From IMG/VR virus record IMGVR_UViG_3300007735_000662, positions 1 to 35,535 of that record: 35,535 nt of DNA. One strand, 5' to 3'. The stretch is from a virus. Position numbers and translations under genes: made by a program. The notes below the pieces were generated by a model, which was given only the letters and a program-made list of their open reading frames with translations, was not told the origin of the DNA and ran no database searches. Shown in pieces: positions 1 through 35,535 of the stretch. The first letter of the stretch is position 1; every line of letters starts with the position of its first letter.

Positions 1-169
1 CCTCGGAACCTGTTTGGGATGATTTTGCCTTGTAGGAGTCTTCTAAAGTGCCCCCCCATCAACAACTTACGCCTAATTATGCATAAATACCCTATAATCA
101 ACGACCCTGCTTGCGTAAGTAGCACTTGTGTCTTGTGTAAAAACTTGCGTAAGTCGCATATGCCTTTTG
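1..169. promoter_or_regulatory. Left-end non-coding stretch with repeated ACTTGCGTAAGT-type motifs
   Basis: I see no convincing gene here. The plus strand carries CTTGCGTAAGT twice (about 111-121 and 144-154), the second inside the palindrome-armed ACTTGCGTAAGT, and a related half, AACTTACGCC, in the opposite orientation near 64-73. A perfect 10-bp palindrome, TTATGCATAA, lies at 77-86. Repeated short dyads in a gap downstream of one gene and upstream of whatever lies off the left edge fit operator or regulator-binding sites. I see no clear promoter hexamers, so the role is inferred from repeats only. Confidence 0.4.
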
Positions 170-643
170 TCATAGCTCCCCCCCTGCCTCTTTATAAGCC
201 TCTACTATGGGTCGTGCCTCCTCAAGGAACTGGGTACGCTGGGCTGGTGTCCATTGGCTAGGGGTCTTGCGGGCGAGCCATTGTCTGGCCTTGATGATGT
301 ATGAGTGCCACGCCTGCTCGGCCTTGGGGTTCGAGGTTTCAATGGGGTCTGGTAGTAGCCCAGTCCATAGGGCTAACTGCTTGAGGCCACTAGGGCTAGG
401 GGCTTGTAGGCTTGGCCTTGCCTTTGCCACACGCTCATAACGCCTTGCTTGCTCACCGTTTATTTGGGCATAGGTCTGGATGGCATCAAGGTCTAGCCCC
501 TCTGTCCGTGCCGATAGCAGGATGTCCCCTGCGTCTGCCGCTAGTCCGATGGCCTCCCCCATCTGTTGTATGGCATTTTCCTTGGCCTTTTCTAACTGCT
601 TGACCGTGCGTTGTAGCTCCATTCCGATCTGTTTTTCGCTCAT
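170..643 (-). CDS. Small helical phage protein, function unknown
   Basis: A 157-residue soluble, mostly alpha-helical protein. The N-terminal half (about residues 5-75) has a pattern of Gln/Lys/Ala-rich helices followed by QARRYERVAKA. This loosely recalls phage DUF3102-type proteins, in which a helix-turn-helix-like segment follows an 'AG.IL..A' helix; the match is by eye and weak. The C-terminal part is Trp-rich (residues 90-130). The ATG at 643 is preceded by AAGGA about nine bases upstream, a plausible ribosome binding site. It is the last gene of the early block inside the window and is followed by a non-coding repeat region. A DNA-binding role is possible but not shown. Confidence 0.55.
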   Translation of the reverse strand: MSEKQIGMELQRTVKQLEKAKENAIQQMGEAIGLAADAGDILLSARTEGLDLDAIQTYAQINGEQARRYERVAKARPSLQAPSPSGLKQLALWTGLLPDPIETSNPKAEQAWHSYIIKARQWLARKTPSQWTPAQRTQFLEEARPIVEAYKEAGGEL

Positions 644-663
644 TTTAGGATGTCCTTTTTGGG

Positions 664-954
664 TTATGCCGTAGCCTCGGCCAACTCCTCGGCCTCGATT
701 TCGGCGGGTGGTTCGATCTCTCTGAATCGCTCTGCGTTGAAGCCTCGCTCCGGGTGAGGCGGTGTGGTACTGACTGGATTTGTTAGGCCGTCCAAATAGA
801 CCACAATCTCCCCAGCTTCACCGTTTATTCCTACCCCAATTCCCATATCCCTGACCACATAAGTGCGGTCTTTGATGGGTAGGTGGTCATAAAAGCTGGC
901 GATCTCTGGCGAGAAGCCGTCATCAATGCAGACCACTTTAGAGCCTTGCCTCAT
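664..954 (-). CDS. Conserved small phage protein, function unknown
   Basis: The frame is open further upstream, to 1011, but the start at 954 is preferred. Its ATG overlaps the stop of the preceding gene as ATGA (954-951), the spacing used throughout this genome. The resulting 96-residue protein begins MRQGSKVVCIDDGF, then has a short beta-rich region with YVVRD and IVVYLDGL strands, an ERGFNAERFREIEP segment, and an acidic Ala/Glu tail. I recall this general layout (VVCIDD... strand, ...F.AERFREL) from small hypothetical proteins in other phages, but know no function. It is probably co-translated with the helix-turn-helix-like gene upstream. Confidence 0.6.
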   Translation of the reverse strand: MRQGSKVVCIDDGFSPEIASFYDHLPIKDRTYVVRDMGIGVGINGEAGEIVVYLDGLTNPVSTTPPHPERGFNAERFREIEPPAEIEAEELAEATA

Positions 955-1484
955 TTGGCCTTCCTCTTTTTGATGCCCTTGACCCACGCTTCTTTGTTCC
1001 ATTTGGGGCACTCTTCCCGCCTCTTTTTATGCACCCTCAAGGCTCGTTCTTTGTAAATCTGGCGTACCCTTTCGCTCCGTTGGATGCGTAAAACCAGCCC
1101 GGTGCGTTGGCTCAACTCCGTAAGGCGTGCAGAAATAGCCGCCCTTGTGTAAGGCTTGCCGGTGCTGGGGTTTATGTACCGTTTTGCTATGGCTGTTAGG
1201 CTGTCTGGGCTTCGGTTCGATGCTAGGGCTAGGAGGGCTTCGTCCAAAGTATCGTCTCGCCTATGTCTCAACATCTGGGAATCGCCTTCGTGCTTTATGG
1301 TCTGCTCTACCACCTCTGCCGTGAGCTTCGCAAGCTGGTCTAGGTCGATCATTGGGTTCATCGCCTTCATTTTGGCGAGCCGTTCTTTCACCCTATCCTC
1401 AAGCGTGTCGATATGGTCTGCCATATTTGGCGTGTAGCTTGCCAAGATGCTGTCGGCTGGGTCTTGGCCTTGGTGGTAGTTCAT
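951..1484 (-). CDS. Putative DNA-binding protein with helix-turn-helix-like core
   Basis: A 177-residue basic protein. Residues 20-70 are predicted helical and charged. Residues about 80-130 hold SLTAIAKRY...TRAAISARLTELSQRTGL, which reads as a helix-turn-helix with 'AIAKRY' and 'TRAAISARL' as the two helices, like sigma region 4 or small terminase-type DNA readers. The C-terminus is strongly basic (KKRREE, KGIKKRKAK). The start overlaps the stop of the 3D-domain gene by ATGA (1484-1481), and the next gene overlaps its own stop the same way. A transcription regulator or small terminase-like role are both conceivable; the sequence does not decide. Confidence 0.55.
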   Translation of the reverse strand: MNYHQGQDPADSILASYTPNMADHIDTLEDRVKERLAKMKAMNPMIDLDQLAKLTAEVVEQTIKHEGDSQMLRHRRDDTLDEALLALASNRSPDSLTAIAKRYINPSTGKPYTRAAISARLTELSQRTGLVLRIQRSERVRQIYKERALRVHKKRREECPKWNKEAWVKGIKKRKAK

Positions 1485-2035
1485 TGGATTTCCACTAACG
1501 CTGTCCGTCCCACCCTTGCCAATTCCCGCCTTGCTTGCCGTTCCGTGGCATAGAAAAGGTCAACGACTGGGAGCTTGGTTTTGCCCGATGCTTTCCGTGA
1601 AATTACTGCCGTCCCAGTATCGTGAGCGTGGTATGCCTTGCCCTCAATTAGTAGGGTCGTTCCATAGGGGATAATTTTGGGGTCTACGGCACAAGACTTG
1701 CCAGAGACTAACCGTTTTCCAGTTGAGCTTTTCCACCCAAACTCGTCCTCACCCAACCAGTATGCCGTGATGCGAGCCTTGATGGTTTTCTTGGCTGGTG
1801 GCTTTGGGGTTTCAATGAGGATGTTCGCACCCTGCACCGAGGTTAAGAGCGTGATGGCTAGGATGATGATGGCTTTTTTCATCGTTAAGAAGTGGAGTCG
1901 CTCGCATAGGTGCTGATAGCGTCTCGATGGGGATTCGTCTCCCTTGGTTCTTTTGCCTTCTGCGTTGTCAATCGGGGTCTTGAGTTTGTCGATCTGTGCC
2001 TCGATTGCCTTGGCCTCCATCTTGTTAATCTTCAC
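1481..2035 (-). CDS. Membrane-anchored or secreted 3D-domain protein (possible cell-wall enzyme)
   Basis: Residues about 85-180 form a 3D (Asp-Asp-Asp) domain of the double-psi beta-barrel MltA/RlpA type. The three expected aspartates are visible in AVDPKIIPYGT, AHDTGTAV and VVDLFYAT. Families with this domain bind or cleave peptidoglycan glycan. A hydrophobic segment with the look of a signal sequence (MKKAIIILAITLLTSVQG) sits internally at residues 52-69, behind a charged 51-residue cytoplasmic-type leader. The GTG at 2035 is chosen because GGAGGTGA lies six bases upstream, the best ribosome binding site in the region; the internal ATG at 1882 would give a classic secreted form but has no clear ribosome binding site. 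It may be an accessory lysis or wall-remodelling factor. Confidence 0.7.
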   Translation of the reverse strand: MKINKMEAKAIEAQIDKLKTPIDNAEGKRTKGDESPSRRYQHLCERLHFLTMKKAIIILAITLLTSVQGANILIETPKPPAKKTIKARITAYWLGEDEFGWKSSTGKRLVSGKSCAVDPKIIPYGTTLLIEGKAYHAHDTGTAVISRKASGKTKLPVVDLFYATERQARRELARVGRTALVEIQ

Positions 2036-2321
2036 GCTTCACCTCCGTCCAATGGCATCGCTTGTTCGGTCTTTTTATCTTGCCCCTGCCTTCTAAATAT
2101 CGAAGGTGGTATTGTATTGCTCCGTGGGTTTTCTTCAGCACTTCCGCAATCGTGCAGGTCGGGATTTCGTTGGTGATTAGCGTGAACACGGCATCTCGAA
2201 GCATATCAATCGTGGCTTGGTTTCGGGTCGTGGCGTAAAGTTTTTCCAGTTCCTTGCCGGGGTATCGGTCGGAAAGGATGCCATTGGCCTTGGCCTCTGC
2301 GGTTACATAGCATTCGTTCAT
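2025..2321 (-). CDS. Small winged-helix-like DNA-binding protein
   Basis: A 98-residue protein. Residues about 50-90 read TIAEVLKKTHGAIQYHLRYL, then GRGKIKRPNKRCHWTEV: a recognition-type helix followed by a basic beta wing, the layout of winged helix regulators such as the MarR or ArsR types. The N-terminal half is helical and may dimerise. Its end overlaps the start of the 3D-domain gene by 11 bases and contains that gene's strong GGAGGTGA ribosome binding site. About 55 bases separate it from the methyltransferase gene upstream; I see no promoter in that gap. It is probably a phage transcription regulator, with no visible target. Confidence 0.6.
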   Translation of the reverse strand: MNECYVTAEAKANGILSDRYPGKELEKLYATTRNQATIDMLRDAVFTLITNEIPTCTIAEVLKKTHGAIQYHLRYLEGRGKIKRPNKRCHWTEVKRED

Positions 2322-2376
2322 TGAGTTTTTAAGCTACTTTGACTTTTGATTGAGGCAAGGGGTTGTTTTGGGTTAT

Positions 2377-3513
2377 TCAACAGAATAGATTTGTCTGGGT
2401 ATTGCTTATTCTTGTTTTTGCCAATTCGATATATTCGGGATTAAGCTCTATAAGCAACGCATTTCTTCCATTCTCAATAGCCACTTCTGCCGTTGTTCCG
2501 CTTCCTCCAAATGGGTCTAGGATTGTTCCGTCTTTAGGGCATCCAGCCAACACGCAAGGTTCTATGAGTTCTTTGGGGAATGTTGCGAAGTGAGCTTCCT
2601 TATATGGTTTAACATTGACGGACCAAACGCTCCTCTTGTTTCTTTTTCCATAAATAGTTTTGGGGCTTTGTTGTCCCTCTCCGTGCTTACCATTGGGGTA
2701 TTTAATTCGTATCCCATTTTTCATTTCTGTTGGGTTGCTTTTCAATCCATCTCTCTGTCTTTCGGCTCTCTTAATTGTTCCGTTGCCGTCCACATCCCAA
2801 ACAGATCTCTCTTTTATCGAGTCGTTGTCGAAGCAATAGTTTGGATTTTTGCTCATAAGAAAAATATACTCGTGAGCCTTGGTGCATCTGTCCGTTACGC
2901 TTTCTGGCATTGGGTTTGGCTTATGCCATATAATGTCTTGGCGTAAATACCATCCGTCTGCTTGCAAGGCAAAAGCAACACGCCAAGGGATTCCAACTAG
3001 GTTCTTGTCTGGCAAACCACTTTCTTTCGTTGGTGCTATTGCTCTCCAAGTGTCGCTCATTCCGTTCATTGGTTGTGCCGGAGTCGTTGTCTCGCCTTTC
3101 TTTGTCCATCGCTGGGCTGAATATGTGTCACCTAAATTAAGCCATAGCGTTCCGTCATTTCTTAAAACTCTTCTCACCTCACGGAACACATCAACCATCT
3201 TTTGCACATAGCTTTCTGGCGTAAGCTCCAATCCTATTTGCCTATCTTTTCTTTCTGCACCACATCTTTTGCACTTATCCTTATAGATTCCGTCACCAAC
3301 CGCACCCTCAAGATTTCTATGCCCAGTTTGTGTCAGTTCGCTTTGCTTGGAGTCTCTTTTGTGAGAACAAGCCGGGTCACCGCCAATCCATTCGCCAGTT
3401 CCGTAATCTCGTAATCCCCAATATGGGGGTGATGTTATACAACAATTTACCGACTCGCTTGCAAGGGTTTTGAGGACATCTAAACAATCGCCTTGTTTGA
3501 TTTCGTAGTTCAC
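2377..3513 (-). CDS. DNA methyltransferase, beta-class (N4-cytosine or N6-adenine)
   Basis: A 378-residue DNA amino-methyltransferase. Catalytic motif IV, TSPPYWGLRDYG, is at residues 27-38. The SAM-binding motif I, DPFGGSGTTAEVA, is near the C-terminus (from about residue 333), followed by ALLIELNPEYIELA. The order IV then I defines the beta class. SPPY is used by both N4-cytosine and N6-adenine enzymes, so the methylated base is not decided. A CKRCGAE pair and an upstream CSHK in residues 45-95 could bind a metal in the target-recognition insert. The GTG start overlaps the upstream stop as GTGA (3513-3510). No restriction partner is nearby, so protection from host restriction or a regulatory mark is more likely than a restriction-modification pair. 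Confidence 0.92.
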   Translation of the reverse strand: MNYEIKQGDCLDVLKTLASESVNCCITSPPYWGLRDYGTGEWIGGDPACSHKRDSKQSELTQTGHRNLEGAVGDGIYKDKCKRCGAERKDRQIGLELTPESYVQKMVDVFREVRRVLRNDGTLWLNLGDTYSAQRWTKKGETTTPAQPMNGMSDTWRAIAPTKESGLPDKNLVGIPWRVAFALQADGWYLRQDIIWHKPNPMPESVTDRCTKAHEYIFLMSKNPNYCFDNDSIKERSVWDVDGNGTIKRAERQRDGLKSNPTEMKNGIRIKYPNGKHGEGQQSPKTIYGKRNKRSVWSVNVKPYKEAHFATFPKELIEPCVLAGCPKDGTILDPFGGSGTTAEVAIENGRNALLIELNPEYIELAKTRISNTQTNLFC

Positions 3514-3776
3514 AAATAATACTCCGCAACGCTCTTCCCGCTGTTCGTCTTGATGGTTCGCTTCTGCACATCATAGCCAGCCTTCCGTAAATCGCACACT
3601 CGGCTTGCCAGTCGGAAGCACTTGAACCACTCCAACGCTTCCAGAGCCGTTAGTGTTCGGCCAGATTGCAAGTGGGCTAGGATTCTGGCGTTCTGGTCGT
3701 GGCCTTCCGTCTTTACTGGGTGTGTTGTCCTCATAAAAGGCAACTCAAACTGCTCTGTTTCAACCATCGCAATCAT
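3510..3776 (-). CDS. Helix-turn-helix protein of the HTH_39 type
   Basis: An 88-residue phage DNA-binding protein. The core (residues about 27-88) matches the pattern familiar from HTH_39 (PF14090) phage proteins: NARILAHLQSGRTLTALEAL, then FRLASRVCDLRKAGYDV, then KTNSGKSVAEYYL. The first part is the turn-helix region and the last is the beta wing. These proteins are often found next to phage methyltransferases and replication genes and are assumed to be regulators. It overlaps both neighbours: its start with the stop upstream (ATGA, 3776-3773) and its stop with the methyltransferase start (GTGA). The call is by pattern recognition; no target is known. Confidence 0.8.
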   Translation of the reverse strand: MIAMVETEQFELPFMRTTHPVKTEGHDQNARILAHLQSGRTLTALEALEWFKCFRLASRVCDLRKAGYDVQKRTIKTNSGKSVAEYYL

Positions 3777-4174
3777 CGTGAGCCTCCTTTCGCCTTCCTA
3801 ACAATGAAGTTACGGCTCTTGGCGAACAGAATCGTTGTTGGGTGGACTCCCCAAGCCTTTGCAAGCTCGCTCATCGACATTCCACTCTCTAATTGATGCT
3901 TCCAAAGCGTCCATCGCTTCTTAACAGTCGAATACTCACGATTTCGCCTTGCTCCACCCTTTCCAATGGTTGGAACAAGCTCTTTTGGGATGTCGAGGGG
4001 GGTAGTTACCCCTATTACGAACTTCTCAAGCCCTTTAGAGGCCAATTCTGCTCGATTCTGTGCCATTGTGGCGGTGAGTGTGGTCACCATTTGCTCGAAC
4101 TCACGCAATTTGTCCTCGCACATCTTTACCCGGTGGATGGTTGCCGCTAGGACTAGCTCTTGGGGGTGGTTCAC
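3773..4174 (-). CDS. Putative helix-turn-helix protein with N-terminal coiled coil
   Basis: The frame opens at 4195, but I prefer the GTG at 4174 because it overlaps the previous stop as GTGA, as neighbouring genes do. The 133-residue product has a helical N-terminal part (residues about 10-45, KLREFEQMVTTLTATMAQN) with coiled-coil character. A C-terminal segment, SMSELAKAWGVHPTTILFAK, looks like a helix-turn-helix with 'ELAKAWGV' as the first helix and 'HPTTILFAK' as the recognition helix, followed by a basic tail. It is directly downstream of the replication initiator-like gene and probably belongs to the same unit. A regulatory or replication accessory role is an inference. Confidence 0.6.
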   Translation of the reverse strand: MNHPQELVLAATIHRVKMCEDKLREFEQMVTTLTATMAQNRAELASKGLEKFVIGVTTPLDIPKELVPTIGKGGARRNREYSTVKKRWTLWKHQLESGMSMSELAKAWGVHPTTILFAKSRNFIVRKAKGGSR

Positions 4175-4932
4175 GGACAACCCGCTTCTACCCACTCGCT
4201 GTGAGTGCTAAAGCCAGCTAATTTATAGGTTGGTGGGGATTCGCACCCCGATTTGATTGGTTTCTTCATTGGTTGGTTTCCTTTGGTTGGTTGTTGGTTG
4301 CTCCGTCTCTGGCAAGTTCTAGCACATAGCTTCCAATTCTTCATTGGCTTGTTCCCAATCATCCATCCAACGCTTCCATAGTAAAAGAAAGCCGTCTCTG
4401 CATCTGCCTCTGCCCACCCAATCTCCTTTGCATTAGCAAGCCATTGGGAGAGAGTCGGGCGTAAGCCCTCTCTCTCTTTCTTGTTATTGGTCTTACTATT
4501 ACTCTTACTATTACTATTACTATTATTATATACAATAGATGGCTCATCTTTGGTACATAGATGGTTCATAGATGGTACATCTATGGTACATCTATGAGTC
4601 ATCCTTCTTGCATATCCAGCCGATCTTTCCTCCATCTTTGCCAATCCAGAGGCCACTCCTCCGTGATAGATTGCCCCATCCTTTATTTCATAAACCCCAG
4701 CAACCTCAAGCTCTTGCAGTAAAGGCTTGGCATCTTGCCCAACCATTCTGCTTATCTGCTCTGGGGTCGGGGCGTTGCCATTGATGGTTAACTTCCCGCC
4801 GGCATTGGCTTTATACATAAGGCATAGCAAGTGAATCCATAGCCCCTTTGATGCTAAGCTTACCAAGGCCAGCTTCTCATTAGCCAGCCAGCGATTAGGC
4901 TCAAATGGAAACCAGAAGGAATCCCGCCTCAT
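4171..4932 (-). CDS. Putative replication initiator or helicase-loader protein
   Basis: A 253-residue protein with the two-part build of phage replication initiators. The N-terminal domain (residues about 1-110) begins RDSFWFPFEPNRWLANEKL and continues with GLWIHLLCLMYKA and TPEQISRMVG, a winged-helix-like region. The C-terminal domain holds AFFYYGSVGWMIGNKPMKNW, the 'YY...GW..G..PMK.WK.A' signature I associate with DnaD-type or lambda O/P-type phage replication proteins. The linker (residues about 115-150) is low in complexity (Asn/Ser/Lys repeats) and is encoded by an iteron cluster plus an AT-rich tract, so its sequence seems dictated by DNA function. This parallels lambda gene O, which contains the origin. 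No helicase or polymerase lies in the window. Confidence 0.7.
   Translation of the reverse strand: MRRDSFWFPFEPNRWLANEKLALVSLASKGLWIHLLCLMYKANAGGKLTINGNAPTPEQISRMVGQDAKPLLQELEVAGVYEIKDGAIYHGGVASGLAKMEERSAGYARRMTHRCTIDVPSMNHLCTKDEPSIVYNNSNSNSKSNSKTNNKKEREGLRPTLSQWLANAKEIGWAEADAETAFFYYGSVGWMIGNKPMKNWKLCARTCQRRSNQQPTKGNQPMKKPIKSGCESPPTYKLAGFSTHSEWVEAGCP
4448..4607. other. Candidate origin of replication inside the initiator gene
   Basis: Three elements lie side by side. Six contiguous 11-bp units (4531-4596) are followed, in gene direction, by an AT-rich tract of about 50 bp (4482-4530) built from TTACTA-like steps, and then by a hairpin at 4448-4476. The hairpin pairs GAGAGAG with CTCTCTC and GGGC with GCCC around a GTAA loop, with a small internal loop. 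Iterons plus an unwinding-prone tract inside an initiator gene is the lambda origin design. The 11-bp period is not a multiple of three, so it cannot be explained by a repeated peptide. The function is inferred; the repeat structure is directly visible. Confidence 0.65.
4531..4596. repeat. Six tandem 11-bp iterons
   Basis: Plus-strand units are GTACATCTATG (4586-4596), GTACATCTATG (4575-4585), GTTCATAGATG (4564-4574), GTACATAGATG (4553-4563), GCTCATCTTTG (4542-4552) and TACAATAGATG (4531-4541). The core CATCTATG is the reverse complement of CATAGATG, so the first two and next two units face each other. CATAGATG-GTA-CATCTATG (4567-4585) is a perfect dyad. A degenerate seventh unit may follow at 4597-4607. 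The units lie in the linker of the replication initiator-like gene and are probably its binding sites. Confidence 0.85.
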
Positions 4933-5195
4933 TTGTTTTTAACCCTTGGTTCTGTAAGTTCCCAATGGTCGCATATTGCTTTTCTGAACTTGCTTCGCTG
5001 TGAGTAATTACAATGGCTGTCCACAAAAACATCGCTAGGAGCTTCTTTAAATTCAACAGCCACAAGATAGCTAGCTCCGACTTTGCTTAAATACGAAATA
5101 GCTTTAAGTAAGTGTGCGTGATTGTAACGCCATTCTGGGTATGAATTTGAGATTTGCCGCCGCTTGTCATATCCTTCATACTTTATTGCTTTCAT
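4929..5195 (-). CDS. Hypothetical protein
   Basis: An 88-residue protein I do not recognise. It is soluble and mixed alpha/beta: a charged N-terminus (KRRQISNSYPEWRYNHAHLL), a helix, then the strand-like SYLVAVEFKEAPSDVFVD, and a basic C-terminus. The strand followed by acidic residues (VAVEFKE) recalls the active-site strand of some small nucleases, but no full catalytic set can be seen, so I do not call it one. Both ends overlap neighbours by four bases (ATGA at 5195-5192 and 4932-4929), so it is translated together with the initiator-like gene downstream. Confidence 0.55.
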   Translation of the reverse strand: MKAIKYEGYDKRRQISNSYPEWRYNHAHLLKAISYLSKVGASYLVAVEFKEAPSDVFVDSHCNYSQRSKFRKAICDHWELTEPRVKNK

Positions 5196-5401
5196 TTCTT
5201 TTTGTCCTCCATATCCCGCTTCTGGTATTTCTTCGCCCTATCCAATAGCTCTTTAGTAATACGATGCGAATAGTCTAGGTGACTGATAATGTCTTTATAG
5301 TTTTCCCTCCTTGCGTGGTCGAAGTCCTTGAACAATTCCTTCAACCTCTTCGATACAATTCCGTGGAACTCGTCCACAAGTTTTAATCTTTTAACGCTCA
5401 T
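5192..5401 (-). CDS. Small charged helical protein
   Basis: A 69-residue, almost entirely alpha-helical, highly charged protein (many Lys, Arg, Asp and Glu; no Cys or Trp). I do not recognise a family. The start ATG overlaps the stop of a newly found 50-residue membrane protein gene (ATGA, 5401-5398), and its stop overlaps the next start, so it sits in a run of translationally coupled small genes. It may bind a partner through a coiled coil; nothing more can be said. Confidence 0.5.
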   Translation of the reverse strand: MSVKRLKLVDEFHGIVSKRLKELFKDFDHARRENYKDIISHLDYSHRITKELLDRAKKYQKRDMEDKKK

Positions 5402-5550
5402 TTCTTTTTAATCCTTTCCAGAATATCTTTTCCAAAATCCCATAATAGGCCGCTCACGAATAGAATGGTTAGATAGAGACTCAAACATCCCAAACCGATG
5501 ATGAACAAGTCCCACAAAACTTTCCCGATGGATGAAAGGAAAGCTACCAT
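5398..5550 (-). CDS. Tiny single-pass membrane protein
   Basis: A 50-residue gene found by translating the gap between its neighbours. The protein begins MVAFLSSIGKVLWDLF and has one long hydrophobic segment (residues about 11-38: VLWDLFIIGLGCLSLYLTIL and on) followed by a charged tail, GKDILERIKKK. Its ATG lies inside the last codons of the DUF551-like gene upstream (AATGGTAG), and its stop overlaps the next start as ATGA, so both junctions fit translational coupling. The longer overlapping frame at 5408-5755 is a shadow. Holin-like or host-membrane-modifying roles are possible, but early phage membrane peptides are usually of unknown function. Confidence 0.65.
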   Translation of the reverse strand: MVAFLSSIGKVLWDLFIIGLGCLSLYLTILFVSGLLWDFGKDILERIKKK

Positions 5551-5762
5551 TTGGGTGCTTTCGGCCAAGATGCCCAAAGCCGAACATCGCTCTCACTATG
5601 CCCCCAGCTTCTAGACACAAACGAGCCATCAACGAAACGCCCGACAACAACCTCACCGCCGCAATCCATAAGAACTCTCTCGTCATTTTTTGGTTTCTCC
5701 TCTGGTGTTTTCCATTCCAGCATTGACCACTTGACCCTTGGAACTTCAACATCAACGCTCAT
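5544..5762 (-). CDS. DUF551-like small phage protein
   Basis: A 72-residue protein with the layout of DUF551 (PF04448): WKTPEEKPKNDERVLMDCGG, then VVVGRFVDGSF, then a tryptophan-rich end with WASWPKAP. In that family a 'W...E..P..ERVL' strand is followed by a 'W.P.P..P' ending; the function is unknown. The ATG at 5762 lies within the end of the preceding gene (11-base overlap). The last codons overlap the start of the 50-residue membrane gene. The match is by eye. Confidence 0.65.
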   Translation of the reverse strand: MSVDVEVPRVKWSMLEWKTPEEKPKNDERVLMDCGGEVVVGRFVDGSFVSRSWGHSESDVRLWASWPKAPKW

Positions 5763-5937
5763 CCGTAAGCCTCCGAAGGGCTACGACAACCTCATTGAGA
5801 ATGTCTTGGATGACTTGATCTTCAGTACCATCGGCTAGTTTCTGGACGAGCTCGGCACACCGCTCCCTTTCGAGAGCGGCGGCCTTTCTCATCGCATCGT
5901 TAATAATGTCTTGCACTTGGTCAGAATGGGATTTCAT
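5752..5937 (-). CDS. Small helical protein
   Basis: The frame opens at 5976, but the ATG at 5937 (MKSHSDQVQDIIND) is preferred because AAAGGAAA precedes it by about nine bases. The 61-residue product is almost wholly helical: SDQVQDIINDAMRKAAALER, an RERCAELVQKLADG segment and a final amphipathic helix. The pattern 'AAALERERCAEL' is typical of small phage proteins of unknown role that carry a short coiled coil. It overlaps the end of the annealing-protein-like gene by 17 bases. Confidence 0.5.
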   Translation of the reverse strand: MKSHSDQVQDIINDAMRKAAALERERCAELVQKLADGTEDQVIQDILNEVVVALRRLTDER

Positions 5938-6754
5938 CGTTGGGATTTCCTTTCGATATCGCATCTGCTTCCGCAAGAATCTCCGCTATGATTTCGTTTC
6001 TGATTATGTCGTTCTTGTATGGCTTGCCATCTGCTCCGGGTTTGAGGTCTTGCTTCGACAACCACTCAAGGTAATCCAATCCTTTATTTCCGAAGGCGGC
6101 GATCTGCCGTAGCGTTGAACCTTTATGCTTTCCAAACTTGAGTTCCATATCTCTAGGCTCTCCACCATTCGTCTTGACCGCAACTCCGTTGAGCTTGGCT
6201 GTGATGTCTGCCAGATCGGCCTTGCTTATCGAATCTGACTTAACCTTGTCTAGCTTTGCTGGCTTCGGTGCTTGCTCATACTTGTCCGTGTTTATATCCT
6301 CGAACCCGCCGTGTGGAACTTCCTCGGCTGGTGTGGTAGAGAGGCTCTTATCAATTAGGACTACGATGTGAGCGAAGGCAGAGCGACAAGCCCTGCTGAT
6401 TGCCCTCGTCTGGCACATCGCTCGCTTGGCGTAGGTGGGTCGGTTTGCCCACATAGGCTCATCATCACCCAAGAAACCCTCGGCACTTGATATGACTTGC
6501 CCATTGTCCATCCTCTTGACCTCACCGATGCACCGATAGCCATCTTCGAGACGCTCAACATCTCTGGCAGAGGCCACGCATCCGTGAGCGACTGCGATTG
6601 CTTGCCAGCCCTCGACTCGCACATAATCCTTTTGGCCTATGCGTTGGCAAGTTTCCTTTACTATGGCTCGACAAGCCCCAGCCACATCAGTCGCTTGGCG
6701 AATGTGGGTTGAGACTCCGTTGCCGTTCTGAATTACTAATTGGTTATCACTCAT
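5921..6754 (-). CDS. Putative recombination or annealing protein with SSB-like acidic tail
   Basis: A 277-residue protein with three parts. Residues about 20-150 contain YVRVEGWQAIAVAHG, a beta-rich strip, WANRPTYAKRAMCQTRAISR and a helix. I have seen this arrangement in phage proteins found with recombination genes and it resembles single-strand annealing proteins in general build; no family is certain. Residues about 200-240 (LKFGKHKGSTLRQIA and YLEWL) match the small 'FGKHKG..L..I...YL.WL' domain of the DUF3820/exonuclease X C-terminus type. The last residues, NDEIPF, copy the acidic tip used by single-stranded DNA-binding protein to recruit partners. Together these suggest a single-strand DNA role beside the nuclease and ligase-like genes upstream. 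Confidence 0.55.
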   Translation of the reverse strand: MSDNQLVIQNGNGVSTHIRQATDVAGACRAIVKETCQRIGQKDYVRVEGWQAIAVAHGCVASARDVERLEDGYRCIGEVKRMDNGQVISSAEGFLGDDEPMWANRPTYAKRAMCQTRAISRACRSAFAHIVVLIDKSLSTTPAEEVPHGGFEDINTDKYEQAPKPAKLDKVKSDSISKADLADITAKLNGVAVKTNGGEPRDMELKFGKHKGSTLRQIAAFGNKGLDYLEWLSKQDLKPGADGKPYKNDIIRNEIIAEILAEADAISKGNPNDEIPF

Positions 6755-6984
6755 TATTTCATTCTCCTTATTGGTTGTTGGTTGTAGTCGTAGTCACCCA
6801 GCGACTCACGATCTTCTCTGCTTCCGCTGACTGGCAAATTCAAGCTTCTAAAATCATTCCGCTGGTCGAACTCGGTATCTGGGAAAGCACCGAACACTCT
6901 TACTACCCACTCATCTGTGCTTTCATTTGGTAGCTTTTTATTAGCTGGTTCTTCATACCAGAATGTAGGCAGTTCTTCACTCAT
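6754..6984 (-). CDS. Hypothetical acidic protein
   Basis: A 76-residue acidic protein. The ATG at 6984 is chosen over an upstream in-frame start (7029) because it overlaps the nuclease gene's stop as ATGA. It begins MSEELPTFWYEEPANKK and has WVVRVFGAFPDTEFDQRNDF in the middle and a GDYDYNQQ stretch near the end. The stop shares a base with the next start (TAATG). I recognise no family. Its position between the nuclease and the annealing-like gene suggests DNA processing, but this is inference. Confidence 0.5.
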   Translation of the reverse strand: MSEELPTFWYEEPANKKLPNESTDEWVVRVFGAFPDTEFDQRNDFRSLNLPVSGSREDRESLGDYDYNQQPIRRMK

Positions 6985-7301
6985 TTGCTTTTCCTTTCGT
7001 TTATGGTTTTGATTATCGGAGAAAGCCACTTGGTGCTGATGTCGTGAGATGGCACACGAAAAACTAGGATGCCCATCGATGCGGCGAGATTATATTTTTC
7101 CATATCCTTCAAGAACCCGGATGGATTCGTATGGCGGCCACGCACCCAAATCCCACCCTCCAATTCTACGGCTACGCCCTCGATATGGTAGTAGTCGAAT
7201 CTGAATCTTCTGCCATCAGCAAACTTGTATTCCTTTAACAGCCCCCACCCGCCCAGACTCTTCCAAAGAATCTCAAACTTGGTTGAGGGTGTGAGCTTCA
7301 T
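6981..7301 (-). CDS. PD-(D/E)XK-like endonuclease
   Basis: A 106-residue nuclease-like protein. The active-site pattern is visible: RRFRFDYY (Asp36) and VAVELEGGIW (Glu46, Glu48), then RGRHTNPSGF and DMEKYNLAASMG, ending in the strand ILVFRV. This 'FDF...E.EGG.W..GRH....GF..D..KYN.A...G....R' layout is common in small phage endonucleases related to VSR/DUF559-type or Holliday-junction resolvase-like folds. The substrate is unknown; resolving or trimming recombination or replication intermediates is likely, given the annealing-like and ligase-like genes on either side. The stop overlaps the next start (ATGA). Confidence 0.75.
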   Translation of the reverse strand: MKLTPSTKFEILWKSLGGWGLLKEYKFADGRRFRFDYYHIEGVAVELEGGIWVRGRHTNPSGFLKDMEKYNLAASMGILVFRVPSHDISTKWLSPIIKTINERKSK

Positions 7302-7302
7302 T

Positions 7303-7518
7303 CTAGTTTCTCCCCACCCAGTTCTTGCTAGGTGGGACTAGCTCTGGTTGCTTTGGCTGGTTGCCCTCGGCCACGATCTTGTCCATCTTTTCTAGCTCGG
7401 CGGCCACATACAAGTAGAACTGCCTACGCTCATAGTTCTGCTGGTCGATGTGCTTTGCAAAGAGCCTCACCCCTTGCAGAATGAGAAGGCCAAAGAAAAC
7501 TACTAGGAAAATTATCAC
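7303..7518 (-). CDS. Small single-pass membrane protein
   Basis: The GTG at 7518 is chosen because it overlaps the ligase-like gene's stop as GTGA; a TTG at 7542 is also in frame. The 71-residue product starts with a membrane helix (IIFLVVFFGLLILQGVRLF), then has a charged helical tail (KHIDQQNYERRQFYLYVAAE) and a Pro-rich end. The topology is one pass with most of the protein on one side. It is not in the lysis block, so a holin role is less likely. Function unknown. Confidence 0.55.
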   Translation of the reverse strand: MIIFLVVFFGLLILQGVRLFAKHIDQQNYERRQFYLYVAAELEKMDKIVAEGNQPKQPELVPPSKNWVGRN

Positions 7519-8084
7519 CAGCGAATCCTCTGCTTTTGCCAAGCGGGTGAGCAGTAGTTGGGGTTGGTAATGAAGGGATACTTGCCGTCATCCAGAGCCT
7601 TCATCACAAAGCCTTCCCACACTACCTCGCCAGCCTTGTTGTTCTGGAAGTTCATTTCCTCCCATATCGAATTGATTTTGTGATGAGCAAGCCGAACAAA
7701 GCGGAGGAGCTTGTTGTCTGGCACATCGAAGGTCACGGCTTCGAGGTGTTCGATCTCTTTCATCCGTTCTGCATAGGGCTTGGGGTTGGCGGGGTCGAAG
7801 GCATCCATCACAACGATTGTGCCTTTGCCAGTCTTGGTTCGCTGTCCCATAATCTCACAATCTACAAAGCGGGACTTGATGCCAGCACCGAGAATCATAT
7901 CTGCCATCAGCTTGTGATTTGATGCAAACTTGCCGTGGCGATTGTAACCTTGCTTGGTTTCTTGGTCGAACCAACCCCTCCATCCGTTCAGCTTTCCCTC
8001 AATGGAAAACCCATCAGAGAACTCCTCGTGGTTGGCCGGTACGGCAGAGGCTTGTGGTCTGGCGGGGTGAATGGAGGATGTCAT
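7515..8084 (-). CDS. Minimal ATP-dependent ligase-like nucleotidyltransferase
   Basis: A 189-residue protein with the ordered motifs of the covalent nucleotidyltransferase superfamily (DNA and RNA ligases, capping enzymes). Motif I is EGKLNGWRG (Lys31-Leu-Asn-Gly34), where DNA ligases usually have KxDG. Then come NRHGK (48-52, motif Ia-like), FVDCEIMG (73-80, motif III), EGFVMK (157-162, motif IV), and a basic WQKQRIRW end that could be motif V. It is about the length of the catalytic domain alone; no OB-fold follows. Joining nicks during phage replication or recombination is the likely role. The Asn at the KxDG aspartate position leaves DNA versus RNA substrate open. Confidence 0.65.
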   Translation of the reverse strand: MTSSIHPARPQASAVPANHEEFSDGFSIEGKLNGWRGWFDQETKQGYNRHGKFASNHKLMADMILGAGIKSRFVDCEIMGQRTKTGKGTIVVMDAFDPANPKPYAERMKEIEHLEAVTFDVPDNKLLRFVRLAHHKINSIWEEMNFQNNKAGEVVWEGFVMKALDDGKYPFITNPNYCSPAWQKQRIRW

Positions 8085-8123
8085 TGTTTGTTTGTAGAGG
8101 ATTTCGGGTGGTTGTGTAAAGCC
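8085..8123. other. Short gap before the ligase-like gene
   Basis: Leader of the ligase-like gene. On the minus strand it reads AC-rich just before the ATG and lacks a Shine-Dalgarno sequence. I see no hairpin or promoter. Confidence 0.3.
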
Positions 8124-8210
8124 TTATTTTAGGAGTTGCTCAACTATGAAAAGGGTTGAGCCAGCACCCACGATTAGGCCGATGATGTATGCGATTAGGA
8201 TTTTAGTCAT
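8124..8210 (-). CDS. 28-residue membrane peptide
   Basis: A very short gene found by translation of the gap. The product, starting MTKILIAYIIGLIVGAG and ending VEQLLK, is a single hydrophobic helix with charged ends. AAAGGAAA lies about ten bases before the ATG, similar to the ribosome binding site of the gene starting at 5937. Peptides of this size with a clean membrane helix are common in phage early regions; the function is unknown. Support is the intact frame, ribosome binding site and hydrophobic pattern. Confidence 0.5.
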   Translation of the reverse strand: MTKILIAYIIGLIVGAGSTLFIVEQLLK

Positions 8211-8239
8211 TTGGTTTGGTTTCCTTTGTGGGTTGTGGG

Positions 8240-8479
8240 TTAGGCACAATTCTGCCAAAAAAACTCACGAGCGGCCTCGATGCTGGCAATTACCTTCAAG
8301 GCATCTTCTTCTGGGCATTTTGAAATAACATTTCGAGCAATGTCTAACTTGCATTCTGTGCCATATTTCACAAGATACCCAAACCCTTGCCGAATTTCGT
8401 AGGGCAGATTTGCTATTTTATTACTTTTGCGAGTGGCTTTTACCGCACTCATCTCGGTGTTGGTTGTTGTTGCTTGCAT
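8240..8479 (-). CDS. Small helical protein, first gene after a candidate promoter
   Basis: A 79-residue protein if it starts at the ATG at 8479 (MQATTTNTEMSAVKATRKSN); a second ATG at 8452 is possible. The body is helical (YEIRQGFGYLVKYGTECKLD, then EEDALKVIASIEAAREFFWQ) with two or three cysteines. It is the first gene after a sigma-70-like promoter at 8486-8513. With that promoter the message would start almost at the 8479 ATG, giving a nearly leaderless transcript unless 8452 is used. I recognise no family. Confidence 0.5.
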   Translation of the reverse strand: MQATTTNTEMSAVKATRKSNKIANLPYEIRQGFGYLVKYGTECKLDIARNVISKCPEEDALKVIASIEAAREFFWQNCA

Positions 8480-8485
8480 ACCCAC

Positions 8486-8513
8486 ACTCTATCACACCCC
8501 AACAAGTTGTCAA
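8486..8513 (-). promoter_or_regulatory. Sigma-70-like promoter for the early/middle block
   Basis: On the minus strand TTGACA (8513-8508) is followed after 16 bases by TAGAGT (8491-8486). The -35 is a perfect consensus and the -10 matches at the key first T, second A and last T. It lies in the longest gap of this part (8480-8552). A dyad, CCTAT-AA-ATAGG, lies just upstream near 8533-8544 and could be an operator. It would drive the genes from 8479 downward. Confidence 0.5.
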
Positions 8514-8552
8514 GGGTTTATTTACGATTGTTTGTAAGTCCCTATAAATAGG

Positions 8553-8828
8553 CTACTTGTGAGGGTGCTTAAAGGGTAGTATTTTGTAGATTTGTAGTTG
8601 TCGTAGGGCTGGTTTTGATTTTGTCGTGATGATGAATGGGTGCTTCCGCATCTCTAGCTTTTTGTTTTTCATCATATCTTTGATGAGCCTTGCGGTCGTG
8701 TTCATCTTCAATCCCCATAGCTTCGCAATTTCTGGCCGAGTATAAAAGCCCTCTGGCCGTGGTGGTGCGTAGCGATTGTAGATGTGTTGTTGGAGAAGTT
8801 TCTGCCAAGGATTTCTAGGAGTTTTCAT
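8553..8828 (-). CDS. Helix-turn-helix protein
   Basis: A 91-residue basic protein starting at the ATG at 8828, which overlaps the previous stop as TAATG; an upstream in-frame start (8930) is a shadow within the phosphoesterase gene. Residues about 25-60, GFYTRPEIAKLWGLKMNTTA followed by RLIKDMMKNKKLEMRKH, form a helix-turn-helix: 'RPEIAKLWGL' then 'NTTARLIKDM', with a basic wing after it. This is typical of small winged helix proteins that sense or bind DNA. Its gene precedes the promoter-containing gap, so it could act on that promoter; this is inference. Confidence 0.6.
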   Translation of the reverse strand: MKTPRNPWQKLLQQHIYNRYAPPRPEGFYTRPEIAKLWGLKMNTTARLIKDMMKNKKLEMRKHPFIITTKSKPALRQLQIYKILPFKHPHK

Positions 8829-9577
8829 TAGAATGATTTTATGTTTGTTGGGAGATGGAACTTGTTGCCTCTCTGCCTTGCTTGAAAAACATCGTGGGTC
8901 TTGTCGGGGTAGATCGCACCATAAGCCCAACCGTGTTGCCAGCGTAGCCTCCGCAGTTGGCCTCTATTGTATTCGGGAGTTTTGTTGCAGAGGCATCCAA
9001 TGTTGTACCCGGTGCGGGGGTCGATGGAGACGCTTCTAAAATAATCAATGGCGTGAGTATGTCCAAAGATAACATCTCCATAAGCATCGGCGTGTTGCTT
9101 CCCGCTGTGCATAGCGTGTCCGTATCCGTGAACGAACGAAAGCCCCCCGCACTTGTATATTCCACCGACTGAATCATAGGGGTACATCCTTGCCTTGGTG
9201 TCCTTCATTATCTGCTCGATGTTTTCGATGCCATCATTGGCATAATCACGAGCCACTCCGCTTCTGCTGTTCCTAGCCATATCATAAATCCGCTCATCGT
9301 GATTGCCCCTTAAAAAGATTCTCTCATCTCCGAACTTAAAGAACTCCCGAATGAACTCCTCCCCACAATCCCAATCCTTCTGCAAACTTGATGCTTGCTC
9401 CTCGTCCCCCGCCCCTTTTCTTATCGCCCTAAAATCCCACAAGTCGCCGATGCAGACCACAAGCCCGCCATCCTTGCCGATGTATTCCTTGGTAAATTGG
9501 AGCAGAGCTTTTACCGAGGGGGCATCTTGTTCATCGCCGTGGATATCGCCACAAGCAACGAACTTAATTGGCTTCAT
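8828..9577 (-). CDS. Calcineurin-like metallophosphoesterase
   Basis: A 249-residue phosphoesterase with the full two-metal motif set: GDIHG (residues 10-14), GDLWD (44-48), GNHDE (91-95), a VHGYGH histidine motif (about 151-156) and GHTH (about 173-176). Proteins of this superfamily hydrolyse phosphomonoesters or phosphodiesters (nucleotides, nucleic acids, phosphoproteins). Many phages carry one and the substrate is rarely known. It overlaps the MazG-like gene upstream (ATGA, 9577-9574), suggesting a nucleotide or DNA-end-processing pair. The length is normal for the family and all metal ligands appear intact. Confidence 0.9.
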   Translation of the reverse strand: MKPIKFVACGDIHGDEQDAPSVKALLQFTKEYIGKDGGLVVCIGDLWDFRAIRKGAGDEEQASSLQKDWDCGEEFIREFFKFGDERIFLRGNHDERIYDMARNSRSGVARDYANDGIENIEQIMKDTKARMYPYDSVGGIYKCGGLSFVHGYGHAMHSGKQHADAYGDVIFGHTHAIDYFRSVSIDPRTGYNIGCLCNKTPEYNRGQLRRLRWQHGWAYGAIYPDKTHDVFQARQRGNKFHLPTNIKSF

Positions 9578-9936
9578 AGGGGAGGTTTAGTTTGTCCAGT
9601 TAGAGTTGTGTAAATAAGATTGCAACACTCTCTAGCACGAGGGTTTGTCAATGTTTCGTCTGTGCATCCATCCCTTGCTAATTCTAAAACTATGTGCATT
9701 TGGGAGCGAAGCGTGAGCAGATAGGTTAGCTGGTCGGTTGCTTCTTCAATCGCATTCTCAACGAGCCTTACCGCCGGCATCTCCCAAAGTTTTGTCCCGC
9801 CGTGTTCCTCAACTCCCCTCTTGTACTTTTTCTCCATTGATTCAACCGCCGCCATTTGAAGCGTGGTCATATGGAGTTCGTGTTTTTTTGTAAAATGTTT
9901 TTGAGTTGTTTTCTCCACGCTCTGTTCGGATGTCAT
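9574..9936 (-). CDS. Putative MazG-like all-alpha NTP pyrophosphohydrolase
   Basis: A 120-residue helical protein. The central part, KYKRGVEEHGGTKLWEMPAV then ENAIEEATDQLTYLLTLR, matches the look of phage all-alpha NTP pyrophosphatases: 'EE..G' followed by 'E..EE..D...YL'. In that superfamily the Glu/Asp residues bind magnesium to cleave dNTPs to dNMPs. The match is by pattern only, and the usual EExxE helix is incomplete, so the activity is uncertain. An internal ATG (residue 23, MTTLQMAAVE) could also be the start. It lies between the endolysin and the phosphoesterase genes. Confidence 0.5.
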   Translation of the reverse strand: MTSEQSVEKTTQKHFTKKHELHMTTLQMAAVESMEKKYKRGVEEHGGTKLWEMPAVRLVENAIEEATDQLTYLLTLRSQMHIVLELARDGCTDETLTNPRARECCNLIYTTLTGQTKPPL

Positions 9937-9939
9937 CCC

Positions 9940-10446
9940 CTATCTGCTACTCCACGGACGCTTACTGACTAGAGAAACTTTTTGATTATTCACTTGTTGC
10001 TTTTGTGGTGACACCAACTCCCTCCACCCAGAAATTGTTGCGTCCTCTAAATGGGGTTGCTCCCATTCGAGATGTCGAAGCTGGTGCTTCTCTGCAATCT
10101 TCTGGCAGATCGAGTAGGTCTGGTCATCGTCCCACGAGGCCAATAGATTGCCAGTTGGAGTGCGGGATAGGGGAACATAGTCAATGGCGTGAGACCCCTT
10201 ACCTAGGTCAATGTGGAGCGATTGCGGGGGTATTCCACGAGCGTTTGTAACTTTTACCCCCGCCTTCGTGCGTCCACGGCTATATAGTTCCTCTTGTTCT
10301 TGGGGAGTCCTAACCGAGCAATAGATCAGAACTGGAATCTTTTTGCTCATCAACTCAGAGTACCAAGCCCCAACCCTCTTACCGAAACTAGGCTCACACT
10401 TTTCTATATGCCCCCTTGATCTTTCCACCGCCTCCCGAATCGTCAT
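9940..10446 (-). CDS. Endolysin, M15-type peptidase (VanY/L-Ala-D-Glu endopeptidase like)
   Basis: A 168-residue peptidoglycan peptidase. Visible features are CSVRTPQEQEELYSRGRT (the conserved 'S.R....Q..LY..GR' strand-helix), QSLHIDLGKGSHAIDY (His78 and Asp89, zinc ligands, equivalent to SxHxxGxAxD with a short insertion) and LEWEQPHLED (His132, third ligand, with nearby glutamates for catalysis). M15 endolysins cut the peptide cross-links of the wall. It starts within the lipoprotein gene's stop (TAATG), in a block with holin- and spanin-like genes. It has no signal peptide, so it needs a holin. The C-terminal 35 residues are polar and basic. Confidence 0.85.
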   Translation of the reverse strand: MTIREAVERSRGHIEKCEPSFGKRVGAWYSELMSKKIPVLIYCSVRTPQEQEELYSRGRTKAGVKVTNARGIPPQSLHIDLGKGSHAIDYVPLSRTPTGNLLASWDDDQTYSICQKIAEKHQLRHLEWEQPHLEDATISGWRELVSPQKQQVNNQKVSLVSKRPWSSR

Positions 10447-10724
10447 TACTGGTCAAGCCTTTTTCGGAGTCGTTCATTTTCCTCCACAAGCCGAGATATT
10501 GTTTTGAGACTTTGCCCAAAAAGCTGGCGGTATTCGTCTGGGGTTGCCTTGCTTCTGTCGAGCCGATCCCACCGCATAATGTAGTCGGTAATCGAATCTT
10601 GGTTCGGGACTTCGCCAAGGTCGTAAGGTCGGGTTGTAGCACACCCGCAAAGCAAACTACCTACGATGAATCCAAGCGTCCACTTCCGTATCACGGAGAC
10701 GGCGTTTGTAAGCAATTTCTTCAT
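10446..10724 (-). CDS. Small lipoprotein, putative outer-membrane spanin
   Basis: The frame is open from 10781, but the ATG at 10724 gives a proper lipoprotein signal: MKKLLTNAVSVIRKWTLGFI, then VGSLLCGCATT, with lipobox LCGC and the modified Cys about residue 28. The mature part is about 65 polar residues with a helical, coiled-coil-like end (LKTISRLVEENERLRKRLDQ). The first third overlaps the preceding small membrane gene in another frame, as Rz1 genes overlap Rz. Together with the holin-like gene and endolysin this suggests an o-spanin that helps fuse inner and outer membrane. Unlike classic Rz1 it is not strongly Pro-rich, so the role is inferred from the lipobox and position. Confidence 0.65.
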   Translation of the reverse strand: MKKLLTNAVSVIRKWTLGFIVGSLLCGCATTRPYDLGEVPNQDSITDYIMRWDRLDRSKATPDEYRQLFGQSLKTISRLVEENERLRKRLDQ

Positions 10725-10818
10725 CGTCTCGTTCTTTTCTTGTCTTGGCTCTATTCTTTGTCCACCAAGCGATAATCCCAATTACACCAGCAAGCGAGGC
10801 GAGTATGGCCTCCCACAT
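10657..10818 (-). CDS. Small inner-membrane protein, putative i-spanin
   Basis: A 53-residue gene found by translation. It has an N-terminal membrane helix (MWEAILASLAGVIGIIAWWT) followed by a highly charged helical tail (KNRAKTRKERDDEEIAYKRR). The ATG at 10818 lies four bases after the holin-like stop. The lipoprotein gene starts inside it in another frame (10724) and they overlap by 68 bases, a nested layout known from Rz/Rz1 spanin pairs. It is much shorter than typical Rz (about 150 residues), so it might instead be a second holin or antiholin. Confidence 0.6.
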   Translation of the reverse strand: MWEAILASLAGVIGIIAWWTKNRAKTRKERDDEEIAYKRRLRDTEVDAWIHRR

Positions 10819-10821
10819 CTT

Positions 10822-10992
10822 TTATTTCCTACTAAACTTCGACAAGAACGAAACGATCTTGGTTAGGGTCGCCTCCGGCTCTTCGCCGGGGATAAGAGAG
10901 GCAACGGCAATCACAGCAGAGAGGAGGGCAACCAACGCACCCACCCAAGCAAACACATCTTGAGACTGAACGAAGGTTAAGATTTGTTCCAT
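10822..10992 (-). CDS. Holin-like small membrane protein
   Basis: A 56-residue gene found by translation. The protein starts MEQILTFVQSQDVFAW, has one hydrophobic helix (WVGALVALLSAVIAVASLIP), then an acidic patch and a basic C-terminus (KIVSFLSKFSRK). Size, single helix and charged tail fit a class of small holins. It heads the lysis block: i-spanin-like, lipoprotein and endolysin genes follow. A TTGACA lies just upstream at 11012-11007, without a convincing -10. No strong ribosome binding site is seen. Confidence 0.6.
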   Translation of the reverse strand: MEQILTFVQSQDVFAWVGALVALLSAVIAVASLIPGEEPEATLTKIVSFLSKFSRK

Positions 10993-11008
10993 AACTAGGG
11001 AAGGGGTG

Positions 11009-11596
11009 TCAAGGGTTATAAGGCCAGAATGTTTCTGCTACCACAGAAGCAGAAAAGCCAGTAATCAAGCCGGTAGCACCATAATTAACAGAGTCTCCAT
11101 CAAGATAAACTTGAAAACCATCTATTGTAAAAGGAGATAGCGAGCCTCCCACGATAGTATTGATTCCACCAGTATCGTCTTGATCTGTTGCAAATGTTAG
11201 TTCTCCATAAAGCCTAACAACTTGTTGATTTATGGATGAATTAAAATAAAAATCTGCACCAATAAAGTCTATTTCTAAAACCGCAGAATTTATTTGCCCA
11301 GAAGGAACAAGGCTAGATGTAGTACCAGCACCGCACACAAGCTCTTTTTCTGTGGTTGCATTGGAATAAACTGAACCAGAATAGCTAGTTGAATTTGGAA
11401 AGTCTGGGTCATTAAAAGCATAGTTTGTATATGAACCATTGACGCTGAAACTCTTTACCTTCCAGTAGAGCCTCATCATCTCGGTTGGAGTGCCTTGGAC
11501 ATAACGACCAGATGTGATTCCGCAAGCCGTAAAATCATTTAACTCCTCATCGAAATGACTAAAGGGAAATGGCTGGGCTGTTAAGATTCTAGCCAT
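11009..11596 (-). CDS. Putative tail-tip or fibre-associated protein
   Basis: A 195-residue protein, beta-rich and Ser/Thr/Asn/Gly-rich with few charges, typical of exposed virion proteins. It starts MARILTAQPFPFSHFDEELN. The middle contains NYAFNDPDFPNSTSYSGSVY and the end alternates short strands (FTIDGFQVYLDGDSVNYGAT). I recognise no family. It is the last structural-type gene before the lysis block and directly follows the large fibre gene, so it may cap or chaperone that fibre or bind the receptor. The function is inferred from composition and position. Confidence 0.55.
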   Translation of the reverse strand: MARILTAQPFPFSHFDEELNDFTACGITSGRYVQGTPTEMMRLYWKVKSFSVNGSYTNYAFNDPDFPNSTSYSGSVYSNATTEKELVCGAGTTSSLVPSGQINSAVLEIDFIGADFYFNSSINQQVVRLYGELTFATDQDDTGGINTIVGGSLSPFTIDGFQVYLDGDSVNYGATGLITGFSASVVAETFWPYNP

Positions 11597-11626
11597 AGGG
11601 ATTTCGTTAGGGCATAAGCCCCAAGG

Positions 11627-14600
11627 CTATTCTAAAACTCGCTTGGCTAGGCTAACAGTAGCTTGTGCGATAACTTGCTCATCCGTTCCATCTGTCTCAA
11701 ACACCTCCATCAATATGTCCCTTTGGCTAGATGTTGATAGGATGGCATTGGCAGAGGCCGTTGTAATGTTGAACTCTGCGGGAATAACATCTGCTGGATA
11801 GGATGGGAGAATTGGCCTAGTCGGAATAGAGAAGTTAATCTTTGGAGAACCCCCAAAGCCCCTGCCCCCATCAATCACTTGAATAGATTGAACTGCACCA
11901 GCCGACAAAACAATCTCCCCCAACGAATACCCAGTTCCAGAAGCATCAGAAATTGAATAGCTGGCGGTACTTCTTGTGTAAAAACTACCACCGCAAACAA
12001 TGGTTATCGAGGAAATGATAGAGCCTTGAGGGGTTGGGACGCTTATATTTGGAGAGGATGTATAGCCATAACCCTGATTAACAATTATAAATTCCCCAGA
12101 ATCGGGATTTGAAGAATAGAACTGAACTTGTGCTGTCTGGCCGCTTGAAGGTGCTGAATCTACAATACAATCATAGGTTGTGGATGGTGTATATCCCCTG
12201 CCAATAGTTGTGATTGAAATAGAGGCTAGTTTCCCTTGCAATGCGTTGGGTGTTGGGGCTGTAATAAATGGAGCAGTAACATACCCATATCCCTTATTCT
12301 GTATGCTGAACCCGTATGAATCATCAGAAACAATAAGTGAAACAATGGCAGTACCGCCCGATGAGGGGCTAGAAGCTACGGTTAAACTATATGTTCCATT
12401 TTCATATCCAACTGGGTTATTTGTTAGACCAAGATTAGATACAAACCCCTGCTCAAAAATGCTCTGCTTGAAGTCTGGTAGGGGAGATTGAGCCGCTGGT
12501 GCTGTTGAATATCCATAGCCGATAAATTCTGTTACTGGCTGGAATCCTTCTGATTGCCTAAACCTAACAATCGGGGCAACCCCGCCAGTTGGTGGTGGTG
12601 TGAACTGCAAATAATAATCCGAGTTATCATAGTAACCACTACCAGCAGATTTCAAATAAACATTAACAATTCCAAAACAAGAAGCAGAAATGTTGGGTTG
12701 AGGGGCGGTGACAACTGGCGATGTCGTGTAGCCATATCCGGGGTTATCAATGGTGACGAAACAATCATCACCTTGAAAATAAAAACTTGCTTGAGCGTTC
12801 CCACCGCTGACTGGGCTTGGCTGAACATCTAGTGGCAAAACAAGTGCATCCTGATAACCCAAACCCCTAGTTGAGACTCTGATAGAAGATATATATCCAG
12901 AGCAAGTAATTGAAATATCTGGTGCTGGTGCTGTTACTATTGGTGCTGTGGTATAACCAAAGCCTTGAGACTCAATATAGGCTTGGTTGTTTTGCATATA
13001 AATGACTGCTGAACCGCCTTGACTTGGGCTAGATTGAACGGAGAAATAGTGCTTATTGTCTATTGAATATCCGTTAGGAGTATTTGTAATGTATGCAAAA
13101 TTAACATTACCGCTTAAAATGTTAGGCTCTGGTGCTGTGATTGTTGGAATTGAAGTATAGCCAGACCCAGCGTTTTGAACATATACATACGGATTTCCAT
13201 TAGAGGTAGGAATAACCATTACCACGGTTGCAGTTGTTCCGCTCGGCGGTTCTTGGGTTGTTAGAATATATTCACCCGGAGAATATCCTTTTGGTTGAGT
13301 AAGCAAGGAAACACTTACCACGCTAGTTACACCCGATGTTTGGCCAGCAGAAATAAATGCGTTCCCTATATATCCAAAGCCGCCGTCTGCAATATAGTAT
13401 TGAATTGTTCCGCTTGAGGGTCTTGTGGCAACCCCTAGTTGCTTTGATACAAGTGTCGGAAGAAAATTCCTTGTACTTACAGAAATTTCTCGATTTCTTG
13501 AATCAGATAGAAAAGAATAATTAGATGCAGAAGAATTAAGCTCAATAAGAGAAAATCCAGAACTGAAAGAACTTGGTGCATACCCAGCACCAAAATCTAC
13601 AATCTCAATAGTTGGCTCATATACTCCACCGCCAACCCCTTGTAGCGTGAAAATGTTAGGTGCACTTACAATTATTGCATTTGTATTAAGAGTTTGGGGA
13701 TTTGTAACAGTAGTAGAGCCATATTTTCTGGTTGAGGTAGAAAGCACAACATCAAATTTACCAATGACATTGTATGATTCATTGATTGGGCTAGTGCTTA
13801 TTTTAAGAATTGCGTACCGAGATGGAGCTTTTGTGTCTTTTGGAACAACGGCAACATAGATATTACTTCTTCCAGCATATATACTGTGACGCGGATTAAG
13901 CTCATTTCGAGGATTTGAACTTCCGACTGTGCCATACAATAGAATGGGCTGTGTAATAGAAGTTTTTTCAATAATTGGGAATTTGCCGGCTCTTACATCA
14001 AATAAATTATTTACCCTAGTTTCTTTATTTAGTGTAAAATAAACTCCACCCTCCTCTAGGGCTACTGGTTTTGTAGAAAGCGATTCATTTATTGATATTG
14101 TTTTTAATCCCAATCCTTCTATTCGTGCGGTAATTGTAACTTTCCCGTCTTGCACAGTTTCAAACTGATATCCAGTATACGCTAGGCCAGCCGATGTGGT
14201 ATTAACGCTTCTGACCACACTTTGGGCATTGACCAAAAAAGAATCCCTAGAAATTGTGGGAGCTGTAATGTACCCATAGCCACCGCAAACTACTGTAATT
14301 TGCCAAGTCGGATTCCCGCTAATAGACGGAGCATAAAAAGATATAAAAGCAGATGGGACGGACAACCCAGTTACGATAGAAGAAGATGTTGGGTCTGTGA
14401 ATAACAGATCGGCTCTTGCGGTTGTGGTTGTTGGGGCTATCCAAGTGAATGAATCTTTCCCATCTATTTTGCCAATATAATTAGATGGCAATATGGAAAG
14501 AACTGCCTTATCTGGTGTAAATAGAGTTACGGATGGATTTGCTGAATATCCGCTGCCTCCATTGATTAGGGAAACCGAAGCAATCTTTCCTCCTAAGGCC

Positions 14601-15406
14601 ACCGCGTTTGCTCTTGCAGATGTTGTTGATGCACCAACAAATGTTAGTGAGTATGTTCCGTCTAGGTATCCATTTCCTATTCCAGAAATTGCTATTGTTG
14701 TGACACTACCTCCGGTCATTGTTGATGTAAATGTTGCCGCTATTGGAGTATTTAGAACGGCAGAAAATGTGACTGGGTTGATTGGTAGAATGGTTAAATC
14801 TAGCGGGGTGTCTACTATATTAAATGCGTTTATGTTTTGTATGTTAAAAGATGCAGTTGGAACGACCGAGCTTGCGATAGAGGCTGTAATTGTTGGAGTT
14901 ACAAGTGCTGGTAGATTAACAAGAGTTTTGGCAGTTGCAGTTACAGCCGTAACAACTTGGATGTTTGCAGAAAATTGAGCGAGCCTAGTTGTTGCAGAAG
15001 TTAAAAATGTGCCAAATTCTGGCGTTTTAGACACGACACTATTGGTAGAAATTCCAGCCGTGATGGTTGCGGTTACTGCTGTAAATGTGATAACGCTTCC
15101 AATAGCAGACGCTTGAGCCGAGCCGAGCGTTACGATTGTTGCCGTGGCCTTGATTAGAGGAAGTGTCGATGCTCCGGGTATTACCCCATCTGCTAGTTTT
15201 GCTGTTGATGTTCCCAAGCGAACTTTAAGCGAAGAACCAAGCGAACCAGTTACAGAAGAGAGCTTGTTGTTATTAACCTTGCGAAGATTGATTTTTGTAG
15301 ACCTTACTTCATCAGAATAAAATGTGGGCTTGTTGGTTGGGATTGTGCTTTCACCATCCAAGAATCTCCCGCTAGATACATCCAGAAATAGCTCTTGAGC
15401 GTTCAC
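11627..15406 (-). CDS. Large repeat-rich tail fibre or adhesin
   Basis: A 1259-residue, beta-rich protein, the largest in the window, in the tail-tip position. Residues 1-230 are Ala/Thr/Val-rich. From about residue 240 the motif 'G.GY...P.....' recurs. Between about residues 675 and 1120 it forms regular units of about 74 residues, each with GYGYTTAPIVTAPAPD-like text (variants GFGYTTAP, GYGYVTAP, GYGYTSSP) and a 'P..GG.A...' hairpin. 'GSGYTSAPTVTI'-type repeats are known from phage structural and adhesive proteins. The C-terminal 100 residues are unique (FETDGTDEQVIAQATVSLAK). The start is a GTG at 15406. Host receptor binding is the likely role. It has no recognised enzyme or trimerisation domain. 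Confidence 0.75.
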   Translation of the reverse strand: MNAQELFLDVSSGRFLDGESTIPTNKPTFYSDEVRSTKINLRKVNNNKLSSVTGSLGSSLKVRLGTSTAKLADGVIPGASTLPLIKATATIVTLGSAQASAIGSVITFTAVTATITAGISTNSVVSKTPEFGTFLTSATTRLAQFSANIQVVTAVTATAKTLVNLPALVTPTITASIASSVVPTASFNIQNINAFNIVDTPLDLTILPINPVTFSAVLNTPIAATFTSTMTGGSVTTIAISGIGNGYLDGTYSLTFVGASTTSARANAVALGGKIASVSLINGGSGYSANPSVTLFTPDKAVLSILPSNYIGKIDGKDSFTWIAPTTTTARADLLFTDPTSSSIVTGLSVPSAFISFYAPSISGNPTWQITVVCGGYGYITAPTISRDSFLVNAQSVVRSVNTTSAGLAYTGYQFETVQDGKVTITARIEGLGLKTISINESLSTKPVALEEGGVYFTLNKETRVNNLFDVRAGKFPIIEKTSITQPILLYGTVGSSNPRNELNPRHSIYAGRSNIYVAVVPKDTKAPSRYAILKISTSPINESYNVIGKFDVVLSTSTRKYGSTTVTNPQTLNTNAIIVSAPNIFTLQGVGGGVYEPTIEIVDFGAGYAPSSFSSGFSLIELNSSASNYSFLSDSRNREISVSTRNFLPTLVSKQLGVATRPSSGTIQYYIADGGFGYIGNAFISAGQTSGVTSVVSVSLLTQPKGYSPGEYILTTQEPPSGTTATVVMVIPTSNGNPYVYVQNAGSGYTSIPTITAPEPNILSGNVNFAYITNTPNGYSIDNKHYFSVQSSPSQGGSAVIYMQNNQAYIESQGFGYTTAPIVTAPAPDISITCSGYISSIRVSTRGLGYQDALVLPLDVQPSPVSGGNAQASFYFQGDDCFVTIDNPGYGYTTSPVVTAPQPNISASCFGIVNVYLKSAGSGYYDNSDYYLQFTPPPTGGVAPIVRFRQSEGFQPVTEFIGYGYSTAPAAQSPLPDFKQSIFEQGFVSNLGLTNNPVGYENGTYSLTVASSPSSGGTAIVSLIVSDDSYGFSIQNKGYGYVTAPFITAPTPNALQGKLASISITTIGRGYTPSTTYDCIVDSAPSSGQTAQVQFYSSNPDSGEFIIVNQGYGYTSSPNISVPTPQGSIISSITIVCGGSFYTRSTASYSISDASGTGYSLGEIVLSAGAVQSIQVIDGGRGFGGSPKINFSIPTRPILPSYPADVIPAEFNITTASANAILSTSSQRDILMEVFETDGTDEQVIAQATVSLAKRVLE
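12000..13400 (-). repeat. Six to seven tandem about-222-bp coding repeats
   Basis: The codons for the 'GYGY' motif recur at about 12061, 12284, 12508, 12729, 12952, 13156 and 13370, giving spacings of 223, 224, 221, 223, 204 and 214 bp. Units share the protein layout 'GYGYT.AP.ITAP.PN' but are diverged at DNA level, so they are old duplications, not recent copies. Confidence 0.75.
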
Positions 15407-15423
15407 TTTAGACTATGCCCTTG

Positions 15424-15717
15424 TCAATCTACCCTACCAAGAACGATTAGCTGGGCGGGAGTTCCGTTAGAACAGACTGTCAGCGTTACGACTGTAAAGC
15501 CCTCTGGCACTCCTCCCCCTCCTCCTACAATGCTTACTCCTGCCGTTGCAGATATTACATAGCTTCCATCAGTCACCTTAATGTCGATGTTTGCCCCCGC
15601 TACTGGGGTTCGTTGCTTTACTGCGGCCTCCATATCGTGAAGATATGTTTTAGTAATAAGGCCATTGTCGGCCAATACTGGAACTTTGGAAAAAGAACTT
15701 CCAGTTCCCGATCTCAT
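15424..15717 (-). CDS. Small structural-type protein
   Basis: A 97-residue Gly/Val/Thr-rich protein. It starts MRSGTGSSFSKVPVLADNGL with ITKTYLHDMEAAVKQ, then a beta-rich body with a glycine run (VSIVGGGGGVPEGF) and a strand pair at the end. Its start overlaps the upstream stop (ATGA, 15717-15714), and it directly precedes the large fibre gene. It could be a fibre adaptor or a tail baseplate piece. I recognise no family. Confidence 0.55.
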   Translation of the reverse strand: MRSGTGSSFSKVPVLADNGLITKTYLHDMEAAVKQRTPVAGANIDIKVTDGSYVISATAGVSIVGGGGGVPEGFTVVTLTVCSNGTPAQLIVLGRVD

Positions 15718-16376
15718 ACGGATAACTGCATTTGGCCTTTAGTGGCCGATGCCCTAACTCTAAATAAGCCACCAGCGTTTTCAACCGATGAACCTACGAT
15801 ATTGATGGCATTCACATCTATGCCCGGCCCGAATACTGGATACTCCACCGTACCGATAATTACTGTTTTGTCTGGTTTGTTTCTTATGATCTGTACTTGT
15901 TGGCTTGAAACAAAAGCCCTAACCCTATCCTGAACTGCGGTGACATCTTCAGTTTGACTATTCGTAGTAATTGTAACAGTCGGAGACAACCATTCGCAGA
16001 TATAATTGATTGCAATATCTTGTGCTGGTGTTTGCACAAATCCAGTTACAATCTCCCTCTGGTACTGATAGCTGGTTTCTAGGATATAAAGCGAATTATC
16101 CCCAGTCCCGCCCTCTGCTGATACTTGAAGTCTATAAAGCCCACTAGATGTATCACCAGCTATGTGACTCATATTCCTACGAACAACACGGAAGTTTCCG
16201 GGGGGCTGGTCTGGAACTCCAACCAATACCTGATCTAAAGAGAAGTTAGAATTGAGTGAAGAGAACGAGCCGACAACAGAGAATTGAAAGGCTGTAATCC
16301 CATCACGGCCATTGTCTGTTATGATGTCTGGCTCGTAATCGAACGATGATATGTTGGAAAGAATTGTTGTTGCCAT
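15714..16376 (-). CDS. Putative minor tail or baseplate protein
   Basis: A 220-residue protein, beta-rich in the first half (DGITAFQFSVVGSFSSLNSN, then DQPPGNFRVVRRNMSH) and mixed later, with a YICEWLSPTVTITTNSQTED stretch and VQIIRNKPDKTVIIGTVEYP. It lies immediately after the tape-measure gene, where siphoviruses encode distal tail and tail-tip proteins. By position it could be the distal tail or hub component. No family signature is visible to me, so the role comes from gene order only. Confidence 0.55.
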   Translation of the reverse strand: MATTILSNISSFDYEPDIITDNGRDGITAFQFSVVGSFSSLNSNFSLDQVLVGVPDQPPGNFRVVRRNMSHIAGDTSSGLYRLQVSAEGGTGDNSLYILETSYQYQREIVTGFVQTPAQDIAINYICEWLSPTVTITTNSQTEDVTAVQDRVRAFVSSQQVQIIRNKPDKTVIIGTVEYPVFGPGIDVNAINIVGSSVENAGGLFRVRASATKGQMQLSV

Positions 16377-16382
16377 ATATTT

Positions 16383-17675
16383 TTACCCAGTTGCTACTGC
16401 GGCTGGAATTTGCTTTGATAATGCTTTGATTGCCTCTAATAATTGTTTTTGCATATCTACCCCACCACCACCCCTTGCTTTTTCTGCGGCAACTTGACTT
16501 GCTGGTGTCCCGCCTTGCATCGCCCCTAGCTTTTCAGAAAGCAAGGGCATCTCCCCTGCGGCTTGTTGTGAGGCCACTTGCTCCCTCATTTGCTGGGCTG
16601 TTACTGGGGGCAATCCTTTAGCCCTACGCTTAATGTTTTCCTCTGTTTTCATCCTCTCAAACACTTGGTCTTGTGTTTTAAAATCCTCTTTGCTTACCTC
16701 TCTAGCCCTTACTTTCCTTGCCACATCGAGGGCTTGTTGCCCCGCCCTGCTTGCACCTAATAGACCACCGCCAGCTTCTTGTGATCGCTTTGCGGTAATA
16801 GCCCTCTGTTCCCTCTGTACCCTAATAACATTTAATTCTTCTTTTGCTCTTTGTAGATTTGCTTCGCCAAGCTTGACTCTTAACTCATCAATTTTTTTGG
16901 CATCTTGTAGTGCTCCATTAAGCTTAAAAATTTGCTCAATTTGCCATTGATAATTCATAACTTGAAGTTTGCTATAATTAAGTTGATCGACTGCATTCTC
17001 AACAGCACCAGAGCCAGCATTTTCTATTTCATCATAAGCACGAGCAATCTTTCTTAATTCTTTTTCAGCATTTGCGTTCCTTAAATTTTCACTTGAATTT
17101 TTTATTATATTTGCTTCATTTTTTCTGACTTGCACTAATTGTTCTTGAATAGATAAATTTGCTCTTGCGGATTCAATGGCTTTTTCTGTATCCCCAACTC
17201 CAAGGTTTATCCCGGTGAGCGACTCGATGCCTTTTAATATCCCGCCAAAAGCCCCTAGTTGTGTGATCTTTCCTCGTAAAGACTCAATCGTGTCCTCTGT
17301 TTTTTCTAACCCAGCTTGTGCTTGTTCAACGCTTGTGCTTTTGAAGGAAGTCTCAAAGGCATCTGACAAGGCTTTTTGGGAGGCATAGTAGTCGGTTGAG
17401 GCTTGCTTGACTGTTTCTCCAAACTTATTGATTGAGCCAAGAACCGCCGCCCCAAACAACCCACCAGTACCCAAGCGAGCCAATGAGCCGAGGGATGAGC
17501 CAGCCCTACCAGCATTAAGCCCAAGGGAAAGAAGGCTTTTCCCTAGTCGCTCGGTATTGCCACCAGCCCTCTTGAATGTATCGGATGTTTTGTTAGCCTC
17601 TCTCTGAAGGTCTTTTAACGCAGTTGTTCCCTTGCGTCCGTCAATTATTACCTCTCCGACTAGCTTAAAGCTCAT
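16383..17675 (-). CDS. Short tape-measure protein
   Basis: A 430-residue, helical, Ala/Lys/Gln-rich protein with the typical start of tape measures: MSFKLVGEVIIDGRKGTTAL, KDLQREANKTSDTFKRAG and a Gly-rich hydrophobic patch (SLGSLARLGTGGLFGAAVLG, residues about 60-80). Long coiled-coil regions follow (residues about 100-290). Tape measures set tail length at about 0.15 nm per residue, so the tail would be about 65 nm, short for a siphovirus. It lies after the tail chaperone pair as in lambda (G/GT then H), with one extra gene between. No lytic domain is visible. The end is Gln/Ala-rich. Confidence 0.75.
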   Translation of the reverse strand: MSFKLVGEVIIDGRKGTTALKDLQREANKTSDTFKRAGGNTERLGKSLLSLGLNAGRAGSSLGSLARLGTGGLFGAAVLGSINKFGETVKQASTDYYASQKALSDAFETSFKSTSVEQAQAGLEKTEDTIESLRGKITQLGAFGGILKGIESLTGINLGVGDTEKAIESARANLSIQEQLVQVRKNEANIIKNSSENLRNANAEKELRKIARAYDEIENAGSGAVENAVDQLNYSKLQVMNYQWQIEQIFKLNGALQDAKKIDELRVKLGEANLQRAKEELNVIRVQREQRAITAKRSQEAGGGLLGASRAGQQALDVARKVRAREVSKEDFKTQDQVFERMKTEENIKRRAKGLPPVTAQQMREQVASQQAAGEMPLLSEKLGAMQGGTPASQVAAEKARGGGGVDMQKQLLEAIKALSKQIPAAVATG

Positions 17676-17676
17676 A

Positions 17677-18378
17677 TTATCTTTGGAGCTTGTTAAGCCT
17701 CTCTTGCTCCATTTCGAGTATCTTCCCTTTCATATCTTGCTCTTCACGATTAAAGGCTCTTGCCAAAGCTGGTACACCAATTTTTCCAACTCCATTTGCG
17801 GCGTTTGCAAATGTTGTTTTTAAAAAATCTCCAACTCTTTGTGCTGGTATGGCATATCCCTTCCCTGCTGAAGTTTGAGGGCTTGGCTCTCTTTTAATAT
17901 CAGATTCAATTTTAATTCCTTGTTGCTTATATCTATTAAGTGCTGGCAACCACCCCGCCTTTATATATGCCACAGAGCTTTTTGTTGCTTTAACAAATCG
18001 ATCAAATTGTGTACCCATTTGTTCCCAAGCCAATCCCCCACCCCTTAAGTCTGGTCGAAGGCTTCTCGGACGATTCTTTCTTCTCCAATTAAAAATTTTA
18101 TAGCCTACTGGTGCCCCCTTATAGAAGGGCTTAAAGTTTTTTCTTTTGGATTCAGTTTTATTTTTTAATTGCCTTGGAGTCTTAAAGGACTGCACAGTTG
18201 CTTTTAATTCAGCCTCAATTCTTAATGGATTGGTTACCTTTGTGTATTTCATCGCCCACATAATAATGTTGGCGGCTCGTCTATTTACTTCTGTTAAATA
18301 ATCTATATTACGCATTTCAATATACTTATCGATAGTTTTATTGAAATCCTTGGTATCTAGCCTAAACACATTAGCCAT
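17677..18378 (-). CDS. Basic tail protein of unknown function
   Basis: The frame opens with a TTG at 18399; the ATG at 18378 (MANVFRLDTKDFNKTIDKYI) is preferred, although neither has a good ribosome binding site. The 233-residue product is strongly basic (KRKNFKPFYKG, NWRRKNRPRSLRPD). A helical N-terminus is followed by YIKAGWLPALNRY and a helical C-terminus (AFNREEQDMKGKILEMEQER). The 'AGWLPAL' segment between helices recalls minor tail/head-tail proteins of the HK97 gp10 type, but weakly. It sits between the frameshifting chaperone and the tape measure, an unusual insertion point. Confidence 0.55.
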   Translation of the reverse strand: MANVFRLDTKDFNKTIDKYIEMRNIDYLTEVNRRAANIIMWAMKYTKVTNPLRIEAELKATVQSFKTPRQLKNKTESKRKNFKPFYKGAPVGYKIFNWRRKNRPRSLRPDLRGGGLAWEQMGTQFDRFVKATKSSVAYIKAGWLPALNRYKQQGIKIESDIKREPSPQTSAGKGYAIPAQRVGDFLKTTFANAANGVGKIGVPALARAFNREEQDMKGKILEMEQERLNKLQR

Positions 18379-18385
18379 AAATTTA

Positions 18386-18966
18386 TTATCTATCGTCAAG
18401 AAGGGAGTCTAATATGTGCGTTGCATTTTTGTTGTGCCTTCTGACATCAATCCCTCTGTTAATCATTATAGCGTGTTCTAGCTGAACGAGTTGCACTTCT
18501 GCCATTTCCCATAGCACTTGCTCCGCTGTCCAACCGAACTCCTTTGCGAATAGCCAGACGGACGAAGCAATCCCGGCTGGCTGTACTATTTTGGGGAGTC
18601 GCTACCCCCATTTGTCTGCACACGAGCCTCTGAAATTTCAGAGAAGATTTCGTCTACAATCTTTACACCTTCGATAAAATCGGCCTCATTAAATTCATCA
18701 GACCAATTCAAAACTGCCTCCCTAAACTTGGCCTTGTCCCAAGCCAACTTTACTAGCTCCGATCTTGGGTGAGTTAGGCAGTAGAGGCTAGACCAGATAA
18801 AGAACTCGGTAGTATCTGCTTCCTCACGAATCTGGTTCATCACGATTCTTGTCCCAAGGGTGAACTTCCCTACCTTGCTTCCCTTAAACATTCTCTCGTT
18901 TATTACGAATGATTTATCCAAGGCTTTGTTAAGAATCTCCTCATCTTTTTGTAGGTCTAGGTTCAT
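18386..18966 (-). CDS. Tail assembly chaperone, long form made by -1 frameshift (gpGT-like)
   Basis: Reading the short chaperone frame to Lys126 and then slipping back one base gives a 193-residue fusion. The extra 67 residues start IVQPAGIASSVWLFAKEFGW, contain TAEQVLWEMAEVQLVQLEHA and end HILDSLLDDR. The 'FGWT.EQVL.M...QL..LE' text is typical of the T domain in phage tail chaperones. The extension has no good start codon of its own and fills what would otherwise be a 200-base gap. In lambda the G and GT forms bind the tape measure and tube protein during assembly. The join uses the C CCA AAA site at 18595-18589. Confidence 0.75.
18586..18600 (-). other. -1 ribosomal frameshift site C CCA AAA before TAG
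   Basis: On the minus strand, frame 0 reads GAC TCC CCA AAA TAG. The heptamer C CCA AAA is a canonical X XXY YYZ slippery sequence, followed at once by the stop. Slipping back one base gives CCC AAA ATA GTA and enters an open frame of 67 codons. Such sites are conserved in tail chaperone genes. I did not identify a downstream pseudoknot. Confidence 0.75.
18586..18966 (-). CDS. Tail assembly chaperone, short form (gpG-like)
   Basis: The 126-residue unshifted product starts MNLDLQKDEEILNKALDKSF. It contains GTRIVMNQIREEADTTEFFI and a YCLTHPRSELVKLAWDKAKF helix, and ends EARVQTNGGSDSPK just before the stop. This acidic helical form, made in excess, corresponds to gpG in the lambda system. Its start overlaps the upstream stop as ATGA (18966-18963). 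The stop directly follows a slippery heptamer. No sequence similarity to gpG is claimed; the identity rests on gene order, size and the frameshift site. Confidence 0.7.
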   Translation of the reverse strand: MNLDLQKDEEILNKALDKSFVINERMFKGSKVGKFTLGTRIVMNQIREEADTTEFFIWSSLYCLTHPRSELVKLAWDKAKFREAVLNWSDEFNEADFIEGVKIVDEIFSEISEARVQTNGGSDSPK

Positions 18967-19349
18967 AGGTATTTGCTCAATTTCTTTCGCAGTTCTGGGG
19001 ATGCGTTCTTGCTAACTAGCAAGGTTGCTTTCCCAAACTGCTTTTTGACTAGGGGGGTTGCATTGTTCATAGCGTCCAATAGACGCTCTCGGTTCTCTAG
19101 TACGGCTCTGCAGTATGCCAATGGGTCATCGTAATTTGTAATCGCTGACCAACCCTTTTCCCACATATCCACAATCTTACCACCAAGGCCACTAGGGAGG
19201 TCGCTAAAGAAGAATGTAACGCTTCTGCGGTTGCCATCGTCTGCGTCCTCAATGACGGCCATCGGCTCTTTCTCTCTGAATGGGATGCCAAAAGTGGCGA
19301 GGGTTGAGGCGAGTTTGATGTTGCGAGTATAGAGGATTTTTTCTTGCAT
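18963..19349 (-). CDS. Hypothetical tail-region protein
   Basis: A 128-residue mixed alpha/beta protein. It starts MQEKILYTRNIKLASTLATF, has a strand region (SVTFFFSDLPSGLGGKIVDM), a central helix (DPLAYCRAVLENRERLLDAM) and a basic C-terminal helix (PELRKKLSKYL). I recognise no family. It lies between the tail-tube-like pair and the tail chaperone and overlaps the latter by four bases, so it is likely to be made with it and needed for tail assembly. The composition is not that of a surface protein. Confidence 0.55.
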   Translation of the reverse strand: MQEKILYTRNIKLASTLATFGIPFREKEPMAVIEDADDGNRRSVTFFFSDLPSGLGGKIVDMWEKGWSAITNYDDPLAYCRAVLENRERLLDAMNNATPLVKKQFGKATLLVSKNASPELRKKLSKYL

Positions 19350-19368
19350 AAGGATTTCTAGGTTAAAA

Positions 19369-19722
19369 CTAACTTATACCATCGTATCGAACTGCCGTGA
19401 AAGATACCGTCTCAAAGTTATCTGCACTTCTGTTTCTGGCGGTTTCGGTAATGTAGGCCGCACCAGATAGATCGTAGTTGCTTCCGTTGGATACTGTGAT
19501 CGTTGCCCCAACGCTTCCGCTAAAGGTCGTGTATGCACCCTCTACCGAATAGGTGACTTTCTTGTTGCGGAACACTACTGCCGTTACATCCCCACCCTTA
19601 TTCTTTAGCTCAACCGCATCAGCCGAGGCAGAGGACGAAATGGATTGAATCACCATCCCAGTCTGTGCGGAGGCAATCCCGAAGGCGAGGTCTGTGCTAT
19701 TTCCAATGATTGTAGCGGCCAT
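19369..19722 (-). CDS. Tail-tube-like protein, copy 2
   Basis: A 117-residue beta-rich protein starting MAATIIGNSTDLAFGIASAQ. It aligns by eye with the next gene upstream over its whole length: MAAT.IG start, 'FG.A...G.VIQS', 'VELKNKGGDVTAVVFRNKKV' against 'TEVSKHNGTHSAVAFSAYKR', 'YIT....' and the final 'F.TA..YDG'. The spacing of turns and the position upstream of the tail chaperone suit a major tail-tube subunit. Two copies could give a two-component tube or a tube and a terminating ring. The family is not identified. Confidence 0.6.
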   Translation of the reverse strand: MAATIIGNSTDLAFGIASAQTGMVIQSISSSASADAVELKNKGGDVTAVVFRNKKVTYSVEGAYTTFSGSVGATITVSNGSNYDLSGAAYITETARNRSADNFETVSFTAVRYDGIS

Positions 19723-19723
19723 A

Positions 19724-20080
19724 TTATGTATTTAATCCATCGTATGCGGTTGCGGATAGGTCAAAGCTGTTAAAGCCATCGGCGGCTTGTGAGAAAGAAA
19801 CATCAGTTACATAGTAAGTTCCACTAGATACTGCGGCTGTGTTGCCAGTTAGAGCAAGAGTCCCGCCAATCCCAGAGGAGGCAACCGCACCGCTACAATT
19901 ACCAGAAAGACTAACATTCCTTTTGTAAGCAGAAAACGCAACGGCAGAGTGAGTACCATTATGCTTTGATACTTCGGTTGTCTCTGCTGTGCTTGTAAGT
20001 GAGAAGCTCTGAATAACAACGCCAGTTTCAGCGGCGAGTCCAAAGGCAACGGAAGAAAGTCCTATACTTGTAGCGGCCAT
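19724..20080 (-). CDS. Tail-tube-like protein, copy 1
   Basis: A 118-residue protein starting MAATSIGLSSVAFGLAAETG. It is similar by eye to the gene at 19369-19722, including VVIQSFSLTSTAETTEVSKH, the 'V.F......V..S' strand, TYYVTDVSFSQAADGFNSFD and a YDG end. It is one base from the second copy. The low charge, Ser/Thr/Ala-rich beta composition and place in the order between connector proteins and chaperone suit the major tail protein. Which copy forms the tube cannot be told. Confidence 0.6.
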   Translation of the reverse strand: MAATSIGLSSVAFGLAAETGVVIQSFSLTSTAETTEVSKHNGTHSAVAFSAYKRNVSLSGNCSGAVASSGIGGTLALTGNTAAVSSGTYYVTDVSFSQAADGFNSFDLSATAYDGLNT

Positions 20081-20101
20081 TTTATATTCCTTTGTGTCAA
20101 A

Positions 20102-20356
20102 TTATCGTGAGAACACTCTGACTTTGATTAGCTCCCAGATTGTAGAGAAAACAGCCCCAGACACTAGGGCAACCAGCCATAGCTTTGTTTTGATGGTGTG
20201 AGCGTCCCTCTCTAGGGTGTCTACCTTTCCGTTCATCCTTCCAGTCCATTCGGCTATTTCGCTAGTGTGACGCTCCAAAACGGCAATCAGATTTACTTGT
20301 CTTTCTTCAATTCGGGCGAGCCGCTCTCGCAGGTCGGCAACTTGGTCTGCACTCAT
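20102..20356 (-). CDS. XhlA-like coiled-coil membrane protein
   Basis: An 84-residue protein. Residues 1-55 are a coiled-coil (ADLRERLARIEERQVNLIAV, then LERHTSEIAEWTGRMNGKVD and TLERD), followed by a C-terminal membrane helix (KLWLVALVSGAVFSTIWELI) and a short basic end. This 'L..RLARIEE....VLERH...I......V..LE.D...K...W' plus transmembrane layout resembles XhlA hemolysin-like or related phage holin-associated proteins. Its start overlaps the stop of the small gene upstream (ATGA, 20356-20353). It lies in the tail block and not in the lysis block. Confidence 0.6.
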   Translation of the reverse strand: MSADQVADLRERLARIEERQVNLIAVLERHTSEIAEWTGRMNGKVDTLERDAHTIKTKLWLVALVSGAVFSTIWELIKVRVFSR

Positions 20357-20508
20357 AGCCTTGCTTTCTCCGCACCGGGGGCAATGCGAATCATCTGCTC
20401 ACCCTTGTCGTTATAAAATATCTCTATGTAGCCCTCTGCCTCTAAAAATCGAAGGCTAGAAACGAAATCCCGCCAGCTTGGGGTGTTTTGATCTTCCGTG
20501 GCACTCAT
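20353..20508 (-). CDS. Small 51-residue protein
   Basis: A short gene found by translation between the lipoprotein-like and XhlA-like genes. It reads MSATEDQNTPSWRDFVSSLR, then FLEAEGYIEIFYNDKGEQMI and RIAPGAEKARL. The helix-then-strand-turn-strand build (LRFLEAEGYIEIFYNDKGEQ) looks like the end of a winged helix fold. The ATG immediately follows the previous stop, and its own stop overlaps the next start as ATGA. The function is unknown. Confidence 0.55.
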   Translation of the reverse strand: MSATEDQNTPSWRDFVSSLRFLEAEGYIEIFYNDKGEQMIRIAPGAEKARL

Positions 20509-20628
20509 TCATTTAGCCCTCCCCGCGTCTTCAGCCGCAGACATATCGCTATATCGTGGAAGCGGGTTGTTGTCCGTGTGCCTTGGCGAGCAGGAGCAGA
20601 GGAAGAGGGTGATGAGGAGGAGGGGCAT
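20509..20628 (-). CDS. 39-residue putative lipoprotein
   Basis: Found by translation. The product is MPLLLITLFLCSCSPRHTDN, followed by a Pro/Asp/Ala-rich tail ending AAEDAGRAK. A hydrophobic core and LCSC give a lipobox-like site. The n-region lacks Lys or Arg, so the signal is not perfect. The ATG follows the stop of the upstream gene by one base. Short phage lipoproteins with this form serve as o-spanins or exclusion factors. It heads a group with the 51-residue and XhlA-like genes. Confidence 0.5.
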   Translation of the reverse strand: MPLLLITLFLCSCSPRHTDNNPLPRYSDMSAAEDAGRAK

Positions 20629-20629
20629 T

Positions 20630-21361
20630 TTAGGTCTTTAAAAATACCGCAATAAAAGATTCTCCAAAGTTTTGATATGAAAAACTCGACGAAGTGTAGT
20701 CGGCAGCCAATCCAACATTATCTCCAGCTATAAAGTACGGGACAGTGGCCGCATAGCTCGCCGATGTTGGGTTTGTTGGCCAACCGTTCGCTATTGCGGA
20801 AAAGAACGCTGACTCTCTGCCAGTTCCATCCATTGCCCTCACGCCTGTTGCGTTGTTAGACACTGTTGGCTTAACCTTAATTCCAACGAAAGAAATCCCA
20901 GCAGGCATCGTAAAAGCTGGAGAAAATGTTAATGTCTTAACGCCAGTGGTTGTCGGATCTATGCCAGTTTTTAGTGAATCTGTTACCCTTGTAGTTGGCA
21001 ATCCACTCGCGCTGCTGCAATTATATAAAGCTACCTCCATGGTCGGAGTTCCAGTTGCCCCAGATGCTGTCGTTACTTGAAATACAATTTCCGAAATACT
21101 TCGATTCCCATTTGAATAAACAGGAATAAAATACACATAAAAAGAATTGAGCGTTCTTGTGCTTCCTGCCCCACCGTAGGCAACCAGTGGGCCGATATAA
21201 CGATCAGATGGTACTTGCAATTTGTTAAATAGAGGGCCGCCAAACGTGCCGTCTCCCTGCAAATACTTTCCTTGATCTCCAGCGGAAGGAGATGGAACAA
21301 ACCCAACGCCTCCAGCTTGTGTTGCTGTTGCTGGGGCAAATGTTCCTCTTGATAAAGGCAT
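20630..21361 (-). CDS. Beta-rich virion surface protein
   Basis: A 243-residue Ser/Thr/Gly-rich, low-charge protein with a start common in phage fibre or decoration proteins (MPLSRGTFAPATATQAGGVG, then SAGDQGKYLQGDGTFGG, the 'YL.GDGTFG' linker). The body, residues about 60-240, alternates strands and turns (SEIVFQVTTASGATGTPTME, then VGIKVKPTVSN) and resembles a jelly-roll-like carbohydrate- or receptor-binding domain. It lies after another beta-rich protein gene, before the small lipoprotein. It may be a fibre or tail decoration; no specific family is recognised. Confidence 0.6.
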   Translation of the reverse strand: MPLSRGTFAPATATQAGGVGFVPSPSAGDQGKYLQGDGTFGGPLFNKLQVPSDRYIGPLVAYGGAGSTRTLNSFYVYFIPVYSNGNRSISEIVFQVTTASGATGTPTMEVALYNCSSASGLPTTRVTDSLKTGIDPTTTGVKTLTFSPAFTMPAGISFVGIKVKPTVSNNATGVRAMDGTGRESAFFSAIANGWPTNPTSASYAATVPYFIAGDNVGLAADYTSSSFSYQNFGESFIAVFLKT

Positions 21362-21370
21362 TGCCTACTC

Positions 21371-22579
21371 CTAGCTAACTTGCGTCACGCGAGCCGTGCC
21401 TGCGGTGGCAAATACTGCGGTATGGGCGAGTGAAAGTTGCCCTTGCGGACATTCCCAATAATCACCCGCAGATAGGCGAACTTGGTAGCTAATCGTGGTG
21501 CAAGTCGCACCGGGCGAGATGTAAAGATTGCCAGCCCCCTCATTAAACACCGTTAGCACCTCCCTGCCAGCAACTGCCGACACAAGCGTTGTTGAGGCCG
21601 TTGTGCTGGTAAAATTGCTATTAGTTACAGTCGTTCCCTGCATCGGATAGAATGTGACTACGCTGTTCGATATGGATGCTGTGACAGAGCCGATCTGGGC
21701 TGTGCTTGCTCCAAGAGTGACTGTCCCTGCTCCAATCGTCACCACGCCGATGCGGTTTGTGCCAGATGGGAGGGCTGTGATGTCTACTGTGCCAGAGATG
21801 CCTAATAGTTGACCACTAGAAGTTCTTACTGGAAGTCCTCCATCGGAGTCATCATTAACTCTTACAAATTCACCATCACCAGCAAACTTATTCTCGTAAT
21901 AAAGAGCAGATCGCAAGAATGACGATCCTGCTGTTGGTAAAACCGATCCATATATGTCTTGAGATGAAACATTTGCCGTGACTGTACCAGAGATGGCGGG
22001 GAGTTCTCTTACTGCAATAGTTTCGTTAGCCAAAAGATCAGTAAGGGCAGAGTATCCACCACCTACAAGACTTGTGGCACTACCAATGTTCGCCGTCACC
22101 GTCCCACTAATCGCGGGGAGCGAGCCGATTGTGATTGAGTTTCCAATTGTTATTGTGCCAGCAATCGTCTGTGTGCCAGTTGGGTTAGCTGTGACTGTTC
22201 CAGCGATTGTGACTGTGTTTCCGATTGTGACTGTTCCCCTAATTGCCCCAAAAGTGACGGTTGAATCGCTTGCATCCACCTTCATCGCCCCGCCACTAGA
22301 AACATGAACGATATGGGCTGTTTGGTTTGAGCCGTCTTGATGGCCTCCAATCTTAAAAAAGTTTAATGTTCCATCAGTAATTCCATCTGTCGCTACACTC
22401 CTAGCTAAAACATTGAGGTTGGGGATTGTGACAACACTTCCGCTAACTGCGGTTGTGATATTAGAGATTGCGTTGCTCCCAAGGCTTACAACGCTATGGG
22501 CTACGATATGCTCGCCCCCAGTAACTACTGAAGAAAGTGTGGTCGCTGACTGATTTCCGTCTAATACTGATAGTGCCAT
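21371..22579 (-). CDS. Beta-repeat virion protein
   Basis: A 402-residue low-charge protein. Residues about 105-215 contain short repeats such as GTVTIGNTVTIAGTVTANP, TQTIAGTITIGNSITIGSLP and three LPAISGTVTAN-type units; these look like turns of a beta-helix or beta-solenoid. The N-terminus (MALSVLDGNQSATTLSSVVT) and the C-terminal domain (residues about 320-400, ending AVFATAGTARVTQVS) are of mixed beta type. It directly follows the terminator-like pair. It could be a fibre or capsid/tail decoration. The family is unknown to me. Confidence 0.6.
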   Translation of the reverse strand: MALSVLDGNQSATTLSSVVTGGEHIVAHSVVSLGSNAISNITTAVSGSVVTIPNLNVLARSVATDGITDGTLNFFKIGGHQDGSNQTAHIVHVSSGGAMKVDASDSTVTFGAIRGTVTIGNTVTIAGTVTANPTGTQTIAGTITIGNSITIGSLPAISGTVTANIGSATSLVGGGYSALTDLLANETIAVRELPAISGTVTANVSSQDIYGSVLPTAGSSFLRSALYYENKFAGDGEFVRVNDDSDGGLPVRTSSGQLLGISGTVDITALPSGTNRIGVVTIGAGTVTLGASTAQIGSVTASISNSVVTFYPMQGTTVTNSNFTSTTASTTLVSAVAGREVLTVFNEGAGNLYISPGATCTTISYQVRLSAGDYWECPQGQLSLAHTAVFATAGTARVTQVS

Positions 22580-22595
22580 ATTCTCATCCTCCTTG

Positions 22596-23078
22596 TTAAA
22601 TCGCCCCGATATATTGCGAGTTGCGATAGTCTGAAAAATCTAGGGATGCGATGTAAGGGAACAGCCTTGTGCCTATAACCCGCAAGCTTAACCCCCGCAC
22701 CCAAGCCCTCTTGTCGTTTCTGATAGTTGGTGTTTGGCTGGTTATCCTTGCCATATAAACTTTAAGGCTAGTTGTCTCGCCCTCAATCCTAGCCGCCAAG
22801 GTTGAACCCTCCTCGTATAAGGCTTGGAATATATTAAAATAGTTAGACTCAAAAGTTGCTTGGGTAGTCCTAACAGTTGAATCTGAATAGCTTAACTCAA
22901 CTGGTATCTCGAATACTCCCGATGCTGGGACGATAAGCTGACCGCCTATCTGGGAACTAATAGTTACATAGGGAAAAAATCGCCCACCCCTTCTATTTGA
23001 AATATACACATTAAGCCCAGAAATTGGCGTTAATAGCCCCGCCAACGCATCTTCTAGGATAAACTGGGGTGAGGTCAT
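22596..23078 (-). CDS. Tail terminator/completion-like protein, copy 2
   Basis: A 160-residue protein with the same layout as the gene before it: 'L.DALAGLLTPISGLNVYIS', '.RGGRFFPYVTISSQIGGQL', 'P.SGVFE', 'LSYS....TT', 'IFQALYEEG' and 'TP.IRNDKRAWVRGLSL'. Placed after the connector and before tail tube genes, this size and fold sketch fit the tail terminator or tail completion (gpU/gpZ-like) position. It starts at an ATG overlapping the upstream stop (ATGA). The C-terminus extends about 25 residues more than copy 1. Identity rests on position and the pairing. Confidence 0.55.
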   Translation of the reverse strand: MTSPQFILEDALAGLLTPISGLNVYISNRRGGRFFPYVTISSQIGGQLIVPASGVFEIPVELSYSDSTVRTTQATFESNYFNIFQALYEEGSTLAARIEGETTSLKVYMARITSQTPTIRNDKRAWVRGLSLRVIGTRLFPYIASLDFSDYRNSQYIGAI

Positions 23079-23485
23079 TTAGATGTGCAAAGGATGTCTA
23101 GTGAGGTTGTTTTAGTCCAAATACGCCTATCATTGATGATTCCGGGTGATTCGGTCATAACCTTGCATTGAAATACCTTTAGATCGTTTGTGGTAAGGAT
23201 GCTTTCTATTGATGGACTTTGATAGAAGGTCTGGAGAATTGAGAACCAAGTTGCGTCTAGGACTTGCCTAGTCGTTGTGTCGGCTCGTGCTGAATAGGTT
23301 AAAGTCCCTCCACACCTAAACACACCAGAGTTAGGGGAAAGCTCCTCCGAGCCTATACCCACCTCAATCGTTAGGCTTGGCAAAAGCCTCTCCCCATCAT
23401 AGTTGCTTTTCGTGATATTAAGCCCACTTATGCTAAAGGCCGAGGCGAGGCTGTCCTCAAGCTCTCTCTCGATTGCAACACTCAT
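23075..23485 (-). CDS. Tail terminator/completion-like protein, copy 1
   Basis: A 136-residue protein starting MSVAIERELEDSLASAFSIS. Motifs shared with the next gene are SGLN, 'P.LTIEVGIGSEELSPNSGV', 'LTYSARADTTTRQVL', 'ILQTFYQS', LKVFQCKVMTESPGIINDRR and a W. It is probably a tandem duplication. The placement right after the connector-like gene matches head-tail completion proteins. No residue-level function can be shown. Confidence 0.55.
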   Translation of the reverse strand: MSVAIERELEDSLASAFSISGLNITKSNYDGERLLPSLTIEVGIGSEELSPNSGVFRCGGTLTYSARADTTTRQVLDATWFSILQTFYQSPSIESILTTNDLKVFQCKVMTESPGIINDRRIWTKTTSLDILCTSK

Positions 23486-23486
23486 T

Positions 23487-23804
23487 TTAAGTTGTCTGGT
23501 CGGCTATATCAATCGTGTAAGAGAGTGCGTCCGATGAGGTTGAGAAGTTGGCAATCATTCGCCCCACTCCACCTATTGTAACAACATTCCCAATTACCGG
23601 AACAGATACAGCCGTAGCGTCCACCACAAGGCTTTGAGATACTCTAATAATCTCACCCCCCACCTCTAAGTCCGTTGCATAGGTTAGGTCGGTGATTGAG
23701 GCAGAGACAGCATTTGAACCAAGCCCAGTCACAACTGTGTATAAGTCTCCAATCATTTGCCGTAGGTCGGCGGTGAAGAACGATGTTGAAATTGCCCCTG
23801 CCAT
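23487..23804 (-). CDS. Putative head-tail connector or completion protein
   Basis: A 105-residue Ser/Thr/Val-rich protein; the ATG at 23804 (MAGAISTSFFTADLRQMIGD) is preferred to a TTG at 23810. It begins with a helix (ADLRQMIGDLY) and continues as beta strands (LEVGGEIIRVSQSLVVDATA, VSVPVIGNVVTIGGVGRM, SDALSYTIDIADQTT). It lies between the glycosyltransferase block and the terminator-like pair, where lambda has FI/FII/Z. I recognise no family. The fit is by size and order. Confidence 0.5.
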   Translation of the reverse strand: MAGAISTSFFTADLRQMIGDLYTVVTGLGSNAVSASITDLTYATDLEVGGEIIRVSQSLVVDATAVSVPVIGNVVTIGGVGRMIANFSTSSDALSYTIDIADQTT

Positions 23805-23831
23805 ACCCAAGAAACCTTGTCACCTTGTCAA

Positions 23832-24500
23832 TCATCCAAGTTCTACGCTATCCCAAATAAAGATATTATCCTTGGCAAATGGCTCTATGGTTTGGGGAAA
23901 ATAAACAACTTTCTTATCTTTTCTCACCCCAGCCGCTATTGCCATTTGCCCACTATCTATTGACCAAAACTCTTCAGCCCCTCGGATTGCCCTAGCTAAC
24001 TCTGGGATGCTTGAGGCTGTGTAGGTTTGCAATCCCTTAATCTCTGTGCCTTGGCATAGGACAAAGAAGTTGTCCCCACCGCACTTCTTCCTTGCTTCAA
24101 CGATGATTTGCAGGGGGTCTCTCTTGTGCCCTTGGCTTATTCCAAAGGGGGCAACCATATTATAGGTTTCCGGCAATCCTTTGGCTGGGGCATCGTCCAG
24201 CTTATCGAACAGAATGTCCTTTGGGTCTGCCTTGTTAATCTCTTGGTGGGCATATACAAACTCTGTCCAAGTCTTGCCAGAGAAACGATATTCTTGGTAT
24301 TTGTTAGGCCAAATTTCAAGGTCTATAACATCGCCCTTGTTCCCAACTTTAACATAAGAAACCATCTCGAAGATGCCGTGGTATTGGGGCAAGCAATCAA
24401 AGAATACCTCGTGGCCTTGATCGGCTAGATATTTGCAAGCTGGGAGGCAACGAATGATGTCTCCTAACCTCTGGGAGTATTTGATTGTTTTAGCAATCAT
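23832..24500 (-). CDS. Glycosyltransferase family 9-like (heptosyltransferase-like) protein
   Basis: A 222-residue protein with the build of ADP-heptose:LPS heptosyltransferases. The N-terminal domain starts IAKTIKYSQRLGDIIRCLPA, where 'GD.....P....L' binds the donor side. The C-terminal domain has NMVAPFGISQGHKRDPLQII and FFVLCQGTEI, then SSIPELARAIRGAEEFWSID and SGQMAIAAGV, matching the 'D.G..H.A...G' end with Gly-Gln in place of the usual His. It is short for GT9 (about 320 residues), so it may be trimmed. It overlaps the preceding gene by 11 bases. It is the last gene of the sugar cassette. Confidence 0.65.
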   Translation of the reverse strand: MIAKTIKYSQRLGDIIRCLPACKYLADQGHEVFFDCLPQYHGIFEMVSYVKVGNKGDVIDLEIWPNKYQEYRFSGKTWTEFVYAHQEINKADPKDILFDKLDDAPAKGLPETYNMVAPFGISQGHKRDPLQIIVEARKKCGGDNFFVLCQGTEIKGLQTYTASSIPELARAIRGAEEFWSIDSGQMAIAAGVRKDKKVVYFPQTIEPFAKDNIFIWDSVELG

Positions 24501-25257
24501 CGGCTACGCTCTTATCGTGTAGGTGGGGGAAGTATTCGCTCAATCGAACCGGGCCGACTGTCTTTTGTAATTCTTTCCAACCATCCACCAATCCCTTGTA
24601 TCCATAAAAATCTTCCTTAAACTCAACTTGCTTCTGGATTGCGTAGGCATAGTGGTTGAATACCAGCCCCCAAGTTTCAGTCACTCCCCTTGGAACTAGG
24701 CGAGACTGGATATTTAGGCGGGGGGGTTCGTGGCTAGTGAAGCATACACTCTTTCCCCACTTCCACGCCCTCATCCATTCATACCAATTTGAACCCAAGC
24801 CTTCTCTGGTAACTACTCGCTTATTTTCCCCGACAAAGAAGTTACAATGGAACTGCATCGTTGCCCCTTCCTCTGCCCCCTTGAGACACTCATAAATTCC
24901 CTCGATCTGTTCTGCTCTCCACATCTCGTCAGCGTCCACCTCCATAACAACGCCATCATCTACACCGAACAAGGCTTGCTGAATCATCTCTAGCTTTCCG
25001 TTAAAGGGCTTGCCTTGCGAATGAACAATCACATTCCCCCCTTGGATGCTATTGAGATATTCGTGTGTTCCGTCTATGCTCTTAAAATCCTTGTGCCATT
25101 TGTCGGGAACTTGCTTGCACCAGCGGGTGCATCCTAGAGGCTCGCTAACCCCCTCGACAATCCTCCACCTCCAAGGAATCTTTAGCTTTTGAAATTCTGC
25201 AAGATGCCTCTCGATAAAGGGCATCCCATTGAGGACGATGGTAAAGATGGTTAGCAC
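24490..25257 (-). CDS. GT2-like glycosyltransferase
   Basis: A 255-residue GT-A fold protein. The start MLTIFTIVLNGMPFIERHLA is the usual 'I.IV.NG...I...L' beta-strand opening of glycosyltransferase family 2. The metal-binding DxD is in VVMEVDADEMW (residues 103-113). A Trp/His-rich acceptor region follows (NWYEWMRAWKWGKSVCFTSH). It starts with GTG at 25257, overlapping the methyltransferase stop by seven bases. It probably adds a sugar to a phage or host polymer together with its neighbours. Donor and acceptor are unknown. Confidence 0.75.
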   Translation of the reverse strand: MLTIFTIVLNGMPFIERHLAEFQKLKIPWRWRIVEGVSEPLGCTRWCKQVPDKWHKDFKSIDGTHEYLNSIQGGNVIVHSQGKPFNGKLEMIQQALFGVDDGVVMEVDADEMWRAEQIEGIYECLKGAEEGATMQFHCNFFVGENKRVVTREGLGSNWYEWMRAWKWGKSVCFTSHEPPRLNIQSRLVPRGVTETWGLVFNHYAYAIQKQVEFKEDFYGYKGLVDGWKELQKTVGPVRLSEYFPHLHDKSVADDC

Positions 25258-25862
25258 AATTTGAAGATGGCCGCACCATTACGAACCGACCAATCCTCCC
25301 AAAGCAATTCCGCAAATCCCTTTAGCTTGTGGTAGTTCGCCCAGTTCTTAATATCGTTCACATCATCCAAGGCTATGATTGCCTTCTCCGCTAGGAATGG
25401 CCTTACGCAACGCAGTTCAGCCTCACCAGAAAAGGGAGAGCCATCAATCAGCACGAAGTTAAAGTCCACATTATGCTCAAAGTGGATGTCCTCGATTGCG
25501 TTGGTCGAGTATGGGTAGGCGGTCTCTAGGCAAACATTGTGCCAGCCTAGGATTGTTTCGATGGGGTATTGGTTGAGATTGGTTTTTGTGATTCGGTAGA
25601 ATTCCTCGATGTCGTTCTTGTTCATCCAGAATTTCGACAAGGTTGCAGTTCCGTTGATGGCAACGCCTCCCCTTGTAGATAGGTTCATTGAGTGCCTACC
25701 GATGCGGTCTGGGTGGTTCTCGATGCTGAATAGCCTTTTTGTCCTAATACATTGAGTTGAGCCATCCCCAGTTCCTCCCCCGATTTCTAGGCCAACCTCT
25801 AGCCCATCGCTATACTCTGCAAGGGCTTTTCCGAATGAATCGTGAATGGTTACTTCTTGCAT
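25251..25862 (-). CDS. Class I SAM-dependent methyltransferase
   Basis: A 203-residue protein. Motif I, LEVGLEIGGGTGDGST (residues 21-36), is a typical glycine-rich SAM loop followed by the acidic end of strand 2 (LFSIENHPDRIG, Glu48). Later come VDFNFVLIDGSPFSG (Asp and Pro of motif IV-like strand 4) and IALDDVND, resembling class I enzymes of the Methyltransf_24/FkbM broad group that methylate sugars. It lies in the middle of the glycosyltransferase cassette, so a sugar O-methylation is likely, but the substrate is inference. Confidence 0.7.
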   Translation of the reverse strand: MQEVTIHDSFGKALAEYSDGLEVGLEIGGGTGDGSTQCIRTKRLFSIENHPDRIGRHSMNLSTRGGVAINGTATLSKFWMNKNDIEEFYRITKTNLNQYPIETILGWHNVCLETAYPYSTNAIEDIHFEHNVDFNFVLIDGSPFSGEAELRCVRPFLAEKAIIALDDVNDIKNWANYHKLKGFAELLWEDWSVRNGAAIFKLC

Positions 25863-26104
25863 TTTGCCATCTCGGATAATGCTTTTTTAATTGCGTACTC
25901 AATCACGGCCTCTGGGTCGTGCCTCAAGGCAATCATCCCAGCCTCATACAATTCCTTCCCTGCCTTCTCATCATAGGTAATATCGACTAGCACATACCTT
26001 GTTTTGTCGGTGCGTGATTTGCCGAAGGTAATCATACCAAGCCCCTTCGTGTTCTCTCCCTTTTTTGCTTTCCTACACCCAATTATTTGCTTTGCGTTTT
26101 TCAT
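25850..26104 (-). CDS. Small protein in the sugar cassette
   Basis: An 84-residue basic mixed protein. It begins MKNAKQIIGCRKAKKGENTK and has a beta pair (LGMITFGKSRTDKTRYVLVD) and a C-terminal helix (DPEAVIEYAIKKALSEMAKC). I recognise no family. It overlaps the end of the double glycosyltransferase gene by 32 bases and the start of the methyltransferase by 13, so it is squeezed between them and likely co-translated. Confidence 0.5.
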   Translation of the reverse strand: MKNAKQIIGCRKAKKGENTKGLGMITFGKSRTDKTRYVLVDITYDEKAGKELYEAGMIALRHDPEAVIEYAIKKALSEMAKCKK

Positions 26105-27728
26105 AGATTGCTTTCCCTTTCTCGTAGTATTCTGGTTTGTTGTGGTTCTTTAGTTGTTCGTCGGGGTTGCCTCCTGCAAACATAGGGTTCTCGTGCTTAA
26201 AGACCAAATCCCTAGCTTCAATTACACAATCGTCTTGGTAGGCTCTATCCGTGAACTCGTTGTCGGAATAGATACCATCACTATCTTGGTAGTCTGGGTG
26301 GAACATATAGCCCCCCTGCTTCCGTAGCCTCTTTTGCGTTAGGATAGCCATACAAAGCAGTTTATCAGTCCGAAGGCCATCTGATACTGCCACCACCCTT
26401 TCGGCCTCTACATTGTCGATCTTGGAGCAAATTAGGGCATCCCAGTACCTCGGTGGACTCCAATCATCGCTCATTTGAATAAGAATCTCGCCCTTGGCTA
26501 TTTTCGCCCCCGCATTCCAAGCATTGATAATTCCACCCGGATTAACCCTTTTGCCCTCGTGTGGGGTATAATCCACCTTCTCGTCCTCATCGACCATAAA
26601 CAACCACTCGATTGCTAGGGGTTCTCTAGCTAAAGCTAGCCATTGCATCTTTCTCTGAAAGGCCAACTTGGGGCGGCCTCTCGTAGCGTGGATAACGCTG
26701 ATCTTTGGCTTTGGGTACATATTGGAAAGTTTCTGTGCTTCCTCTTTTTGTCCGTAGCAGATAGAGGCCATCCGATATCCGTCTAGGGCTTGCCATTCGT
26801 AGATTGCGTGAACTTGATTCCAGTAGTGAAGGCTCGGCTTCGGCATCGCCATACAAGCCCTTCCAGAGTGCCAAGCCTTCGACCATTCCCCCCTAGCTGA
26901 ATACTCTGCCATTAAATAAAAATAAGCCTCTCTGCGAATAGGATTAACCCCAATCGCTTCCCCTAAATACCTAAACCGCTTCTCGCTTGGAGAGCATCTC
27001 CCAAGGTTGCATAGAAGTTCGTATTTGAGAGTTTCGTCTAGGTCTGAGAAAGCCAACGCCCTTTCCCCCACTTCAATCGCTTTATCCACTTGACCCCTCA
27101 AGAAAAACTCTTGGTGCTGATAATAAAGGTGGAATGGGGTAGAGGTTAATTCATCAGCTAGAATGCGATGGTTTCTATCTGCCGAATCTGCCTTGCTGGT
27201 GATTGGGCGATGAATCCTAAACACCTTATCAACTGCCAATAACTTGTTCCTATCGTTTGGCTCAAGGGCTTCGTGAACTCGATTCCTCCACCTACCACAT
27301 CCCTTACGCAAGGCCATCTCTCGAATTGGATTCAACCCGGCGTTCTCAACTAGATATCTAAAACAAACAATTTCAGACCCAACTTTCTCTGCTTGTTCTA
27401 GCCCCTCTTGCAAAACCTTCTCCCCATCCTCTGCCATTACATCATCGGCATCTACCCAGATAGACCACTCGTTTTTACAAGCATCGAGGGCTGTGTTTCT
27501 GGCTGTTGCGAAATCGTCTATGTGAGGCCAATCAGTTTTTTTGTTTTTGTAATGAATGACTTTAGCTCCAAGCGAAAGGGCGATCTCCTCTGTCTTGTCT
27601 GGCGTAGCTGACCCCCTAGCCATACAAACAATAATTTCTTCTGCGATGGGCTTAAAAGACTCAATGACTCGCTTGATGTGTGCTTCTTCATTTCCAGCGA
27701 TTAGGTAAAGGGATATAGGGATTTTCAT
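26073..27728 (-). CDS. Double-domain glycosyltransferase with TPR-like linker
   Basis: A 551-residue protein made of two glycosyltransferase domains. Domain 1 (residues 1-about 190) is GT2-like: ISLYLIAGNEEAHIKRVIES and WSIWVDADDVM (DxD at 93-95). A helical TPR-like stretch (about 200-335) joins it to domain 2 (about 341-520), which starts PKISVIHATRGRPKLAFQRK, has FMVDEDEK and a second carboxylate pair in GEILIQMSDDWSPPRYWDAL. This layout suggests successive transfers by one enzyme. It lies directly after the major capsid gene and its terminator. The ATG at 27728 has no clear ribosome binding site. The donor sugar is unknown. Confidence 0.8.
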   Translation of the reverse strand: MKIPISLYLIAGNEEAHIKRVIESFKPIAEEIIVCMARGSATPDKTEEIALSLGAKVIHYKNKKTDWPHIDDFATARNTALDACKNEWSIWVDADDVMAEDGEKVLQEGLEQAEKVGSEIVCFRYLVENAGLNPIREMALRKGCGRWRNRVHEALEPNDRNKLLAVDKVFRIHRPITSKADSADRNHRILADELTSTPFHLYYQHQEFFLRGQVDKAIEVGERALAFSDLDETLKYELLCNLGRCSPSEKRFRYLGEAIGVNPIRREAYFYLMAEYSARGEWSKAWHSGRACMAMPKPSLHYWNQVHAIYEWQALDGYRMASICYGQKEEAQKLSNMYPKPKISVIHATRGRPKLAFQRKMQWLALAREPLAIEWLFMVDEDEKVDYTPHEGKRVNPGGIINAWNAGAKIAKGEILIQMSDDWSPPRYWDALICSKIDNVEAERVVAVSDGLRTDKLLCMAILTQKRLRKQGGYMFHPDYQDSDGIYSDNEFTDRAYQDDCVIEARDLVFKHENPMFAGGNPDEQLKNHNKPEYYEKGKAIYEKRKANNWV

Positions 27729-27734
27729 TTAGAC

Positions 27735-27763
27735 TAGGATTTCTAGTTATTAAGGGATGTCAA
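27735..27763 (-). promoter_or_regulatory. Weak promoter candidate for the sugar cassette
   Basis: Minus strand TTGACA (27763-27758) lies just after the capsid-gene terminator and about 30 bases before the glycosyltransferase ATG. No good -10 follows at 16-18 bases; TAGTCT occurs after 21 bases. The perfect -35 and the position make it worth noting, but support is weak. Confidence 0.25.
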
Positions 27764-27765
27764 TT

Positions 27766-27804
27766 AAAAGAAAAAGGGGGGATAGGTTATTCACCCATCC
27801 CCCC
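27766..27804 (-). terminator. Rho-independent terminator after the major capsid gene
   Basis: On the minus strand an 8-bp stem, GGGGGGAT with ATCCCCCC (27804-27797 and 27783-27776), encloses a 13-base loop and is followed by TTTTTCTTTT (27775-27766). The strong GC stem and T tract define an intrinsic terminator 31 bases after the capsid stop. It separates the highly expressed head genes from the sugar cassette. Confidence 0.85.
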
Positions 27805-27834
27805 TTCTTCAGAGGAAACAACCAACAGCAATCT

Positions 27835-28800
27835 TTAGGCGAAGTTGGTGGTGATACGAACCGCCGCATTGGGGTCAATCACGACCTCATCGGTGTTCAT
27901 ACGCACCCGCAACACTTGACTACGACGAGCTTCGTCACGATAGCTTTCGCTAACGAAACCACCAGCCGAGTCACCCGACCAGACCAAGGTGCGTCCGATT
28001 CCACCGGCTGTGAACTCGCCACCAGACACTTGACCAACGATGATCTTGGTATCTGGAACAATGAACGAGCCAGAGTAGCTCTTGTTCTTGCCAGCGGTGT
28101 TATAAGCCGCACGACCAACGAGGAGGTTCTGAACTCCCAGAGCCGCCGCAATCTCTTGTTCAGAGAGCAAGCGAGCACCAGTATTCGAGATAACTCCGAA
28201 GAACTGATTCTGCAAGAGGGTGGAGCGTCTGATCAACTCAAACACATTGGCAGACATCGCAACGCAATTCGCTTCGTAACCATACTGGGCAAGAGCCAAT
28301 TTGGCGGTTGCCACATCACGAGCCACATCGACTGTTGCGACTAAAGCTTGCGTATAGGCTACTGCACGAGTCTGATCAGCGATAGTGAACGGAGTCGTTG
28401 CATTCCAGAGAAGATCGGAAACCCGCTTCTCGTGGGAGAGCTTCAACTGACGGAGCAAGAACTTCGCAGTTTCGGCCTCATATGCAAAAAACCTGTTCAA
28501 ATCTTTTGCACTATCATCCGGTACGAGTTCCTCAAGTCCTACCTCGTTAGTTGCGTAGTTTGCAGAGGCGAAGGAACGAATCCCTCGGCTGTAGCTAGCA
28601 CCGCTTTCACGAGCGAGTGCGTTGTTGGAGAGCAATTCGCCACCAGCTAATTGAACTTTGAGATATGTTCCGCTTTTCGCGTCAACATTCTGCAAAGGGA
28701 GCAAATTCGCTCCGATCAAACCGACATCGGCTTGAGGGGCTTCGATCAACGCTTGGTTGATGTCTGCCCGAATCGTTGTACCACCGCTTACGTATGCCAT
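27835..28800 (-). CDS. Major capsid protein
   Basis: A 321-residue protein of capsid type: an N-terminal arm (MAYVSGGTTIRADINQALIE), a helical region with E/K-rich segments (FFAYEAETAKFLLRQLKLSH), the hydrophobic PTLVQ-like 'GYEANCVAMSANVFELIRRS' helix, ALGVQNLLVGRAAYN and a beta C-terminus with RVRMNTDEVVIDP. Length and gene order (protease, decoration, capsid) support an HK97-fold major capsid. Ala/Val/Arg-rich composition and codon use look like those of highly expressed genes. A strong terminator follows it. The ATG at 28800 has an AGAAAGA-like leader. I cannot name the family. Confidence 0.85.
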   Translation of the reverse strand: MAYVSGGTTIRADINQALIEAPQADVGLIGANLLPLQNVDAKSGTYLKVQLAGGELLSNNALARESGASYSRGIRSFASANYATNEVGLEELVPDDSAKDLNRFFAYEAETAKFLLRQLKLSHEKRVSDLLWNATTPFTIADQTRAVAYTQALVATVDVARDVATAKLALAQYGYEANCVAMSANVFELIRRSTLLQNQFFGVISNTGARLLSEQEIAAALGVQNLLVGRAAYNTAGKNKSYSGSFIVPDTKIIVGQVSGGEFTAGGIGRTLVWSGDSAGGFVSESYRDEARRSQVLRVRMNTDEVVIDPNAAVRITTNFA

Positions 28801-28829
28801 ATATTTATATTCTTTCTGGGTTGGTTAAA

Positions 28830-29189
28830 TTACTGGGTTAGAGGAACTGCAACCTCGATGACTGCATCAGCAAGAGCAGTTTCGAGAGCAACTCCGACAA
28901 CGCCGACATTGGCCGCCGCTGTGGTCACGAGACCAGAACCAGTCGTAGCAACAAGGTTGCCAGCGGTGATTCCGTACTCGGAAGTTGCAAAAAAGGTTGG
29001 GTAGAACAGCTTGACTGCTCCGTTATCGCCAGCCGCCACATCGCTGATGGTAGAACCAACGCAACGAGCAGAACCGGAAACAGCCGCACGAGCCGTGCCA
29101 TCCGTATGAACCTCAACGAATCGGTAAGCCGAAATCGCAGAGGCAAAGTTAAAGGTGCGAACTGCACCGCCGTCAATGTTTGTAGCCAT
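28830..29189 (-). CDS. Capsid decoration protein (DUF2190/gpD-like)
   Basis: A 119-residue beta-rich, low-charge protein just upstream of the major capsid gene, as lambda D is. The layout RFVEVHTDGTARAAVSGSAR, then CVGSTISDVAAGDNGAVKLF, with GNLVATTGSGLVTTAAANVG and VGVALETALADAVIEVAVPL, matches DUF2190-type phage decoration proteins ('V...G....A....G...A......G..V.V...G'). Such proteins add trimers or monomers to the expanded head. The start ATG follows AAAGGATAA, a fair ribosome binding site. Confidence 0.75.
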   Translation of the reverse strand: MATNIDGGAVRTFNFASAISAYRFVEVHTDGTARAAVSGSARCVGSTISDVAAGDNGAVKLFYPTFFATSEYGITAGNLVATTGSGLVTTAAANVGVVGVALETALADAVIEVAVPLTQ

Positions 29190-29207
29190 TTTAGTATTAT
29201 CCTTTTA

Positions 29208-30299
29208 TTATAGTTTAGTAATACCACGAGACAGAGCCTCGGAGTATTCTTTGGGGTTGGAGAGCATCACGGCTTTCATCGCCTTGAGCTTGCTTGTTCC
29301 GTAGTCGCTATGGGCGGCCACGAGAGCTTCAAAAGTTTTGGGTTCTTCCTTTTTCTCGGAAGGAACTTCGATTGAAGGGGAAGCGGGGATGGGCTTAATG
29401 CCGAACTCGGTTAGAACTTTCTTCACAACCTCGCTCATCTCTTCCTTGGTATCTTCTTTTTCAGAAGGCTCAACCTCAACCGAAATTTCGGGGGCGGGAG
29501 TCTCGGAGGGCTTCTTATCTTCGGCCATCTCCTCTTTCTTCACTTCTTCTTTGGGTTTCATCGCCTCTTCCAAGGCGGCGAGACGAACCTTAATTTCGTC
29601 CATATCTTTTTTGTAATCTGTGTTTTCCATATTTGTTTTGTCCTTTTTGTCAAGTGGAGCTTCCTCCACGGCTTCTTTGGCTACGGCTGGGATGGTCTTG
29701 CCTCCCTGCACATAACCGAGTTTTTCCATGAACTTCACCATCTCCTCAAACAATCCGTTTGTGGCGGCTGGGCTGGAAACTAAATCAGCAGAGGCGATGC
29801 TCTGGGGGCGAATGTAATCCTTTCCGTTGATGGTCTCGGACTCGTTCACGAAGGCTAGGGAAACGCCGAACTGGTCGGGGGCTTCAGATGCCATCTCTTT
29901 GATTAGGCCGTAGTGGGGAGAGTTGCGGAGAAGGCGAAGGTCGGCCACTAGCTTATCTCCTTCGATGCGGGGGTTTCTGGCGAATCCGACAACCGCCTCC
30001 AAACCAGAGCCGTGATTCATCTTTACCTTCACGCCATTCTTGGCACTCTGCATAAGTTTGAGGGCAGTCTCTAGGCTTGTTTTATCCACGAAAAGGTCGT
30101 GTCCCTTGGCCTCACCTACCTCCAAAATTGAAACTCCACCTAGCTCGGTTTCCTCTAGTTCCTCGTCCCGATAGGTTGAATAGGCAACCGCCGCCCTTTG
30201 CTGTTCTTCTGGAAAGTCGCTGATGGCTTGCTCGTCTCCCATAAAGCGGGAAACAAAGTCTTGTTCGGATTCGTCAGCGGAGGGAATGGGTAGGGGCAT
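29208..30299 (-). CDS. Prohead protease fused to scaffold domain
   Basis: A 363-residue protein. An N-terminal region (SRFMGDEQAISDFPEEQQRA, then AVAYSTYRDEE) resembles the 'F..E.QR.AVAYS.YR' segment found ahead of phage head proteases. Residues about 50-190 are protease-like with KVKMNHGSGLEAVVGFARNP, DQFGVSLAFVNE (the nucleophile Ser region) and SIASADLVSSPAATNGLFEE. Residues about 225-320 are highly acidic and Lys/Glu/Pro-rich, typical of a scaffold that is cleaved off. It is the single gene between portal and decoration, like lambda C/Nu3. All steps of head maturation are inferred from this. Confidence 0.8.
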   Translation of the reverse strand: MPLPIPSADESEQDFVSRFMGDEQAISDFPEEQQRAAVAYSTYRDEELEETELGGVSILEVGEAKGHDLFVDKTSLETALKLMQSAKNGVKVKMNHGSGLEAVVGFARNPRIEGDKLVADLRLLRNSPHYGLIKEMASEAPDQFGVSLAFVNESETINGKDYIRPQSIASADLVSSPAATNGLFEEMVKFMEKLGYVQGGKTIPAVAKEAVEEAPLDKKDKTNMENTDYKKDMDEIKVRLAALEEAMKPKEEVKKEEMAEDKKPSETPAPEISVEVEPSEKEDTKEEMSEVVKKVLTEFGIKPIPASPSIEVPSEKKEEPKTFEALVAAHSDYGTSKLKAMKAVMLSNPKEYSEALSRGITKL

Positions 30300-30316
30300 A
30301 AATCATCGAGATTATG

Positions 30317-33300
30317 TCAAAGAAGATCGCCGTCTGCCTTGCGATACGACTCCTTGACCTCTCCCCCACCAGCCATCTTGAGAAACTTGTTCACCCTAGC
30401 CATAGCCCAAGCGTTGCGTGAGTTAGGCTTTCCCCCGGTAATCGTTGGCCTAAAGCTGGTCGAGAACGCACCCGCCCCCCTTCTAAACACTTTCTTCAAT
30501 GCTCCAAGGCTAGGGGCTTTCCTTGAGGGGTGCTTGTCTTTGAACTCGGCAATCTTGTTCTTTAGTGCCTCCTCGTTCTCGGCTGAAATCTCAATGTCAC
30601 CAGCCTTGCTTCTAGTGGATGCTGTGCCTTCTGGGTTCTCCTTTGAGCCTTTGATTCGTTCCTTTGGAGGGGCTGGGGTTTGGGAGACTGGTCGGGCTAG
30701 TTGCTTTTTGTCTGTAATCGGCCCACCCACAATCCAAGCGTCACAAGTCCTTTTTGCCGCACACTTAAAGTCAAATATCTCGCAGTAGCCAAGATTGCCA
30801 GCTTTTTCAACCTCGCCAGCTTCAGTTCCTATTCCTTTTGAGATACAATCTAAAACTCTTTTGCGTTGGTCGAAGGCCGCACAATTCCCACAAAGCATCT
30901 TCTTGGCCGTTGCTACATCACCTTGGAACTCATCTGCCTTGGCTTTCCAATAATCTTCATTTGGTTCATTAGGATTGGCTGGGCCGTAGTTAGCGTCATC
31001 AACCGCTGTTTGCCTATTGGCTAGGTTGGTTTTGATGTCTTGGGTTGCGATTGGGCAAGAGGCTGGTTCTGCTAGTTCTTTCTTGTCCCTTGCCTCCATC
31101 TGTCCAACGACTTTCCTAGCCCAAGCATAGCCAGCATCGCCACCCCATCCATTCCAAGCTTGCCAGCCCTTGCCCTGCTCATCCCAAGTTGAACCTTTTT
31201 TATCGACTTCGTGCCTATCAAAAAAGGCTTTCATTCTGCGAATTGTGTCGGGAGACATCTTAACGCCATTCTGCAAATCCCTCGCTCTGGCGATGCCCAC
31301 CGGAGTCATTCCTCGTTGGCTGGGTGGTTTCGTCTCCCTTACATCCAAGGCTCTTTTAGCGGCCTCCCTTGCTCCTTGTGGTGGGGTAAAATCAATCCCA
31401 TCATACTTTGCCAACTCAATCCCGCCCATCATTCCCTCGATGAGCATCTTGATGGATGAGGGGTCGAGGTTTTCTAAAACTTCTAAATTACTTTTTTTTT
31501 GAGTTGTGCCAGCGGGGGCGGGCGTGGGCGTAGGAGGTTCTGGGGCTGGGGGTGTTGAGCCTCCCGAAGTATCCTCGCCTTGGTCTTTTGCAATCTGCTG
31601 TTTCTCTTCCTTGGTCGTTGGAATGGTTGTGCCAACATTGACCCCAGCGATGATTGCCCTTGCTTGGTCTGGACTGATGGTTGGGAAAGCCGCCGTGATA
31701 ATCGAAACCGCACCCTCCTTGGAAACTGCACCCATAGCAACTGCATTGATAACATTGATAAGCGAAGCAACTTGAGCACCATTGAGTGAAGCACCTCCAA
31801 GCATATCCTCGTCCGAAGGCTGTCCAGCGGGTTTCTGCTCGCCTTCTGGCGTGGTTGCTTGTGCTTTTTGTGAATCTCTGGTCAATCCCTCTGCGGCGAT
31901 GTCGGAAATAGTATCTGCTGAAACTTCGTATTCCCCTGCCAAGTCCTTCACCAGCTTGGCCTCAATCGCCCTTTGCCTCATAGCACTCTCGAAGTCTTGC
32001 CCTCGCTCGGCGTAGATGTCGGCGGCGGTGCGGAGTCCAGTCTTAAACTCGGAGATTGCGGAAGCGGATTCTCTCCCTAAATCAATAGAGACATTAGCCC
32101 CGAAGTTAAAGATTCCCCTAGTTGTTCTTGTCCCAACATTGTTTTCAATCAAACCCCTAGAAACTGCGTCTGCAATCACGATGTTCTTAATAGGGCGAAG
32201 AACTTTATCATCTAACAACTTCTGGTATCTGCGGAAGGTTCGTCCCGCTTGTTGCATTTCAAGGCGAGCAGTCGGGCCACTCATAGCGGAAGGGTCTACG
32301 GCAAATGAATATGGGATTCCAAGTCCAAGGCAAATGTTCCTCAAAAGAATCTTGTGGAACTCTGCAAACGCACCAGAGGGACGGCTCGGCCCATCTGGGA
32401 AAACAATATCTTCGCCCGGTTCTAGGTAAGAGATTTTTCCAGACTCAATCGCTTCTAGTTTAATCGTGTTCCCATTCAAATCCTCATCGTTTGTGAGGCT
32501 AGACAAATCAGAAGCATTGTTGTTGTTCCTCTTCACGATTCCAGCTTGGGAACTTGCATTTTTAGCGGCCATTTTCTCAAAGTTGATAATGTCGTAGATG
32601 TCCGTTGCATCATTGATTGCAGTATGGAAAGCGGAGATTCCTCGGTACTGGTCGATGCGGAGCGGGTCGAATAAGTGGAATGCTTGGCTAGATGGAATGG
32701 TTGCTTGGTAGGTGTAGAAATCCCCGATGCTTCGGTTGTAGATGTCGTAGGCACTTGGAGCACCAGTATCACGATCAATATGGATTCCACCGATCAAATC
32801 TAGGCTTGTATAAACCTTAAATGGGTCTCCCAATCTATCTGCCTCGATGCCTTGAATCTTTAGATTGCCATCCTTATCTCGGACTAAAACGAAAAGAAAA
32901 TCACCATCTCGGAGCATCGACATCATCGCCACTTGCATAAGGGTTGACCCAGTATGTCTTGTGGTTAGGTCGCACTTGTCCCACCATTCTGCCCAATATG
33001 CCTCGACCTCGGTATTGACTTCGGGGTTCTCGGTTCGGGCTTGGTAGGAGATATTGGCGGCGGTATGGGAAGCAAACTTCATTAGGATAGAGCGAACTAG
33101 GCCAACATTCTCTGCCAAGTCCCTCGCCCTTTTCATCAACTCTACTCGGTCATAATTGGAACGATAATCTTCCGCACCAGAAAGCGAACTCGGCCCCTTG
33201 CGTTCCCTTGTATATTTAACTGCATCATAGGAGAAGTTGACGAGCTTTTGTCGTGCAATCATCCGATTAACTGCCCCTTGCGGGTTCAGAAAAGCAACGG

Positions 33301-33334
33301 CTTTATCTATTAAGTTTAGCTGTGCTTTTTTCAC
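30317..33334 (-). CDS. Portal protein (lambda gpB-like) with three extra C-terminal domains
   Basis: A 1005-residue protein, about twice the usual portal length. Residues 1-470 are portal-like: YRSNYDRVELMKRARDLAEN, GDFLFVLVRDKDGN, IEADRLGDP, DPLRIDQYRGISAFHTAIND, GIPYSFAVDPSAMSGPTAR. A Pro-rich linker is at about 595-610. Extra domains follow: a helical domain with GMTPVGIARARDLQNGVKMS and GGDAGYAWARKV (about 648-740); a cysteine-rich domain (CGNC about 813, LDC, GYCEIFDFKC, RTCDAW about 866); and a DUF5824-like end (LGALKKVFRRGAGAFS, RNAWAMARVNKFL, about 940-985). These extra domains occur in other phages, usually in separate proteins. The portal is the DNA entry vertex of the head. Confidence 0.85.
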   Translation of the reverse strand: MKKAQLNLIDKAVAFLNPQGAVNRMIARQKLVNFSYDAVKYTRERKGPSSLSGAEDYRSNYDRVELMKRARDLAENVGLVRSILMKFASHTAANISYQARTENPEVNTEVEAYWAEWWDKCDLTTRHTGSTLMQVAMMSMLRDGDFLFVLVRDKDGNLKIQGIEADRLGDPFKVYTSLDLIGGIHIDRDTGAPSAYDIYNRSIGDFYTYQATIPSSQAFHLFDPLRIDQYRGISAFHTAINDATDIYDIINFEKMAAKNASSQAGIVKRNNNNASDLSSLTNDEDLNGNTIKLEAIESGKISYLEPGEDIVFPDGPSRPSGAFAEFHKILLRNICLGLGIPYSFAVDPSAMSGPTARLEMQQAGRTFRRYQKLLDDKVLRPIKNIVIADAVSRGLIENNVGTRTTRGIFNFGANVSIDLGRESASAISEFKTGLRTAADIYAERGQDFESAMRQRAIEAKLVKDLAGEYEVSADTISDIAAEGLTRDSQKAQATTPEGEQKPAGQPSDEDMLGGASLNGAQVASLINVINAVAMGAVSKEGAVSIITAAFPTISPDQARAIIAGVNVGTTIPTTKEEKQQIAKDQGEDTSGGSTPPAPEPPTPTPAPAGTTQKKSNLEVLENLDPSSIKMLIEGMMGGIELAKYDGIDFTPPQGAREAAKRALDVRETKPPSQRGMTPVGIARARDLQNGVKMSPDTIRRMKAFFDRHEVDKKGSTWDEQGKGWQAWNGWGGDAGYAWARKVVGQMEARDKKELAEPASCPIATQDIKTNLANRQTAVDDANYGPANPNEPNEDYWKAKADEFQGDVATAKKMLCGNCAAFDQRKRVLDCISKGIGTEAGEVEKAGNLGYCEIFDFKCAAKRTCDAWIVGGPITDKKQLARPVSQTPAPPKERIKGSKENPEGTASTRSKAGDIEISAENEEALKNKIAEFKDKHPSRKAPSLGALKKVFRRGAGAFSTSFRPTITGGKPNSRNAWAMARVNKFLKMAGGGEVKESYRKADGDLL

Positions 33335-33564
33335 GAGAACTTTGCGTAGGTTGTGCGGATACGAGTGCCATTGGCAGACTCAATGGCTAGGGTCAATTCT
33401 GCGATAGTATCACGAACTTCTCCGAGGTTCGCCCTTGAAAAAGAACGACCCGCTATCGAATAGCTTGTACCCGCCACCGCTATCGCTTCAAGACAAGTGA
33501 CATATTTATCACGCAGAGAAGTTAGGGTGGCTAGGGGTAAGCCGAGAAAATCACCCTTCGCCAT
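33331..33564 (-). CDS. gpW-like head-tail joining protein
   Basis: A 77-residue protein in the lambda W position, between terminase and portal. The ATG at 33564 follows GAGG and overlaps the terminase end. It has the gpW layout: an N-terminal helix (LATLTSLRDKYVTCLEAIAV), a beta hairpin (GTSYSIAGRSFSRANL) and a second helix (GEVRDTIAELTLAIESANGT), with a basic tail. gpW closes the portal and builds the surface for tail attachment. Its stop overlaps the portal start. Confidence 0.75.
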   Translation of the reverse strand: MAKGDFLGLPLATLTSLRDKYVTCLEAIAVAGTSYSIAGRSFSRANLGEVRDTIAELTLAIESANGTRIRTTYAKFS

Positions 33565-35338
33565 TCTCAACCTCATCTGTCAAACTTGCGGGTGCAACTT
33601 TCAATCGTCCATATAAGGCCGCCCCAACGATGTTCATACATTCGCAATCCATTAAGTGATTATGCTTACCGACTTGCTTCCACACAAGCCTTTCCCTTCC
33701 AGTCATAGGGTTTTTCACCCTCACCTTTACCTCCGCATCAATGTGAACTCTCCAAACATCGGGTGTGTCTAGGGCTATGTAGCCGGGTTCTTTGATAAGG
33801 TTCGATAGGATGTCTTTGATGGATGGATTCGACCACCTCCAAACTGGGCAGAACTTCCATTTCCACCCAGCCTTCGATTGAACTGCCTTACCACTAAAGG
33901 GGTCACCATTAGCGATTCGAGCATAGGGGCGTTGTAGTTTCTGCTCTCCTACAATCTCGGAGAAGCTCGTGCGATCTGAACCGACCAACGCCATCCAGCC
34001 ATTCACACAACAATTATAGTACACCGATCTGGTTTGATCGCCCGAATCGCAAAAGACGCACTTTGATTCCACCCCAAACTCATCGGCTTTTGCTTTGATG
34101 TCGCCCCAAGTTTCTAGCCTCCCTGCCCACACGAGCCTTGACCTCCCCTCCAAATCCCAAGCTCTCACAACGCACCAAGCGTGGAATCCCCCAGCCTCTT
34201 GAATATCGCAAGCCATAATGAGCTTCTCGCCCATCCGAACTTCACCCATCTTGTAATCACCCGCCACGATCTCCATCTTCTCGCTTTCGTGTTCCATCCA
34301 AGGCTCGGCTAGAACTCGGTTCACGAAGTCTTGTAGGCCGATGATTCCGCTGTGCTTGTCTTGTAGCCATTTGCAAGCCAGCGACCCCCAAGACACCCAA
34401 GGGGCATATAGGCCATTAAGATGATAGGAGCGTCTAGCTGGTTCGCCCTTTAGATTGGTTACCCTCCACTCGCCCTCTCTCAACATCTTGGTTTTCTGTC
34501 CGTCTGTAATCTTGCCCTTACACTCCTCGCACTCGTAGTGAGTGCTAGATTTCACCAGCTTGAAATCATAAACTCCATCCTCAATCTTGGCGGCCTCGTC
34601 CCACTTCACTTGCCCCCAAACTAGCTTCTGCTTATGCCCACAATGAGGACAAGGAACAAAATAGAAACGCATATCACCCTTCTGCCATTCAGACCAAATG
34701 ATTGAGTCGGCAGTTGTGGGTGTGCTGGTCGCTATGATGAGATGGTTTGGGTAGGTGCTGACTCGTGCCTCTGCTAGTTGAACTGGGTTCGCCTCTCGCC
34801 CCGACCCTGCTTGCTCTGGGAACTTGTCCACCTCATCCATACACAATAAGGCAATCGAGCGACTGGAAAGAGCCGAGGGGCTTGTGCCAGCCCACCACAC
34901 CGAGCATCGCTTAAAGTGTTGTTCCAATATCTTTATCTTATCTGTATTCTCTGGTTTTTCCTTGGCTAGTGCAGGGCAATCGTCAATCATCGGCAACCAC
35001 CTAGTTTCCGTGAAAGACCTAGCCAAATGTTCGCTAGGCATTACCCACAAAGCGGGGCAAGGTCGCTCTGCTATGCGGTACGCTAGGCCAGCTAGAATAG
35101 TTGTGGTCTTGCTTGTTTGAGCCCCCCATACCAACACTACCCTACGAATCGAATCATCGCCAAAAGCCTCTAGTGGTTCACGGACATAGGGCGTGAGCGT
35201 TGTCGAATATGCTCCGGGTATGTTTGTTACTCTTGCGGAAAGGGTGAGGTTTTTCTCTGCCCACTCTGGAATTGAGAGTTGTTCCCTTGGCTCAAACAAA
35301 AGACGAGCGAAGTTCTTGGCCTCATCGATCTGGTTCAT
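33551..35338 (-). CDS. terL: Terminase large subunit, GpA type
   Basis: A 595-residue packaging ATPase/nuclease of the lambda GpA type. A Walker A-like loop, VWGAQTSKTTT (residues 70-80), Walker B LLCMDEVD (164-171) and the coupling motif IIATSTPTTADS (201-212) form the motor. Two Cys pairs (PCPHCGHK at 229-236 and CEECKGK at 270-276) make a zinc site usual in GpA. The C-terminal nuclease has LIMACDIQEAGG (first acidic residue) and FCDSGDQT. GpA enzymes normally cut specific cos sites. The ATG at 35338 directly follows the upstream stop. No small subunit gene is recognised in the window. Confidence 0.95.
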   Translation of the reverse strand: MNQIDEAKNFARLLFEPREQLSIPEWAEKNLTLSARVTNIPGAYSTTLTPYVREPLEAFGDDSIRRVVLVWGAQTSKTTTILAGLAYRIAERPCPALWVMPSEHLARSFTETRWLPMIDDCPALAKEKPENTDKIKILEQHFKRCSVWWAGTSPSALSSRSIALLCMDEVDKFPEQAGSGREANPVQLAEARVSTYPNHLIIATSTPTTADSIIWSEWQKGDMRFYFVPCPHCGHKQKLVWGQVKWDEAAKIEDGVYDFKLVKSSTHYECEECKGKITDGQKTKMLREGEWRVTNLKGEPARRSYHLNGLYAPWVSWGSLACKWLQDKHSGIIGLQDFVNRVLAEPWMEHESEKMEIVAGDYKMGEVRMGEKLIMACDIQEAGGFHAWCVVRAWDLEGRSRLVWAGRLETWGDIKAKADEFGVESKCVFCDSGDQTRSVYYNCCVNGWMALVGSDRTSFSEIVGEQKLQRPYARIANGDPFSGKAVQSKAGWKWKFCPVWRWSNPSIKDILSNLIKEPGYIALDTPDVWRVHIDAEVKVRVKNPMTGRERLVWKQVGKHNHLMDCECMNIVGAALYGRLKVAPASLTDEVENGEG

Positions 35339-35535
35339 TTACGAGAATTGCAGTTCCTTTTGAAGATTGGCATTTTTCAAGAAGGAACACCCTTGCTTAA
35401 AATAGCTGTCCTTAAGTTCTGCCCCAATAAACTTTCTCTTCATTTTTAAGGATTGATAGCCCTCACTTCCTATCCCTGCAAATGGAGAAAATATAGTATC
35501 CCCAGCGTTGCTCCACATCACCAGACACCTCTCAA
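35339..35535 (-). CDS. DNA methyltransferase, C-terminal part (cut by the window end)
   Basis: The 5' part is off the right edge. The visible 65 codons read ERCLVMWSNAGDTIFSPFAG, IGSEGYQSLKMKRKFIGAEL, KDSYFKQG. This is the C-terminal SAM-binding region of beta-class DNA amino-methyltransferases: 'ERC...WS.PGD.V..PF.G.GSEGY.A...GR.F.G.ELK..Y'. In this order the catalytic motif IV should lie upstream. It is the second DNA methyltransferase of this phage and sits just before the terminase. The frame is open to the window edge. Confidence 0.85.
   Translation of the reverse strand, partial: ERCLVMWSNAGDTIFSPFAGIGSEGYQSLKMKRKFIGAELKDSYFKQGCSFLKNANLQKELQFS

Follow-up and report, generated by a model that had tools for sequence, protein, structure and literature searches.

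A conserved -1 frameshift signal in the tail operon of uncultivated tailed phages that very probably yields a lambda-like chaperone pair

An uncultivated tailed phage very probably uses a -1 frameshift in its tail operon to make both a G-like protein and a rarer G-T fusion, which would form a chaperone pair of the lambda kind. We analysed the 35,535 nucleotides of IMG/VR record IMGVR_UViG_3300007735_000662 as a whole (hereafter the window), and all coordinates refer to it unless another contig is named. The mechanism itself is of a known kind, as -1 frameshifting that makes a short and a long tail-gene product is well known in phages. New here are its persistence across a group of diverged phages, a hairpin that probably stimulates the slip, an SD-like stretch that probably does likewise, a revised start for the downstream gene and a protein family left unnamed in the libraries searched. 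The frameshift signal is clean and backed by sequence comparison, in phages whose versions of these proteins have no relative in the cultured-phage collection searched, and it points to a role for two proteins without a name in the profile libraries. The system itself is ordinary in kind and belongs to a new, divergent family; what stands out most in it is the hairpin.

The slip site and its two reading frames

The elements of the site, all on the minus strand, are as follows.

18586..18966, minus strand: short-form G-like ORF (G), 126 aa, C-terminal end SDSPK followed by the stop
18603..18610, minus strand: SD-like stretch TGGGGGTA (GGAGG in most relatives), 7 nt 5' of the heptamer
18589..18595, minus strand: slippery heptamer CCCAAAA in phase C CCA AAA (X XXY YYZ), sequence invariant in 32/32
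18586..18588, minus strand: zero-frame stop TAG, abutting the heptamer
18583..18588, minus strand: 6-nt spacer from heptamer to hairpin, of the same length in all members
18552..18582, minus strand: putative stimulatory hairpin, marked by covariation and synonymous-site constraint
18386..18589, minus strand: T-like -1 frame (T), 67 codons plus TAA (18388-18386), predicted to be reached by frameshift

The 3' end of G reads GAC TCC CCA AAA TAG (126 codons, 18966-18586, minus strand). The first-pass annotation had proposed a -1 frameshift between 18386 and 18966, limits that are exact, and had placed C CCA AAA directly before TAG, where it indeed lies (heptamer 18595-18589, stop 18588-18586). A -1 shift at the heptamer gives CCC AAA ATA GTA CAG..., whose translation begins IVQPAGIASSVWLFAKEFGW, and the predicted G-T fusion has 193 residues. 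We regard programmed -1 ribosomal frameshifting at C CCA AAA as well supported by the comparative sequence evidence. The tRNA-Pro on CCA and the tRNA-Lys on AAA would slip back to CCC AAA and proceed in the T frame, while the majority of ribosomes would terminate at TAG to leave the 126-aa short form, making the 193-aa fusion the less abundant product. That ribosomes actually slip here, and at what rate, we infer from the signal.

Taken by itself, a single genome is weak evidence, since XXXYYYZ heptamers are frequent (76 on the window's minus strand, including eight copies of CCCAAAA) and an open stretch of 67 codons has a chance of about 0.02 by itself. The case for the frameshift rests on the heptamer being in phase in all the sequences compared below. 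The downstream frame had been described as 67 codons with no start of its own; the length holds, and the second part is true in practice but not to the letter, as the window has candidate starts at T codons 25 (GTG), 29 (ATG), 32 (GTG) and 42 (ATG) and none in codons 1-24.

Conservation in relatives and selection on both frames

Scans of viral contigs gave 31 that span the site, whose G proteins share 58-98% identity with that of the window, and one further, truncated contig (L049) that carries T only; broader profile scans returned no contigs beyond the same 32. No relatives were found in the bacterial genome collection or in the cultured-phage collection searched. The 32 sequences compared (the window and its 31 relatives) comprise several diverged groups and are partly non-independent, with L002/L003 and L079/L080 near-identical at the site. 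The first-pass annotation had made its proposal depend on conservation of the heptamer and of the downstream frame, and both are strongly conserved: all 32 sequences, including those with as little as 58% G identity, have CCCAAAA in the same phase, and T is open in all 31 relatives, at 65-70 aa. The zero-frame stop follows the heptamer directly, or one codon later (CAA TAA) in L078-L080.

In eight representatives, G codons 1-121 gave a dN/dS of about 0.05 and T codons 14-60 one of about 0.10. Across the T region, each of the two remaining frames contained 3-8 stops in 11 of 11 sequences checked. The low ratio and the stops in the other frames together argue that T is translated as protein, and the substitution pattern thus places T under protein-level selection.

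The hairpin and the SD-like stretch

The putative hairpin consists of a 5' arm at 18582-18573 (AGCCAGCCGG), a loop of 11 nt and a 3' arm at 18561-18552 (CCGTCTGGCT), with one internal mismatch. Nine of the ten stem positions are paired in most members; the tenth is a C-U mismatch in the window and G-U in the group of L077, L081, L082 and L083. At one stem pair C-G is replaced by the compensatory U-A in L077 and L083, and other pairs shift to G-U. Across the alignment 90% of the stem cells are paired, compared with 19-48% in slid versions, and the stem's pairing and covariation were matched by one of 500 shuffles. RNAalifold picked the same stem unprompted, and the 31-base segment adopted it in nine representatives, with a mean z of -2.0 over all members. 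Counting against the hairpin, a different structure is favoured, with z about 0, when 69 nt of the window are folded as a single sequence. The 68-nt stretch 3' of the heptamer has a family mean z of about 0, that is, no excess stability. An alternative strong fold 20-70 nt 3' of the heptamer in the window was rejected, as it is not common to the family, and we do not claim a pseudoknot between loop and downstream sequence, for which the possible pairings vary by subgroup (judged by eye).

Synonymous sites record selection on the RNA itself. Over G122-T13, pS was 0.06, against a median of 0.70 in windows outside, and none of 100,000 random 18-codon sets had synonymous divergence as low. The hairpin occupies T codons 3-13 exactly, and the synonymous constraint stops where the hairpin stops. 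On these comparative data the hairpin is under RNA-level selection, and it probably boosts the slip. A second, milder synonymous dip (pS about 0.3) lies at T codons 25-43 or so, around T's internal ATG. An Rfam scan and a tRNA scan were both empty.

Upstream, 4-8 bases ahead of the heptamer, the SD-like stretch falls within the strongest 2.5% of G positions in 32/32 sequences, and in the 25 close members the Gly120 codon is always GGA or GGG. From its sequence it is a probable upstream stimulator of the slip, and we grade it no higher because L082 and L083 have a weaker version. Neither the hairpin nor the SD-like stretch featured in the first-pass annotation. A ribosome would pause at the hairpin 6 nt downstream, probably aided by the SD-like stretch, with a higher slip rate as the expected outcome. 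The -1 signals of E. coli dnaX and of IS elements combine an SD-like stretch, a heptamer and a stem-loop. The site described here shares this three-part layout, with the stem-loop 6 nt downstream, but lies in a different gene, slips on C CCA AAA where those signals have A AAA AAG, and carries an SD-like part of unequal strength among members.

Other routes to the same gene arrangement were weighed against this frameshift. T could be a separate gene, started internally at GTG codon 25 or ATG codon 29, in which case the heptamer would be incidental; most members do have internal GTG or ATG codons in T, and the secondary synonymous dip near T25-T43 would fit such a start. However, conservation within T is highest over codons 1-24, ahead of any ATG, GTG or TTG in the window, and in the relative L083 T contains none of these codons anywhere, so T must be entered from G; the conserved heptamer and hairpin also speak against a separate gene, which we consider very improbable. 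Similarly little weight goes to a fusion made by transcriptional slippage or stop readthrough in place of a ribosomal -1 slip. The short homopolymer pair CCCCAAAA might invite polymerase slippage, but runs of four fall short of what it usually needs; readthrough would lead into a zero frame that closes 35 codons past TAG and is not the conserved frame; and a hairpin 6 nt downstream, within the 5-9 nt expected of a stimulatory stem-loop, fits a ribosomal signal. The same homopolymer-like CCCCAAAA could attract indels, yet a sequencing error or a decayed gene is refuted by conservation, with the identical break in 32 separately assembled, truly diverged sequences and purifying selection on both G and T, and its probability is close to nil.

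Tail region and the putative chaperone role

The genes around G and T, also on the minus strand, are listed here.

17677..18378, minus strand: gene after T, likely start ATG 18378, gene order conserved
16383..17675, minus strand: candidate tape measure protein, 430 aa, from a weak PHROG match and its position
18963..19349, minus strand: 128-aa gene whose 3' end overlaps the G start (ATGA)
19369..20080, minus strand: two small paralogues, 117 and 118 aa, candidate tail tube proteins

For the next gene, the start is very probably ATG 18378, 7 nt past the T stop, and not the listed TTG 18399. With this start, T fills the apparent gap of about 200 bases, as the first-pass annotation had proposed. 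Some relatives carry an extra gene of about 250 aa directly after T (in L004, for example, at 6578-7327 on the plus strand), and the spot therefore looks like a site of gene exchange; the last few residues of T vary along with this extra gene.

The tape-measure candidate is long and helical, measures 430-485 aa in relatives, and has a weak PHROG tape-measure match (E 0.004). The tail-tube candidates (19369-19722 and 19724-20080) are 36% identical and lie side by side in relatives too; one relative's copy has a very weak PHROG major-tail match (E 0.1), and the two may perhaps form a two-component tail tube. G and T are thus flanked by tube candidates and a tape-measure candidate in a conserved order, in which the identities come from weak matches and one gene intervenes.

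Profile searches of Pfam and PHROGs with G, T, the fusion and the neighbours gave nothing significant, and nothing in Pfam, PHROGs, the PDB or the cultured-phage collection identified G or T as a chaperone. A match of phrog_11996 to T residues 10-29 appeared in three relatives only, at E 0.01-0.2, and was rejected. Sequence and fold searches of the PDB gave no credible match, including for the G model (pLDDT 78), whose one significant BFVD match is A0A6J5S158, an uncharacterised protein (E 6e-4, TM 0.70). Little can be read from the fold search with T, whose model reached a pLDDT of only 66. Chaperone families of the G/GT type are very divergent, and a sequence or fold match is not required for membership. 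Gene order and the two-product architecture point to a tail-chaperone role for G and T, by analogy with lambda. Of the earlier description as a -1 frameshift in a tail chaperone, the conserved frameshift signal stands, whereas the chaperone label draws on position and architecture and has no naming match behind it.

A real frameshift in a gene pair with some other virion or regulatory role would agree with the lack of homology to known chaperone families in the Pfam and PHROG searches and with a best BFVD structural match to an uncharacterised protein. Against it stand the conserved position, with small tail-tube-like genes on one side and a long helical tape-measure candidate on the other, and the short helical G joined to a short T by a -1 shift, which is the usual architecture of a chaperone pair. 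We judge such another role unlikely, though less so than the alternatives to the frameshift itself, and take the pair as likely to work like lambda G/GT.

In lambda, the tape measure protein is the partner bound by the G part and the tube protein that bound by the T part, with a 30:1 ratio that results from the low level of frameshifting (PMC5009743). If the pair described here works as lambda gpG/gpGT does, G would coat the tape measure protein and T would bring in subunits of the tail tube, and both G and G-T would be absent from the finished virion. The systems are alike in having a short product and a rarer -1 fusion from a small tail gene 5' of the tape measure gene, and in the X XXY YYZ slip. 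The window differs from lambda in its heptamer, C CCA AAA with a stop immediately after, in a T of only 67 aa, in an extra gene between T and the tape-measure candidate, and in G and T sequences without detectable similarity to any family in the libraries; the conserved downstream hairpin and the SD-like stretch are also counted among the differences of this group.

The ratio of the two products may differ here as well, because the hairpin is conserved, whereas certain tailed phages shift without stimulatory signals (PMC5009743). It is conceivable, if rather doubtful, that the three-part signal of SD-like stretch, heptamer and hairpin is set to give far more of the long form relative to the short one than in lambda, perhaps matched to the short tape-measure candidate (430-485 aa). 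Should the hairpin indeed raise the slip rate, these phages would offer a natural test of what fixes the short:long ratio of the chaperone when the tape measure is short.

Elsewhere in the window, a second adjacent pair of paralogues (22596-23078 and 23075-23485, minus strand; 37% identical) is kept in relatives. Several ORFs at 23832-27728 (minus strand) resemble glycosyltransferase-type and other enzymes, as judged by eye from their translations, and sit between the capsid-region and tail genes, an unusual place. At 11627-15406 (minus strand), a 1259-aa protein contains many imperfect repeats with GYGYxxxP-like motifs and is perhaps a tail fibre or tip protein.
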